NCBI GenBank assembly: GCA_017857175.1
Contig: JAFMDS010000006.1
Coordinates: 1 to 64,000, forward strand
Reading direction: 5' to 3'
From: Candidatus Nanopelagicales bacterium
Lineage (GTDB): Bacteria > Actinomycetota > Actinomycetes > S36-B12
DNA length: 64,000 bases
Shown: positions 1-64,000 of the stretch, in pieces
Layout of the letters: every line of letters begins with the position of its first letter
Numbering within the stretch: the stretch's first letter is position 1
Made by a program: the position numbers and the translations under genes
Notes under the pieces: model-generated
The model's input: only the letters and a program-made list of their open reading frames with translations
What the model was told of the DNA's origin: nothing
Databases searched by the model: none

Positions 1-545
1 ACCTTCAAACTGAACAGTTCACCTTCACCGACCAAATCGCGGGGGAGTGGGAAGGTTGCTTCAACCGCCTGTTCGGCCAAAATTGGCCCACCGGCAGCGA
101 TACGACCGAGTACTGGGACGTTGGTGAACGGGGAGATTTCATCCTCTGGTCGTGACATTTCATGTGCCGCGGAATTCTTTCCGGCAATTGAGGCTGGGCT
201 TGTTTCACTGAGTGAACCGTCTTGGACCTGATTGGGTGAAAGCACCAAGGCTCGCGGCCTATTGGGGTCAATGCGCAAAAAGCCTGCGCGCTGCAAATTC
301 TTGAGTTGGTGAGCCACTGAGCTGGGACTGGTGAGCCCGACGGCTTCACCGATTTCACGGACACTCGGTGGGTATCCGCGTGATTCGGTTGTCTCACGGA
401 TCATCTCGAGTATGGCGATCTGGCGTTCGGTCAGAGCATCTCTGGCAGCGGTGGTGATGTCTATGACGGTTGCCCCTTCGGTTCTCATTTCGGTTTTTCC
501 CTCTGTGTTGGCAACAATTTCTGCCTTTTTGATCCTGCCCGCCAT
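1..545 (-). CDS. lexA: LexA SOS repressor, C-terminus truncated by window edge
   Basis: Reverse-strand translation [100 protein letters not shown]...; LexA winged-helix followed by start of S24 region. Start could also be at 488. Confidence 0.95.
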
Positions 546-662
546 GGTGTTGCCCTTCTGCTCACGAGCGGCCTATGGACATTAATGCGCTGGTGCGCCC
601 CTCAATGTCAGACCTCTCTGGTGCTCTATGCCTGTGCAGATTAGCCGAGAAAACGACACGAA

Positions 663-678
663 TCAAACACATGTTCGA
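663..678. promoter_or_regulatory. SOS/LexA box TCAAACACATGTTCGA
   Basis: Matches actinobacterial SOS box TCGAACNNNNGTTCGA with one mismatch in the half sites. Confidence 0.75.
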
Positions 679-714
679 AATGTCGCCGACATTGTCACCG
701 CACCATGCTATAAA

Positions 715-730
715 TCGTACATCCGTTCGA
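715..730. promoter_or_regulatory. SOS/LexA box TCGTACATCCGTTCGA
   Basis: Matches TCGAACNNNNGTTCGA with one mismatch in the half sites. Confidence 0.75.
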
Positions 731-746
731 TAGTACACCCGTTCGA
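731..746. promoter_or_regulatory. Degenerate SOS/LexA box TAGTACACCCGTTCGA, directly abutting the previous one
   Basis: Right half GTTCGA intact, left half degenerate; 16-bp direct repeat of 715-730. Confidence 0.5.
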
Positions 747-759
747 GAAAGGCTTCCCC

Positions 760-1149
760 ATGAACAGCACCGCAGTGACTACAAACACTACAAAGCCAAG
801 GTCAATTCGAAATACTCCAGGCTCAATCCCACGGGCAAAGAGTGTTTCCAGAGAAATTCGCCTCACCCGTCGGGGTCGAGTGGTCCTTGGCCTGATGGGA
901 ACGATGTTCCTGATTTTGGCATGGATGACCCTGGGTGGTGGGAGCGCTGATGCCTCAACGGACTCGGTGGTGAATGCAACGGCCGTTGTCGTCATCCAGC
1001 CCGGCGAGAATCTTTGGGCCATCGCTAGGTCAATTGCACCTGACATTGATCCGCGTGAAATGGTGTTGCGTATCAGGGAGCTCAATGACCTGGGGGCAGA
1101 CCACGTGTATCCGGGCCAATCCATAGTGGTTCCCGCAATGCAGGGATGA
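760..1149 (+). CDS. Small membrane protein with extracytoplasmic LysM domain, SOS cell-division suppressor-like (YneA/DivS/ChiZ type)
   Basis: One TM helix (VVLGLMGTMFLILAWMTL) then LysM-like VVVIQPGENLWAIARSIAPDIDPREMVLRIRELNDLGADHVYPGQSIVVPA; divergent from lexA with SOS boxes upstream. ATG at 760, not the ORF-track start at 628. Confidence 0.8.
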   Translation: MNSTAVTTNTTKPRSIRNTPGSIPRAKSVSREIRLTRRGRVVLGLMGTMFLILAWMTLGGGSADASTDSVVNATAVVVIQPGENLWAIARSIAPDIDPREMVLRIRELNDLGADHVYPGQSIVVPAMQG

Positions 1150-1190
1150 CCACTCGAGTTTGAATCATGAGCGTGTTTTAGGGTGCTTTT

Positions 1191-1934
1191 ATGCGGTTTC
1201 GGTTTCTTGTGGTTTTTGCCTTGATAGCGGCTTTGTTTTCTGGAGGTATTCAGAGCGCGAGTGCCGCGGAACGAGATCCCAGCTGGCGAACGGGTGGCGA
1301 TTCCAGGGCTTGCTCAGCGCCAATCTGGAGTGACAAGGATCCTCGCAATGGGCCAGGAGCAGGGCGGCGAGTGCTGATCGTCGGAGATTCAAACACCAGA
1401 AATACTCGCCAGATGCTGACCAAGTCGCTGCGGGCTAGCGGTTGGAATCCCACCATTAGATGCTTTGGCGGTAAAAGAATTGACTGGGGCATGGCTCAGG
1501 TCAAAGACCAGCGGCAATGGAAAGGGTTGCCCGACACCATCGTGATCGCACTGGGCACCAATGACATGCGCTGGATTAATAGATCAATTACCCAGCAACG
1601 TATCAAACAAATGCTGGAGCTCATTGGGCCACAAAAAAATGTGGTGTGGATCAATACTTACGGCCTCAATGGTGACCGTTTTAGCAAGGCCAAACAATCT
1701 TGGTTCAACAAGACGTTGGATTCAATTGCGGCTAAGTATCCGCGTGTGCAGGTACTTCCATGGGCCAAAATTGCGAAATCATCGGGGGTCAAATTCTCCG
1801 GGCCACTGCACTATGCACACTCAGGAAACAAGCTGAGAACTGCTGAAACGGTGAGATTCCTCAACGATCTCTATGGGCAACCTGTCCAGACACGGTCCTC
1901 GAGTTCAATATTCGAGCAACACGCCGAGTCATAA
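1191..1934 (+). CDS. Secreted SGNH/GDSL-type hydrolase
   Basis: Signal peptide MRFRFLVVFALIAALFSGGIQSASA; GDSN and ALGTNDM blocks. Confidence 0.7.
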   Translation: MRFRFLVVFALIAALFSGGIQSASAAERDPSWRTGGDSRACSAPIWSDKDPRNGPGAGRRVLIVGDSNTRNTRQMLTKSLRASGWNPTIRCFGGKRIDWGMAQVKDQRQWKGLPDTIVIALGTNDMRWINRSITQQRIKQMLELIGPQKNVVWINTYGLNGDRFSKAKQSWFNKTLDSIAAKYPRVQVLPWAKIAKSSGVKFSGPLHYAHSGNKLRTAETVRFLNDLYGQPVQTRSSSSIFEQHAES

Positions 1935-2148
1935 CGGTTGCGCCGGGCTGAACTTTCCATTAGATTCACACCCCTAGATGTAGTAGTAACACCGGTGTGA
2001 ACCACCCACAGGTTGTGGTTAAGGACACACAGGTTAGTAGCAAACCATCCACAAGTAATCCACAGGATGGCAGAAGTTCCGAAACTGATGTGACTGGAGT
2101 GCCTGCTGTGAAGCATGTGACTAGCGGTCCGAATGAGAGGAGAGTGCC

Positions 2149-2649
2149 GTGAAGTGTCCATTTTGCCGTGAAGACGACTCACGAGTAGTCGACTCCCGCA
2201 CTGTTGAGGACGGTCTGGCGATTAGGCGCAGGCGTGAATGTGCACATTGTGGTCGCAGGTTCACCACAGCAGAATTCGCCGCTCTCAATATTGTGAAGCG
2301 TTCAGGTGCCCATGAAGCATTCAATCGGCTTAAAGTGGTAAATGGAGTGCGTAAGGCCTGCCAAGGAAGACCGGTGAGTGACGATGATCTCGCAGTACTT
2401 GCTCAGCGCGTTGAAGACAATCTCCGCGCCAGCGGAAATGGTGAAATACCTGCCCAAGAGGTCGGACTTGCCATTCTCGCTCCACTCCGCGAATTGGATG
2501 AGGTTGCCTACCTTCGATTCGCCTCTGTCTATCGATCCTTCGATACCTTGGATGATTTTGAAGCCGAGATTGCACTCCTTCGGGCAGAGGGCGAACCCAC
2601 TGGCCAAGAACCTGTACGAACAGTTTCAATCGCAGATCCAACTGAATAA
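2149..2649 (+). CDS. nrdR: Transcriptional repressor NrdR
   Basis: [42 protein letters not shown]: zinc ribbon plus ATP-cone; GTG start. Confidence 0.97.
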
Positions 2650-2722
2650 CAACACTTCCCAGTCAGATCCTCGCCAACCAATGGGGGAACGAGGAACAAC
2701 CACAGAAAAGAAAGGCACGTTC

Positions 2723-5554
2723 ATGACACAGGCACCAGAAGCTCCGGTCCTCAGTACCAAGGAAAGCTTCGTCCACAACACGCTCAAAAATCCCGGCCTT
2801 GTGATGAAGCGCCTATACACAACCGAAGGTGTTCATCCATATGACGATGTCACGTGGGAGCGTCGCGACGTTGTCCAGAACAACTGGAAAACGGGTGAGA
2901 TTGTTTTCGAGCAGCGTGGTGTGGAATTCCCAGACTTCTGGAGCGTCAATGCATCGACGATTGTCACAACGAAGTATTTCCGTGGCGCGGTTGGAGCAGA
3001 CAATCGTGAATTCAGTTTGAAGCAGTTGATTGATCGTGTAGTGCTCACTTACACCAAGTCCGGTCGCGAGAACGGATATTTCCGCACCGATGCCGATGCA
3101 GAGATTTTTGAGCATGAACTCACGTACATGTTGTTGCACCAGGTTTTCTCCTTTAATTCACCTGTTTGGTTCAACGTTGGTACCACAGCCCCCCAGCAGG
3201 TAAGTGCGTGCTTCATTCTCAGCGTCGATGACACCATGGATTCGATCCTGAACTGGTACCGAGAAGAGGGCATGATCTTCAAGGGTGGATCAGGTGCAGG
3301 TCTGAACCTTTCACGGATTCGTTCAAGCAAGGAACTACTTCGTTCTTCGGGTGGAACTGCCTCTGGTCCTGTTTCGTTCATGCGTGGGGCTGATGCATCA
3401 GCGGGAACGATTAAGTCGGGGGGTGCAACTCGCCGCGCGGCCAAGATGGTTGTGCTCGACGTGGATCATCCAGACATCGAAGAGTTCATTGAGACAAAGG
3501 TGCGCGAAGAAGACAAAATCCGCGTTCTCCGTGATGCTGGTTACGACATGGATCTTGGTGGCGCTGATATTTCCAGTGTTCAATACCAGAATGCGAATAA
3601 CTCGGTTCGCGTCTCAGATCTATTCATGCGTGCAGTGGAAAATGGTGAACCATTCGGACTCACGCGACGCACCGATGGCAGTGTTGTTGAAACCGTTGAT
3701 GCCAAAGAACTTTTTGGCAAAATGACCGAGGCTGCCTGGGCGTGTGCCGATCCTGGGATCCAGTACGACGACACGATCAATGACTGGCACACCAATCCTG
3801 AGACCGGTCGGATTAATGCATCTAACCCATGCTCGGAATACATGAGTCTTGATAACTCGTCATGCAACTTGGCAAGTTTGAATCTGCTCACATTCCTCAA
3901 GGATGATGACACATTCGACGCGGAGCGTTTCGCACGTGCTGTTGAATATGTCATCACCGCGATGGACATCTCGATCTGTTTCGCGGACTTCCCGACAGAT
4001 CCCATTGGTGACACAACCCGTCGCTACCGCCAGTTGGGTATTGGCTATGCCAACCTCGGTGCACTGCTGATGGCAACGAGCTTGCCATACGACTCTGAGG
4101 CAGGGCGAGCTTTTGCTGCAGGAATCACATCACTGATGACTGGCACCGCATACAAGCGCAGTGCCGAATTGGCAGGAATTGTTGGTGCATATGATGGATA
4201 TGCGCGCAATGAGTATGCCCACAAGCGTGTCATGCGCAAGCATGCTGCGGCAAATGACAACATTCGCGGCGTAACAAGCCTTGATGGTGACGTCACGGCT
4301 CTCGCCGGCAAGATGTGGGAAGAGTGCCTAACACTGGGCGAAGCCAATGGCTGGCGCAATGCTCAAGCATCTGTTCTTGCGCCCACGGGCACCATCGGTT
4401 TCATGATGGACTGCGATACCACAGGAATTGAGCCTGACTTCTCGCTGGTCAAGTTCAAGAAACTAGTTGGTGGTGGTTCCATGCAGATCGTGAACCAGAC
4501 GATTCCTCGTGCACTCCGCAAGTTGGGTTACACAGAAGAAACCGTGGAAGCAATCATTGAGTTCATTGGTGAAAATGGCCACGTGATTGATGCGCCAGGG
4601 CTCAAGACCGAGCATTACCCGATCTTCGATACCGCAATGGGCGCTCGGTCAATAACGCCGATGGGCCACGTTCGCATGATGGCAGCTGTTCAACCATTTA
4701 TCTCAGGTGCCATCAGCAAAACGGTCAATATGCCAGAGGATGCAACGGTCGAAGAAGTTGCTGAGATCTACTTTGAGGGTTGGAAGATGGGCATTAAGGC
4801 CCTCGCTATCTACCGTGATAACTGCAAGGTGGGGCAGCCACTCAGCGATGCAAAAGCCAAGAAGGCCGATGCACCCGTCGAGGAAATCGTGGTGGGAGGG
4901 CAGCCAGTTCGTCGTAGGCTTCCCAAGTCACGACCAAGCCAGACGACCTCCTTCTCGGTCGCTGGCGCTGAGGGCTACATGACCGCTGGTAGTTACGAAG
5001 ACGGTCAACTCGGTGAAGTGTTCCTTAAACTGGGCAAGCAAGGTTCAACGCTCGCCGGTGTGATGGATGCATTCTCTATTGCCATCAGCATTGCATTGCA
5101 ATATGGCGTCCCGCTCGAGGCATTTGTTAACAAATTCGTCAACATGCGCTTTGAGCCCGCAGGTATGACCGATGATCCGGATATCCGTATTTCGCAGTCA
5201 ATGATGGATTACATATTCCGTCGTTTGGCGCTCGACCACCTTTCATTCGAGCAGCGTGAGGCACTGGGAATTTTCTCAGCGGATGAGCGTGCTGCGACCG
5301 TGCAAAGTAGTTACGCAACAGCACCAGCTGCCGATCTCGATGTTGACGTCGTTGCTGCGGAGACCGAAGCATCTGTCGAAGCGCCAAAGAGTCATGAAGT
5401 GCCCACGTCGGTGCATTCGAGTGCAGAACTGCTCGAGGCAATCACAGGCACTGCATCTGATGCACCGCTATGCATGACCTGCGGAATCAAGATGCGTCCA
5501 GCAGGTAGTTGCTACGTCTGCGAAGGTTGCGGGAGTACTTCAGGCTGCAGCTAA
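2723..5554 (+). CDS. nrdJ: Vitamin B12-dependent (class II) ribonucleoside-diphosphate reductase
   Basis: Class II RNR motifs (NPCSEYMSLDNSSCNLASLNLL; APTGTIGFMMDCDTTGIEPDFSL) and C-terminal Cys-rich CMTCGIKMRPAGSCYVCEGCGSTSGCS; ATG at 2723. Confidence 0.95.
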   Translation: MTQAPEAPVLSTKESFVHNTLKNPGLVMKRLYTTEGVHPYDDVTWERRDVVQNNWKTGEIVFEQRGVEFPDFWSVNASTIVTTKYFRGAVGADNREFSLKQLIDRVVLTYTKSGRENGYFRTDADAEIFEHELTYMLLHQVFSFNSPVWFNVGTTAPQQVSACFILSVDDTMDSILNWYREEGMIFKGGSGAGLNLSRIRSSKELLRSSGGTASGPVSFMRGADASAGTIKSGGATRRAAKMVVLDVDHPDIEEFIETKVREEDKIRVLRDAGYDMDLGGADISSVQYQNANNSVRVSDLFMRAVENGEPFGLTRRTDGSVVETVDAKELFGKMTEAAWACADPGIQYDDTINDWHTNPETGRINASNPCSEYMSLDNSSCNLASLNLLTFLKDDDTFDAERFARAVEYVITAMDISICFADFPTDPIGDTTRRYRQLGIGYANLGALLMATSLPYDSEAGRAFAAGITSLMTGTAYKRSAELAGIVGAYDGYARNEYAHKRVMRKHAAANDNIRGVTSLDGDVTALAGKMWEECLTLGEANGWRNAQASVLAPTGTIGFMMDCDTTGIEPDFSLVKFKKLVGGGSMQIVNQTIPRALRKLGYTEETVEAIIEFIGENGHVIDAPGLKTEHYPIFDTAMGARSITPMGHVRMMAAVQPFISGAISKTVNMPEDATVEEVAEIYFEGWKMGIKALAIYRDNCKVGQPLSDAKAKKADAPVEEIVVGGQPVRRRLPKSRPSQTTSFSVAGAEGYMTAGSYEDGQLGEVFLKLGKQGSTLAGVMDAFSIAISIALQYGVPLEAFVNKFVNMRFEPAGMTDDPDIRISQSMMDYIFRRLALDHLSFEQREALGIFSADERAATVQSSYATAPAADLDVDVVAAETEASVEAPKSHEVPTSVHSSAELLEAITGTASDAPLCMTCGIKMRPAGSCYVCEGCGSTSGCS

Positions 5555-5580
5555 AAAAGTTCGGCTGCGATTGTCCAGCC

Positions 5581-5626
5581 AATTCGACCCAGCCTCATGA
5601 GTTAATGAGGCTGGGTCGAATTTCTT
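5581..5626 (+). terminator. Rho-independent terminator after nrdJ
   Basis: 18-bp perfect stem AATTCGACCCAGCCTCAT / ATGAGGCTGGGTCGAATT, 6-nt loop, followed by TCTTT. Confidence 0.9.
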
Positions 5627-5681
5627 TGCATCTAAATCGGCTCTGGTATCAGGGTTTTAGTTTCAGTGGGGGCGAACTGAC

Positions 5682-6011
5682 TTAAAGGTCGTTGAGGATG
5701 CTCCACATGCCACCGGGAGTTGTGCGAGTATTTCGTTGCATGGGGCAAACCTTGATGCAGCCATCGGTTAGCTCGATCATCCCTGCCAGGCTGAGGTCAC
5801 CGATAACTCGATCTGTGGCGTTCTGTTCCCATCCGAGGGCCTGGGAAATTTCAGGGGGAGTTAATGGTTTCTGGGCCCGCAAAACTTGACGCATGAGATC
5901 GCCTTGTTCGGCGGGGAGATCAAGGATGTCTGACATTGTCAGGGGTGCTTGCTCGCCCTGCTCCTTTTCAAGTTGCCCTTCGAGGCGACTGAAAATATTT
6001 TCACTGCTCAT
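5682..6011 (-). CDS. Winged-helix-like hypothetical protein
   Basis: MSSENIFSRLEGQLEKEQ...LTPPEISQALGWEQNATDRVIGDLSLAGMIELTDGCIKV; ATG overlaps upstream stop (ATGA). Confidence 0.65.
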   Translation of the reverse strand: MSSENIFSRLEGQLEKEQGEQAPLTMSDILDLPAEQGDLMRQVLRAQKPLTPPEISQALGWEQNATDRVIGDLSLAGMIELTDGCIKVCPMQRNTRTTPGGMWSILNDL

Positions 6012-6214
6012 GCCAACTCCGGCATCGAGATCGGTTCGGGTTGTGGTCGGCAGATCTGGCACCACAGAGTACCCCCGACAACAATTGAACGCGGTGGATT
6101 GGATCCAAATACCGTAACGATGAACGGCATGGTGGCGTGGTGTGTTGCACACACCCCGCGCCCGCAGAACTTACAAGTCCCTCGTGCGCTGTCGTCACAC
6201 TGAGCGCAAAGCAC
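6008..6214 (-). CDS. Small B-box/zinc-finger-like hypothetical protein
   Basis: MLCAQCDDSARGTCKFCGRGVCATHHATMPFIVTVFG...WCQICRPQ; CxxC/CxxC/CxxxHH metal ligands; GTG start. Confidence 0.6.
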   Translation of the reverse strand: MLCAQCDDSARGTCKFCGRGVCATHHATMPFIVTVFGSNPPRSIVVGGTLWCQICRPQPEPISMPELA

Positions 6215-6243
6215 CTAATTCACCCTTTCGTCGCCGTGCCATT

Positions 6244-7359
6244 TCAATCCAAACTTGCCTCGGAGTCCAGATCCAAGTTCGAGTTGCTTGTCCCCGTCAC
6301 GCTATCACCGTCAAAAGGGACCTCGCTGAGACGCGCCCAAAGCCCGCTGGGGGCTTCCTGACTTGATTCCTGTTGTTGCGGCACCGCTTCACTGAGCGAA
6401 TCCCACATGCCCAATTCTTTGGATTCAAGGGGTAAGTGAGAGCGCAACCACATCATTGCGAACATCCCAATCTGGCGTCGAAGGTTTGCAGCATCCTGTT
6501 GGAGCTGCGCTACCTCCGACTCATTCCCTCGACTCCCATGCTGAAGGATTGCGATTTTTCGCTGAACCTCGACAAGTTCCTCCGCCTTGTCGGCAGCGTC
6601 TGATCCGTAGCGAGCCTCGAATGCATCGAGAATTGCTGAGACGCTACTGCCGGTGAGTGCCGATTGCTCGCTGGCAGTAGCTCCTTGGCGTGCCAAGTCC
6701 TCACGTACCCAGCGAGCGGACAAGGGGAATCCTAGATAGATGATTCCCCCCGCGATACCAAAGACGGCGACCCCCGTCGCGGTTATCAGCAGGGCAGAGC
6801 CGCCCTCGTTCTCGGTCAGCCAATTGAATGAGGAGTGAAGCGAAATGGCAATGACTAGACCGAGAAAGGGAATTCCGAGTCGCGTGAGTCCGCCTCGACT
6901 GAAAGTGAGAATGATGGCGGCACCAACAATGGCCGTGCAGCCTGCGTGCATAAGGTTAGTTGACGTTATTCGTGCGAGTGCTAACGATAGAGCCGCATCG
7001 TTGCCCACACGTTCGAGATAAAGCCAGTTCTCTCGAATTGCAAAACCTGTGCCAGCTGCGGCGCCGAGCACGGCGCCATCGACAAACCAAGTAACTCGTC
7101 GAGAGATTCCCATGAAGGGCAATGCGAGTGCTTTGGTGATTTCTTCGGCGATCGGTGCCCCAATAACAATGAGCGAGGTTATGCCGAAAGCAAGTGCCCA
7201 GCGGTCATTGATGTGCACCACAATGAAGGTGTCGAGGATTCCCCACGCGAGAGCCAATAGAGCCAAGGGCCATAATCGAGTCCAATTGCGTCCAAGGATG
7301 AGTAAACCGGTCAGGGCTAGAAGTGGCACGACGGTCGCTAGTACGACTGCCAAATTCAT
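6244..7359 (-). CDS. PrsW-family intramembrane metalloprotease
   Basis: Multi-TM protein with GAPIAEEITKALALPFM (EExxK-type) and FVDGAVLGAAAGTGFAIREN. Confidence 0.85.
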   Translation of the reverse strand: MNLAVVLATVVPLLALTGLLILGRNWTRLWPLALLALAWGILDTFIVVHINDRWALAFGITSLIVIGAPIAEEITKALALPFMGISRRVTWFVDGAVLGAAAGTGFAIRENWLYLERVGNDAALSLALARITSTNLMHAGCTAIVGAAIILTFSRGGLTRLGIPFLGLVIAISLHSSFNWLTENEGGSALLITATGVAVFGIAGGIIYLGFPLSARWVREDLARQGATASEQSALTGSSVSAILDAFEARYGSDAADKAEELVEVQRKIAILQHGSRGNESEVAQLQQDAANLRRQIGMFAMMWLRSHLPLESKELGMWDSLSEAVPQQQESSQEAPSGLWARLSEVPFDGDSVTGTSNSNLDLDSEASLD

Positions 7360-7368
7360 GTCTGCAGC

Positions 7369-7599
7369 CTAGCCCTTGAGTCCGAATCGGAAAGTTCTAT
7401 TTCCATTTGCGATCAAGTTTAAGGCCGACATCAGAGCCACAATGATCCATGGAATCAGGTCTATGAGGACGATTATTAACTCAGACACAAGGGAACAGGT
7501 GCTGAGTTCGCAACCGAGATAAGGGAGCGACGCCTGAGCAGCCAGAATTGAGAATAAAAGCCACTAAGTTCCGCCGACAAAGGCGATAAGGAACTTTAA
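7369..7599 (-). pseudogene. Possible decayed or truncated small membrane protein ORF
   Basis: Reverse-strand frame reads LKFLIAFVGGT*WLLFSILAAQASLPYLGCELSTCSLVSELIIVLIDLIPWIIVALMSALNLIANGNRTFRFGLKG*; internal in-frame TAG at 7566-7564, no good ATG; not in ORF track. Confidence 0.4.
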
Positions 7600-7756
7600 T
7601 CAAGTGGGCCGGTAAGCGTTCGGTGGTGATCCACGGTCCTCATCGTGCTTGCTCGCGCGACGAACCAAATATTGAAGGGGTGAAAATGCTGCTCATGAAC
7701 CGCCTACTGGTCTAGGGTGTCCAATAGGTAAATGACTAAAGGAGCCGCGAGTAGCC

Positions 7757-8260
7757 ATGAAAAAATCAACACTGCGTGTCGGAATATTCCTTGGAGCAGG
7801 TGCCCTGGTTCTAGCTGGCTGTTCCTCAGAGGCTGAATCCGAGGTGACGCCAACGATTACTCCATCTCCAACTGAGACCATTGAACCGGTAGCGGTGCTG
7901 GCTGAGGAAGCCTGCGCAGATTACTTTGCTGTCGACTTGATTCGGTCAGACATAAATGCAGGGGCGCCAGGGCTCAAAAAGAAGGCAAAAAAGGCTCTCT
8001 TAGCTGACCTGCAGCTTGAGGTGGATCAAATGGTCGTCGCGGTGGACGCCGCTGTCATTGGTGGCGAATTGCCCGCCAAGGCGCTCGCCAATGCGGAGAG
8101 AATTCAAAATAATGTGAATAAGGCCAAGGCCAAGGATGGAATCGACGGGATCAATAAAAAGCAGCTCAAGCGAATTAACGCTTCGGCTGAGCGCGTCGAG
8201 ATTGCATGTGTTGCAGCAGGCAATGACCTACCCGTTGAAAATATTGATGCCCGAAGCTAG
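7757..8260 (+). CDS. Hypothetical lipoprotein
   Basis: Lipobox MKKSTLRVGIFLGAGALVLAGCSSEAESE. Confidence 0.65.
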   Translation: MKKSTLRVGIFLGAGALVLAGCSSEAESEVTPTITPSPTETIEPVAVLAEEACADYFAVDLIRSDINAGAPGLKKKAKKALLADLQLEVDQMVVAVDAAVIGGELPAKALANAERIQNNVNKAKAKDGIDGINKKQLKRINASAERVEIACVAAGNDLPVENIDARS

Positions 8261-8281
8261 TCACCTGAATAGATTGTTGAG

Positions 8282-9418
8282 TTAGCTTCCCTGGCTCTGT
8301 GGTTCAAAGGGCTGCACGGGTGGAAACGGATGATCTGGGTCCCGGCCAGTTAGGTATTTTGCAACGCCATAGACAGCGCCAGCAATCGGCACAGCGATGA
8401 GGGCACCGACTATTCCAAGTGCAATGCTCCCGGCGGCGATTGCAAAAATGATTGCGAGAGGGTGAAGACTCACCGCCTTTCCCATAACTAGTGGCTGTAA
8501 TACGTCACCATCAAATGAACCAACAATCACGGTGAGAACGATAACGAGCACCGCGATGAGGGGCCCGCGCTCCGCGAGGGCAACAATTGCGGCAAAAAAC
8601 GTGGCAATTGGAGCGCCGATAACGGGGATAAATGCCCCGAGAAAAACGACGGCGGCTAGTGCGGGCGCTAGCGGTACCTGCAAAATGGTCAATCCAATGA
8701 AAACTAGAACGGCATCACAAAAGGCAATGATGACTATCCCACGTGCATAACCGGCGATTGCACCCCAAGCAATCTCACCAGAAACGTTGATGGGCGCCTC
8801 AATGGGCTTTGGCAGCCAGCCAACGAACCAGTTCCAGATTTGTCGCGGTTGCATGAGAAAGAAGATCACTCCAAAGAGGAAAACGGAGCCCGCAATTACA
8901 ACTGTTCCTAAGGATGATGCTGACTCGAGAAGAGTTGCGCCCAAGCCCTTGGCAACATTCTCACCCCACGTTTCAGCTTGGGAGAGCAGTGAGTTTACCC
9001 TGTCGTCGCTAAGTCCGAGGGGGCCTTGTTGCATCCAAGTTTGCAACTCACTTAATCCAGACTGAATACTCGCAAGAAGTTTTGGTCCCTCGGCAACCGT
9101 TGAAGAGATCACACTGAACAGGATCAGCACGATGGCCGTCGCGATGAGTAGCAGCGCAAGGATCATGGAAATTGCTTTTGGGAGAAATTTGTGGAGCACT
9201 TTCATGACTGGCTGAGTCCAGGCGGCTACCAGCAAGGCAAAGAAGAGAGCAAATGCTACGGGGAATATGTAGCCGAGAATGGTGACAAATACTGCGAATC
9301 CGGCGAGGAGAACGAGAATTCTCCAGGTGAATCCGGCAGCGGTTTTCAGGGTATCGGGCACACCCAAATCAGGGCTGGGGGCGTTATCGGCTCGATTCCC
9401 AACGGTCTCTTGTGACAT
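8282..9418 (-). CDS. AI-2E family transporter
   Basis: Eight-TM-like topology; PVIGAPIATFFAAIVAL...DGDVLQPLVMGKAVSLHPLAIIFAIAAGSIALGIVGALIAVPIAG typical of the family. Confidence 0.9.
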   Translation of the reverse strand: MSQETVGNRADNAPSPDLGVPDTLKTAAGFTWRILVLLAGFAVFVTILGYIFPVAFALFFALLVAAWTQPVMKVLHKFLPKAISMILALLLIATAIVLILFSVISSTVAEGPKLLASIQSGLSELQTWMQQGPLGLSDDRVNSLLSQAETWGENVAKGLGATLLESASSLGTVVIAGSVFLFGVIFFLMQPRQIWNWFVGWLPKPIEAPINVSGEIAWGAIAGYARGIVIIAFCDAVLVFIGLTILQVPLAPALAAVVFLGAFIPVIGAPIATFFAAIVALAERGPLIAVLVIVLTVIVGSFDGDVLQPLVMGKAVSLHPLAIIFAIAAGSIALGIVGALIAVPIAGAVYGVAKYLTGRDPDHPFPPVQPFEPQSQGS

Positions 9419-9514
9419 AGATGCCTCTTAGGTTGGCTTGAATGGTGAGCGTAGGTGCCACCTGATGGCACAATATCGTGCTTGCTCAATTATTTGTTTA
9501 ACTTCGCACCGTAA

Positions 9515-10156
9515 CTAATCAATTTTAACTAGGCCATGCGGTGTTTCGAACCAAACGGCCGAAACGCCGATTTGATCGTTTTCAGGGTCGTCAATCCAGG
9601 TGACAAGATCATCAAACTTTTCGAGATCTGGGGTCAATGGGCCAAGGTCTTGGGTCGGGCAGTTGATTTCAATTTTGTGCACGCGTATGCCGCCTGCTTG
9701 TCCGCCATGGGAAGGGTGCTGATCGGGGGAGGATTCCCATTGAACAAAGAACGGGGACTGAGGATGACTCATGGTGTCCATGACGCCCAATTGGCGCCAG
9801 TGAAGTTCTACTCCATCGGGACGCACTCGATGACCCTTTGCTGCCTTGCGTCCGAGAGCGGACTCAGCGCGAGAAATGTCGTCGGTAGCAAGAACCCAAC
9901 TCATCCAGCCGCCACCGTTGATTGCGGCTTGTTGCACGGCCTGCCCAAATGGTGCCTTGAGAGCCGAAGGATGATCTAATGCGCTTACGACTTCAATGTA
10001 TGCGCCATCAGCGAGTGGCAGCGTGAAGTTCCGAGTACCGAATGAAGGGTGACGCCCACCGTCAACAAAAGTGAATCCGAGGTCGACGCCGATGCGTTGT
10101 ACGACGTCGGCAAGTTCACTACCGGTACATGCATAAGAAATGTGGTCCAGCCGCAT
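9515..10156 (-). CDS. VOC-family / glyoxalase-like domain protein
   Basis: MRLDHISYACTGSELADVVQRIGVDLGFTFVDGGRHPSFGTRNFTLPLADGAYIEVVSAL; internal ATG chosen over ORF-track start. Confidence 0.75.
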   Translation of the reverse strand: MRLDHISYACTGSELADVVQRIGVDLGFTFVDGGRHPSFGTRNFTLPLADGAYIEVVSALDHPSALKAPFGQAVQQAAINGGGWMSWVLATDDISRAESALGRKAAKGHRVRPDGVELHWRQLGVMDTMSHPQSPFFVQWESSPDQHPSHGGQAGGIRVHKIEINCPTQDLGPLTPDLEKFDDLVTWIDDPENDQIGVSAVWFETPHGLVKID

Positions 10157-10256
10157 GCCGTTATCCTGCCCAACCCCATTATTCAGTGTTACGCCACCCC
10201 CTTGCGAAACCACACAGTTTCCTATGTATAAGCAAGGGTTGTGGCACAGTACGCGC

Positions 10257-11360
10257 ATGGGAGATCAAAGCAATGCACATTCAAGCGCTTCAGAAGAATC
10301 GGCAGTTCCACCAGTTGTGGCTTTGGACAAAAAGAAGTCACTAATTCTGGGTCTTATCGGTATCGCATTCATTGTGATAATTTTTTGGAAAGTAATCCCC
10401 ATGATCGGGAGTTATTCCGAGGCTTGGGACTCATTGAAATCGATGGGCACACTGTCGATCATCCTGATTGTCGTCATGGTTTTGCTCTACCTAGCCATGT
10501 ATGGGCTCCCGTTTGTAGCGGCCGCACCAGGTTTAAAGTATTGGCGGGCGCAACAAACAAACCAAGCTGCATTTGCCATCAGTAACGGAGTTCCAGGCGG
10601 CGGCGCTGTTGGATTGGGCGTGCAATTTGGCATGTTATCCACATTCGGGGTGTCAGCGACGAGTGCAACTGCTGCCATCACCGCGGTGGGCCTTTGGAGC
10701 ACGTTCATCACGTTATTTTTCCCCATTCTTGGGGTTGCCGCGATCACCCTTTTTGGGGTCAGTGGGGATAGCCACGCCGCTACTGGTCTGATTGGTATCG
10801 CAATCCTTGTCACGGTTGTTGTGGCATTCGTACTCATTATGCGATCAGAGTCTTTGGCGGTCACTATAGGTAACTTGGGCAACAAAATCATCGGTCCATT
10901 GCGCAAACATGTTAAGGCGCTGGCCAATCTTGACCTTGTGCCGCCAATCACGAAGTTTCGCCAAGACATGTATGACCTCCTTCGCAAACGTTGGGCGGCC
11001 CTGACCCTGGCACAAATCGCAGTCTCATTCACCCAGTTTCTGATCCTTTATGTTGCCCTTCGCGGCGTGGAAGGTTGGGACACAGCGGGCACTTCATTTG
11101 CGGCCGCCTTTGCGGCGTTCTCAATAAGCCAACTTGGCCTGATGATTCCCATTACTCCAGGAGGACTCGGCACGGTGGATGCCGCGATGATCGCCCTTCT
11201 CGTGAGTTTTGGTGCCAGTGAGGGAAGTGCAACCGCGGCAGACTTGGTCTGGAGGGCTTCATCGTTTATCCCCCAAATCATTATCGGAATAGTGGCTCTA
11301 CTCGCGTGGTATCGGAAAGCTGGTCAAGCATTAGCCAAGGTGAAACCAACTGCCGCTTAA
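10257..11360 (+). CDS. Lysylphosphatidylglycerol synthase transmembrane-region (UPF0104/flippase-like) family membrane protein
   Basis: Multi-TM; PGGGAVGLGVQFGMLSTFGVSATSATAAITAVGLWSTFI and ISQLGLMIPITPGGLGTVDAAMIALL. Confidence 0.8.
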   Translation: MGDQSNAHSSASEESAVPPVVALDKKKSLILGLIGIAFIVIIFWKVIPMIGSYSEAWDSLKSMGTLSIILIVVMVLLYLAMYGLPFVAAAPGLKYWRAQQTNQAAFAISNGVPGGGAVGLGVQFGMLSTFGVSATSATAAITAVGLWSTFITLFFPILGVAAITLFGVSGDSHAATGLIGIAILVTVVVAFVLIMRSESLAVTIGNLGNKIIGPLRKHVKALANLDLVPPITKFRQDMYDLLRKRWAALTLAQIAVSFTQFLILYVALRGVEGWDTAGTSFAAAFAAFSISQLGLMIPITPGGLGTVDAAMIALLVSFGASEGSATAADLVWRASSFIPQIIIGIVALLAWYRKAGQALAKVKPTAA

Positions 11361-11426
11361 GCCTTCATGACACATACCGCGTGTCGGCTCAACGGGTGGA
11401 AGACCCACCCACTATTGTTCAGCGCA

Positions 11427-11475
11427 ACCCGGTCGTCGCGGGAGGGGAAGCCTTCGGCGGCCGGGTCTTTCTTTG
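11427..11475 (+). terminator. Probable intrinsic terminator
   Basis: ACCCGGTCGTCG/CGGCGGCCGGGT 12-bp stem (two G-U pairs), followed by CTTTCTTTG. Confidence 0.6.
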
Positions 11476-11561
11476 CTCCTCGGGCGGATAGTCAAAGTCC
11501 TCGCGCCAAATAAATTATGTGGGTTTGCGCGCGGTCCATTAAGGCTGGCTAAAGTTCTCGT

Positions 11562-12359
11562 GTGCAAACGCAACCCAAGAAGTGGCAGAAATACGTGGCC
11601 ATCGGTGACAGCTTTACTGAAGGACTTTCAGACAGAGGGCTCGGGGACTCGTATTTGGGTTGGGCTGATCGGTTGGCGCAGACACTGGCCGATAGATACT
11701 GCACTCTTGATGAACCGCTGCTTTATGCGAACCTAGCGATTCGCGGTCGACTCTTACCGCAGATGGTGTCAGAGCAGGTTCCCCGCGCATTGGAACTAGG
11801 TCCAGATCTTGTGACGTTTGCAGGCGGTGTCAACGATGCCATGCGAAAGTCATTCGATCTTGATGCGAAGGCCACAGAGATGGAGCGTGGTGTTCGAGCC
11901 CTGCGAAAGGCGGGCATTGACGTCATGCTGGTGGCATTTGGTGATCCCTCGAGCACTTCGAGCGTCATGAGCCTAATCGGCCAGCGGTTCGCTGGCCTCA
12001 GATCGGCAACGCTGGCTATCGCAGAGGAGTATGACTGCTATTTAATGGATTTTTGGGGCGAGCAAGCCTTTGAAGATCCCGACGTTTGGGATGAAGATCG
12101 GTTGCACTTGAATCCGCGCGGGCACGAGTTGACCACTCGAGCAGCGCTAAACAGTTTGGGCTGGGGAGACGATAGTTGGCGTGAGATTTCCGAAATTGGC
12201 GCCCAGCCGAGTGCGGTGTCGCGTTGGGTTGGGCACGCTCGATGGGCAAAAAATCATGGTTACCCGTGGGTCAGTAGGAGGCTCAGAGGTGTTTCCTCTG
12301 GCGACGGAGTTGAGCCAAAGTATTGGGAATTCAAGACCGTGCGGCCATTGATCGACTAA
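11562..12359 (+). CDS. SGNH/GDSL hydrolase family protein
   Basis: [26 protein letters not shown]...[11 protein letters not shown]...[18 protein letters not shown]; blocks I, III and V. Confidence 0.85.
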
Positions 12360-12440
12360 CAAACAACTGTGCACAATTCTGAGTTCGAATGACAGTGGAT
12401 CCACAACGAGTTTCGAGCGCAACAAAAATCTGAAGTATTC

Positions 12441-13496
12441 GTGGATCTTGTATCCATGACTCCGAAAATGCGCATGGTTCAACATGCATTAGGTGCAAAA
12501 GACCATGGCGAGCACATTGATAAGGCCACGGCAGAATTCGCGAGCCTTGTTAGGCGCCTTGGGTTCTATCCGCGTGACAGCGTTCTTTTCACATGGTTTC
12601 GATCTGGAACAGAGGTACTCGTGCAACGTGTTGATCTGGGCGTTGACGTTGACAAGCACTTTAACCGCTGGCTTGAGTCCGTGTTCGCCCCTGCGAAGGC
12701 CTACGAGCCCCAAGAGGTGCGTGTGTCAATTGTGTGTTCGGAGTCCTGGTTCAACAAGGTGGCATTAATTCAGATGCTGGAGGCTTGCCTTCGTGAGAAA
12801 GGGATATTCGTCTCAGCCGCATCTTCAGTGTGTGCCCTCGAGCTGGCTAATGACTCAGTAGCACATGGAGTGTGGACCACCGAATGTTCACAATGTTGTG
12901 ACGACTGGCATGTGGCCACCGAATTCGCCAACGACGGAGCCAACATATTGAGATCTAGAGAGGAACTGAGAGAACTCTTCTGCTATCAGGTATCAATGGC
13001 AATCAATCCCGAGTTCATTAAAAAGGTCATGAGAGTCGATGTGGCGGCTAAGGACCGTTGGAGAACGAATCAGTTGCGCTTGATTGTGAAATGCTTTCAA
13101 GGCGAGGCTGAGACCACTGATCTCATGGCTGCGCGGATGGCATACGCATTGAGTGATGTTCGTGTCCGAGACACAATCTTGTGGGATATGGCTTCGGGGT
13201 GCCTCGAGTCTCAAATTGTGTTTGAGTGTTTGATGGGCCTGATCCCGAGATTAACGGGGGCGTGGGTAGCGGGATTCATCTGTGTGGCCGCCGTTGCTGC
13301 GTGGTTGCAGGGCAATGGCGCCACAGCAAATATGTGCATTGACCGCGCTTTGGCTGAGGCGCCGGAGAACAATCTGGCTAATCTGTTGCGAGTGTCCTTG
13401 AACAACGGAATATCTCCACAATTATGGGTGGAAAGTGTGCTGGAACTCTCTCGTGAGGAGTGCCGTTACGGGGTACCGCTAGCGCAAATTCCCTAG
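12441..13496 (+). CDS. DUF4192-like protein
   Basis: ASLVRRLGFYPRDSVLFTWFRSGTEVLVQRVDLG start resembles DUF4192; start may be ATG 12456. Confidence 0.55.
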   Translation: MDLVSMTPKMRMVQHALGAKDHGEHIDKATAEFASLVRRLGFYPRDSVLFTWFRSGTEVLVQRVDLGVDVDKHFNRWLESVFAPAKAYEPQEVRVSIVCSESWFNKVALIQMLEACLREKGIFVSAASSVCALELANDSVAHGVWTTECSQCCDDWHVATEFANDGANILRSREELRELFCYQVSMAINPEFIKKVMRVDVAAKDRWRTNQLRLIVKCFQGEAETTDLMAARMAYALSDVRVRDTILWDMASGCLESQIVFECLMGLIPRLTGAWVAGFICVAAVAAWLQGNGATANMCIDRALAEAPENNLANLLRVSLNNGISPQLWVESVLELSREECRYGVPLAQIP

Positions 13497-13513
13497 TCGG
13501 GTTATAGTTCTGC

Positions 13514-13625
13514 TCGGTCAAGAGATCAGCATCAAGCCCCGGCTCGCTGATCGGCAACCCTCCAACCGCGGTGGGGTGCTCCCGGTGGAGACCAGGTCCT
13601 ATCTCGGTAGGGCAAGCGCGGGTCT
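13514..13625 (+). ncRNA. SAM-IV riboswitch
   Basis: GGTCAAGAGATCAGCATCAAGCCCCGGCTCGCTGATCGGCAACCCTCCAACCGCGGTGGGGTGCTCCCGGTGGAGACCAGG...GGCAAGCGCGGGTC matches the actinobacterial SAM-IV core; upstream of metY-metX. Confidence 0.9.
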
Positions 13626-13645
13626 TGCACAGGGCAAGGCCCCAA

Positions 13646-13666
13646 ATGACAAAAGGGCTGCCATGA
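13646..13666 (+). CDS. Micro-ORF MTKGLP overlapping the next micro-ORF by ATGA
   Basis: ATGACAAAAGGGCTGCCATGA directly 3' of riboswitch. Confidence 0.3.
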   Translation: MTKGLP

Positions 13667-13698
13667 AAATCTGCTGTTGTACCCGCACCGTCTCCTGA
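13663..13698 (+). CDS. Putative polycysteine leader peptide MKICCCTRTVS
   Basis: ATGAAAATCTGCTGTTGTACCCGCACCGTCTCCTGA between SAM-IV aptamer and metY; AGGG Shine-Dalgarno-like element upstream. Confidence 0.55.
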   Translation: MKICCCTRTVS

Positions 13699-13831
13699 GT
13701 GTTGTTCGCAGGCTCGGGCGATAAAGGTGCGTTGTGATGCGAATCAAAAATCTTGAACAACTGTTTTTACATTAAACGTTTTAACTTAAATTGGTGCTTT
13801 GTGGCACCTTCATTGAATCTGGAGAAAAATC

Positions 13832-15145
13832 ATGAGTGAAACTTGGTCGTTCGAAACAAAGCAAATCCACGCGGGCCAGACAGCCGATGAATCCACGGGC
13901 GCACGCGCCTTGCCGATTTATCAGACCACCTCCTATGTCTTCAAGGACACGGAACATGCTGCAAACCTGTTTGCTCTCAAAGAATTGGGAAACATCTACA
14001 CGCGAATAATGAATCCGACACAAGCAGCGGTCGAGGACCGCATTGCTGCCCTCGAAGGTGGCGTGGGCGCGCTGCTGGTCGCGAGTGGTCAGGCAGCTGA
14101 GACGCTGGCAATTTTGAATATCGCTGAAGCTGGAGATCACGTTGTTTCCAGCCCAAGTTTGTACGGGGGAACCTACAACCTGTTCCATTACACGCTGCCA
14201 AAGCTTGGCATTGAGGTTAGTTTCGTGGAGAACCCTGATGATCTGGATTCATGGCGGGCAGCAATTAAGCCCAACACCAAGGCTTTTTACGGTGAATCAC
14301 TGTCGAACCCACGTAATGATGTACTCGATATTGAAGGCGTTGCGGGCGTAGCACATGAATTTGGAGTCCCTTTGATCGTGGATAACACGGTTGCCACCCC
14401 TTATCTCATTCGCCCATTTGAGTTCGGCGCTGACGTAGTTGTCCATTCCGCGACCAAATACCTTGGCGGCCACGGAACGGCGGTTGCAGGAGCAATCGTC
14501 GACGCAGGAACTTTCGATTACGCCAAATATCCTGAGCGGTTCCCCAACTACAATCAGCCCGACCCCAGCTACCACGGGCTTGTTTACGCACGCGACCTCG
14601 GTGTTGGCGGAGCCTTCGGTGTGAACCTTGCGTTCATTCTGAAAGCCCGTGTGCAATTGCTGCGCGACCTAGGTGCGGCCGTTTCACCATTTAACGCATT
14701 CCTGATAGCACAAGGGATAGAAACCTTGTCGTTGCGCGTGGCGCGTCACACCGAAAATGCGCTAGCGGTTGCTCGCTGGCTTGACAACCAAGATGGTGTC
14801 ATTTCGGTCAACTATGCAGGCCTTGAGAGCAGTCCTTGGTACGCGAATGGTCAGAAATATGCACCTCTCGGCACAGGTGGCGTACTGAGTTTCGAAATCA
14901 AGGGTGGAATTGATGCGGGTCGAAAGTTTGTTGAAGGCTTGCAGCTTCACAGTCATGTGGCCAATATCGGTGACGTTCGGTCACTGGTTATTCATCCTGC
15001 ATCGACCACTCACTCACAACTCACACCGGAAGAACAACTGGCTTCTGGTGTTACGCCAGGACTGGTGCGGCTAGCAGTTGGACTTGAAGCCCTGCCCGAT
15101 ATTTTGGCGGACCTCGAGGTCGGCTTCGCTGCAGCTGGGCAATAG
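13832..15145 (+). CDS. metY: O-acetylhomoserine aminocarboxypropyltransferase/sulfhydrylase
   Basis: MSETWSFETKQIHAGQTADESTGARALPIYQTTSYVF...GNIYTRIMNPTQAAVEDRIAALEGG...SATKYLGGHGTAVAG. Confidence 0.95.
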   Translation: MSETWSFETKQIHAGQTADESTGARALPIYQTTSYVFKDTEHAANLFALKELGNIYTRIMNPTQAAVEDRIAALEGGVGALLVASGQAAETLAILNIAEAGDHVVSSPSLYGGTYNLFHYTLPKLGIEVSFVENPDDLDSWRAAIKPNTKAFYGESLSNPRNDVLDIEGVAGVAHEFGVPLIVDNTVATPYLIRPFEFGADVVVHSATKYLGGHGTAVAGAIVDAGTFDYAKYPERFPNYNQPDPSYHGLVYARDLGVGGAFGVNLAFILKARVQLLRDLGAAVSPFNAFLIAQGIETLSLRVARHTENALAVARWLDNQDGVISVNYAGLESSPWYANGQKYAPLGTGGVLSFEIKGGIDAGRKFVEGLQLHSHVANIGDVRSLVIHPASTTHSQLTPEEQLASGVTPGLVRLAVGLEALPDILADLEVGFAAAGQ

Positions 15146-15156
15146 GAACTCTTTTA

Positions 15157-16329
15157 ATGTCTGCATACGGCCCACTTTCCTATGAAGGTCTCCCTCCCGC
15201 CAGCGCTGCCTGGCGGGAGGGGGATCCTCTTGGGCGTCGTCAATTTATAACCATTGAGGGCTTTGTCACCGAAAGCCAATTCCGATTCCCTGAGGTCCGC
15301 ATTGCCTATGAAACCTGGGGTGCTTTGAATGACACGGGCACAAACGCGATTTATATCTGCCATGCGCTGACGGGTGATTCCCATGTTTCAGGTGAGGCAG
15401 GTCCGGGGCATGTAACGGCAGGCTGGTGGGATGGTCTGATTGGGCCCGGAAAAGCAATAGACACTAATGAGTATTTTGTTGTTTGTGCCAATGTTCTCGG
15501 TGGTGCGCAGGGTACAACTGGGCCTTCATCTTTGGACCCTGAAGGTGTGCCGTGGGGCAGTAGATTCCCAACGATAACTATCACTGACATGGTGGAAATT
15601 GAGCACGAGCTCATGGCTACCTTGGGAATACAACGATGGCAATTGATGCTTGGACCCTCCCTTGGAGGTATGCGAGTACTTGAATGGATGATTCGGTATC
15701 CAGATGCCGTCTGTGGTGGTTTGGTGTTGGGTTCGACAGCAGCTGTTTCCGCGGATCAGATTGGCATTCATGCGACTCAAATCATGGCGATCGAATCAGA
15801 CGCTGAATTTAATGGCGGTGACTATTACGAATCAGATTTAGGCCCGGTAGTGGGCATGGGACTGGCCCGCCGCATTGCACATCTGACATATCGAAGTGAG
15901 ACAGAGTTAGATCTGCGTTTTGGCCGAAGCCCTCAAGGGTCAGAGGACCCATATGGCGGGGGCCGTTTTGCGGTCGAGTCATACCTCGATCATCATGCAG
16001 ACAAGTTGAATAGGCGCTTTGACGCCAACACATACATAGCGCTAACTCGTGCCATGAGTCTTTTCGATCTTGGAAGAAATCGTGGCGGTGTGGCGAGTGC
16101 TCTAGGGCGGATTACGCAACCTCTCACGGTGGTAGGAATTGACTCGGACAGGCTCTTTCCCATCAGACTTCAGCAGGAGATCGTCGAGCTTGCACCCGGG
16201 GCTGATGAACTGCATATATTGACATCACCATACGGGCATGATGGTTTCCTGGTCGAGAATGAGCAAGTTGGTGGCTTCGTTCGTCATGCGCTCGAACGAG
16301 TAAAGGAATCGAACTGCACTAGTACTTGA
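15157..16329 (+). CDS. metX: Homoserine O-acetyltransferase
   Basis: VRIAYETWGALNDTGTNAIYICHALTGDSHVSG...MLGPSLGGMRVLEWMIRYPDAV; alpha/beta hydrolase MetX. Confidence 0.95.
   Translation: MSAYGPLSYEGLPPASAAWREGDPLGRRQFITIEGFVTESQFRFPEVRIAYETWGALNDTGTNAIYICHALTGDSHVSGEAGPGHVTAGWWDGLIGPGKAIDTNEYFVVCANVLGGAQGTTGPSSLDPEGVPWGSRFPTITITDMVEIEHELMATLGIQRWQLMLGPSLGGMRVLEWMIRYPDAVCGGLVLGSTAAVSADQIGIHATQIMAIESDAEFNGGDYYESDLGPVVGMGLARRIAHLTYRSETELDLRFGRSPQGSEDPYGGGRFAVESYLDHHADKLNRRFDANTYIALTRAMSLFDLGRNRGGVASALGRITQPLTVVGIDSDRLFPIRLQQEIVELAPGADELHILTSPYGHDGFLVENEQVGGFVRHALERVKESNCTST
15192..15221. repeat. Perfect 12-bp inverted repeat inside the 5' coding region of metX
   Basis: CCCTCCCGCCAG-CGCTGC-CTGGCGGGAGGG. 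Confidence 0.9.
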
Positions 16330-16417
16330 TTGGTTGCCAAGGGAAGGGCATCGCAATCTATCCACAGCACCGATTTTCCGGGTTGATATCGGCTAGAGAC
16401 ACTCCCACAATGGGTGA

Positions 16418-17236
16418 ATGCGTCGTGTACAAGGGCTACGTCCCACTCTATTTATCGCATTCGTCATGATGAGCCTGATTCCAGTGAGTTCGATGGCTCC
16501 CGCAGTATCCGGCGCGGAGGTTGTGGGCAATCCGGAATTGATCAGATACGAGGGTAGTGGGGGATTGGTCCTCCCACCCTCCGTGGACCGAGTGACTCGA
16601 AATGAGGTGGCCCAGTGCCGCGGATGTTCTTGGAAAATCACCTCTGCGTGCGTCCCCGACGCTGAAAACTATTGCGATGCCGCACTAAGGGGATGCCCCG
16701 GTCTCATTGACCACGTTCGAACGTGGTTTCGACCTGCTGGGGGCCAGTGGCGCGAAACCGGTCTGATTTGTCTGTCCTCGAATACGGTAACCACTTTGGT
16801 CGGCATCGAGGGGCTAATCGCAGAGAGTTTCTATCAATACGTACCGGAACTGAATCCACGCTGCTGGCCCGAATCAGGACCCGTTGTCAATATCCCGTTA
16901 CTATGCGGATCAGGCCAAGCAGGGGGGACTCAAGAGTGGTCTCAAAGGGTGTCCGGTTTCGCCATTGCGATAAATGCCGAACCGCAGTGGGCATGGAACT
17001 TCGAGCGGGAATACCGAACCTCTGATCTGCCTGGCGGGCCTTATCCAGACATGTCAGTAACCCATACCTTCCATACTTCCGGAACAAAACACGTGGTAGT
17101 CGAAGCGCGATGGAGCGGGATTTTCAGTATTGATGGCCTTGGGCCTTTCCCCATTGAAAGGGACCTGCGTCAGGTGAAGGGCTTTGAGGTCGAGATTGGC
17201 CAGGCGCATGCACGATTAACGCGCCCCAACGCATGA
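16418..17236 (+). CDS. Secreted cysteine-containing hypothetical protein, PKD-like C-terminus
   Basis: N-terminal signal-like segment; [30 protein letters not shown]-terminal [22 protein letters not shown]. Confidence 0.6.
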
Positions 17237-17336
17237 GGCTCAGACTGGGCATGTCAAGATAGAGCGCCCGAACAAGCCAAAAGGCTTGACTCGGGCACTT
17301 GTTGTGGCTAATCGGCAGAAGGGCATTCTCTCTCAC

Positions 17337-18725
17337 ATGGCAACTACCGCAAAAAAGACTGCTGCGAAAAAAACCGTGAAAAAAACAGTACCGGCGAAAA
17401 CTGCGCCGGTAAAGAAAGCGGCTGCAAAAAAGACCGTGCCTGTGAAGAAAGCTGCGCCCGTTAAAAAGGCTGTTGCGAAGAAAACTGCTGCGAAGATTGA
17501 TTCCCCCGTTAAAAAGGCTGTTGCAAAGAAAACTGCTGCGAAGAAGGATTCTGCACCGACCAAGTCTTCAAAGTCACAAGGCGATGAAATGGTAGAGGTC
17601 ATCGAAGCAGGCGACGAAGTAATTGAAGTAGAGCTCAGCGATGAACCAGATTTGGCAATTGCGGCGGAACTGGAAAAGGACCTTGAAGCCGATCTTGAGA
17701 AGGATCTCGCCGCGGTCACGGAAGAAGAACCTGCGAAAGATGGCGCCGCCGACAGTTATGTGATTTCACACGTTGATGAGACCGATGAACCTGTGCAGAC
17801 GGTCACCGTTGCAGGTGCCACGGCTGACCCGGTGAAGGACTACCTCAAGCAAATCGGAAAAGTCCCGCTGCTCAATGCAGAAATGGAAGTGGAGTTAGCC
17901 AAACGTATTGAAGCAGGACTCTTTGCTGAGGAAATGCTCAATGAGGGCGGCAAGATGGACAAAAAGACACGTGGAGACATGGAATGGATCGCCACTGACG
18001 GCCGTAGGGCTAAAAACCATCTGTTAGAAGCGAACTTACGCCTTGTTGTTTCGCTGGCTAAGCGTTACACCGGCAGGGGCATGCTTTTTCTTGACTTGAT
18101 TCAAGAGGGAAACCTGGGCTTAATCCGAGCGGTCGAGAAATTCGACTACACCAAGGGATACAAATTCTCGACGTATGCAACCTGGTGGATCCGACAGGCA
18201 ATCACTCGAGCGATGGCTGACCAGGCACGCACGATCCGAATTCCCGTCCACATGGTGGAAGTGATCAATAAACTCGCACGCGTGCAGCGCCAGATGCTGC
18301 AGGATCTAGGCCGCGAACCGACCCCCGAAGAACTAGCCATGGAATTGGACATGACGCCTGAAAAGGTCGTTGAGGTTCAAAAGTACGGCCGTGAGCCAAT
18401 CTCGCTACATACTCCGCTCGGTGAAGAAGGGGACAGCGAATTTGGTGACCTGATCGAGGATTCCGAGGCGATCGTTCCTAGTGATGCTGTCTCATTTACC
18501 CTGTTGCAGGAGCAGTTGGAGTCAGTCTTGGACACGCTTTCAGACCGTGAGGCCGGCGTTGTGCGAATGAGGTTTGGACTCACCGATGGCCAGCCAAAAA
18601 CCCTTGATGAAATTGGGAAGGTTTATGGAGTTACGCGCGAAAGAATTCGGCAGATAGAGAGCAAGACGATGTCGAAATTGCGCCACCCATCACGCTCACA
18701 GGTGCTCCGAGATTACCTCGACTAA
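17337..18725 (+). CDS. sigA: Primary RNA polymerase sigma factor with Lys/Ala-rich N-terminal extension
   Basis: [63 protein letters not shown]...[35 protein letters not shown] at 17337. Confidence 0.97.
17457..17552 (+). repeat. Two tandem 48-bp repeats encoding [16 protein letters not shown]
   Basis: CCCGTTAAAAAGGCTGTTGCRAAGAAAACTGCTGCGAAG... copies at 17457 and 17505. Confidence 0.85.
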
Positions 18726-18784
18726 AATTTAAGCCGAAAGATCGACGCAGATGTTCACATCTGCGCGGCTGGCGAATCTACTCG

Positions 18785-19009
18785 TTATACAACCGTTGGC
18801 GTTTCATTGAGCTTATGCAGCTCATTAATGATCAATGCGGCCTGCGGTGTCAATGCGGCCTCGTGGGCGCCCCAGTGATGGCCGCAAAATAGCAAATGGG
18901 TCCCACCTGCGAGTTCAACCTGAACATAGGCTTGAGCACCGCACCGATCACAGCGGTCCGTGGCACTCAGCACAGGAGAGGTCATTGTCTGGGTCGCTTG
19001 ATCTGACAT
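18785..19009 (-). CDS. DUF7455-like small zinc-ribbon-like actinobacterial protein
   Basis: SATDRCDRCGAQAYVQVELAGGTHLLFCGHHWGAHEAAL. Confidence 0.75.
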   Translation of the reverse strand: MSDQATQTMTSPVLSATDRCDRCGAQAYVQVELAGGTHLLFCGHHWGAHEAALTPQAALIINELHKLNETPTVV

Positions 19010-19135
19010 GTCTTAAGTTAAACACGGAAAGGCTCCAAGTGAGCGGGATTGACTCGCTGGTTCGCCCACGGCGAATTTTCCGCTCCTTCGGTCTGCCTTC
19101 GATGCAAACAGACGATACCTGACTAAGTTGGGGCA

Positions 19136-21256
19136 GTGGCAACCGCAAAGAAGGCTCCGGCGTCAAAGTCCGTTAGTAAAAAAATGACCGATTCGGGCAC
19201 AGAGTCCTATACTGCCAAGAATCTGGCTGTCCTTGAAGGACTTGAAGCCGTTCGCAAACGCCCAGGTATGTACATCGGCTCCAATGATGGTCGAGGACTT
19301 ATGCATTGCCTCTGGGAGATCGTTGATAACTCGGTTGATGAGGCGCTTGCCGGCTACTGCTCGGAGATTTCAGTCAAACTTCTCCCTGACGGTTCAGTTG
19401 AAGTCAGCGACAATGGTCGTGGAATTCCAATTGACATTGAAAAGCGAACGAAACTCACCGGCGTTGAGGTAGTCATGACGAAATTGCATGCGGGTGGCAA
19501 ATTTGGCGGTGGCTCCTACAACGCATCGGGTGGTCTCCATGGGGTTGGGGCCTCGGTGGTTAACGCGCTCTCATCTCGACTTGACGTTGTAGTGCAGCGA
19601 ACTGGCAAGGCATATGGCATGTCATTTCGCAGGGGCGTTCCGGGTGTATTTGCGGGGGCAGGCCCTGACGTGGACTTCAGCAAGAAAAGTGGTTTAGAGG
19701 CCCTTGGTAAGGCACCACGAGCCAAGAGCGGAACCACCGTGCGATGGTGGGCAGACCCTCAGGTATTCACCAAGGATGCCCAATACGATCGAATCCAATT
19801 AAGGGATCGCGCCCTTCAAAGCACGTTCTTGGTGCCAGGGCTGACCATTTCTCTAGAAGATTCACGAGACCCATCGGATCTATGGGCCGAATCATTCGTG
19901 CACAAGGGCGGTATTGCCGAGTATGTGGGTCATTTGGCCAGTGGTGAACTCGTGGGAGGGGTCATTACCCTCACAGGCGAGGGCCACTTTGAAGAAACTG
20001 TGCCGGTACTAGACGCAGTTGGACATATGTCGAGTCAAACTGTCGCGCGGGACCTTGGTGTGGGTGTAGCCCTCCAGTGGGACACGGGCTATGAAACCAC
20101 GCTCAAGTCGTTCGTCAACGTCATTGCCACGCCAAAAGGAGGCACCCATGTGGCGGGGCTAGAACGATCTCTCACCAAGGTTTTCAATGAATATCTCAGA
20201 TCTGCCAAAATCCTGAAGACAAGTGAAGACAATGTCACCAAGGAAGATATCTTTGAAGGATTGACGGCTGTCGTGGCCGTGCGCCTTGCCGAGCCTCAAT
20301 TTGAGGGGCAAACGAAGGAGGTCTTGGGCACTCCTGCCGCGTCAAGAATTGTGGCAAATGTTGTGGCGAAGGAAATGACCAAGTGGCTGCAAACACCACC
20401 TCGGGGCGAGAAAGCAAATGCACGCACGATCGCTGAGAAGGTTGCAAATGCAATGCGTGCTCGCGTCGCAGCGCGGAGTCACCGCGATACTCAGCGGCGC
20501 AAGACTGCACTCGAGTCATCATCGATGCCGGCGAAATTGGTCGATTGTCGTAGCACCGATGTTGCAGAGTCAGAGTTATTTATTGTTGAAGGCGATAGTG
20601 CCCTCGGCACGGCGAAGAGTGCGCGAGACTCCAAGTATCAAGCCCTGCTGCCCATTCGAGGCAAGATTCTCAATGTGCAGAAGTCGTCTCTCTCCGACAT
20701 GCTGAAAAACAATGAATGCGCATCGATCATCCAAGTAATTGGGGCAGGTTCAGGCAGGAGCTTCGATCTAGATCAGGCACGCTATGGCAAAATCATCTTA
20801 ATGTCTGACGCCGACGTGGATGGCGCACATATCCGGTGCCTATTGTTGACCTTGATAAATAGATACATGCGCCCCTTGCTCGAAGATGGCCGTGTATTTG
20901 CAGCAGTCCCGCCTTTGCATCGCCTAGAAATTGTCAATGCAGGATCAAAGGCCAATGATGTTGTTTACACCTATAGCGATAAAGAAATGAAATCAGTTGT
21001 CACTGAAGCAGAGAAGAAAGGCAAGAAAGTGAAGGATCCAATTCAGCGTTACAAGGGTCTGGGAGAGATGGATGCGTCTCAATTGCGTGAGACAACGATG
21101 GATCCCGCGCACAGAACCCTGCGACGCATGACTGTTTCTGATGCAGATATTGCTGGAGATGTATTCGACCTGCTCATGGGCACTGAGGTCGCCCCTCGCA
21201 AGGAATTTATCGTTGGCGGTGCACAATCTCTCGATCGCACAAGGATTGACGCATGA
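19136..21256 (+). CDS. parE: Type IIA DNA topoisomerase subunit B (ParE/GyrB-like)
   Basis: LEAVRKRPGMYIGSNDGRGLMHCLWEIVDNSVDEALAG...VEGDSALGTAKSARDSKYQALLPIRGKILNVQK...MSDADVDGAHI; GTG start. Confidence 0.9.
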   Translation: MATAKKAPASKSVSKKMTDSGTESYTAKNLAVLEGLEAVRKRPGMYIGSNDGRGLMHCLWEIVDNSVDEALAGYCSEISVKLLPDGSVEVSDNGRGIPIDIEKRTKLTGVEVVMTKLHAGGKFGGGSYNASGGLHGVGASVVNALSSRLDVVVQRTGKAYGMSFRRGVPGVFAGAGPDVDFSKKSGLEALGKAPRAKSGTTVRWWADPQVFTKDAQYDRIQLRDRALQSTFLVPGLTISLEDSRDPSDLWAESFVHKGGIAEYVGHLASGELVGGVITLTGEGHFEETVPVLDAVGHMSSQTVARDLGVGVALQWDTGYETTLKSFVNVIATPKGGTHVAGLERSLTKVFNEYLRSAKILKTSEDNVTKEDIFEGLTAVVAVRLAEPQFEGQTKEVLGTPAASRIVANVVAKEMTKWLQTPPRGEKANARTIAEKVANAMRARVAARSHRDTQRRKTALESSSMPAKLVDCRSTDVAESELFIVEGDSALGTAKSARDSKYQALLPIRGKILNVQKSSLSDMLKNNECASIIQVIGAGSGRSFDLDQARYGKIILMSDADVDGAHIRCLLLTLINRYMRPLLEDGRVFAAVPPLHRLEIVNAGSKANDVVYTYSDKEMKSVVTEAEKKGKKVKDPIQRYKGLGEMDASQLRETTMDPAHRTLRRMTVSDADIAGDVFDLLMGTEVAPRKEFIVGGAQSLDRTRIDA

Positions 21257-21762
21257 GTTCCTTTGAAGAGATCTTCCAAGACGTCTTAGTAGGGAATGCG
21301 GACTATGCCCGCGAATTCCATGACAGTGCTTTAACGGGAACCGCGCGTAAGGGAATTGCCGTGGTGACCTGCATTGATTCCCGTATAGACCCACTGGCGC
21401 TCATGGGGATGAGTGCCGGCGATGTCAAGATTTTGCGCAATGCAGGCGCTCGCGTGACCGAAGATGTCCTGAGAACACTCGTACTGGCGTCCCATCTATT
21501 GGGTGTCTCCCGCGTGCTTGTTTTACCGCATACGGATTGCCGCATGGCGTCCGCAGAAGAGCCCGAGGTACATGCTGAAATTCTTCGGGTTTCAGGCATC
21601 GACTCTCGGGGTATCGAAATCCGGACGGTCACGGATCAGTTGGCTGCTTTGCAAACGGACGTCACTCGAGTCAGGTCATTTCCGTTGCTTGCACGTGATG
21701 TGGAAGTAGCTGGCGCGATTTTTGATGTTCATACCGGAATTTTGATGCCGCAAGAAGTTTAA
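21253..21762 (+). CDS. Beta-class carbonic anhydrase-like protein
   Basis: VVTCIDSRIDPLALMGMSAGDVKILRNAGARVT (CxDxR) and LPHTDCRMA (HxxC); ATGA overlap with parE stop. Confidence 0.85.
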   Translation: MSSFEEIFQDVLVGNADYAREFHDSALTGTARKGIAVVTCIDSRIDPLALMGMSAGDVKILRNAGARVTEDVLRTLVLASHLLGVSRVLVLPHTDCRMASAEEPEVHAEILRVSGIDSRGIEIRTVTDQLAALQTDVTRVRSFPLLARDVEVAGAIFDVHTGILMPQEV

Positions 21763-21786
21763 TCGAGCACGAGGAGTATCGAGAGA

Positions 21787-23115
21787 ATGTCGAGAGTAGC
21801 AGTGGTTGGCGCTGGGCCAGCGGGTATTTATGCGGCTGAGCATCTATCAACGGTGCACGGATATCAAGTTGATGTTTTTGATGCGCTACCTGTTCCTTTC
21901 GGCCTAGTCAGGTACGGGGTTGCCCCAGATCACTTTTCAATTCGATCAGTGAGGGACAAACTCACCGATACCTTCGAAAGCCCTCTCGTGCGTTTTCGAG
22001 GGAATGTTCACATCGGAACTGATGTATCGACCGCGGAATTAGCCTCATGGTACGACGCAGTGATGTACACCTACGGAGCGTCTGCCGATCGTGCTTTGGG
22101 TATACCGGGCGAAGTGAGTCCGGCGAGCATCCCTGCAACTGAATTTGTCAAGTGGTACACGGGGCATCCGGATGCTCAGGATTTTGGCGAGCTATTGCGC
22201 ACGTCCGAGCAAGTGATCGTTATTGGCCTTGGAAACGTAGCCGTTGATGTAACCCGATTGCTGGTCAAGTCCATCGTAGAACTCAGGGCCACAGACATGC
22301 CCGATCATGTTTTGGATTCATTTGAAAAAAGTGCCGTCCGTCATGTCCATGTCGTCGGTCGTCGCGGTCCACAACATGCAACCTTTACCACCAAGGAACT
22401 TAAGGAGTTGGGGGAACTCGAGGGCGTTGAGGTCATTCTGGATCCAAGGGATCTCCCCGCGGATGATGCAATCGCGAGTTCTGGTAGCAAAGTAGTTGAG
22501 CGAAATCTCAAGGTGATGCGGCAATGGAGTCAGGGTCATGGTGAGAGCCATGGTGAAGTTCTCAATGCATCAAGTAAAAAAATCGAGTTCCATTTTTATT
22601 CGACACCGCAGTCATTTGATTCTAAACAGCGATCACTGATAGTAGAACGTATGCAGTTGTCGAGCGATAACACCGTGATGGGGACTGGAACCTATGAATC
22701 GATTCCCGCAGACATAGTCATTAGAAGCGTTGGTTACCGAGGTTTGCCACTGGAGGGCCTGCCTTTTAATGATCGTATGAACGTGATTCCGAGCCATGAG
22801 GGCAAGGTTGAAGGATTATCGGAGACCTATGTTGCAGGGTGGATCAAGCGCGGTCCTTCAGGAATCATTGGAACGAATAAGAAGGATGCTGTTGCGTCGG
22901 TTGAATCGCTTGCGACCGATTTGAACGAGCGCCATTCAGTGGCAATCGATAGCCAAGAAATTGACGAGATTTTGCATGCTCGGGGCGTGAAATACATTGA
23001 TTTCGAAGGCTGGAAAAGGATCAATGCGGCTGAAATCGCGCTGGGCGCGAGCAAAGATCGCGCACGCACCACGATTCATGAGCGAGAAAAGTTAATTGAA
23101 ATCGGCCTCAGCTGA
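21787..23115 (+). CDS. fprA: Ferredoxin/adrenodoxin-type NADP+ reductase
   Basis: MSRVAVVGAGPAGIYAAEHLS...VDVFDALPVPFGLVRYGVAPDHFSIRSV...YVAGWIKRGPSGIIGTNKKDA. Confidence 0.9.
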   Translation: MSRVAVVGAGPAGIYAAEHLSTVHGYQVDVFDALPVPFGLVRYGVAPDHFSIRSVRDKLTDTFESPLVRFRGNVHIGTDVSTAELASWYDAVMYTYGASADRALGIPGEVSPASIPATEFVKWYTGHPDAQDFGELLRTSEQVIVIGLGNVAVDVTRLLVKSIVELRATDMPDHVLDSFEKSAVRHVHVVGRRGPQHATFTTKELKELGELEGVEVILDPRDLPADDAIASSGSKVVERNLKVMRQWSQGHGESHGEVLNASSKKIEFHFYSTPQSFDSKQRSLIVERMQLSSDNTVMGTGTYESIPADIVIRSVGYRGLPLEGLPFNDRMNVIPSHEGKVEGLSETYVAGWIKRGPSGIIGTNKKDAVASVESLATDLNERHSVAIDSQEIDEILHARGVKYIDFEGWKRINAAEIALGASKDRARTTIHEREKLIEIGLS

Positions 23116-23919
23116 CGATTGAACAACCCGATCGACAACGAAATGTGAGGTCATGCCGTCTTCATCGATGCATGACTTTCGGGCGGGGCCGAATTCCTTC
23201 AGTGAAATGTGAAATTCATAGTGAGAGTTATCGGTGAAAATTTCGTGTGAATGGTCCGAATCAGGGCACTCCTGCGGCGGAAAGTCGGTGTCGATCTGAC
23301 TGGCTCTTTCGAGATAGGAATTGATTAGTTGGAGGCAGGGGATCTCATGGGAGCGCCCCCTGACGAATTGGCCATCAATGTGTCCGGTAGTCAACAGCAT
23401 TTGCGCCGCATCGATCGTGAGCCGTCCAAGCACGAGATTATCGGGCAAATAGAGAGCAGTTGGAGCAAAACGATGTCCACCAAGGTGGGTGCATTCCCAA
23501 ATCGTTGAGTATTCGGACTCGCTCAGGGTTGCTTCCAACTGCGTCAGAAGGTTTCGACCCTCAATGGCACAACATTTGTCACGTTTTCCATTTGTACAAA
23601 TCAACAGTAGAGGAGTCGCCGGAGTGCAGGAGTCTAGGTCTGGTAGTTCTTCTGCGGAAGCGCGAGTGCCTACGCGTAAGCCCGTCGTGGGTTCAGAAAC
23701 CCAATAGCGCAGGAAATTTCCGGGAGTCCTTTTGTCACGGTGCCTGGCCAGAAGAATCTTAAGATTTCTGCGTTCGGCCCAGGCAGTCACTTCGGGCGTG
23801 ACACGCGCCTCGACTGCCCTGGCTGGCCATGTTCCAGGGGATTCAAGCACCAGCCATCCACGTGCATAGGGGGCAGATCCGAGCAGTGGCAGTTCCAACG
23901 ATTCAGTGCTGCACGTCAT
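23092..23919 (-). CDS. Sucrase/ferredoxin-like (Apd1-type thioredoxin-fold) protein
   Basis: [25 protein letters not shown]...[32 protein letters not shown] overlap with parC stop. Confidence 0.8.
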
Positions 23920-26381
23920 TTGACGATGGTCTTGAATGAATTCAGGTCGCCGCTTATGGCATCGACAGGGTGGGTGAGTGGCGTTCCCGTGCCATCGCGA
24001 CGATCATCTGCCTCGGGCATCGTAGTGGGAGCGCCACCGGATGTGGCGCCGCGAATTGGTGCCGGACCAGCCCATGCCCGCAGCAGTGTGTCTTCACCCG
24101 ATCGGAACTTGTGGCATCTCACGCCTGCGGTCGCCCTGCCTTTCGAGGGGTAGAGATTGAAGTGGGTCACTTTGGCATTGCCCAATTCAGTTCCCGGTAA
24201 TGCAAGGCTGGAACCGGAAATGGTGGCAACCACGTTGTCGAGAAGTGGATCAATTATCCCGCAAAAAATTATGCCGCCCTCTAAAACTTTCATACCGGCC
24301 ACACCACCTGCCGAACGACCTTGGGCACGAATACCTGCTAATGGGAAGTGCAAGAGTTGACCAGCACTCGAAATGAAGACTATTTCGGCGTTCTTGGGCG
24401 TGGAATCATTTAGTGCAATAGCACCGACAACGCGATCAGAGCCCTCAAGCCGAATGAGGTCCCAACTGGGACGTCCGATTGCGTGGCCGGCTGCAAGCCG
24501 TTTAATGGTGCCTTCGCTGGTTCCTAGGAGGATCTCTGCATCGAGGGGAGCAAGAGCAACGACATGTTCATCCTTTTCGAGATCAAGGAAAGCGCCGAGG
24601 GGCGCACCGCCTCCGATGCCGGGAATCCCAGAGGTCGGAGGTATCGCCGGAATATCAACGACAGAGACGCGGTGAATAAGTCCGTGTGAGGTAATGACTC
24701 CAATTTCACCGCGGGTGGTCGCGTCGCTAGCCGAGACTATTGCGTCATGTGATTGGCGGTTCGCCCCTGCTTGTTCGGGGTTTGGGCTTGTAGTGAGACT
24801 TGACGTGCGTGCCAGCAGACCCGTGCTGGACAGCAAAACGACACAGGGCTCATCCGTTACTTCTAGTGATGCGGGTGAAGTGACGGAGGGTAGTTGCGAT
24901 GCCTCGAGAAGTAGTGTTCTGCGCGCGGTTGCGTGATTGGAGGCGACATCGCGAAGTTCATCGCTTACTACGTCTCGGAGTCGAGCCTCGTTGGTGAGGA
25001 GTTCTTCCAAGTTCTCTATCGTGGATCTAAGTTGATCAGACTCTTTCTCGATATCGAGACGCGAGAATTTAGTGAGTCGTCGAAGTGGCATTTCAAGGAT
25101 GTAGTTTGTTTGGATTTCGGTGAGATCGAAAATTTCTATCAGTCGAGTTCGCGCCGCGGCGGTGTCATCGCTCTCTCGGATGACTTGGATTACTTCATCG
25201 ATATCGAGAATCGCGATGAGCAATCCTTCAAGGAGATGGAGGCGCTCGCGCGCGATTCGTTGGCGATACTGACTGCGGCGGGTGACAACTTCGAGGCGAT
25301 GTTGAATGAAAACTGTGATCAGTTCACGCAGCCCCAAAGTTCGAGGTTCACCATCGACCAGGGTGACTGCATTTATGGTGAATGACTCCTCGAGCGGCGT
25401 GAGCTTAAACAACTGCTCGAGGACCGCTTCGGGGGAAAACGCGCTCTTGCACTCAATAACAAGGTTGAGCCCAGAGTCGCCGTCGGTGAGGTCAACAATG
25501 TCTGAGATGCCCTGCAATTTTTTGGCAATGACAAGGTCCTTCACGCGCTCGATGACCCGTTCGGGTCCGACACTAGAGGGAAGTTCAGTAACAACAATCC
25601 CACGTTTGCGGGGGGATACCTGCTCGATTCTGGTACGTGCTCGCACTCGGAATGATCCTCGCCCCGTTTCGTAGGCCTCTCGGATCCCGTCAAGGCCGGA
25701 GATCACCCCACCAGTTGCAAAATCTGGTCCGGGAACAAACGTCATGAGTTCGTCTAGGGAGGCATCGGGGTGTGCAATGAGGTGACGGGTCGCATTGACA
25801 ACCTCAGCAAGATTGTGCGGTGCAAGATTCGTTGCCATGCCAACGGCAATGCCACTCGCTCCATTGACCAAAAGATTGGGAAATGCAGCAGGGAGCACGG
25901 TTGGCTCAACCTCGCGACCATCGTAATTAGGCGTGAAATCGACAACCTCCTCATCGATTCCTGAGGTCATTTCGAGGGCACTTGTGGCTAATCTGGTCTC
26001 GGTGTATCGCATTGCTGCGGGGCCATCGTCAAGCGAGCCAAAATTTCCATGGCCATCGATGAGCGGCAATCGTAGAGAGAAGTCCTGAGCCATACGCACG
26101 AGTGCGTCATAGATCGCGGAATCACCGTGGGGATGGAGGCGGCCCATAACCTCACCGACGACACGGGCGCTCTTGACGTGACCTCGATCAGGCCTCAATC
26201 CCATCTGGGCCATCTGGAACAAAATACGACGCTGCACAGGCTTGAGGCCATCGCGTGCATCGGGCAGGGCACGCGAATAGATGACCGAGTATGCGTACTC
26301 AAGGAATGAGCCCTTCATCTCTTCGGCGACGTCAATATCAATTACTTTTGACTGCCGAGAAGTGCCTTTCTTGGCGCTCAT
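23916..26381 (-). CDS. parC: Type IIA DNA topoisomerase subunit A (ParC/GyrA-like)
   Basis: [36 protein letters not shown]...[49 protein letters not shown]. Confidence 0.9.
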
Positions 26382-26447
26382 TTCCCTGCTCTCTCTAGTT
26401 GTTCGCTGTACGGGGCACCAGAATTACTGTGCCTGCGACGATTGTGC

Positions 26448-27440
26448 TCAATCGAGAGCATATGGGCTAGCACCGACACGGCTGATCGCCTCAGATGCCA
26501 ACCTGACACCGGCTTCAAGGGCGGGCAGCACCGCAGCGGCGGTAAGCCATGAGCCGAGAAATCCGGCGTTGAATGCATCCCCGGCACCAGTGGTCGACTT
26601 AACTTGCGTGGCGGCAACCACAGAAGCGGGGACTGCTTCTGTGGTGCTGGCTGCAGCTATAGCCCCCCGAGGCCCCAAGGTAATGACTGCCACCGGATCG
26701 ACACTCTCTGTGCAAAGTAGACCACGAAGTTCCGTTGCTAGGTTCATCGCACTTGTTTCGCTTTTCAATACGGGTAGATCTAAGAATGTCTGCGCGAGTG
26801 CGATGGCTTCCTGTTCATTTGCGAGCAGGATGTCGGCCCGAGCCAAGGCAGTCCTTATGCGATCTGAATGACTACTCACAAGGGTATGCGCAGATGGATC
26901 GAAGCTGATACTCATTCCGAGGGAGCGCGCATGGTCCATGGCCACAAGGGCGGTGGCTCCGGCCGTCTCGTGAAAAAGGGCGTACCCAGATACATGCAGG
27001 TGTTGCGGTGTTGGCACATGCGCCCAGAGCTCGAACAGTTGATCGATGGAAAGATGCTCATTGGCTCCTGCGCTCGGAATCATTGTTCGTTCACCGGAAG
27101 ACTCGGTAACAACGATGCAGGTCCCCGTTGGATACTGGCTAAATGTATGGAGCTTCAGGTGGAGACAAGGTCGAGATAGTCGCGACTTGATGGTTGCGCC
27201 CATTGAGTCGCTACCAACGGCCCCCAGAAGATAAGTCAATTTTCCAGACTCAGCTAACCAGGAAGCAGTATTAGCGGCGCTACCGCCCACATCAAATGTG
27301 ATGCTTGATGGAAGATCGCTACCTCTGGCAAGGGTTAATGCCTCTAATGAATCCAAAGGTGCGCAGATGTCCATCATGAGATCACCCATGACGATGATGG
27401 CGCCCGTGTGAGAATTACCTGTCATGTCACCCATGCCCAA
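26448..27440 (-). CDS. PfkB-family sugar kinase, probable pseudouridine kinase
   Basis: GGSAANTASWLAE...KSTTGAGDAFNAGFLGSWL; directly downstream of psuG. Confidence 0.8.
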   Translation of the reverse strand: MGMGDMTGNSHTGAIIVMGDLMMDICAPLDSLEALTLARGSDLPSSITFDVGGSAANTASWLAESGKLTYLLGAVGSDSMGATIKSRLSRPCLHLKLHTFSQYPTGTCIVVTESSGERTMIPSAGANEHLSIDQLFELWAHVPTPQHLHVSGYALFHETAGATALVAMDHARSLGMSISFDPSAHTLVSSHSDRIRTALARADILLANEQEAIALAQTFLDLPVLKSETSAMNLATELRGLLCTESVDPVAVITLGPRGAIAAASTTEAVPASVVAATQVKSTTGAGDAFNAGFLGSWLTAAAVLPALEAGVRLASEAISRVGASPYALD

Positions 27441-27461
27441 GTAGCTTCGTGAAGTGCCACA

Positions 27462-28409
27462 TCAGTCGGTGTCAGTCTCCGGGCTTGTTTTTGTTGCCAC
27501 AGCAATGCGTGCAGCCAATTCTGAATTTCGAACAATGATATTTGCATTTACCACCAAACTCTGCCCGTGAGTTGTTCGGTGGAAAAAGTCGAGAAGAAAT
27601 GGAGTGACCGCCTTGCCCGTGATGTTTCGACTCTGGGCGAGTGCCAAGCCCTCGGTCAGGACTCGGTCATGAAGATCAGGATCCAACTGTTGGTCATTGG
27701 GTAGGGGATTGGCCACGATGAGACCCGTTGACACATTGAGTTTCCTGCGAGCTTTAATAACGGCCGCGATATCTGAAGGATCCGAAAGGTACCAATCGAG
27801 AGTGAAGCCGGAATCTGTTAGGTAAAAACCAGGGAATTGTTCCGAACCGTATCCAACCACTCCGATACTGAGTGTTTCCAGACGTTCGAGCGTCGCGCCG
27901 ACATCGAGAATGGATTTAACGCCAGAACAGACCACTGTCATCGGTATTGAACCAAGAGCCGTTAGATCGGCTGATTCATCCCAACTGTCACGCGCCTGAC
28001 GGTGGACCCCGCCCAAGCCTCCAGTAGCGAATACTTCGATTCCCGCCAAATGGGCTAGGTGACTCGTGGCTGCGACGGTGGTTGCGGCATAGCCGCGTCG
28101 GGCGCTGACAATACCTAGGTCCCGAATACTTGCCTTGGATACGTCATCACGGGTGGCGATTTCGGTTATCTGGTCAGATGTAAGACCAATGTGAGCGACG
28201 CCGTTGAGCACAGCAATCGTTGCCGGGATTGCTCCGCGGGAGCGGACTGTGTCTTCTACTTCGTTCGCGACTCGAATATTCTCTGGTCGCGGCAAACCAT
28301 GACTGATAATTGTAGATTCAAGGGCGACCACGGCTTTCCCAGAGTCAATGGCTTTTTGGACATCGGGGTGAACGTGGAAGAAGTCTGGATCTATGGGTGT
28401 GGAGGTCAC
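27462..28409 (-). CDS. psuG: Pseudouridine-5'-phosphate glycosidase
   Basis: KAVVALESTIISHGLPRPENIRVANEVEDTVR...FATGGLGGVHRQARDSWDESADL. Confidence 0.95.
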   Translation of the reverse strand: MTSTPIDPDFFHVHPDVQKAIDSGKAVVALESTIISHGLPRPENIRVANEVEDTVRSRGAIPATIAVLNGVAHIGLTSDQITEIATRDDVSKASIRDLGIVSARRGYAATTVAATSHLAHLAGIEVFATGGLGGVHRQARDSWDESADLTALGSIPMTVVCSGVKSILDVGATLERLETLSIGVVGYGSEQFPGFYLTDSGFTLDWYLSDPSDIAAVIKARRKLNVSTGLIVANPLPNDQQLDPDLHDRVLTEGLALAQSRNITGKAVTPFLLDFFHRTTHGQSLVVNANIIVRNSELAARIAVATKTSPETDTD

Positions 28410-28439
28410 GCAACGACATTAGCCGTAGACTCGGACACG

Positions 28440-29015
28440 ATGAAATCCGGTCTCCTCGAGGATCAGCTCCGATCTGATCTTGAACGCAATGGGTACTATC
28501 CCCAACTTGTATTTGACGCCCTCGCCACGGCACTGGGGGAGGAATCACTTGGATCATTCGTTGTTCACCACGAGGCCGCATTTGATCGCGATGAGTTACG
28601 TCGCCACATGACCGTTCTTGCGCTCACCGCGACTCGTCTTTTAGTGAGCCACACAGACGAGCATAGTCACGACGGTATGCCATTTGCCTCAAGTTCGACC
28701 GAAGGAGTCCGTCTCGAGAAAGTTGATTCGGTGGTTGTAACCCGAGTCGTCCGTGACCCCGCCAATGTCAAAGACTCAACCGGCACCACTGAAGTCGTTG
28801 TCACCATTGGCTGGGGAGCCGTGAGTCGCATTGAACTCGAACCAGCAAGCTGTGGGGATCCGTCTTGCGATGCAGATCATGGCTACACGGGTACATCAAG
28901 TAACGACGATTTTTCAATCAGGGTCTCTGAGGCTGCAGACGGAACTGATGTGGTGGAGCAAGTTCTAGCCTTTGCCGCGGCGCTTTCACAAGCGACCGCC
29001 TCAAGATTGAGTTGA
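28440..29015 (+). CDS. DUF5998-like protein
   Basis: MKSGLLEDQLRSDLERNGYYPQLVFDALATALGEESLGSFVVHHEAAFDRDELRRHMTVLALT; ATG 28440. Confidence 0.7.
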   Translation: MKSGLLEDQLRSDLERNGYYPQLVFDALATALGEESLGSFVVHHEAAFDRDELRRHMTVLALTATRLLVSHTDEHSHDGMPFASSSTEGVRLEKVDSVVVTRVVRDPANVKDSTGTTEVVVTIGWGAVSRIELEPASCGDPSCDADHGYTGTSSNDDFSIRVSEAADGTDVVEQVLAFAAALSQATASRLS

Positions 29016-29043
29016 GAACTGCCTACCCAACGGCTGCAGAACA

Positions 29044-30165
29044 ATGAATGAAATAGACCTGCCATCGTTGAAAGATGTTCTGCCGTCAGCTGCAAATGCA
29101 CTTGGTCACGTACTCACTGAATCACAGTTCCTTCCAATTCCAGCGTCGAGGCATGTAGTAGTCATCCTCATCGATGGGCTAGGCGAAGTCTCCCTGAACA
29201 GGCACTCGAAGGCGGCGACTGTGTTCGGATCCTCTGGCGCAGTGCAACTTCAAACAGAGTTTCCCAGTACAACCCCGGTTGCCCTCGGATCCTTGGGCAC
29301 AGGATTGCCACCCGGTGCCCACGGCTTTGTGGGCGCGAGTTTTTGGCTCCCTGATTCAGAAACCATGTTGTCTCCTCTCAAATGGGGATCCGAGCCACAC
29401 CCAATTTCCATGGCCCCTGAGCCAACAATCTTCGAGCTAGCCGAGACGTCTGGCATTTCAACGGCAACTATTGGAAAGATGAAGCACATCAACTCAGGAA
29501 TAACCCGCTCGGTGCTCCGTGGGAGCAGGTACCTCGCTGCTGAGAACCTAGAGGAGATGAAAGTAGGCATTGCGCAGCGGCTCAGGGATACTCGGCTGAG
29601 CAAACAAGCGGGGCTCACCTACGCGTACTGGCCCGAACTTGATCGAGTGGGGCATGTACACGGCCCTGAATCGAGTGAATGGATCGCAGAGTTCCAAAGG
29701 GTGGGCTTATTTGTTGAATCCATTGCTAGTGACCTGGCTTCGGATGAATCGTGTGTTGTGGTGTCTGATCACGGCATGGTTATATGCCCACCGGAGAGCC
29801 GAATATCTATCGACGACGAACCAAATCTCATGGAAGGTGTTCGCCGCATCGGGGGTGAACCGCGCATGCGTCACATATATGTGGAGCAGGGAGCGGAACT
29901 GGATGTTGCTCATACTTGGAAAGCCGTAGCGGGGGAGCGTGCCATGATCCTCGAACGTGACCAGGCAATTGCTCAAGGTCTATTCAGGGTGTCAGATAGT
30001 GAGATTAAGGAACGTATCGGAGATTTCGTGGTGATCTCATTAGGCGACACCATGTTCACTAGTTCAACCGATCCTCGGACCTCATCGTTATTGGGTCAAC
30101 ATGGGTCACTGTCGCCTGAGGAAATGCATATCCCATTTAGGGTCTTCTCAGGAAGTGGGGCGTGA
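29044..30165 (+). CDS. Alkaline phosphatase / nucleotide pyrophosphatase-phosphodiesterase family protein
   Basis: VVVILIDGLGEVSL...FPSTTPVALGSLGTGLPPGAHGFVG...VVSDHGM. Confidence 0.85.
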   Translation: MNEIDLPSLKDVLPSAANALGHVLTESQFLPIPASRHVVVILIDGLGEVSLNRHSKAATVFGSSGAVQLQTEFPSTTPVALGSLGTGLPPGAHGFVGASFWLPDSETMLSPLKWGSEPHPISMAPEPTIFELAETSGISTATIGKMKHINSGITRSVLRGSRYLAAENLEEMKVGIAQRLRDTRLSKQAGLTYAYWPELDRVGHVHGPESSEWIAEFQRVGLFVESIASDLASDESCVVVSDHGMVICPPESRISIDDEPNLMEGVRRIGGEPRMRHIYVEQGAELDVAHTWKAVAGERAMILERDQAIAQGLFRVSDSEIKERIGDFVVISLGDTMFTSSTDPRTSSLLGQHGSLSPEEMHIPFRVFSGSGA

Positions 30166-30202
30166 TGCAGCACTTGATCCGTTGCCGTGAAAGTATTGCG
30201 CC

Positions 30203-30865
30203 GTGTCAGAATTAGTCTTTTACGCAGGAACTATGGACTGTGGCAAATCGACTCTCGCACTCCAAATGGATCACAATCATGCCACTCGCGGAAGGTCAGG
30301 CGTGGTGTTCACTCGATTGGATAGAGCGGGTAGTTCCGTCTTGTCCAGCAGATTGGGCCTTGAAGTGCCTGCGGTCGAAGTCGACCAAGACCTCAATATT
30401 CGCAGGTATGTCGTGGACAGGCTTTCAGGTGGTCACCGTATTGATTATCTAATTTGCGATGAAGCCCAGTTCTACACGGAAGAACAGATCGAACAAATTG
30501 CGCAGTTGGTGGACGAACTATCCATTGATGCATATGCTTTTGGCATTCTCACAGACTTTCGCACCCGGCTTTTTCCTGGCTCGGCTCGATTAGTCGAGTT
30601 GGCAGATCGCGTTCAGTATTTGCAGGTTGAGGCGTTGTGTTGGTGCGGGGCTAGAGCACTTCACAATGCGAGAACGATCTCAGGGGAAATAACTGTTGAC
30701 GGAGATCAGGTTTTAGTAGGGGATGTCAACAGCGCAGACTCTGTGGCCTACGAAGTTTTGTGCCGTCGGCACTATCGAGCTCGGTTGACGTCTAAAAACG
30801 CACAGAGCGCTCACATTTCAAGTCAGCCGCTCCCATTCACCTCAGAAGGCGAAAATCTTTCCTAG
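30203..30865 (+). CDS. tdk: Thymidine kinase
   Basis: MSELVFYAGTMDCGKSTLALQMDHN...IDYLICDEAQFYTEEQIEQIAQL...YGILTDFR-like AFGILTDFR. Confidence 0.95.
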   Translation: MSELVFYAGTMDCGKSTLALQMDHNHATRGRSGVVFTRLDRAGSSVLSSRLGLEVPAVEVDQDLNIRRYVVDRLSGGHRIDYLICDEAQFYTEEQIEQIAQLVDELSIDAYAFGILTDFRTRLFPGSARLVELADRVQYLQVEALCWCGARALHNARTISGEITVDGDQVLVGDVNSADSVAYEVLCRRHYRARLTSKNAQSAHISSQPLPFTSEGENLS

Positions 30866-30893
30866 TTTGAAGACTGTTGCCATACGCAAGTGA

Positions 30894-31637
30894 TTAATTT
30901 TCATCCTTGGGACCGCCGAAAAGTATTTCATCCCAACTAGGAACTTTGGCCCTACCTCGCTTGGATTTTTTTGGCTGCGACGGTTGAGGCTTTGACACTT
31001 GCGTCGGTTGTTCTTGGGTTATCAAAAGCGAATCATCGTTCTCGATGGAATTAACGTCATTGACATTCTCAGATTGAATGTCAACATCCAACGAGGGTAC
31101 TGCCTTGAGGTAGGCGTGAGAACTTTCAGCTTGATCCAAAGGCAACTCGACGGCACTTGTTTCTAAAATAATCGTGTCGTTGTGACCACTCTGTGGGGCT
31201 TGGGCAGGAGCGTGAAGCTCCGCTTGGTTGACGATTCGAACTGGCTCAACACCCATCCAGGCCCGAGCTTCGTCGTTGGCAGGATGAACAGAATTGCCAG
31301 ATGGTTCAAAGACCCATTGCGCAATTTGATTTCCAGTCTGTGCGGTCACAAGCCATTGACCGTCAAAAAATGTGCTATCCCACAAAATGTCTTGGGTGTT
31401 CAACGTGGACTCAATGACCTCTTGCAGTGTTGCACCACCCCGAGAAGCTCTGACTTGAGCATTCTGGGCTCGCTCTGCTACGTAGGCACGTTCGCCCAGT
31501 GGCGGTTCGGCGTACCTTGCGACTTTATCAAGCGGCCAGCCGGTAGACGCTGCCACCATTTCTGGAGTTTCTCCTGCGCGCACACGGAATTGAATCTCGC
31601 GTGGGCTGAGCGTGTCCAGAACTGTCTCCTTTAGCAA
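30894..31637 (-). CDS. sepH: Cell-division regulator SepH (DUF3071)
   Basis: LSPREIQFRVRAGETPEMVAASTGWPLDKVARYAEPPLGERAYVAERAQNAQVR...VPSWDEILFG. Confidence 0.9.
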   Translation of the reverse strand: MLKETVLDTLSPREIQFRVRAGETPEMVAASTGWPLDKVARYAEPPLGERAYVAERAQNAQVRASRGGATLQEVIESTLNTQDILWDSTFFDGQWLVTAQTGNQIAQWVFEPSGNSVHPANDEARAWMGVEPVRIVNQAELHAPAQAPQSGHNDTIILETSAVELPLDQAESSHAYLKAVPSLDVDIQSENVNDVNSIENDDSLLITQEQPTQVSKPQPSQPKKSKRGRAKVPSWDEILFGGPKDEN

Positions 31638-31728
31638 CTGATGCGATCTGCGTACATAAACTTACCGTGAAGAACATCTTAGGGCTTTTACTCATGTGTT
31701 GTGAACATCTGGACCGCATTGCGCCCCA

Positions 31729-33024
31729 CTAGGTCGGGTCGTCGACAAATCCACTGGGTGCCGGGCCTGGAATGAGGTCCGAATTGAGGGCTAAACCCGG
31801 CTGGGGAAGTGGCCGATTACGACTCCCCGCCTTCCAGCGGCCTTGGGCAAAAACTGAAACGCTTAAGGTTAAACACGCACCCGCCACACCCAAACCAAAG
31901 GCCTCGGGGGTGCCGAAACGGTCCGCGAGGATGCCGCCAAGTGATGCACCAGCTGCGAAACCGAGGGCCAGACCCGAATTCACCCAGGTGAGCCCCTGTG
32001 TGAGTAATGAAGGCGGCACGAGTCTCTCGGCGAGTGAAAATGTACTGATAAGAGTGGGTGCAATGGCGAAGCCGGACAAGAAGGCACCGAGCATGAGCCA
32101 ATTTACATTGGCGATTAACGGCATGGGGATGGTAATGATGACCATTGCGAGGGACGTGAATTGCACCTGTCGTGGTAGGGGCATTCGAAGGTGGCGCGAG
32201 CCGTAGATGATGCCACCAAACATCGACCCAACGGCCCAGAGGGCCAATGTGACTCCGGCCAGCTCTGGTTGACCGGCGTTTTTTGTGAAGGCCACGATGG
32301 CGACATCAAAGCTGCCAAAAAGAATTCCGATTCCAAGACTTGCGGTAACCAGGAGGGTGAGCCCTTGATGCCTGAGGGGGTTCTTGGAGTAGGACTGCTC
32401 TGGATGCACTTCGTGGACAGGGGGTATAGACCTTGTCAAACTTGCAAGTGCGAAACCACCGATCAACGCCAATCCACCTGCAACGAGGACAGGACTGGGT
32501 AAGCCCACATTAAAAGCTAGGAATGCGGCCAGCAGGGGGCCAATCGCGAAAACTAGTTCATCGAAAATACTTTCGAGTGCGAATGCGCTTCTCAGCGAAT
32601 CTGTGTCTTTGCGAGTCGCGTAGACCCAACGAGCACGCACAAATGATCCAAAGGAAGGGAATGAAGCACCCGCGACAATTATCAAGGCCATTTGCATCCA
32701 ACGCGCAGTGTCAACTTGGACGGCGAAAACAAAACTCACCAATGAAAAAGCGAATATGCACGGAAGCGGAATCAACACGGCTCGTTGTCCGAATTTGTCG
32801 GCGAGGCGGCTGGTAAAAAGCGCAGCAACTGCCGAAGTAGTGGCAAAGAGTGCTTGAAGCAGGCCGGCGTAAGCATAGGAATTTGTGGTGTTGCTGATAT
32901 ACAAGAGGGTGCCAATGCCAACGATGCCCAGAGACAATCGTGCAATGAAACCTGCCGCTGAAAATGCAATAGCCCCTGGTAGTCGCAGCACTTCGACGTA
33001 AGCGGCGAAGGGGTTATTGGCCAT
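31729..33024 (-). CDS. MFS transporter
   Basis: Twelve-TM-like; TSRLADKFGQRAVLIPL and GGILADRFGTPEAFGLG loops. Confidence 0.85.
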   Translation of the reverse strand: MANNPFAAYVEVLRLPGAIAFSAAGFIARLSLGIVGIGTLLYISNTTNSYAYAGLLQALFATTSAVAALFTSRLADKFGQRAVLIPLPCIFAFSLVSFVFAVQVDTARWMQMALIIVAGASFPSFGSFVRARWVYATRKDTDSLRSAFALESIFDELVFAIGPLLAAFLAFNVGLPSPVLVAGGLALIGGFALASLTRSIPPVHEVHPEQSYSKNPLRHQGLTLLVTASLGIGILFGSFDVAIVAFTKNAGQPELAGVTLALWAVGSMFGGIIYGSRHLRMPLPRQVQFTSLAMVIITIPMPLIANVNWLMLGAFLSGFAIAPTLISTFSLAERLVPPSLLTQGLTWVNSGLALGFAAGASLGGILADRFGTPEAFGLGVAGACLTLSVSVFAQGRWKAGSRNRPLPQPGLALNSDLIPGPAPSGFVDDPT

Positions 33025-33107
33025 GATGACGCAAAGGTACCCGTGGCAGTGCGCGAGTCGATTCTCCGGTGTTCATCGGTGGAGATCCACCATGGCAGAG
33101 TAGGGAC

Positions 33108-34010
33108 ATGACCAAGGATCCAGCGGCCCTAACTCCCAACAATGTTCAAACTTTGCTTGACACGGATGAGCGTCTGCAGCTGGCTTGGAACTGTGGTCGA
33201 GAGGCAGCAAATTTCTTGTACACCGCAAGGCCTGAGAATTTGGTTATTGAGACCAAATCAACAGGTTCGGATCTGGTGAGCGCTATGGATAAGGGCGCTG
33301 AGGAGATAATCGTTTCTGCCATCCGGTCGCACTTTCCTGAAGACGGAATACTCGGTGAAGAAGGCACTAGTGTCGATTCAAGTAATGGCGTCCGATGGAT
33401 CATTGACCCACTCGATGGAACCGTGAACTACTTGTTTGGCATCCCACTGTGGGGTGTGTCGATCGCCGTCGAATTTGAAGGTCTCGTCAAATTGGGTGTA
33501 ATTGTGTTGCCCAACCAAGGGGAGATATATCTGGCTATTCATAAACAAGGGTCTTGGAAAGTATCCGATAGCAACTTTGCGTTGGCGAACTCCGGAGAAC
33601 AACCTGCACTAGCCCCAACGCATCAGGCTCGGCTCCAAGTGCGACCTACTGCTGATTTTGCCCGGGCACTGATTTCCACGGGATTTGGTTATGACGCAGG
33701 GCGCCGCGAAGCCCAAGCCCAACTTCTGGTCGGAGTGCTCCCAAAGTTTGCTGACATCAGGCGAAGCGGGTGTGCCGTGGTCGATTTTTGTTGGTTAGCC
33801 TCTGGCGTCACGGATGGCTACTACGAGTATGGGCTTAATGCCTGGGACTACGCGGCGGGGGCCTTGCTTGTAACGGAGGCAGGGGGAGTTGTTAAGGGTT
33901 TATCAGACGAAGATTTCAGTCAATTCCTGATCGCATCTACTCCGATGATCTTTGAAGAATTGAGATCCAAGTTACAAGAGGGTGGTGCACAAAAGGTTCT
34001 CGAGTACTAA
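33108..34010 (+). CDS. suhB: Inositol monophosphatase family protein
   Basis: VSAMDKGAEEIIVSAIRSHFPEDGILGEEGTS...WIIDPLDGTVNYLFGIPLWGVSIAVE...YEYGLNAWDYAAGALLVTEAGG. Confidence 0.9.
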   Translation: MTKDPAALTPNNVQTLLDTDERLQLAWNCGREAANFLYTARPENLVIETKSTGSDLVSAMDKGAEEIIVSAIRSHFPEDGILGEEGTSVDSSNGVRWIIDPLDGTVNYLFGIPLWGVSIAVEFEGLVKLGVIVLPNQGEIYLAIHKQGSWKVSDSNFALANSGEQPALAPTHQARLQVRPTADFARALISTGFGYDAGRREAQAQLLVGVLPKFADIRRSGCAVVDFCWLASGVTDGYYEYGLNAWDYAAGALLVTEAGGVVKGLSDEDFSQFLIASTPMIFEELRSKLQEGGAQKVLEY

Positions 34011-34018
34011 ATATGTGT

Positions 34019-34060
34019 GAACTAAAGCGTCATCGGTGGCTAATCCAGACGCTTTAGTTC
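34019..34060. terminator. 13-bp perfect inverted repeat between convergent genes, possible bidirectional terminator
   Basis: GAACTAAAGCGTC ... GACGCTTTAGTTC; right arm includes the last codons of the 34040 gene. Confidence 0.45.
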
Positions 34061-34558
34061 CGCCCGATACCAATGGGAGTTTTGCACATAAATGCGAGCC
34101 GAATGTTGAACATCGTCAATGCTCACAACGTTAGGTGTAATAGCTGCAGGCACTCCCAGTGCGCGCGCGTGAGGCGGAACACTCTTATTGTTACCAACCA
34201 AGGCTTGGGCTCCGACGAGTGATATCGGACCAACAGTTGCATTGTGGAGTACGACAGCATGCGATCCGATCAATGAATCATCATGAATGGTGCACCCTTC
34301 GAGGTGCACGCCATGTCCGATAACACATCGGTCGCCGATCACGGTGTCAAGCGTGCTCGTGCAATGAACAACGGTTCCATCCTGAATTGAAGTCTGCTCT
34401 CCAATGTGAATTGCACCGTGATCACCCCGCAGGACAGCACATGGCCAAATACTGGACTCGGGGCCGATGTGGACGTTACCGATTACTACCGCATCTGGAT
34501 GCACAAATGCGGTTGGGTCAATAGTTGGGGTGAGGTCTCCGAGCGCATAGATCGCCAT
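34040..34558 (-). CDS. Gamma-class carbonic anhydrase-like hexapeptide-repeat protein
   Basis: FVHPDAVVIGNVHIGPESSIWPCAVLRGDHGAIHIGEQTSIQDGTVVH...CVIGHGVHLEGCTIHDDSLIGSHAVVLHNA. Confidence 0.9.
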   Translation of the reverse strand: MAIYALGDLTPTIDPTAFVHPDAVVIGNVHIGPESSIWPCAVLRGDHGAIHIGEQTSIQDGTVVHCTSTLDTVIGDRCVIGHGVHLEGCTIHDDSLIGSHAVVLHNATVGPISLVGAQALVGNNKSVPPHARALGVPAAITPNVVSIDDVQHSARIYVQNSHWYRAELKRLD

Positions 34559-34767
34559 GTCTACGGAGTCTAGTTCGGGATTACTGGTCGCTGGTACCCA
34601 TCTGGAATTTAGCTAGCATCAGCCACCATTGGATTTGCTAGGGACGCTAGCACCGACCCCGTGCTGCCGAATATTGCTTCATGAGGCACAATCTGCGCGC
34701 AAGGTCCCGCGGCTGGTGCCCGTCAGCACTGAGCATCGATGTTTCGTCCGATAAGAAAGAGGCACAC

Positions 34768-35064
34768 ATGGCTACCGATTATGACGCTCCTCGCAAGACC
34801 GATGAGGAACTGGCAGAGGACAGCCTCGAGGAGCTCAAGGCCAAGAGAGCTGAGAAAACTTCATCACCTGTTGACGTCGATGAAGCGGAACTCGCTGAAA
34901 CAATTGAGTTGCCTGGTGCAGATCTGTCATCGGAGAATTTGACGGTTCAAGTGGTGCCAAAACAGACCGATGAATTCACCTGCATGTCTTGCTTCTTGGT
35001 ACACCATCGCAGCCAATTTGATCATGAAGGCAAATCTGGGCCTATATGCAAGGAATGCGCCTGA
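34768..35064 (+). CDS. DUF4193-like protein
   Basis: MATDYDAPRKTDEELAEDSLEELKAKR...FTCMSCFLVHHRSQF...CKECA. Confidence 0.85.
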   Translation: MATDYDAPRKTDEELAEDSLEELKAKRAEKTSSPVDVDEAELAETIELPGADLSSENLTVQVVPKQTDEFTCMSCFLVHHRSQFDHEGKSGPICKECA

Positions 35065-35065
35065 G

Positions 35066-35350
35066 TCAGGTCTGGCGAGCGATAATTCGGTACACAGCAA
35101 CTTCAACGACTGCCGCGGAGGCTGCCGTAATCGCGGACCAAATAAGGGCGTTGCCCAAATTTACAGTGGGGTCGTCGGCCACGGGTGCCTTCCTACCCAG
35201 AGCCTTGCGGTAACCGGAATCAAGCATTTTGCGCACGGCCCATGTCGCCGTCATTGCAACAATGGGGGCAACAACGTGTATCGCAATATTATTTTGTTGG
35301 CTCCCTGCACCTGAATCCTCGCGTGCCTCTCCTACTTGTTCATAAGTCAT
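35066..35350 (-). CDS. DUF4235-like membrane protein
   Basis: IVAMTATWAVRKMLDSGYRKALGRKAPVADDPTVNLGNALIWSAITAASAAVVEVAVYR. Confidence 0.75.
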   Translation of the reverse strand: MTYEQVGEAREDSGAGSQQNNIAIHVVAPIVAMTATWAVRKMLDSGYRKALGRKAPVADDPTVNLGNALIWSAITAASAAVVEVAVYRIIARQT

Positions 35351-35408
35351 GGGGCTTGTCTATCACCAACGACATGAGAGTTCAAAGTGAACCGTAGAAA
35401 TAGTGGCT

Positions 35409-35900
35409 TCAGGGATTATTGAGTAGTGACACAAGAACTTCCGGTTTTCTGGTCGAAACAACCCACATTCCGTGAGGATCGTCCGGATTCATTAGGTCAA
35501 TGGCGATAGCCCGCATCCCTGACCGAATATCGAGATAAGCGGTGGCATCGACTTGACCACGCCGTGCGGCTAATAATTCCTCGGCGCTCAAGACTCTTGG
35601 GTTAGCCCATTCAGTTGATTTACCCAACATTTGTTGCATATTGACGTTACCTACCCGAATAAACGTTGAGTCGATATTTCGTCGAACTTCGATCAAAGGG
35701 GCGTTGAAGTACATGAAAAGCAATATGCCAATGCCAATAATCACCATGATGCCAATGCCAACCTGCATATCGATTGCTGCGCCGTAGGCGATAGCGATCA
35801 TGGCAATCAACGCTAGTGCGACCACGAATGACGATAATCGGGGGATAACACGCTCCCGGTAGAGAAGGCCAGTTGGTTGGCTCGCTCGAATGTGCTTCAC
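35409..35900 (-). CDS. DUF3093-like membrane protein
   Basis: ERVIPRLSSFVVALALIAMIAIAYGAAI...VGNVNMQQMLGK...HGMWVVSTRKPEVLVSLL; GTG start likely at 35900. Confidence 0.75.
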   Translation of the reverse strand: MKHIRASQPTGLLYRERVIPRLSSFVVALALIAMIAIAYGAAIDMQVGIGIMVIIGIGILLFMYFNAPLIEVRRNIDSTFIRVGNVNMQQMLGKSTEWANPRVLSAEELLAARRGQVDATAYLDIRSGMRAIAIDLMNPDDPHGMWVVSTRKPEVLVSLLNNP

Positions 35901-35923
35901 GCTCAGGAGTATGGTGCATTGTT

Positions 35924-36520
35924 GTGCCAACGACACCTCCGGCTGATGCCTACGTCCCACACAGAAGTGAAAACGCTCCAGAGCCTGGTAGTGCCATTCC
36001 CACCCATTACAAATCGTGCTTTGGCTGTGGTGTCGATCATGAGACTGGTCTCCACATGATTGTGACCGCAGGGGATCATCTCACGGTAAATGGAGTCTTT
36101 ACCGTCACACAGCATCACCAGGGTGCCCCTGGTTTGGCACATGGTGGATTACTTTCTGCCGCCATCGATGAAGTGCTCGGGTCACTCAACTGGCTGCTGG
36201 GAGTCCCTGCCGTCACCGGGCGGCTTGAATGTGATTTTAGAAAGCCTGTTCCCGTGGGAACCACGCTTTTTGTTAGCGCCCAAATTGATGCAGTTCACGG
36301 TCGCAAAGTTTTTACGAGTGCACAAGCTCGCATCAATTCAATTGACGGCTCGACGGCTGTCTCAGCGAAGGCGATCTTCATTCAGGTGGGTATTCAACAT
36401 TTCTTGGATAATGGGAATAGTGCTGAGGTAACGGCTGCTTTCCAGGATCGAAATGGAGATTGGTCACAAAAGGCGCCAAAGAGTGATGGGGCTAGGCAAA
36501 CGTTTGAGGTGAATCCGTGA
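35924..36520 (+). CDS. PaaI-family hotdog-fold thioesterase
   Basis: SCFGCGVDHETGLHM...HHQGAPGLAHGGLLSAAIDEVLGSLNWLLG; GTG start likely at 35924. Confidence 0.8.
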   Translation: MPTTPPADAYVPHRSENAPEPGSAIPTHYKSCFGCGVDHETGLHMIVTAGDHLTVNGVFTVTQHHQGAPGLAHGGLLSAAIDEVLGSLNWLLGVPAVTGRLECDFRKPVPVGTTLFVSAQIDAVHGRKVFTSAQARINSIDGSTAVSAKAIFIQVGIQHFLDNGNSAEVTAAFQDRNGDWSQKAPKSDGARQTFEVNP

Positions 36521-36954
36521 TGGTGCCCGTTAAAGTACTCATTCAACGGCTTGATTCAGACCTGCCATTGCCAGCGTACGAACTCCCGGGCGATGCCGGT
36601 CTCGATATTCATTCACGCATCACCCTCGAACTAACTGCAGGTGAACGTGCGCTTATACCAACCGGAATTGCGCTCGCACTTCCCGCAGGTTACGTCGCTC
36701 TAATACACCCAAGGAGCGGGTTGGCAGCTAAACACGGATTCACACTTGTTAATTCACCAGGCACTATTGACTCTGGATACAGAGGAGAAATTTCGGTCAT
36801 TGGCCTGAACACGGGTGCCGACTCACTCACCATCGAGCGGGGGGATCGAATTGCCCAATTATTAGTCATGGAATTGCCTCGGATCCACATAGAAGAGGTG
36901 CATTCCTTGCCTGGGTCAGTTCGGAGCGCCGGTGGATTCGGTTCAACAGGTTGA
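36517..36954 (+). CDS. dut: dUTP diphosphatase
   Basis: LPAYELPGDAGLDIHSR...PRSGLAAKHGFTLVNSPGTIDSGYRGEI...GDRIAQLLV...RSAGGFGSTG. Confidence 0.97.
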   Translation: MMVPVKVLIQRLDSDLPLPAYELPGDAGLDIHSRITLELTAGERALIPTGIALALPAGYVALIHPRSGLAAKHGFTLVNSPGTIDSGYRGEISVIGLNTGADSLTIERGDRIAQLLVMELPRIHIEEVHSLPGSVRSAGGFGSTG

Positions 36955-37019
36955 CGGTCAGGCCCGTTGACAAGGGTGGTAACACCACATCGCAACTTGA
37001 GAAGTGGGAGGATAGAAGG

Positions 37020-37649
37020 GTGACGGACACCAATCTGCGAAATAACGGTCCATTTGATGAGTCTGAAGTCAGTTTTGGTGACGACAACAGAGTTGATCTC
37101 GGTGGACTGTTGCTCTCCGTGCCTGCTGGAGTGGAGTTACAGGTACAGGCAGATCAAGCGAGTGGGCGAATTACCGCACTCACCCTGCGCCACGGGGAGA
37201 GCGGTATGCAGTTGCAACCATATGCAGCACGCAAGTCAGGTGGTATGTGGGAGGAAGTCATTGCGTCCATTACGACATCCGTCAATTCCTCCGGAGGCTT
37301 GATCGAACAAGTTAAAGGGCCATGGGGAGTTGAGTTGAACGCGCAAATCAAGGCAAACGAATCCGCAGGTACGGGGAGCGCCCTCCAACCGGCACGATTT
37401 GTGGGTATCGATGGACCGAGATGGTTTCTTCGTGCTGTCTTTTTGGGAAAGGCTGCGCGCGATCGCGAAGCTGCTCAGGTCTTGTCCGAATGCCTTCGAA
37501 CTGCTGTCGTGGTTCGTGGAGACTCAGCCATGGCCCCTGGGGCTCCGCTTGCTTTGAGAATCCCGAAGGAAAGCATGAGCGCGGAAGTGAGTGAACCCAA
37601 ACTACCCAACCCTTTTGAGCGCGGCCCTGAAATCACGGAAACCCGCTGA
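37020..37649 (+). CDS. DUF3710-like protein
   Basis: VDLGGLLLSVPAGVELQVQ...VEGPWGVELNA-like VKGPWGVELNAQI...GIDGPRWFLRAVFLGKAA. Confidence 0.8.
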   Translation: MTDTNLRNNGPFDESEVSFGDDNRVDLGGLLLSVPAGVELQVQADQASGRITALTLRHGESGMQLQPYAARKSGGMWEEVIASITTSVNSSGGLIEQVKGPWGVELNAQIKANESAGTGSALQPARFVGIDGPRWFLRAVFLGKAARDREAAQVLSECLRTAVVVRGDSAMAPGAPLALRIPKESMSAEVSEPKLPNPFERGPEITETR

Positions 37650-37654
37650 CACCG

Positions 37655-38041
37655 ATGAACGCCATCGCTCGGAGTGCGCGACGATTAACGCAAACGCTGA
37701 CAAAATCACGTAGCTCCCACGAATATTCGGACCTCCAACAACAATTTGGAGATACCGCGGATCCACTCGTTCAAGAGATTCGGTCGTGTACTCCCGGTTC
37801 ACGTGTGGAAATAATTGGAACCGTGCGCGTCGTTTCAGTTCGCCCCCAAGACCTATCGCCTGCCGTTGAAATTGAATTGACCGATGGTTCCGGTGTGGTG
37901 AAAGTTGTATGGCTAGGCAGACGGAAGATTCCTGGAATTGTTGCTGGCCGAACCATGAAGGTGTGCGGACGGTTAACCTGTAACACTGAGCGACCAACAA
38001 TTTTTAATCCCAAATACGAATTGCGACCACTCAAGAGATGA
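37655..38041 (+). CDS. OB-fold nucleic-acid-binding domain protein
   Basis: EIIGTVRVVSVRPQDLSPAVEIELTDGSGVVKVVWLGRRKIPGIVAGRTMKVCGRL. Confidence 0.8.
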   Translation: MNAIARSARRLTQTLTKSRSSHEYSDLQQQFGDTADPLVQEIRSCTPGSRVEIIGTVRVVSVRPQDLSPAVEIELTDGSGVVKVVWLGRRKIPGIVAGRTMKVCGRLTCNTERPTIFNPKYELRPLKR

Positions 38042-38051
38042 GAGTCATTAG

Positions 38052-38756
38052 GTGAGCCAAGAGCAAGAAGAGTCGCCACAAGGAATGCACCTTCCCGAGC
38101 ACGAAACTATTGCCGATGTAGCCGCCGAACGCCTCATCCTTGATCGAGCAATTGGTGGGTGGCGCGGACTAATTGATAGTGGTGTACCAACTCTTGTGTT
38201 TGTTTTTGCATTCTTGGTTTGGCCAGACACCCTTGCCAATGCCGTTTACGCGGCAATTGCGGCTGGCGTTGTAATCCTTGTTGTGCGAGTAATCCGTCGT
38301 GATCCGCTGACTCAAATATTCGCGGGATTTGTAGGCCTTGCCATCGCGGCAGGATTCTCTGCTTGGACTGGAAAGGCAGAGAACTTCTTCTTGCCCGGCC
38401 TGCTCACCAATTTGGCGTACGGCTCTGCATTCCTCATCTCCATACTGGTTCGTTGGCCGCTACTTGGCGTGGCCTTGGGATATTTCACGGGCACGGGTAC
38501 GTCCTGGCGAAGTGACGTTTCATTGCGAAGGGCTGCCGCAGCAGCGAGTTGGATATGGGTGGGAATGTTCTTTGGCAGGCTATTGGTGCAGGTGCCTTTC
38601 TATTTCAGTGGCTCAGTGGGAACACTGGGCGTGATAAAGGTAGTCATGGGCTGGCCGCTGTTCCTAGCCGCGGCGTATTTCACGTACCGCGTACTTTCGC
38701 CGGTTTATGCAGAACTGAATGCCCGAAAAAACCAGAATCCTGAGAACGACGCTTAA
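38052..38756 (+). CDS. DUF3159-like membrane protein
   Basis: GWRGLIDSGVPTLVFVFAFLV...GLAIAAGFSAWTGKAENFFLPGLLTNLAYGSAFLISILVRWPLLGV. Confidence 0.85.
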   Translation: MSQEQEESPQGMHLPEHETIADVAAERLILDRAIGGWRGLIDSGVPTLVFVFAFLVWPDTLANAVYAAIAAGVVILVVRVIRRDPLTQIFAGFVGLAIAAGFSAWTGKAENFFLPGLLTNLAYGSAFLISILVRWPLLGVALGYFTGTGTSWRSDVSLRRAAAAASWIWVGMFFGRLLVQVPFYFSGSVGTLGVIKVVMGWPLFLAAAYFTYRVLSPVYAELNARKNQNPENDA

Positions 38757-38780
38757 TGCTGGCGGGCAAAAAGTTGCCGC

Positions 38781-39449
38781 TTACTCCTTTGTTGGGTGTC
38801 CTAGCATGTTTTGTAATGTATTTTCCTGATGTGGAGCGGCAACAAATACAAGTTCATCGCCGACTTCGAGAGGGTCGTCCGCACTCGGAGTGATGACACG
38901 CTCTCCTCGCACGATGGCTACCAGCGCTGTATCTTCTGGCCAGTGTTGATCGCCCACGCGTTGGCCCGCAACGGGAGAATCGGAAGCGAGTGTGATTTCA
39001 ACAAGATCAGCATCGCCTTGCCGGAATGAAAAGAGGCGAACCAAATCTCCCACCGAGACGGCCTCTTCAACGAGAGCTGACATCATGCGAGGGGTTGAGA
39101 CAGCCACATCGACGCCCCATGATTCATTGAACATCCACTCATTCTTGGGGTGATTTACACGCGCCACTACACGAGGGACACCAAACTCGGTTTTGGCCAA
39201 GAGTGCAACAACTAAGTTGACCTTGTCATCGCCCGTCGCGGCCACTACGACGTTGCACTCTGAAAGACGAGCCTCCTCTAGGGCAGACACTTCACAGGCA
39301 TCGGCCATCAATGTCTCTGCGCCCTGAACGACACCGGGGCGCGCTAATGCAACGTCCCTGTCGATGAGGAGAATCTGATGACCGTTCTGGATCAGTTCCC
39401 GTGCGATGGCCCTGCCTACTTTTCCTGCACCAGCGATAGCGACTCTCAT
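38781..39449 (-). CDS. trkA: TrkA-type K+ uptake regulator (RCK-N/RCK-C)
   Basis: MRVAIAGAGKVGRAIARELIQNGHQILLIDRD...VVAATGDDKVNLVVALLAKTEFGVPRVVARVNHP. Confidence 0.9.
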   Translation of the reverse strand: MRVAIAGAGKVGRAIARELIQNGHQILLIDRDVALARPGVVQGAETLMADACEVSALEEARLSECNVVVAATGDDKVNLVVALLAKTEFGVPRVVARVNHPKNEWMFNESWGVDVAVSTPRMMSALVEEAVSVGDLVRLFSFRQGDADLVEITLASDSPVAGQRVGDQHWPEDTALVAIVRGERVITPSADDPLEVGDELVFVAAPHQENTLQNMLGHPTKE

Positions 39450-40120
39450 TGGGGGCCTCCTGGCAAGTTCAAGCACACTGATTCGATGGCCTCACGTTGC
39501 TCGGGATGGAAGAGAAGGTGGACCGCATCACCTTGTTGGAGTACAGAATCAGAATGTGGTAGTTCTGTGCTGCCATACCGGGTTATGAATGCAATCCTTG
39601 AATTGGTGTGGGCTTCAAGTTCGGCGGCATTTCGTCCTAACCACGAGTCGTCTAATGGCATTTGAGCCAAGACCATGGTTCCCGATTGGTCGGTGTATTC
39701 AACGTTTGCAGAGGTTGGTACGACGGCTTTCATGATTTGACCGGCGGTCCAGGACACGGTCGCGACCGTTGGGATGCCTAATCGTTCATAGACTGCCGCA
39801 CGTTGTGGGTCATAGATTCGTGCAATAACGTGAGGGACACCGTAGGTTTCCCGGGCTACGCGAGCGGCAAGAATATTGCTGTTGTCTCCGCTACTGACCG
39901 CCGCAAATGCATGTGCACGTTCTATGCCGGCGGCTTCAAGGGTCTCACGATCAAATCCGACACCCTTGATCGTTGTACCGGAGAATTCTGGAGCCAATTT
40001 GCGAAATGCGGACGCTTCTTGATCCACTATGGCAACAGAATGGCCTTGCTCATCAAGCCAAGTTGCTAGAAGCGAACCAACACGTCCACACCCGAGAATC
40101 ACAATATGCACGAGGGACAC
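39446..40120 (-). CDS. TrkA-type K+ uptake regulator, second paralogue
   Basis: VHIVILGCGRVGSLLATWLDEQGHSVAIVDQ...AAVSSGDNSNILAARVARETYGVPHVIARIYDP; ATG overlap with downstream trkA. Confidence 0.9.
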   Translation of the reverse strand: MSLVHIVILGCGRVGSLLATWLDEQGHSVAIVDQEASAFRKLAPEFSGTTIKGVGFDRETLEAAGIERAHAFAAVSSGDNSNILAARVARETYGVPHVIARIYDPQRAAVYERLGIPTVATVSWTAGQIMKAVVPTSANVEYTDQSGTMVLAQMPLDDSWLGRNAAELEAHTNSRIAFITRYGSTELPHSDSVLQQGDAVHLLFHPEQREAIESVCLNLPGGPQ

Positions 40121-40180
40121 GCTACACCTCTGAGTTGGCTGCGTTCATCTCTATGGCATGGGGGGATAGAGTTCGGAGTC

Positions 40181-42139
40181 GTGTCCCTGTCTGACGGAGT
40201 TAAGCGATTAGTTCTGGGTCGGGCCTTGCGCAGCGATCGACTCGCTGAGACCCTGCTTCCCAAGAGAATCGCCTTGCCGGTATTTGCAAGCGATGCGCTT
40301 TCATCCAATGCATATGCGACGCAAGAGATTTTACTCGTCCTGTCCCTCGGTGGCGCTAGCCTCTTTGCTTTTGGGCCATGGATTGCGGCTGCCGTGGTCC
40401 TTGTCTATTTCACCGTCATCGCCTCTTACAGACAAAATGTTCGTGCCTATCCCAACGGCGGAGGAGATTACGACGTAGTCTCAGCAAACCTCGGTCCTCG
40501 TTGGGGAGTTTTCGTGGCGAGTGCGCTGCTGATTGATTATGTCCTCACGGTTGCCGTTTCCATCTCAGCTGCCGTAGCAAATCTTGGGTCAACGATCCAT
40601 TTCGTGGAATTACACAATGTGTGGTTTGCGGTGGCCATTACCGTCATAATCATGCTTCTGAACCTCAGAGGGGTAAAAGAGTCGGGTGCTCTGTTCGCGA
40701 TACCGACTTATATTTTTATTGGAAGCATTTTCATCATGATCGGAACTGCTGTTTTTCGAGGTGTCCGCGGGGACACGATGATGGCAGAGAGCGCGACGTG
40801 GGAGGTTGCCCAACAAAATGCAATTACGGGGTTGGCTCTTGTGTTCCTTGTCGCACGATCATTCTCATCGGGAACAACGGCGCTGACGGGGATTGAGGCT
40901 GTGGCCAATGGGGTTCCGTCATTCCGTGAGCCTAAGTCGAAGAATGCCGCCACGACTTTACTGTTGCTAGGCGTAATCAGTATGGCCATGTTCAGTGGTA
41001 TTACTTGGTTAGCGATTAAGACGGGTGTCAAGGTCACTCCGAACGATGCCAACCTTATTGGCCTGCCCGATGGTCAGGCGCAAAAAACAGTCATTGTTCA
41101 GGTGGCGGGTGCTGTCTTCGAGAACGCGACTTGGGCTGTATTAGGCATATCTCTGGCAACAGCCTTGATTTTGGCCTTGGCCGCCAACACGGCATTCAAC
41201 GGCTTTCCCGTTATGGGATCTATATTGGCGCGTGACGGATACCTGCCGCGGCAATTGCACACCAGGGGGGACCGACTTGCTTACAGCAACGGAATTGTAG
41301 TTCTCGCTGCCTTGGCCATCATTCTCATCGTATTTTTCCAGGCAGATGTGACGAAGCTTATTCAGCTTTACATCATTGGCGTATTCATCGCGTTCACTCT
41401 CAGTCAGTTCGGCATGATTAGACACTGGAGTCGACGACTCAAGTCTGAAACCAATGAACAGGAGAGGGTTCGGTCGATTCGATCGCGCGTGGTGAATACG
41501 TTCGGGTTCGGCATGACCGGCACGGTTCTGGTGATCGTCATTCTGACAAAGTTTTCCAATGGAGCATGGATAGTCCTGGTGGCGCTTCCGATCATTTTCT
41601 TTGGAATGTTGGGCATTAATCGGCACTACGAAACCGTGCGTCGAGAACTCTCGACACTTGAGACCGATCAGGTGACTCTGCCAGCTCGTGTACACGCGCT
41701 CGTCCTAGTTTCCAAGATTCACAAACCCACGCTCCGCGCTATTGCATACGCTCGGGCAAGTCGCCCAAATGTGATTGAAGCGTTGACTGTTAACGTGGAC
41801 GATGCAGAATCGGCGCTCCTGGAAGAGGAGTGGACGCGCCGAGGAATTCCTGTGACCTTAAAGATCCTTGACTCTCCGTATCGCGAGATAACTCGACCAA
41901 TAATCCAGTACGTGAAAGAACTTCGATCAGAGTCTCCAAATGATCTCATCGCTGTTTTTATACCGCAATATGTTGTAGGTCATTGGTGGGAGCAAATACT
42001 GCATAATCAGTCTGCCCTTCGACTCAAAAGCAGGCTTTTATTTTCAAACTCAGTCATGGTTATCAGCGTTCCGTGGCAGCTGGAATCTAGCGAGAAAAGT
42101 TTGGACAATGATTTTGAAAATGAGTCCAGTGGTGAATGA
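40181..42139 (+). CDS. APC-superfamily permease, possibly KimA-like K+ importer
   Basis: LGRALRSDRLAETLLPKRIALPVFASDALSSNAYATQEILLVLSLGGASLFAFGPWIAAAVVLVYFTVIASYRQNVRAYPNGGGDY; GTG 40181 preferred over ORF-track 40106. Confidence 0.8.
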   Translation: MSLSDGVKRLVLGRALRSDRLAETLLPKRIALPVFASDALSSNAYATQEILLVLSLGGASLFAFGPWIAAAVVLVYFTVIASYRQNVRAYPNGGGDYDVVSANLGPRWGVFVASALLIDYVLTVAVSISAAVANLGSTIHFVELHNVWFAVAITVIIMLLNLRGVKESGALFAIPTYIFIGSIFIMIGTAVFRGVRGDTMMAESATWEVAQQNAITGLALVFLVARSFSSGTTALTGIEAVANGVPSFREPKSKNAATTLLLLGVISMAMFSGITWLAIKTGVKVTPNDANLIGLPDGQAQKTVIVQVAGAVFENATWAVLGISLATALILALAANTAFNGFPVMGSILARDGYLPRQLHTRGDRLAYSNGIVVLAALAIILIVFFQADVTKLIQLYIIGVFIAFTLSQFGMIRHWSRRLKSETNEQERVRSIRSRVVNTFGFGMTGTVLVIVILTKFSNGAWIVLVALPIIFFGMLGINRHYETVRRELSTLETDQVTLPARVHALVLVSKIHKPTLRAIAYARASRPNVIEALTVNVDDAESALLEEEWTRRGIPVTLKILDSPYREITRPIIQYVKELRSESPNDLIAVFIPQYVVGHWWEQILHNQSALRLKSRLLFSNSVMVISVPWQLESSEKSLDNDFENESSGE

Positions 42140-43376
42140 TAAGGACACGCGTCCTCCGATTACTCCGCTTGCCATCGATCAAGAAATTGAGGTTGTCATT
42201 GGGCCGATTGCTCACGGAGGGCACTTCATTGCTCACGCGTTGGGCAACACCATTTTTGTCCGTGGGGGCATTACGGGTGAACGGGTCATAATTCGCATCA
42301 GTGCAAAACGAAAAAGGATCTATAACGCGGTCGTGACAACCGTATTGGATGCCAGTCCTGATCGTGTTTCCCCGATCTGTTCATCCAGCGGAAAGTGCGG
42401 TGGATGCGATTTTCAGTACATCGCCCCCGATGTACAGCGGCAACTGAAGTTGCAGGTGCTCCAGGAGTCGTTGGTGCGCTTTTCAGGCCTTGATCAGGAG
42501 CAGATACAGGCAATTTTGCCAACTGAAATTGTGCTCCTAGGGGCAAATGCAGGTGAGGCGAGTCGATCTCGAGCCCGATTCATGTGGGATGGGCAGTGGA
42601 ATATGCGAGGCTATATGAACGCAGAACTAATTCCGACTCCACATTGCACCGTTATCTCTGAGCCAATGCGATCAACAATGGCCGAGGTTGCCAAGGCGTT
42701 ACCTGTCGTTGAGTCGGGCACGGCAGTCGAATACTCATTTGTTGAAGGTGACAGTGGTGTGAGTGTTGAAGCTATGGGTCGTCCGGTTATGGGACCACCC
42801 AAAGTTGTGCATTCATATAACGGCTTTACCTACCGCACACCAGTTTCAAGCTTCTGGCAGTCTAACCCTGAACTCATCGGGTCGGTGATGGGTTTCTTGG
42901 ATTCACATCTGGCTGTGGAATCTGGCCAGCGGTGGTGGGATCTCTACAGTGGTGCGGGTGTGTTCGCCGGTTATCTATGTCAACGTGTAGGCATTACAGG
43001 GAGCGTTTTTTCGGTTGAGGGGGATCGGCAGGGAAGCCAATCGGCTAAGCGCGCATTCCACGACTGTCAAAATATTTCAGTGGTCAATGCCGATGTCCAG
43101 GATTTTCTCAATACGATTGAAAACACTCAGTGGATCGATGGTGTGTTGCTTGATCCACCGCGAGTAGGCGCGGGGCAATTGGTGTGCGAACGAATCGTCG
43201 AGCTCTCACCAGGACTCATTGCGTATCTTGCCTGCGATCCGGTGGCACTCTCGAGGGACATTGAACTTCTTTCTTCCCACTATCGACTCACAAAATTGGC
43301 TGCGTACGATGCGTTTCCCATGACCCATCATTTTGAGACTGTCGCACTCCTCGAACGCAGGAGCAATTTATCTTGA
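42120..43376 (+). CDS. TrmA/RumA-type class I SAM-dependent RNA methyltransferase
   Basis: CSSSGKCGGCDFQYIAPDVQRQLKLQVLQESL...RWWDLYSGAGVFAGYL...DGVLLDPPRVGAG...YLACDPVALSRDIELL. Confidence 0.9.
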   Translation: MSPVVNDKDTRPPITPLAIDQEIEVVIGPIAHGGHFIAHALGNTIFVRGGITGERVIIRISAKRKRIYNAVVTTVLDASPDRVSPICSSSGKCGGCDFQYIAPDVQRQLKLQVLQESLVRFSGLDQEQIQAILPTEIVLLGANAGEASRSRARFMWDGQWNMRGYMNAELIPTPHCTVISEPMRSTMAEVAKALPVVESGTAVEYSFVEGDSGVSVEAMGRPVMGPPKVVHSYNGFTYRTPVSSFWQSNPELIGSVMGFLDSHLAVESGQRWWDLYSGAGVFAGYLCQRVGITGSVFSVEGDRQGSQSAKRAFHDCQNISVVNADVQDFLNTIENTQWIDGVLLDPPRVGAGQLVCERIVELSPGLIAYLACDPVALSRDIELLSSHYRLTKLAAYDAFPMTHHFETVALLERRSNLS

Positions 43377-43388
43377 CGTCAAGATAAA
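43367..43388. promoter_or_regulatory. 22-bp perfect palindrome TTTATCTTGACGTCAAGATAAA, candidate operator for acn
   Basis: Contains TTGACG (-35-like); partial second copy TATCTTTACGTCA at 43394-43406; acn ATG at 43443. Confidence 0.75.
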
Positions 43389-43442
43389 TGTGATATCTTT
43401 ACGTCACGCGCAATAAGTGCCGCGCTCACACTTGGAGGCATC

Positions 43443-46100
43443 ATGACCAGCCTAGATTCTTTTTCCGCCCGAGAAACTTTGCGTGTGGGCGATGCAGAGT
43501 TCGAAATTTTTGCGATTGATGCCGTGCCAGGGGCTGGCAAATTGCCCTTCACCCACAAGATATTGCTCGAAAACCTCCTGAGGAACGAAGACGGTGCGAA
43601 CGTCACGCGGGAGACGATCAATAGCCTGGGTTCCTGGAACCCCAACGAGGATCCCAAGGATGAAATTCAGTTCACCCCCGCGCGAGTAGTCATGCAGGAT
43701 TTCACGGGCGTACCTGTCGTGGTAGATCTAGCCACGATGCGTGAAGCCGTCATCGCACTTGGCGGGGATCCATCGAAAATTGAGCCTTTGAATCCATCAG
43801 AGTTAGTTATTGACCACTCTGTGATAGCTGATTTTTTTGGACACAAAGATTCGGCCGCTCGAAATGTCGAGCTCGAATATGAACGAAATCGCGAGCGTTA
43901 TCAATTTTTGCGCTGGGGCCAAGGGGCTTTTGAGGAATTCAAAGTGGTTCCACCCGGTACCGGAATTGTTCACCAGGTAAATATCGAAAACCTTGCTCGG
44001 GTGGTCATGGCGCGCGGTGGAGTTGCTTACCCGGACACGGTCGTTGGGACGGATTCACACACCACCATGGTGAATGGCCTAGGCGTCCTTGGTTGGGGTG
44101 TAGGCGGAATTGAAGCTGAAGCCGCCATGCTGGGTCAGCCTGTTTCCATGCTAATCCCTCGTGTGGTCGGCTTCAAATTGACAGGGCAATTACCCGCGGG
44201 TGCTACTGCAACGGATCTCGTTCTAACGATCACAGAGATGTTGCGTGAACACGGGGTCGTGGGCAAATTCGTTGAATTCTATGGTGAAGGCGTTGGCCAA
44301 GTGTCACTCGCCAATCGTGCAACTATTGGCAACATGAGTCCTGAATATGGCAGCACCGTGGCGATATTCCCCATTGATCAGGTAACCCTCGACTACTTGG
44401 AACTCACAGGTCGAACCGCCGAAAGTATTGCGCTGGTGAAGGCATATGCACAACGTCAAGGACTGTGGCATGACCACGAAAATGAGCCCACATATTCCGA
44501 ACTTCTTGAGCTTGACGTGGCCACTGTGGTTCCAAGCATTGCAGGCCCCAAGCGTCCACAGGACCGAATAGCACTCGCTGACGCAAAACCCGCATTTGCT
44601 CGATCCCTTATTGACTACACCAATAGTCCCGAGCGCGTCGCGAAATTCGAACTTGGGGGAGAGCCGATCACGATAGGGCATGGTGCGGTAACTGTCGCCG
44701 CTATTACCTCATGCACGAATACATCGAATCCGGCCGTCATGATTGGCGCGGGGCTTTTGGCACGCAATGCCGTGAACAAAGGGCTGCAATCCAAGCCGTG
44801 GGTGAAAACGACATTGGCTCCTGGGTCAAAAGTTGTTACCGACTACTATGAAAAATCAGGGTTACAGCCGTACTTGGATAAACTCGGTTTCAACACCGTC
44901 GGATATGGCTGCACAACATGCATTGGAAACTCAGGTCCATTGATCGCAGAGGTTTCCGCTGCGGTAAACGAGCAGGACTTGGCAGTGACTGCGGTTTTGA
45001 GTGGAAACAGAAATTTCGAAGGCCGCATCAACCCTGATATCAAAATGAATTATCTTGCATCCCCGCCGCTAGTGGTCGCATACGCCATTGCGGGCACCAT
45101 GGATATAGACATTCTGAAGGATCCATTGGGAAATGACCCTGATGGTGCACCGGTATTCCTTGCCGATATCTGGCCAAGTGCTGCTGAAATTGAATCAGTG
45201 ATATCCCAGTCGATTGATACAGACATGTTTACTCGCAGATACGCGGACGTCTTCGCGGGGGACGTAACCTGGCAAACGCTTCCCACGCCGACAGATGATG
45301 TGTTCCAGTGGGATCCCAAGAGCACATATGTGCGAAAGCCCCCATACTTCGATGGCATGAAGGTCAGCCCCGATCCGGTGACCGACATTGTGGGTGCACG
45401 TGTTTTGGCCAAGTTGGGCGACTCCGTGACCACCGACCATATATCTCCTGCCGGTTCCATCAAAGCTGATTCCCCTGCTGGCGCATATCTCGCCGATCAC
45501 GGTGTTGAACGCAAAGACTTCAATTCCTACGGCTCTCGCAGAGGAAACCACGAGGTCATGATTCGTGGCACATTTGCCAATATTCGGCTTAAAAACCTGT
45601 TGCTTACTGGTGTTGAGGGTGGGTTCACCATCGATTTCAATGATCCTGACATGCAAGTGACAACGATCTTTGATGCCGCCCAGTCTTATCACTCGTCCGG
45701 AACACCCTTGGTTATTTTAGCGGGCAAAGAGTATGGTTCGGGATCCAGTCGTGACTGGGCAGCGAAGGGCACGGCACTTTTAGGCGTTAAAGCCGTTATA
45801 GCCGAGTCATATGAAAGAATCCACCGATCCAATTTGATCGGCATGGGAGTGCTGCCACTGCAATATCAGCCCGGGCAAAGTGCATCAAGCCTTGGGCTCG
45901 AGGGCGATGAAGTATTCACCATAAAGGGTGTCACTGAACTCAACCAAGGTATAACACCCACTTCGCTCATGGTTGAGGCTGCGCGCTCCGATGGACGAGT
46001 GGTCGAATTTTCTGCGGTACTGCGAATTGATACTCCAGGAGAAGCTGATTACTACCGCAACGGTGGAATTTTGCAGTACGTTCTGCGCTCATTGCTGTGA
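43443..46100 (+). CDS. acnA: Aconitate hydratase
   Basis: [16 protein letters not shown]...[48 protein letters not shown]...[10 protein letters not shown]...[13 protein letters not shown]...[15 protein letters not shown]. Confidence 0.98.
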
Positions 46101-46122
46101 TCAGAGGGTAAGAGTCTAGGAC

Positions 46123-46491
46123 ATGAAACCGCCCGGCTGGCCAGTTGATTTGGTTGAACCCAATGACCCCGACTTTGATCCGCGTGTTGTGCGCTGGCTC
46201 CTTGACCTGCTTCCGGGAGAGATCCGTCAAAGTGCTGTTGCAAAAGACGCCACTGCGCTCGTGTGGTTAGTCGCGGAGCAAACGTCTGCACAGATTGAGC
46301 TCTATCGGTCGCTCTACGCACGCGCCCGAGGAGAAGCCGCAACCGAGGCGGTAGACCCGTTGTTAGAGGCAATTAGTGCAGTTGGGGCCAATCTTGTGCG
46401 ACAGGATCGGGAGATTGCATTGATCGCTCGGGAAATTGGGCGCCAGAGGGCTCTCCACGGGGGCCAAATTCAGCAGATGCACCTAGACTAG
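46123..46491 (+). CDS. Conserved hypothetical protein
   Basis: [35 protein letters not shown]; same strand between acnA and dxs. Confidence 0.65.
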
Positions 46492-46495
46492 AGCG

Positions 46496-48412
46496 GTGGC
46501 AATTCTCCAGACAATCAAAGATCCGCGGGATCTACGAGCGCTAGATCAAGAACGGTTGCCGGAACTCGCTGCAGAGATTCGTTCGTTTTTGGTTGAAAAG
46601 GTGTCGGCCACTGGTGGACATTTGGGCCCAAACCTAGGTGTGGTGGAACTTTCCATCGCTTTGCATCGAGTTTTTCGATCCCCAGCTGACATGATTATCT
46701 GGGACACAGGGCATCAGTCATACGTCCACAAAATTTTGACGGGTCGCGCAGCAGATTTCGACTCCCTGCGGCAAGAAAATGGATTAAGTGGTTATCCCAG
46801 CCGCTCTGAAAGTGACCACGACCTGGTTGAGAATTCCCATGCTTCGACAGCTTTGTCCTATGCCGATGGACTTGCCAAGGCTTGGCAGCAGCGTCGCATT
46901 TTGGGCGAACAGCACGTTGTGGCAGTCATCGGTGACGGGGCTCTAACAGGCGGTATGGCATGGGAAGCCTTGAACAATATAGCCGCGGCAGATAGACCCT
47001 TGGTAATCGTCGTGAACGACAATGCACGTTCATACTCCCCAACAATTGGAGGGCTTGCGCACCATCTGTCAACCCTGAGAACGGCTCCGAGCTATGAAAA
47101 AGTTATGGGTTGGGGTAAGCGTGTATTGCACAAGACTCCGCTGGTGGGTGAGCCAATCTATGACGCTTTACATGGCATGAAAAAGGGTGTGAAAGATGTT
47201 GTTGCGCCGCAGGGCATGTTTGAGGACTTAGGCCTGAAATACATAGGTCCTATCGATGGACACAACGAAGCTGAGCTTGAATTCGCACTCACGCGGGCGA
47301 GAGATTTCGCGGGGCCCGTCATCGTTCATGCCATTACACATAAGGGTCATGGTTACGCCCCCGCTGAAAATGACGAGGCCGATCGATTCCACGGTGTTGG
47401 GGTAATTGATCCCGACACGGGCAAACCGTTGACCTCGGCAGGTCCAACGTGGACCCAAGCGTTTGCCAATGAAATGGTTGCGATCGGTGGCGATCGTAAA
47501 GACGTTGTTGCCATTACCGCTGCAATGCTCGGTCCCACGGGTCTGGACCTCTTCGCTCAGACCTACCCTGACAGGATTTTTGACGTGGGAATAGCCGAAC
47601 AGCATGCGGCAACCAGTGCCGCGGGGATGGCCTATGGCGGATTGCACCCGGTCGTCGCGCTCTATGCAACCTTCCTGAATCGAGCATTTGACCAGGTGCT
47701 GCTGGACTGTGCACTGCATAAAGCTGGTGTCACATTTGTGTTGGACAGAGCAGGCGTTACAGGGGATGACGGTGCGAGCCACAACGGAGTCTGGGATATG
47801 TCCATGCTGCAGGTGGTGCCTGGTTTGCAGATCGCGGCACCAAGGGATGAATTCACCCTCAAACGAGCTCTACGCGAGGCAATTCAGGTCGATGACGCCC
47901 CCACAGTTGTCCGCTTCTCAAAGGGAGCGTTGCCTGCCCCGATTCCTGCCCTCTCTCATGGTGAGGACATTGACGTGCTCGCGGTTCATGGTGCTGGAGA
48001 AGTACTCATTGTCGCGGTCGGTGCCTTCGCACAATTGGGACTAGATGTTGCAGAGGGGTTACAGGCCCAAGGAATTGGCTCTCAGGTGATCGATCCTCGT
48101 TGGGTTAAGCCAATTTCCCAGGAAGTGATTGAACAAGCAGCTCGTTCGTCACTCGTGATTGTTCTGGAGGATGGAATTCGCGTCGGTGGCGTGGGGGCGG
48201 CAATCGGTCAGGAACTCCGGGACGCTGACTGTGACGTACCGCTGCGTAACTTTGGAACCCCACTTGAATTCCTGAATCACGCAAAGCGTGCATCAATCTT
48301 GGTCGAGACTGGATTGACGTCCCAGGCGATTACGCGTGAAATCACCGAGTTGATGGCGCAAAAGGCTGGCGCCGAATCCGAAGAATCCGAATCCGGCGCC
48401 ATAGTCGATTAA
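46496..48412 (+). CDS. dxs: 1-deoxy-D-xylulose-5-phosphate synthase
   Basis: [37 protein letters not shown]...[13 protein letters not shown]...[18 protein letters not shown]...[25 protein letters not shown] start. Confidence 0.97.
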
Positions 48413-48427
48413 TCTTTAGTTTGCTCC

Positions 48428-50506
48428 TTATGCGGGGACACTTGCAATCCCGCGCGCCAAAAATGGAGTTTTTGAGATTCCGCTACGATCGAGGTAGGGC
48501 GTGATCCCGCCCAACCAGAATGGCCAACCTGCGCCAAGAATCATGCATAGGTCAATATCCTGTGGCTCGGACACTACGCCTTCATCGAGCATGATTCGTG
48601 CTTCTTCTTCCACAGCGATGAGTGCGCGGTTGAGAATTTGATCGGGTGTCATCGTGCTCGGGGAATCTCCAAAGATCGTTGCAACCCGGGGATCGAGAGT
48701 CTTGTTTCCCTTGTCATCCCATTGCCATACACCAGGAATTCCTTGGGAAACGAGTTCACCCATTTTTTCGGAGACGTGGAAGCGCTCCGGATAATGACCA
48801 TTGAGGGTTTGTGCAACATGCTGTGCGACCGCGGGTCCAACCATTTGCACAAGTACGAATGGTTCCATGGGTAGGCCGAGAGCATGGACGGCTGCATCTG
48901 CGTCAGCAAAACTCGCTCCCTCGTCAACGCAATGAATAATTTCACCCAAGAACCTATTCAGGAGCCGGTTGACCACAAATGCGGGCGCGTCTGCTACGAG
49001 GACGCAGGACTTCTTGAGACCTTTACCGACCGCGAAAGCAGTTGCTAATGACGCATCATCCGTTTGCTGTGCCCGTGCGATCTCGAGGAGAGGCATGAGT
49101 GCAACGGGGTTAAAGAAGTGGAAGCCAACTACGCGCTCTGGGTATTTCAGGTCCTTGGCCATTTCCGATACGGACAACGAGGATGTATTGGTGGCGAGGA
49201 TGCATTCAGGTGTGACAACCTCTTCGACCTGGGCAAAAACAGTCTTTTTGACATCCATCTGCTCAAAAACAGCTTCTATGACGAAGTCGGCATCAGCGAA
49301 TCCATCCTTTGATGTCGAGCCCGTGATTAATGCTTTGAGTCTATTTGCCTTGTCTGGAGAGAGGCGTCCTTTGCCCAGGAGTTTGTCTATTTCCCCGTGC
49401 GCATAAGCGACACCTTTTTCAACACGCACTTGATCGAGGTCGGTCATGATTACCGGAACCTTGAGTTGACGGGCAAAAAGAAGCGCTAACTGGCTAGCCA
49501 TCAGGCCAGCCCCAACGATCCCGACCTTCTTGACCGGGCGGGCTAGTGATTTGTCCGGAACTCCAACCGGTTTTTTGGCGCGGCGTTGTACTAAATCAAA
49601 TGAATAGAGCGAGGCGCGCACCGCGTCAGTCATCACGAGATCGGTAAGTGCTTCATCCTCGGCATCGAATCCTTGGCTTCGGGTGTTTGTCTTAGCGGCA
49701 GCCACTAGATCCAATGCGATGTAGGGAGCTCGGGTTGCCCCATGAATGCGTGCATCCACCTGCGAGCGATAACCCTCGACAACGGCATCCCACGTTGAAC
49801 GATCTATTTCCGCGCGGGGTACGTCAATGTCACCTTTGACAACCTTTGCCGCCCAAAGTATGGATTGCTCCAGGAAATCAGCTGGTTCCAGAACAATGTC
49901 CATCACCCCGAGCCGAAGTGCATCTTTGGGTTTCATCTGCTTGTTCTGACTCATCGAGTTAGAAATAATTACCTCGAGCGCATTAGCCGGGCCAACGAGA
50001 TTGGGAAGCAGCCAAGCGCCACCCCAGCCGGGGATAATCCCCAGGAATACCTCTGGCAGTGACAGTGCAGCAGCGTCCGCTGAGACGGACCTGTAATTGC
50101 AATGGAGAGCAAGCTCGAGCCCACCACCCATTGCGGCCCCGTTCACAAATGCGAATGTGGGAACTTTCTGCTCACCAAATCGACGCATGACATCGTGACC
50201 AAGTTTGCCGAAGGAGGCGATGATGCTTGGATCGTTTACAAGGCTCATTGCAGATAAATCCGCGCCGACCGCAAAAATGAATGGTTTGCCTGTCACGGCA
50301 ATGGCGGCAATATCTGGCTGAGCGTTAATTTCATCGAGAGCTGTGTTGATTGACGCAAGGCCGCCAGGTCCAAAGGTTGATGGACGGGTGTGATCCTTGC
50401 CGTTGTCCAACGTGATGAGTGCCATTGTTCCGGCACCCAAGGGCATTTCTATATAACGCACACGTGCGTGGGTCACTACCTCATTGGGATTGTCGGGTGT
50501 ACTCAT
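48428..50506 (-). CDS. fadJ: Bifunctional enoyl-CoA hydratase / 3-hydroxyacyl-CoA dehydrogenase
   Basis: Crotonase half GAAMGGGLELALHCNYR...; HADH half KVGIVGAGLMASQLALLFARQ...VVGFHFFNPVALMPLLEI. Confidence 0.93.
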   Translation of the reverse strand: MSTPDNPNEVVTHARVRYIEMPLGAGTMALITLDNGKDHTRPSTFGPGGLASINTALDEINAQPDIAAIAVTGKPFIFAVGADLSAMSLVNDPSIIASFGKLGHDVMRRFGEQKVPTFAFVNGAAMGGGLELALHCNYRSVSADAAALSLPEVFLGIIPGWGGAWLLPNLVGPANALEVIISNSMSQNKQMKPKDALRLGVMDIVLEPADFLEQSILWAAKVVKGDIDVPRAEIDRSTWDAVVEGYRSQVDARIHGATRAPYIALDLVAAAKTNTRSQGFDAEDEALTDLVMTDAVRASLYSFDLVQRRAKKPVGVPDKSLARPVKKVGIVGAGLMASQLALLFARQLKVPVIMTDLDQVRVEKGVAYAHGEIDKLLGKGRLSPDKANRLKALITGSTSKDGFADADFVIEAVFEQMDVKKTVFAQVEEVVTPECILATNTSSLSVSEMAKDLKYPERVVGFHFFNPVALMPLLEIARAQQTDDASLATAFAVGKGLKKSCVLVADAPAFVVNRLLNRFLGEIIHCVDEGASFADADAAVHALGLPMEPFVLVQMVGPAVAQHVAQTLNGHYPERFHVSEKMGELVSQGIPGVWQWDDKGNKTLDPRVATIFGDSPSTMTPDQILNRALIAVEEEARIMLDEGVVSEPQDIDLCMILGAGWPFWLGGITPYLDRSGISKTPFLARGIASVPA

Positions 50507-50508
50507 GA

Positions 50509-51696
50509 TTAGTTACTTCCTGTCAGATTTTCCCAGATGACGGTGCCACCCATGCCCAAACCAATACACATTGTTGTTATTCCATATTTTGCTTGCGGAT
50601 TCATTTCAAAGTCCTTTGCAAGATTGGACATCAATCGGATGCCACTTGACGCCAAAGGATGGCCGACTGCAATCGCACCGCCCATGGGGTTAACCCGGGG
50701 ATCGTCATCGGCAATGCCGAAGTGGTCAAGGAATGCGAGAACCTGAACCGCGAATGCCTCGTTCACCTCAAAAAGATCGATGTCTTGTATTGACAGTCCT
50801 GCTTTTAATAGAGCCTTCTCTGTACTGGGAACTGGGCCCACTCCCATTACTTCGGGTTCGACACCTGCAAATGCAAACCCGACCATACGCATCTTCTTGC
50901 TCAGTCCGTGGTCATCGGCGAAACTCTCACTGGACAATATGGCCGCCGTGGCGCCGTCAGAGAGGCCTGACGCGTTACCCGCTGTGACCCGACCGTGTGG
51001 CCTGAAGGGAGTCTTGAGAGTTGCCAATCCTTCAAGGGAAGTTCCCGGCCGTGGGGATTCGTCCTCGGTAACAAGTGTGACCCCAAGTTCGGCAGACCGG
51101 GCTGCGACCGGAACCAGATCAGGCTGGATAAGTCCGTTTGCGTAGGCCTTTGCGGTCTTCTCTTGTGACGCCAGAGCGAAAAGGTCCGCGCGCTCCTTGG
51201 TTAGGTGAGGGAACCTGTCGTGGAGGTTCTCAGCTGTCGCCCCCATCTGCATTGCATCAGGGTCAACCAATCGTTCGGAGAGATATCGGGGATTGGGATC
51301 AACGCCCTCACCCATGGGGTGATGAGTCATGTGTTCCACGCCGCCAGCAATGGCGAGGTCATACGCACCCGCCATGATCGCTCCTGAAAGAGTGGTCACG
51401 GCCGTCATGGCTCCTGCGCACCATCGATCAATGGAGTAGCCGGGTACCGAAGAAGGTAGGCCGGCCAGAAGTGAAACTGAGCGACCAATATTCATGCCTT
51501 GGTCTCCGCTTTGCGTTGCAGCGGCTATTGCGACATCGTCGATCTTGTCAGCAGGGACGTTGGGATTGCGCCTTAATAGCTCTCGAATCACTTTGACCAT
51601 CAGGTCATCGGCGCGCGTTTCGGCATACAGGCTTTTGGCGCGAGCAAATGGGGTGCGGGCACCGTCAACAAAGACAACATTTTCACGTTGGGTCAT
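50509..51696 (-). CDS. fadA: Acetyl-CoA acyltransferase (thiolase)
   Basis: VVFVDGARTPFARAKS...SIDRWCAGAMTAVT...VNEAFAVQVLAFL...NPMGGAIAVGHPLASSGIRL...TMCIGLGMGGT. Confidence 0.95.
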   Translation of the reverse strand: MTQRENVVFVDGARTPFARAKSLYAETRADDLMVKVIRELLRRNPNVPADKIDDVAIAAATQSGDQGMNIGRSVSLLAGLPSSVPGYSIDRWCAGAMTAVTTLSGAIMAGAYDLAIAGGVEHMTHHPMGEGVDPNPRYLSERLVDPDAMQMGATAENLHDRFPHLTKERADLFALASQEKTAKAYANGLIQPDLVPVAARSAELGVTLVTEDESPRPGTSLEGLATLKTPFRPHGRVTAGNASGLSDGATAAILSSESFADDHGLSKKMRMVGFAFAGVEPEVMGVGPVPSTEKALLKAGLSIQDIDLFEVNEAFAVQVLAFLDHFGIADDDPRVNPMGGAIAVGHPLASSGIRLMSNLAKDFEMNPQAKYGITTMCIGLGMGGTVIWENLTGSN

Positions 51697-51721
51697 GGGA
51701 TCCTCCTCAGGAAAAGCCTAT

Positions 51722-51737
51722 GTTACTGGCTAGTAAC
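51722..51737. promoter_or_regulatory. Palindrome GTTACTGGCTAGTAAC upstream of fadA, candidate operator
   Basis: 6-4-6 inverted repeat 26-41 bp upstream of the fadA start. Confidence 0.6.
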
Positions 51738-51785
51738 TTATCTCGCCATGGTTCCTGGAAATTGAAGGTTTGTGTCGCAACCCGG

Positions 51786-53054
51786 TCAACTGGGTTCTGG
51801 TGTGCCTTCGGTTGAAAGCTCGGGCTCAAAACGCTGGTCAAAGGCCGTGGTGAGTATCGGGCTGGTCAGCTCGATCTGCCAATCACGGGCACCGCCCTGT
51901 CTCATTTGGTGCGCAAGGCCTTCTAAGGAGTCGATTGGCTCATTCCAGCATAGGCGACGCAGAAGGTCTGGCTGAAGGATATTTTCCATCGGAATCTGGA
52001 TGCGTTCGGAGAGTTCTGAGATGGCAGCTCGCGCGTACTCGAGTCGGGCAAATGCGTCGGGGTTCTTATCAGCCCAGGCCCGAGGCGGGGGTGGACCCTC
52101 ACCACGGGGAGGCTTACCCGGTAACTCAGATTCACCAAGGCTTCTAGCCCGTTCGATCGCAGAAAACCACTGATGTTCATATCTCTTGGCACCCCGCCCA
52201 TTGAACTCTTTGATGGATATCAGATCTTTAACTGACGAGGGGTTACTAGCAGCAGCCGCAACAATTGCCCTGTCAGGCAGGATGCGGCCCGGCGCTATGT
52301 CGCGACGGCGAGCAATGTCATCGCGGGTTATCCAAAGTTCGCGAGCGATGCCTCTGCCCAGTGGAGTTTTTAGTGCGTGTACCCCAGATGTGCGGCGCCA
52401 TCCTTCTCCAGTTTGCGCCCGAGGTTCCCAACTCAGCAGGGCGGTAAATTCTTGCTGAGCATATTCCCACTTGCCCGTGGAATGAAGGTCCGCTGCCAAA
52501 GAATCTCGCAATTCGACGAGTAGCTCAACATCTAATGCGGCATACCTGAGCATTTCATTCGTGAGTGGGCGCATTGACCAATTGGCGGCGCCATGCCCTT
52601 TTTCTAGGTGGGCTCCCAATTCGGCATCGATCAATGCGGCCAAACCAACTCGCTCGCGCCCCAGCAGGCGCCCCGCGAGTTCTGTGTCAAAAAGAGCGCT
52701 TGGATGCATTCCCACTTCGCGTAAACAGTCAAGATCCTGCGTGGCTGCATGCAAAATCCATTCGATGCCAGCGGTGGCCTCCTGCACCACGGAAAGGTCC
52801 TTGAATGATGTGGGGTCAATGAGTGCTGTTCCCGCACCCTCACGGCGCAACTGAATGAGGTAAGCACGCTGTGAATAGGTAAATCCTGACGCCCGCTCTG
52901 CATCTAGGGCCAGAGGTCCGTGGCCGTCAGCGAGTTTGTGGGTGTAGTCGCGCAAACGAAGTTCTGTTGTTATGACCTCGGGCAGTGGCTCGCGAAGGGC
53001 GAAGGGTTCTCTTGCTACGTCCTCGAGTTCTTCATCCACGACGGCGAGCCGCAT
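51786..53054 (-). CDS. rnd: Ribonuclease D-like 3'-5' exonuclease with HRDC domain
   Basis: GPLALDAERASGFTYSQRAYLIQLRR...LFDTELAGRLLGRERVGLAALIDAELG...RYAALDVELLVELRDSL. Confidence 0.9.
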   Translation of the reverse strand: MRLAVVDEELEDVAREPFALREPLPEVITTELRLRDYTHKLADGHGPLALDAERASGFTYSQRAYLIQLRREGAGTALIDPTSFKDLSVVQEATAGIEWILHAATQDLDCLREVGMHPSALFDTELAGRLLGRERVGLAALIDAELGAHLEKGHGAANWSMRPLTNEMLRYAALDVELLVELRDSLAADLHSTGKWEYAQQEFTALLSWEPRAQTGEGWRRTSGVHALKTPLGRGIARELWITRDDIARRRDIAPGRILPDRAIVAAAASNPSSVKDLISIKEFNGRGAKRYEHQWFSAIERARSLGESELPGKPPRGEGPPPPRAWADKNPDAFARLEYARAAISELSERIQIPMENILQPDLLRRLCWNEPIDSLEGLAHQMRQGGARDWQIELTSPILTTAFDQRFEPELSTEGTPEPS

Positions 53055-53619
53055 TAACGTGTACTACCCCAGCAGGAATGGGCGTTAACCCTCCAGCGAA
53101 CTCCATGCAGGATACCCACGCATTGAGATGCATTGCCAGATCGTCCAGCGGCTGGCCAGTGGCAGATTCTTCTGGGGTCCAGGAACTGCGAACTTCAACG
53201 AATCCATCCGACGGTCGGTCAGAAAGTGAGCCGAATGACTCCCCGAAATTTGTGGTGACGGTTCCGCCAAGTTCCGTAATACGTAGGTTCGTCGTGGACT
53301 CGGTAACCCAACTCCAAGCGACAGGGCGTACTAATTCGTCATTGAGCACATCAGGCTCGAGTGCCGCTCGAAAAAACACGACGACTCTAAATGTACCCGC
53401 CCATTCGTCGACGCCATCAGGATCATGGAGCAGCACGAATCTGCCAGAAAAGGAGTCGTCGTCTAAGTCAGTTGGTTCAGCCGTCATTGCGAGCGCAAAG
53501 GGTGCCAGGCGCGATGGCGCAGGTACCTCAGTAACGCTGATATCAGCACGCAGGGCAACCGCTCGAATTTTCTCCACAGCCGAGGTAAACGTTTCAGCTT
53601 GAGAAGTTACGGTACGCAC
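53032..53619 (-). CDS. DUF3000-like protein
   Basis: LAPFALAMTAEPTD...GRFVLLHDPDGVDEWAGTFRVVVFFRAALEPDVLNDELVRPVAWSWVTE. Confidence 0.85.
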   Translation of the reverse strand: MRTVTSQAETFTSAVEKIRAVALRADISVTEVPAPSRLAPFALAMTAEPTDLDDDSFSGRFVLLHDPDGVDEWAGTFRVVVFFRAALEPDVLNDELVRPVAWSWVTESTTNLRITELGGTVTTNFGESFGSLSDRPSDGFVEVRSSWTPEESATGQPLDDLAMHLNAWVSCMEFAGGLTPIPAGVVHVNAARRRG

Positions 53620-53692
53620 CGCTTTAGGTTAATCAAGTTGCATGATCAGATGCAGCTGCCGCGCCGAAACCCAGATATACTTCTAATGAATT

Positions 53693-54151
53693 CTAATTTG
53701 TCTCTGCAAAATTGACGCTGATTGAATTTATGCAAAAGCGCAAATCGGTGGGTGTATCGAATCCTTCGCCCTCAAAAACATGTCCAAGGTGGCCGCCGCA
53801 GTTGGCACACCGAACCTCAGTTCGAATCCGACCCCCGGATCGATCCTCCAAGTACAAAACACGATCCTGTGCGAGGGGTGTGTAGAAGCTCGGCCACCCG
53901 CATTGCGAATCGAATTTTGTGTCGCTGGTGAACAGTTCGCTTCCACATGCGCGGCACGAATACGTGCCCTTGGCCTTGTTGTCGGTAAATTCCCCCTGAA
54001 AGGCTGGTTCCGTGCCAGATTTACGTAGAACCTGGTACTCGGCGGGACTGAGCCGTTCATTCCATTCGGCTTCGCTCAAGACAACGGGAAATGGTGTTCC
54101 ATCTGGGCGCAATGGGCCATCGTTGGCGGGGTCTGAATGTGACATGCGCAC
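53693..54151 (-). CDS. msrB: Peptide-methionine (R)-S-oxide reductase
   Basis: CRACGSELFTSDTKFDSQCGWPSFYTPL...EVRCANCGGHLGHVFEGEGF...RFCINSISVNF. Confidence 0.97.
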   Translation of the reverse strand: MRMSHSDPANDGPLRPDGTPFPVVLSEAEWNERLSPAEYQVLRKSGTEPAFQGEFTDNKAKGTYSCRACGSELFTSDTKFDSQCGWPSFYTPLAQDRVLYLEDRSGGRIRTEVRCANCGGHLGHVFEGEGFDTPTDLRFCINSISVNFAETN

Positions 54152-54204
54152 AGCCTATGTCGCATTTATCGGTGTCGCATCATTAATCGTGCGAAGATGG
54201 GCTC

Positions 54205-54744
54205 GTGCTATTCGACCTCTTGGAAAATTCTGGTGCCTGGCTCTCTGATCAAGACTTGGATCAGGCCCGGGCAAATCTCCCAATCGTTTACGTTGATGCA
54301 ATTCCGGTTCGAGTCGATTCATCGGGAACTGTCACTGAAGTCGGGTTGCTTCTTCGGGCATTGCCAGATGGCACGATCAGTCGGGCGATAGTCTCCGGTC
54401 GAGTTCTGTATCGGGAACGAATCCGTGACGCCATCATGAGGCATATTGAGAAGGATCTTGGCCCGTTGGCCTTTCCCAAATTGCCTGCGTCACCACAACC
54501 GTTCACCGTAGTTGAGTACTTCCCCGATCCCACCGTGACGGGGTTCCACGACCCGCGCCAACATGCCATCTCACTGGCATATGTCGTGCCCGTGGAAGGC
54601 GAATGCGTCCCCTCCCAGGATTCACTGGACCTCATGTGGGTAAGTCCTGCGGATGCAACAAGCCCAGAATTTGAGGCAGAAATAGTTGGGGGACAGGGAC
54701 GATTGGTGCGCATGGCGCTCGCGCATTGTGGTTTGTTGTTGTGA
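54205..54744 (+). CDS. NUDIX-like (DUF4916-type) family protein
   Basis: VYVDAIPVRVDSSGTVTEVGLLLRALPDGTISRAIVSGRVLYRERIRDAIMRHIEKDLGPLAFP; GTG start. Confidence 0.75.
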   Translation: MLFDLLENSGAWLSDQDLDQARANLPIVYVDAIPVRVDSSGTVTEVGLLLRALPDGTISRAIVSGRVLYRERIRDAIMRHIEKDLGPLAFPKLPASPQPFTVVEYFPDPTVTGFHDPRQHAISLAYVVPVEGECVPSQDSLDLMWVSPADATSPEFEAEIVGGQGRLVRMALAHCGLLL

Positions 54745-54745
54745 A

Positions 54746-55543
54746 TTAACTCGGATAACCCGCAAAATTCGGTGGCTGTTTATTGGCTTTCCCGATCAAA
54801 GCTTGCTGTAAGTCTTCCCTTTTGAACGCGTGAGCCATCTCCGTGAAAGCATCGTCAGCAGCAGGATTGAACTCGGCCAACTGACCTCGCATGATTTGGG
54901 CTTTTATCACCGCAACCGAAGCGGGTGAGCAGTTAGTCACGAGGTCGCGCGCATACGCGTAGGCATCTGCAAGTGGATCGTTAGATGCGCAATGAACCAG
55001 TTTCATATCCGCGGCCTCGGCCCCTGAAATCGTTCGACCGCTAATGAGCAAATCAGTTGCTTGCCCTAGACCGATCAGGCGGGGTAATAGCCAGGCAACG
55101 CCGTACTCTGCAATGAGTCCCAGCCGAACAAATGTCGTGCTCAATTTTGCATCGACGTGGGCAAATCTAACGTCAGCGCTAATTGCGATGACAAATCCAA
55201 GTCCGGCCGCGGGACCGTTGATTGCAGTGATTACGGGTGTTCCAAGGTGGATGATTTTCCCAGGCACCGTTCGGTGGCTTTGCCCATCAAGAAACCCCTG
55301 AACGACTTCAGGGTCCGTGCCCAAGACGCTCAAGTCCGCGCCGGAGCAGAAGCCTCTGCCAGAGCCTGTAACCACGATTGCACGGACCTGTGGGTCCGCA
55401 TCCGCGCGGTCGAGCAAGTCTGAATATGCATGAATCATCTCGGGTCTCAGAGCATTGAGTTTCTCTGGACGATTGAAAGTAATGGTGGCAATGTGGTCCT
55501 GGACGCTGTATAGGACGAAATCATTCCTGGCGGATTCGGTCAT
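54746..55543 (-). CDS. Enoyl-CoA hydratase/isomerase family protein
   Basis: ATITFNRPEKLNALRPEMI...VVTGSGRGFCSGADLS...AAGLGFVIAISADVRFA. Confidence 0.92.
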   Translation of the reverse strand: MTESARNDFVLYSVQDHIATITFNRPEKLNALRPEMIHAYSDLLDRADADPQVRAIVVTGSGRGFCSGADLSVLGTDPEVVQGFLDGQSHRTVPGKIIHLGTPVITAINGPAAGLGFVIAISADVRFAHVDAKLSTTFVRLGLIAEYGVAWLLPRLIGLGQATDLLISGRTISGAEAADMKLVHCASNDPLADAYAYARDLVTNCSPASVAVIKAQIMRGQLAEFNPAADDAFTEMAHAFKREDLQQALIGKANKQPPNFAGYPS

Positions 55544-55643
55544 GGCTTATTCATACCAGCAAATGATCGGGTGAATGTCGTAGACTCCAATTGCAGGTTG
55601 AACGAGGTCTGTTGTAGTGAGCGATTCTTAGGGGAGTGCACCA

Positions 55644-55913
55644 ATGTCACAGAATTTTGCAAAATCGGGAGCGAAAAAGAAGGGCATGACAATCACCTGG
55701 CGGGGGATAGTCCTCATCGTCATAGTTGTGATCTTGATCGTGTTCGGCGTTCAGAATCTCAACTCAGCAACCATTAGTTTCCTTGGTTTTGATGTCAGTG
55801 TTCCCGTCTGGCTGCTTGTGCCAGGGACGTTCATTCTTGGAATGGTCTTTGGGGGCGTTGTCAAAGGCACGGCTCGAAAACTGCGCAAACCGCACCCTGA
55901 GGTGAAGGGCTAG
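55644..55913 (+). CDS. LapA-family membrane protein
   Basis: MTITWRGIVLIVIVVILIVFGVQNLNSATISFLGFDVSVPVWLLVPGTFILGMVFGGVV. Confidence 0.8.
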   Translation: MSQNFAKSGAKKKGMTITWRGIVLIVIVVILIVFGVQNLNSATISFLGFDVSVPVWLLVPGTFILGMVFGGVVKGTARKLRKPHPEVKG

Positions 55914-56362
55914 TCCTGATAAGGGTCAATTCCGAGCGCCGTTTTGTCTTCATCGGTCAATGGTCCAACAGGCTCATCAAATTGGTCAAAGTTTGGATCT
56001 GCACGTTGTTCGTTGGTCTCATCATCGAGATACTCATCTGATTCAACAATATGCATGGCGGCGCTTTCGGCCGGAATGTACGGCGAGGGGTTCAAGCCAC
56101 CCGCGTGCATTGGGTCATCACTTGAGTCTTCAGCATCCTCCATGGCCAAGGTTTCTTCCGTATCCTCCAACGGATACGACAACCCATCAAGTGATCCCTC
56201 ACCGCCATACTCCCCGGATGTTCCTCGAATGGCGTTCCGGGCAGCTTCTGCCTCCATGATCATGGTAAGTCGATCCGCTTGATCTGCGGAGTCACCGCTC
56301 GGATCGGTCATATCAACAGTTGATTGGGCGATTTGCGCAGGATCAATTTCCTCATGGCTCAT
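55910..56362 (-). CDS. DUF5709-like acidic protein
   Basis: YIPAESAAMHIVESDEYLDDETNEQRADPNFDQ. Confidence 0.65.
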   Translation of the reverse strand: MSHEEIDPAQIAQSTVDMTDPSGDSADQADRLTMIMEAEAARNAIRGTSGEYGGEGSLDGLSYPLEDTEETLAMEDAEDSSDDPMHAGGLNPSPYIPAESAAMHIVESDEYLDDETNEQRADPNFDQFDEPVGPLTDEDKTALGIDPYQD

Positions 56363-56429
56363 GACAAGAATCTACTCTGCATTTGCCTGTCATGTGACCT
56401 GGGAAAATATTCCATGCCAGACTAGTCAC

Positions 56430-57371
56430 ATGACCGCTTTTGCTGAGGATCTTGCAACACTCGACCTGCTCACCCAACTGGAACCCGTGGTTGAACAAGA
56501 ACTCAATCGACACATCACACAAGCGAAAGAATGGTTTCCCCACGATTACGTTCCATGGGACGAGGCAACAAACTTCGCTCACCTCGGTGGTGAAGACTGG
56601 ACTCCGGAACAACGCCGCTTTAGTGAGGCTGCTCGGACGAGTCTCATAATTAATCTGCTGACCGAGGACAACCTTCCCAGTTACCACCATGAGATCGCCA
56701 CCATATTTGGGCGCGATGGCGCATGGGGTGAATGGGTTGGGCGTTGGACCGCTGAAGAAGGACGGCATGGCACCGCCATCAGGGACTACTTAGTCGTCAC
56801 ACGCGCTGTCGACCCTGTTGCATTGGAGCGCGCTCGCATGGTGCATATGCAGGAAGGGTTCCAGGCAATACACCCGGGGATTTTGGCAGGCTTGTCCTAC
56901 GTCTCATTCCAAGAATTAGCCACTCGCGTCTCGCATCGCAACACGGGCGTGGCAACAGGAGACCCCATCGCTGAAGCATTGCTTCAGCGCATTGCTCTAG
57001 ATGAGAATTTGCACATGATTTTCTATCGAAACCTCCTGGCTGCGGCATTGGAGATTGCTCCGGACCCAACGATGGTTGCGATCTTGAAGAGTGTTCGAGA
57101 TTTCGCCATGCCTGGTCACGGGATCGACGGATTCCAGCGCAAGGCAGTCGAGATCGCAGTTGCTGGAATCTATGACCTAAAACAGCACCGTGACGAGGTC
57201 CTCATGCCCGTGTTGCGCAAGTGGAAGATCTTCGACCGTAATGATTTCGGTGCAGAGGGAAATGCGGCCAGAGAAGAACTGGCGGAAATTCTCGCTGATA
57301 TGGATGTCAACGTGAATCGGTTCGAAGAGCGACGCGAGGCCTTGAAAGCACGACTGAGTTCCAGAGACTGA
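56430..57371 (+). CDS. Acyl-ACP desaturase
   Basis: FFPHDYVPW-like WFPHDYVPWDEATNF...EARTSLIINLLTEDNLPSYHHEI...WTAEEGRHGTAIRDYL...DENLHMIFYRNLL diiron motifs. Confidence 0.92.
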   Translation: MTAFAEDLATLDLLTQLEPVVEQELNRHITQAKEWFPHDYVPWDEATNFAHLGGEDWTPEQRRFSEAARTSLIINLLTEDNLPSYHHEIATIFGRDGAWGEWVGRWTAEEGRHGTAIRDYLVVTRAVDPVALERARMVHMQEGFQAIHPGILAGLSYVSFQELATRVSHRNTGVATGDPIAEALLQRIALDENLHMIFYRNLLAAALEIAPDPTMVAILKSVRDFAMPGHGIDGFQRKAVEIAVAGIYDLKQHRDEVLMPVLRKWKIFDRNDFGAEGNAAREELAEILADMDVNVNRFEERREALKARLSSRD

Positions 57372-57416
57372 CGTTTTCCGTTTTCACGAGATGATAAGAG
57401 CCCGAATGCGGTGATT

Positions 57417-57434
57417 TACCGTGTTTACACGGTA
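57417..57434. repeat. Perfect hairpin/palindrome TACCGTG-TTTA-CACGGTA in intergenic region, nested in a larger imperfect inverted repeat
   Basis: Read directly; flanks TGCGGT...ACCGC. Confidence 0.8.
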
Positions 57435-57576
57435 CTGAAACCGCCGCAGAGTAATTCACGTTTTCAGGCAATGCCCTGCGACGCCCGGGTGAGTCAATGC
57501 CTAAGAGCACACTCGAACCTGGCTGCAGAGGAAGATTTTTCAACGGGAAGATGATGAAGCACAAGTGCAATGTTTG

Positions 57577-57661
57577 TGTCCGAGGGGGGACTTGAACCCC
57601 CATGCCCTTTTGGGGCACTAGCACCTCAAGCTAGCGCGTCTGCCTATTCCGCCACCCGGAC
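57577..57661 (-). tRNA. tRNA-Leu(GAG)
   Basis: GTCCGGGTGGCGGAATAGGCAGACGCGCTAGCTTGAGGTGCTAGTGCCCCAAAAGGGCATGGGGGTTCAAGTCCCCCCTCGGACA; cloverleaf with long variable arm, loop TTGAGGT; CCA not encoded. Confidence 0.95.
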
Positions 57662-57800
57662 TGGGTTACCGCTTGCGCGGCGAAGCGCAACTATACCCGC
57701 GGTCGTAATCGCTCCTTCACCCCCTCAGAATTGTGGGTCTGGATGTCCTGTTTGTGATCAGAGACCCAATTCGCGTTGCTCAAGATGGCATGATCAGTAC

Positions 57801-59150
57801 ATGAGCCCTGATCCACATGCGTATTCGTTGAGTTCATCGCAGCGACAAGCGCTGGAATCAGATGTCATCTCTCTGACCCAAGAGCTGATTCGCATTGACA
57901 CGAGCAATTGGGGTGATTCGCCTGAAACTGTCGGTGAGGCAGAGGCCGCTGAATACTGCGCTGCTCGCCTTGCCGAAGTTGGTTGGCACCCTGAGGTGAT
58001 CACGACTTCTTCGGACACTCGTCGGGGCTTGGTCTGTCGAATTCCGGGCACGGACCCGAATGCGAATGCCATCGTTGTTCACGGACATCTGGATGTGGTG
58101 CCGGCCATGGCACATGAATGGACCCATCCACCATTTGCTGCCGAGATCGCCGATGGCTTCATCTGGGGTCGCGGTGCGGTGGATATGAAAAATATGGATG
58201 CCATGATCTTGGCCATCGCGCGTCATTGGGGCAGGGAAGGCATTCGACCACGTCGGGACACCATCATTGTCTTTTTCCCAGACGAAGAAGCGGGTATGCA
58301 GCATGGTTCCCAGTGGTTTGTGCGCAATCGGCCCGATATTTTTGAAGGGGCAACTGAGGCAATCGGCGAGGTTGGCGGTTTTTCGATCTCCGTTCGCGAT
58401 GATCTACGGCTGTACCCGATCCAGACGGCAGAGAAGGGAATTCGCTGGCTTCGATTGCGCGCAGCCGCCCGAGCCGGGCACGGATCGATGATTCATACTG
58501 ACAATGCGGTAACTGAGTTAGCTCGTGCCGTGACAAGGGTCGGCGAACACAAGTGGCCGATTCGAAGGACGAAAACTGTAGATCAGTTCCTTGCTTCTTT
58601 GAGTGATGCCTATGGAGTAGAAATTGACCCGGCTGACAGCGAGGGACTCGTTTCAAAACTTGGAACTCTTGGGCTCCTAGTTGGCGCCACCATGCAGAAC
58701 ACTGCCAACCCTTCCATGTTGCAGGCTGGCTACAAGGTGAACGTAATTCCAAGCGAAGCTGTTGCCTACGTCGATGGGCGTGTATTGCCAGGATATGAAC
58801 ATGAATTCGATGCGACCATTCGCGAGTTGGTTGGTCAGTCCATTGAGATGGAGTACATGAGTCATGACATTGCAATCGAGGCTCCGTTTGACACATTAAC
58901 GGTGGATCTCATGGCGAGTGTTCTTCGGGCTGAAGACCCACAAGCGCTAACGGTTCCCTACATGATTTCTGGCGGTACTGACGCGAAAGCTTTGTCGAGC
59001 CTAGAAATTGACTGCTACGGATTTTCTCCACTTCAGATGCCAGCGGACCTAGATTATTGGCGCCTGTTCCATGGCGTGGACGAGCGAGTACCCGTGGATG
59101 GCCTGAAATTTGGTGTTCGGACTCTTGATCGATTCATGCAGTCCGTATAG
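57801..59150 (+). CDS. M20-family metallopeptidase
   Basis: AIVVHGHLDVVPAMAHEWTHPPFAAEIADGFIWGRGAVDMKNMDAMIL...FFPDEEAGMQHGSQWFV; ATG 57801 (ORF-track N-extension crosses the tRNA). Confidence 0.93.
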   Translation: MSPDPHAYSLSSSQRQALESDVISLTQELIRIDTSNWGDSPETVGEAEAAEYCAARLAEVGWHPEVITTSSDTRRGLVCRIPGTDPNANAIVVHGHLDVVPAMAHEWTHPPFAAEIADGFIWGRGAVDMKNMDAMILAIARHWGREGIRPRRDTIIVFFPDEEAGMQHGSQWFVRNRPDIFEGATEAIGEVGGFSISVRDDLRLYPIQTAEKGIRWLRLRAAARAGHGSMIHTDNAVTELARAVTRVGEHKWPIRRTKTVDQFLASLSDAYGVEIDPADSEGLVSKLGTLGLLVGATMQNTANPSMLQAGYKVNVIPSEAVAYVDGRVLPGYEHEFDATIRELVGQSIEMEYMSHDIAIEAPFDTLTVDLMASVLRAEDPQALTVPYMISGGTDAKALSSLEIDCYGFSPLQMPADLDYWRLFHGVDERVPVDGLKFGVRTLDRFMQSV

Positions 59151-59338
59151 GACGCATGACCTTTCTTTTGAGTCTTATCTTTTTGCGCCCATCCCTGAAG
59201 ATTCGAGTCTGATCCAATTCCCAGCGTCCACGTTCAGCTTTAAAAGTGAGAAGTTCTCGTGTCTCTTCACGCCCTGTTTCCCGAGAGAATGAAATCTCTC
59301 GAAATTCCCAGACTGTTTCCCGACTCGAACCCATGCTG

Positions 59339-60322
59339 CTAGCGCCTCTGCGCCCATCCCGCTTCTGGGTAGCCCATCGCGGGCTCTGAAATATCGTCGA
59401 GTGCCGCATGGATTTCTGAGGGCAGTTGCAGTTCTAAACTTCCCAAGGCCAAAACCAACTGTGCAGCAGTTCTGGCACCGAGTATTGGTGCCACAACCCC
59501 GGGCCGATCACGCAACCAGGCGAGTGCGACCTCCGCCGGACTGGCACCGAGGCCTTCCGCAGCCGTCGCGACTGCATCGACAATCCTTCTTGCCCGCTCA
59601 TCGTTGTAGGCGTTCACAAATGAACTGGTGTCCGGATTGGCACCCCTCGAGTCAATTGGTATTGAGTGCCGATATTTACCGGTCAAGACACCTCGACCCA
59701 ATGGGGACCAGGGAAGGATACCTATGCCTAGGGCTTCAGCTGATGGAATGATCTCCCGTTCAATCCCGCGCTCTAACAGGGAGTACTCCATTTGTGTTGT
59801 CACAATTGGAGCCAGTGGCCCCTTAACCTGTTGCAGCGTGCAAGCACGCGTTGTTTGCCAACCCGAGTAGTTGGAAATTCCGACATAACGAACTTTGCCA
59901 CTCGATACTGCTTGATCGATGGCACTTAGGGTTTCATCGATTGGGGTGTTCGGATCCCAGGCGTGCATTTGCCATAGATCTATGGTTTCAACGTCCAGGC
60001 GTTTGAGGCTTCTTTCCAGCGCCGCCAGTAGATGTTTGCGACTTGCATCAAACCTGCGCTCAGTATTGGGAAGCGAGACCGCTTTGGTCGCTAGCACGAT
60101 TTGATCACGACATTCAAATTCCTGAATCAAAGTGCCAAGCAACTCTTCGCTGACACCATCGACGTAGACATCGGCCGTATCAATCAAGTTTCCACCAGCG
60201 TCAAGAAATGCAGCCAGTTGATCCCGAGCGTCATATTCATCCGTAGTGCGACCCCACGTCATGGTCCCAAGAGCTAACGCGCCGACCCGAATACCTGAGT
60301 TTCCCAGTGGTCTCATTTGCAT
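59339..60322 (-). CDS. Aldo/keto reductase
   Basis: GNSGIRVGALALGTMTWG...DQLAAFLDAGGNLIDTADVYVDG...TIDLWQMHAWDPNTPIDETLSAIDQAVSSGKVRYVGISNYSGWQ. Confidence 0.93.
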   Translation of the reverse strand: MQMRPLGNSGIRVGALALGTMTWGRTTDEYDARDQLAAFLDAGGNLIDTADVYVDGVSEELLGTLIQEFECRDQIVLATKAVSLPNTERRFDASRKHLLAALERSLKRLDVETIDLWQMHAWDPNTPIDETLSAIDQAVSSGKVRYVGISNYSGWQTTRACTLQQVKGPLAPIVTTQMEYSLLERGIEREIIPSAEALGIGILPWSPLGRGVLTGKYRHSIPIDSRGANPDTSSFVNAYNDERARRIVDAVATAAEGLGASPAEVALAWLRDRPGVVAPILGARTAAQLVLALGSLELQLPSEIHAALDDISEPAMGYPEAGWAQRR

Positions 60323-60331
60323 GGCTCAACC

Positions 60332-60365
60332 GTATCCCGCATGGGCCTCGCATATGCGGATACGA
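60332..60365. promoter_or_regulatory. Imperfect 34-bp inverted repeat in the divergent AKR/LLM promoter region
   Basis: CGTATCCcGCAT ... ATGCGGATACG. Confidence 0.5.
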
Positions 60366-60382
60366 CGCCGTAGGCTGCTCCC

Positions 60383-61432
60383 ATGAAACTAGCCGTGAAT
60401 TTGGGTTACTGGGGTGCGGGTAACGATGCTGATAATTTGGAAGTTGCCCGGGAGGCCGACCGTTTGGGTTATTCCTGCGTATGGGCTGCAGAGGCGTATG
60501 GTTCTGATGCAGCCACGGTGCTTACGTGGATAGCCGCGCAGACCGATCAGATAGATGTTGGCAGCGCGATTTTCCAAATCCCTGGTCGCACACCTGCGAA
60601 CACGGCGATGACTTCTGCCACCCTCGACACACTCTCTGGTGGACGATTCCGGTTGGGCTTGGGGGTCTCGGGTCCGCAGGTCTCTGAAGGTTGGCATGGC
60701 GTGAAGTTCACCAAACCACTTCAGCGGACTAGGGAATATGTAGACATTGTCCGTTTGGCACTGTCTCGGCAGAGGGTCAGCTATGACGGAGAGTTTTTCA
60801 CCTTGCCGTTGCCTGATGGCCCGGGCAAAGCCCTAACGCTCACGGTCCACCCTGTTCGGGAAACCATTCCAATTTATTTGGCGTCCATTGGTCCCAAAAA
60901 TCTTGAACTGACTGGCGAGATCGCGGATGGGTGGCTGGCTATCTTCTTTTCACCGGAAAATGCTCCCGAACTCATGAAGCCGCTCATTGCGGGACGTGAG
61001 AAAGCTGGCAAAACCATGGTGGGTTTTGATGTGGTTCCAACCGTTCCGGTTGTCCCTGGAGCAAGCGTGGAGGAATGCGCAAACTACGTGCGCCCTTACA
61101 CAGCGCTCTATGTCGGTGGAATGGGATCACGAGACAAAAACTTTTACAACCAGTTGGCCGTGCGCATGGGCTATGAAGAAGCAGCCATTGAAATCCAAGA
61201 GAAGTACATGGCGAAGGACTACGCGGGAGCCGCAGCCGCCGTGCCACTTGAATTTATCGATGCCACCTCACTCCTCGGCCCACCGGCGCGCATTGCAAAG
61301 CGCTTACCTGCCTATGCTGAAGCAGGGGTCACAACCCTGAGCGTTGCTTCTTTCGCCGGCACCCTTGAAGAGCGTGTTGGAACCCTTCACATTATGAAGA
61401 AGGCACTCGCTGACTCTGGGGTGGGCGACTAG
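60383..61432 (+). CDS. LLM-class F420-dependent oxidoreductase
   Basis: AREADRLGYSCVWAAEAYGSDAATVLTWIAAQTDQIDVGSAIFQIPGRTPANTAMTSATLDTLSGGRFRLGLGVSGPQVSEGWHG. Confidence 0.93.
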   Translation: MKLAVNLGYWGAGNDADNLEVAREADRLGYSCVWAAEAYGSDAATVLTWIAAQTDQIDVGSAIFQIPGRTPANTAMTSATLDTLSGGRFRLGLGVSGPQVSEGWHGVKFTKPLQRTREYVDIVRLALSRQRVSYDGEFFTLPLPDGPGKALTLTVHPVRETIPIYLASIGPKNLELTGEIADGWLAIFFSPENAPELMKPLIAGREKAGKTMVGFDVVPTVPVVPGASVEECANYVRPYTALYVGGMGSRDKNFYNQLAVRMGYEEAAIEIQEKYMAKDYAGAAAAVPLEFIDATSLLGPPARIAKRLPAYAEAGVTTLSVASFAGTLEERVGTLHIMKKALADSGVGD

Positions 61433-61435
61433 TAC

Positions 61436-62254
61436 GTGTCATGGTTTGAGGCAATTTTTCTTGGTGTTGTTCAAGGATTAACCGAATTCCTGCCCATCTC
61501 ATCCTCGGCACATCTGTTTATTACTAGTCAAATCTTTGGTTGGTCTGATCCAGGTGCTGCATTTACAGCGGTAACACAGATCGGAACCGAGACTGCGGTA
61601 ATTTTGTTTTTTTGGCGGGATATCGTCCGCATCATTGGAACATGGGCTCGCTCGCTTGTCACTCCGGCGTTGCGCAGCAATCTCGATGCGCGCATGGGTT
61701 GGTACGTGATCATTGGAACGATTCCCATCGGCATTCTCGGTTTTGCATTTGCCGAACAAATAGAAACTACGGCGAGGAATTTATGGTTGGTCGCATCCAC
61801 CCTCATCATCTTTGGCTTGATACTTGGCGCTGCAGACAAATATGGACGCAAGAACCGCACAATTGAATCTCTTAACCTTAAAGATGGCCTCCTATTTGGA
61901 CTGGGGCAAGCCTTAGCTCTAATTCCTGGTGTGTCACGCTCAGGTGCCACCATCAGTGCGGGTCTGACAATGGGATACGACCGCGTTGCGGCTACCCGCT
62001 ATGCCTTTTTGCTTGCGATACCAGCGGTCATGGGCTCCGGGCTCTATGAAGCAACCAAGATTGGTGATGAACCTAACGTTCAATGGGGTCAAACAATTTT
62101 GGCTACGGTAATCGCTTTCGCGGTTGGGTTAGCAGTCATCGCATGGTTGCTACGATGGCTCGCCACTCGCACGTACACGCCATTTGTTATTTACCGAGTT
62201 GCACTCGGAATCCTCGTACTGGTGCTTCTGGCAACGGGAACAATCAGTAGCTAA
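61436..62254 (+). CDS. uppP: Undecaprenyl-diphosphatase
   Basis: [20 protein letters not shown]...[21 protein letters not shown] start. Confidence 0.97.
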
Positions 62255-63312
62255 AGCCAACCACTCTTTTTGAAAGCTCGATAAAGAACGCCACAGACAA
62301 CAAGCATTCCGCCTAGGGCGAGCGGGTATGCATACTCATATCGCAACTCGGGCATATTCTCGAAGTTCATACCGAAAATGCTGGCCGCCAAGGTTGGAAC
62401 TGCTGCGATAGCGACCCATGCTGAGATCTTTCGCACATCTGAGTTCTGCTTTAAATCTTGTAATGCTGTTGACGCCATCAGCATGGTGAGTAATGAATTG
62501 TCTATTGCGTCGACGGTCTCATGTACCCGCAAGATGTGCTCTCCAATGTCCTCGAAGAATGGCTTGAGAACTTCTGGAATTGATTCATCCGTGTTACCAA
62601 TGAACCGCTGGGCTGCCATCGTGAGGGGGGATACTGCCCTGCGAACGGAAATATTCTCGCGTTTGAGTTGGTAAATCAATTTAGTCGTCTGAGCCGTTGG
62701 ATCCATCGAGAAGACTTCTTGCTCGATCTCTCTCATGTCGTCGTGGACTTCTTCGGCCACTGCAAGATAGCCATCAACGGTAATGTCCATGACCGCATAC
62801 AGCACTGCGAGTGGACCGTGGGTACGCAAACGCTCACTTGCTGAAATCCGCTGACGAACAGTAGTGAGATCGCCTGCGGTCCCGTGTCGAACCGTGATTG
62901 CGAACCAAGGACCGATGAAAACGGAAGTCTGACCAATCGTAATCTCCTGTGAATCAATCTTGTAGCTCAAAGTCTTGAGAAGAGCAAAGGCACCATCAGC
63001 GCGGATCTCAAATTTGGGGCGTTGTTTAGTGTTGGATGCGTCCTCAACTTCCAGAGGCTCCAGATCGAAGAGTTCCGCCACGAGTGCGAGTTCAGGTCGT
63101 GTTGGGTCAACCAAGCCGACCCAAGCGAATGAACCTGGGACCTCGTGAACCTCGCTGATGAGTTGAACTAGCGATTCTCTGGCGTGCGCCCCCGTAAAGT
63201 CGTTGTCATGAGGGACATGCATGGTTTCAACGCTCATGCGATCAAATTCACCGTCCGGTGAATAGGTCCCCATCCGCCTGATCATGTGCCCATTGTCCTC
63301 CGATTCTGCCAC
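62251..63312 (-). CDS. corA: CorA-family magnesium/cobalt transporter
   Basis: [46 protein letters not shown] motif and two C-terminal TM helices. Confidence 0.95.
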
Positions 63313-63370
63313 CTGCGAACAGCAGGGGAATGGAGTGAGCGTCAGAGGATCTTGGGGCTAGCGTTGGCCC

Positions 63371-64000
63371 ATGGCAACTGTGATGCTCGTGCGGCATGGT
63401 CGTACCGCGGCTAATGCAGGAGGCACACTAGCTGGAACCGCACCGGGCACACATTTGGACGAGCAGGGTGAGGCTCAGGCCAACGAATTGGGAAAACTCT
63501 TGGCGCTCATTGAACCAGCGGCGATTATTGCTTCTCCTTTAGAGCGGACCATGCAGACCGCGGGCATTATGGCCACGCATATTGGGGGATCCAAGGAGTT
63601 CATAGTCGCGAAAGAACCAGGAATTATCGAATGCGATTACGGTGATTGGACAGGCAAATCCTTGGCGGACTTGAGCGATCTACCCTTGTGGTCGGTCGTG
63701 CAAAATCACCCGAGCTCTGTCGTATTTCCTTCGGGCGAAGGTATGGCCGCTATGCAAGGTCGAGCGGTGTCAGCAATCCGTAGGTGGAATGAGTTATTAG
63801 GGCCCGATGCTCTTTACATCGCGGTGAGTCATGGCGATGTCATTAAGTCCATAGTCGCTGACGCGTTGGGAACACACCTAGATCATTTTCAACGCATCAC
63901 GATCGATCCTTGCTCTGTCTCGGTTATTCGCTACTCGGATAGCCGCCCATTCGTACTCGCGGTGAATGGCAACGGGTCAAATGTCGAACGATTCGTGACC
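63371..64000 (+). CDS. Histidine phosphatase (phosphoglycerate mutase-like) family protein, truncated by window end
   Basis: MATVMLVRHGRTAANAGGTLAGTAPGTHLDEQGEAQANELG...IASPLERTMQTAGIM...ECDYGDWTG...AVSHGDVIKSI; open to 64000. Confidence 0.93.
   Translation, partial: MATVMLVRHGRTAANAGGTLAGTAPGTHLDEQGEAQANELGKLLALIEPAAIIASPLERTMQTAGIMATHIGGSKEFIVAKEPGIIECDYGDWTGKSLADLSDLPLWSVVQNHPSSVVFPSGEGMAAMQGRAVSAIRRWNELLGPDALYIAVSHGDVIKSIVADALGTHLDHFQRITIDPCSVSVIRYSDSRPFVLAVNGNGSNVERFVT

Follow-up and report, generated by a model that had tools for sequence, protein, structure and literature searches.

A SAM-IV aptamer followed by a conserved cysteine-run upstream ORF in the metY leader of Nanopelagicales and related Actinobacteria: two sensors probably acting in series

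The studied region lies in a 64,000-nt stretch of DNA (further referred to as the window) from a Candidatus Nanopelagicales bacterium, and comprises two genes of sulfur metabolism, metY and metX, with a long leader preceding metY (Table 1). Given the spacing of 11 nt, the two genes are probably co-transcribed; a gene encoding a DUF4192 protein (12441–13496) is located immediately upstream of the leader. The MetY protein is 87–90% identical to its closest named relatives, which are metagenome bins called Candidatus Nanopelagicales. A preliminary description of the locus had placed a SAM-IV aptamer upstream of metY, and this assignment is borne out, with the match spanning all model positions (1–116) at 96.6 bits, where the gathering threshold is 38, and with metY, followed by metX, identified by profile searches.

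Table 1. Elements of the metY leader and operon in the window (positions are counted from the first nucleotide of the window).
Feature	Position	Strand	Evidence or remark
SAM-IV riboswitch aptamer (RF00634)	13516–13624	+	cmscan, 96.6 bits, E 2.3e-16, full length
CGCGG aptamer tail	13617–13621	+	sequence and Rfam alignment
Hairpin P5, GGGUCUUGC-ACAGG-GCAAGGCCC	13620–13642	+	directly 3′ of the aptamer; covariation, 21 distinct relatives
Switch strand GCAAGGCCCC (3′ arm of P5)	13634–13643	+	alternative partner: uORF Shine-Dalgarno arm
uORF Shine-Dalgarno arm AGGGCUGCC	13654–13662	+	sequence; GAGG/GGAGG in the same place in nearly all relatives
Cys-run uORF MKICCCTRTVS*, 11 codons and stop	13663–13698	+	conserved start, Cys run and frame; enriched compared to shuffles
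Three Cys codons TGC TGT TGT	13672–13680	+	
Leader from uORF stop to metY (133 nt)	13699–13831	+	metY Shine-Dalgarno GGAGA at 13821–13825
metY, bifunctional O-acetylhomoserine/O-acetylserine sulfhydrylase	13832–15145	+	NF005872, 795.8 bits (cut-off 703)
metX, homoserine O-acetyltransferase	15157–16329	+	NF047917, 497.1 bits (cut-off 475)

The short ORF with three consecutive Cys codons and an AGGG Shine-Dalgarno-like sequence, reported in the same description, is likewise present (ATG AAA ATC TGC TGT TGT ACC CGC ACC GTC TCC TGA, with AAAAGGG 5′ of it; below, uORF). A further ORF noted there, MTKGLP (ATGACAAAAGGGCTGCCATGA, 13646–13666), does overlap the uORF by ATGA, but its ATG is missing in most congeners, and we reject it as a functional second ORF. 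By itself, a mini-ORF with three adjacent Cys codons is unremarkable: three other such loci occur within the window, all of them overlapping long frames or genes in another frame or on the other strand, and the three-codon pattern alone is too common for genome-wide inference. It is the position and the conservation of the uORF that are remarkable. All ten SAM-IV/metY leaders recovered from the window's genus contain a Cys-run uORF starting 37–38 nt past the aptamer, with the peptides MKICCCTRTVS, MHCCCTRTST, MNCCYC, MCCLPCCC, MCCLSCCCQSTST, MCCSICCC, MKCCHRLSI, MHSCCTSIYI, MHCCCTRTFS, and MHCCCTSIYT, so that the flanking codons differ and the Cys run is retained. Conservation of the start, Cys run and frame in relatives, which the preliminary description had set as its test, thus holds throughout these genus leaders, and is also observed in several more genera of the family, in two other families assigned to the same order, and in at least six genera of Mycobacteriaceae.

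Among 69 distinct long SAM-IV/metY leaders (more than 110 nt), a uORF with two or more adjacent Cys codons is present in 42, compared to a mean of 0.92 and a maximum of 5 in dinucleotide shuffles, and one with three or more consecutive Cys codons in 30, compared to 0.00 in shuffles; since the leaders are related, these counts do not represent independent events. Cys-run uORFs are found in none of 27 SAM-IV/metK leaders and none of 45 short SAM-IV/metY leaders. In the short leaders lacking the uORF, the start of metY itself is 26–97 nt past the aptamer tail, and metK leaders share this build. The Cys codons of 56 distinct uORFs are 154 TGT and 17 TGC, versus 50 TGT and 93 TGC in the long frames of the window; a slow codon, a pairing constraint, and avoidance of G+C are candidate causes of this bias.

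In other genera of the family, the uORFs encode MSCCRMPLS, MCCCRMPI, MCCCSCS, MCCCCRMTRR, MRCCCRMKRG and similar peptides, and L131 and L134, two genomes from other families that are assigned to this order, have such uORFs too. Scanning of 251 Mycobacteriaceae genomes for the SAM-IV tail followed, after 35–65 nt, by ATG and three Cys codons yielded matches in 17 genomes from five genera, and the reversed-pattern control yielded none; in all 17 the uORF lies between a SAM-IV core and metY, and the peptides include MCCCRR, MCCCHE, and MCCCLE. A separate route led to Rhodococcoides kyotonense (MCCCPDRPRP...) and Mycolicibacterium wolinskyi (MCCCP). On a MetY tree of 126 loci the presence of the uORF requires at least 11 changes, indicating repeated gains or losses, and at 26 of these loci the leader is long and lacks a CC run, so the cysteine sensing, if real, has been lost or is degenerate in places.

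Several other features of these leaders were observed. In several genera of the family (e.g., L177, L014, L036, L131) the Cys codons are followed by the nucleotide motif TGTTGTCGAATG (peptide CCRM), which survives codon insertion before it (CCRRM, CCLRM) and is missing in the window's genus. One subclade of the genus (L005, L009, and in part L007) has a second short ORF 100–170 nt past the aptamer (MRPTNNPHTQF / MRPTNEPNTQL) that ends at the metY Shine-Dalgarno sequence, and this is inconsistent in the rest of the genus. Many relatives (e.g., L164, L171, L184) have a second SAM-IV aptamer directly before metK, with the gene start 22–49 nt past the tail and no uORF, and in the window's genome the metY copy is the only one (13516–13624, sole in the 2.0 Mb actinobacterial assembly). 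Weaker and longer SAM-IV-like elements (52–62 bits) were found in three genomes of the genus (L011:1501–1637, L012:1501–1635, and L013:419–555 on the minus strand) upstream of a gene family MTQQKNSEFEREPNVRLSPRYFEAVAYASGLHAGQ..., which is neither metY nor metK and for which a 60-residue piece yielded no Pfam match. Finally, the window contains a match to Rfam ASdes, an M. tuberculosis sRNA (56757–56824, minus strand, 45.9 bits with a threshold of 40), situated antisense inside a 336-aa frame (56361–57371), and hence possibly reflecting only coding-sequence similarity.

Covariation supports the hairpin P5: across 21 distinct relatives 92.1% of cells are paired and four pairs are changed on both sides, with the covariation score of 0.238 compared to 0.116 for shuffled data (0 of 500 shuffles as high) and a slid maximum of 0.163. 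The CGCGG tail is presumably, from what is known of the family, the SAM-IV pseudoknot strand, and its last two G double as the base of P5, forming the lowest G–C pairs. The 3′ arm of P5 has a possible alternative partner in the window's family, namely the uORF Shine-Dalgarno arm. For 33 leaders, the mean duplex energy of the switch strand with its own Shine-Dalgarno arm is –10.25 kcal/mol, compared to –9.29 for swapped partners and –7.55 for a shuffled arm; 0 of 5000 permutations were as low as the own-partner mean, by a statistic that ignores shared ancestry. Compensated changes in the arms are seen in L010 (AAGGCCC/GGGCCUU) and in L131 and L134 (CGUCC/GGACG). Both P5, and the switch strand with the Shine-Dalgarno arm, covary, as observed directly, like the presence, conservation and gene specificity of the elements themselves. 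When the aptamer tail was made unavailable in 60 leaders, the modelled openness of the uORF Shine-Dalgarno sequence decreased from 0.45 to 0.32 (lower in 32 leaders, higher in nine).

The P5 covariation and the fit of the switch strand point structurally to an expression platform that overlaps the ribosome-binding site of the uORF, and the simplest reading of these data would be a translational OFF switch acting on the uORF. The preliminary description had overlooked this likely key feature, in which the platform would lie on the Shine-Dalgarno sequence of the uORF and not on that of metY, so that the two sensors probably act in series. In Mycobacteriaceae the Shine-Dalgarno sequence of the uORF is surrounded by another local element, and the gating of the uORF by SAM is therefore supported mainly in the window's family.

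We propose, with a probability of roughly 0.6, that the metY leader comprises two sensors in series, SAM-IV gating a cysteine-sensing uORF. Most likely, the riboswitch gates translation of the uORF, and the ribosome on the uORF senses Cys-tRNA. The aptamer would then control translation of the 11-residue uORF and not metY directly. Without SAM, P5 would capture the GCAAGGCCCC strand, leaving the uORF Shine-Dalgarno sequence free; with SAM, the aptamer would take up the CGCGG tail, that is, the base of P5, and the freed strand would cover the uORF Shine-Dalgarno sequence. On a translated uORF, the ribosome would test the supply of Cys-tRNA at the Cys codons: if cysteine is scarce, a ribosome parked there would prevent the downstream leader RNA from switching metY off, while completion of the uORF and departure of the ribosome, or no initiation at all, would let the shut-off proceed, either by covering of the metY start or by Rho-dependent termination. 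Here we infer SAM binding, translation of the uORF, stalling, and the sign of the output; the predicted outcome is high expression of metY-metX only when both SAM and cysteine are low. That control of metY is dual, by SAM and cysteine, is a well-supported reading of the sequences, and as the aptamer and the Cys-run uORF are conserved together in two groups of Actinobacteria, a single leader probably reads the supply of both. Chances are about even for the fuller statement, in which a riboswitch controls translation of an amino-acid-sensing leader peptide in place of an enzyme gene, metY would be expressed only under a joint shortage of SAM and cysteine, and this arrangement is conserved in freshwater Nanopelagicales and in relatives of Rhodococcus and Mycobacterium.

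For the step from the uORF to metY we considered several devices. The Shine-Dalgarno sequence of metY is situated 72–295 nt past the uORF stop across leaders, and ribosome footprints modelled on the uORF of 43 leaders did not open it consistently (openness of 0.40 without a ribosome and 0.45 with a ribosome stalled on the Cys codons), so opening by folding alone was rejected. No intrinsic terminator was recognised after the uORF on the plus strand of the window, and T-runs are absent in most leaders; attenuation by an intrinsic terminator was rejected as well. A conserved stem just past the Cys codons in the genus proved too weak, with three of 14 pairs covarying and 16 of 112 cells inconsistent. 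Complementarity between the Cys codons and the region where metY starts occurs in some Mycobacteriaceae; g161 and g149 genomes and two Mycolicibacterium-type leaders show it, and in L222/L223 (GACAACACAU region) it is perfect over ten pairs. No such complementarity is present in the window's family, so direct pairing was rejected as a general mechanism. The stretch past the uORF is C-rich and G-poor in GC-rich genera only, the window's own fractions being 0.16 for C and 0.24 for G. The mechanism linking the uORF to metY may differ between clades.

Other explanations of the leader have to be weighed against the serial arrangement. The controls could be independent, with SAM-IV acting by another route and the Cys uORF being a separate, ungated translational attenuator. 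The distant Shine-Dalgarno sequence of metY itself agrees with this possibility, as do the complementarity of Cys codons to the start of metY in the leaders named above and the different local element in Mycobacteriaceae, the SAM gating being argued from sequence complementarity. We nevertheless consider independence unlikely, given that the switch strand, as the 3′ arm of P5, pairs more stably with the uORF Shine-Dalgarno arm of its own leader than with those of other leaders, and that the uORF occupies the position where metY itself starts in short leaders. Still less probable is a uORF that merely shields the transcript under riboswitch control, its translation keeping Rho off and its Cys residues sensing nothing, as in the Mbox–rv1805A case. 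A riboswitch-controlled uORF combined with Rho-dependent termination has been demonstrated for the pe20 Mbox of M. tuberculosis (PMC12810186), the C-rich, G-poor stretch of GC-rich members would suit Rho, and some members of the family have few or no Cys codons at this place; however, only the Cys run persists as the flanks and the length of the uORF vary, runs of three are frequent in real leaders and absent from shuffled ones, and the window's own stretch is not C-rich.

The TGTTGTTGT stretch could also be kept as RNA, e.g., as a pairing partner, with an incidental reading frame. While the TGT preference and the exact complementarity in L222/L223 would be expected in this case, TGC and TGT are exchanged in L001, L008, and L224, in-frame additions preserve the Cys codons (MCCLPCCC, MCCCCRMTRR, MHSCCCRMPRR), a Shine-Dalgarno sequence and ATG precede them in nearly all leaders, and the window's family lacks the pairing with the metY start, making this explanation very improbable. 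As for a chance short ORF beside a riboswitch, the other CCC loci of the window, all of them overlapping genes, might lend it some credit, and the conservation and the enrichment over shuffles have already refuted it.

Each component of the serial arrangement is already known by itself: SAM-IV, the polycysteine leader ORF, and the riboswitch-controlled uORF. Like other SAM-IV elements, the one studied here is a full-length, high-scoring aptamer upstream of genes related to methionine and SAM (metY-metX), but the gated start is most likely that of the Cys-run uORF and not of an enzyme gene, unlike in the metK and short metY leaders, which have no uORF. The leader of mgtA with its peptide MgtL resembles the arrangement proposed here in combining a metal-sensing element (Mg2+) with a peptide whose proline codons act as a sensor, and differs in the ligand, amino acid, phylum, and gene.

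Leader ORFs with cysteine codons were described before mycobacterial cysteine genes (PMC1262725, Seliverstov 2005), where cys operons and cbs are listed, and no conserved structure was reported before methionine operons. Mycobacterial polycysteine ORFs, leaderless according to the title of the study (Canestrari 2020, cited in PMC13236596 and PMC9094748), share with our case, as far as these sources describe them, a short upstream Cys-run ORF, a sulfur gene, and the absence of a conserved intrinsic terminator; going by the same title, they differ in being leaderless, whereas here the uORF is inside a leader, with its own Shine-Dalgarno sequence, behind a SAM aptamer and before metY. Indeed, the uORF starts 147 nt past the start of the SAM-IV match, and a consensus scan revealed no separate promoter between the aptamer and the uORF. 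The uORF has several features of a Cys-codon attenuator: a conserved short ORF, consecutive Cys codons, a ribosome-binding site, and a downstream sulfur gene (MetY fixes sulfide).

In M. tuberculosis, riboswitches control uORFs at pe20 (Mbox/rv1805A, PMC12810186) and at metE and ppe2 (B12, PMC11260477), and the pe20 Mbox acts on its uORF translationally, together with Rho-dependent termination (PMC12810186). The order of aptamer and uORF, the regulated Shine-Dalgarno sequence of the uORF (pe20, ppe2), and the effect of its translation on downstream expression are shared with our model; no sensing codons were reported there, whereas the conserved Cys run found here would provide a second input. 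In other bacteria, tandem SAM-I/T-box(Met) leaders precede metX and metY (PMC9481103), so that the same genes have two inputs, one being SAM and the other an aminoacyl-tRNA signal. In those leaders each input is read by a structured RNA, with methionine as the amino acid, whereas our proposed second sensor is a translating ribosome responding to cysteine. Our searches of the open-access literature yielded no description of a SAM riboswitch paired with a Cys-run uORF, and an earlier mention in Canestrari 2020 or in the original SAM-IV paper is possible.

MetY makes homocysteine from sulfide, and homocysteine is converted to methionine and SAM and, via cystathionine beta-synthase (CBS), to cysteine. 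CBS is present in the window's genome, and CysK or CysE over the cut-off were found in none of 12 genomes of the genus. We rejected the uORF as a consequence of the missing CysK/CysE, as its presence does not track the absence of CysK: in the comparison of the uORF with the loss of these enzymes, genus g11 has CysK, CysE, and the uORF, and g3, g4, g6, and g14 have neither. A CysM-like protein (TIGR01139, 256–270 bits, about 316 aa) was found in most of the remaining genomes of the window's genus, so an exclusive origin of cysteine from homocysteine is not established; the search of the window's assembly itself (G000) yielded no such protein, only CBS and distant relatives. In the window's genome, no other Cys uORFs were found where the cysH region begins or in front of CBS.

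If our reading is correct, a leader that responds to both end products, methionine/SAM and cysteine, would be a compact solution to the regulation of a branch point, and a naturally occurring example of codon sensing under riboswitch control, extending the recent M. tuberculosis findings on riboswitch-controlled uORFs to one whose input is evident. The metY leaders with and without the uORF, together with the metK leaders without it, form a comparative set, and the carriers related to Rhodococcus and Mycolicibacterium make the proposal directly testable. More generally, short leader ORFs behind annotated riboswitches merit a systematic look.
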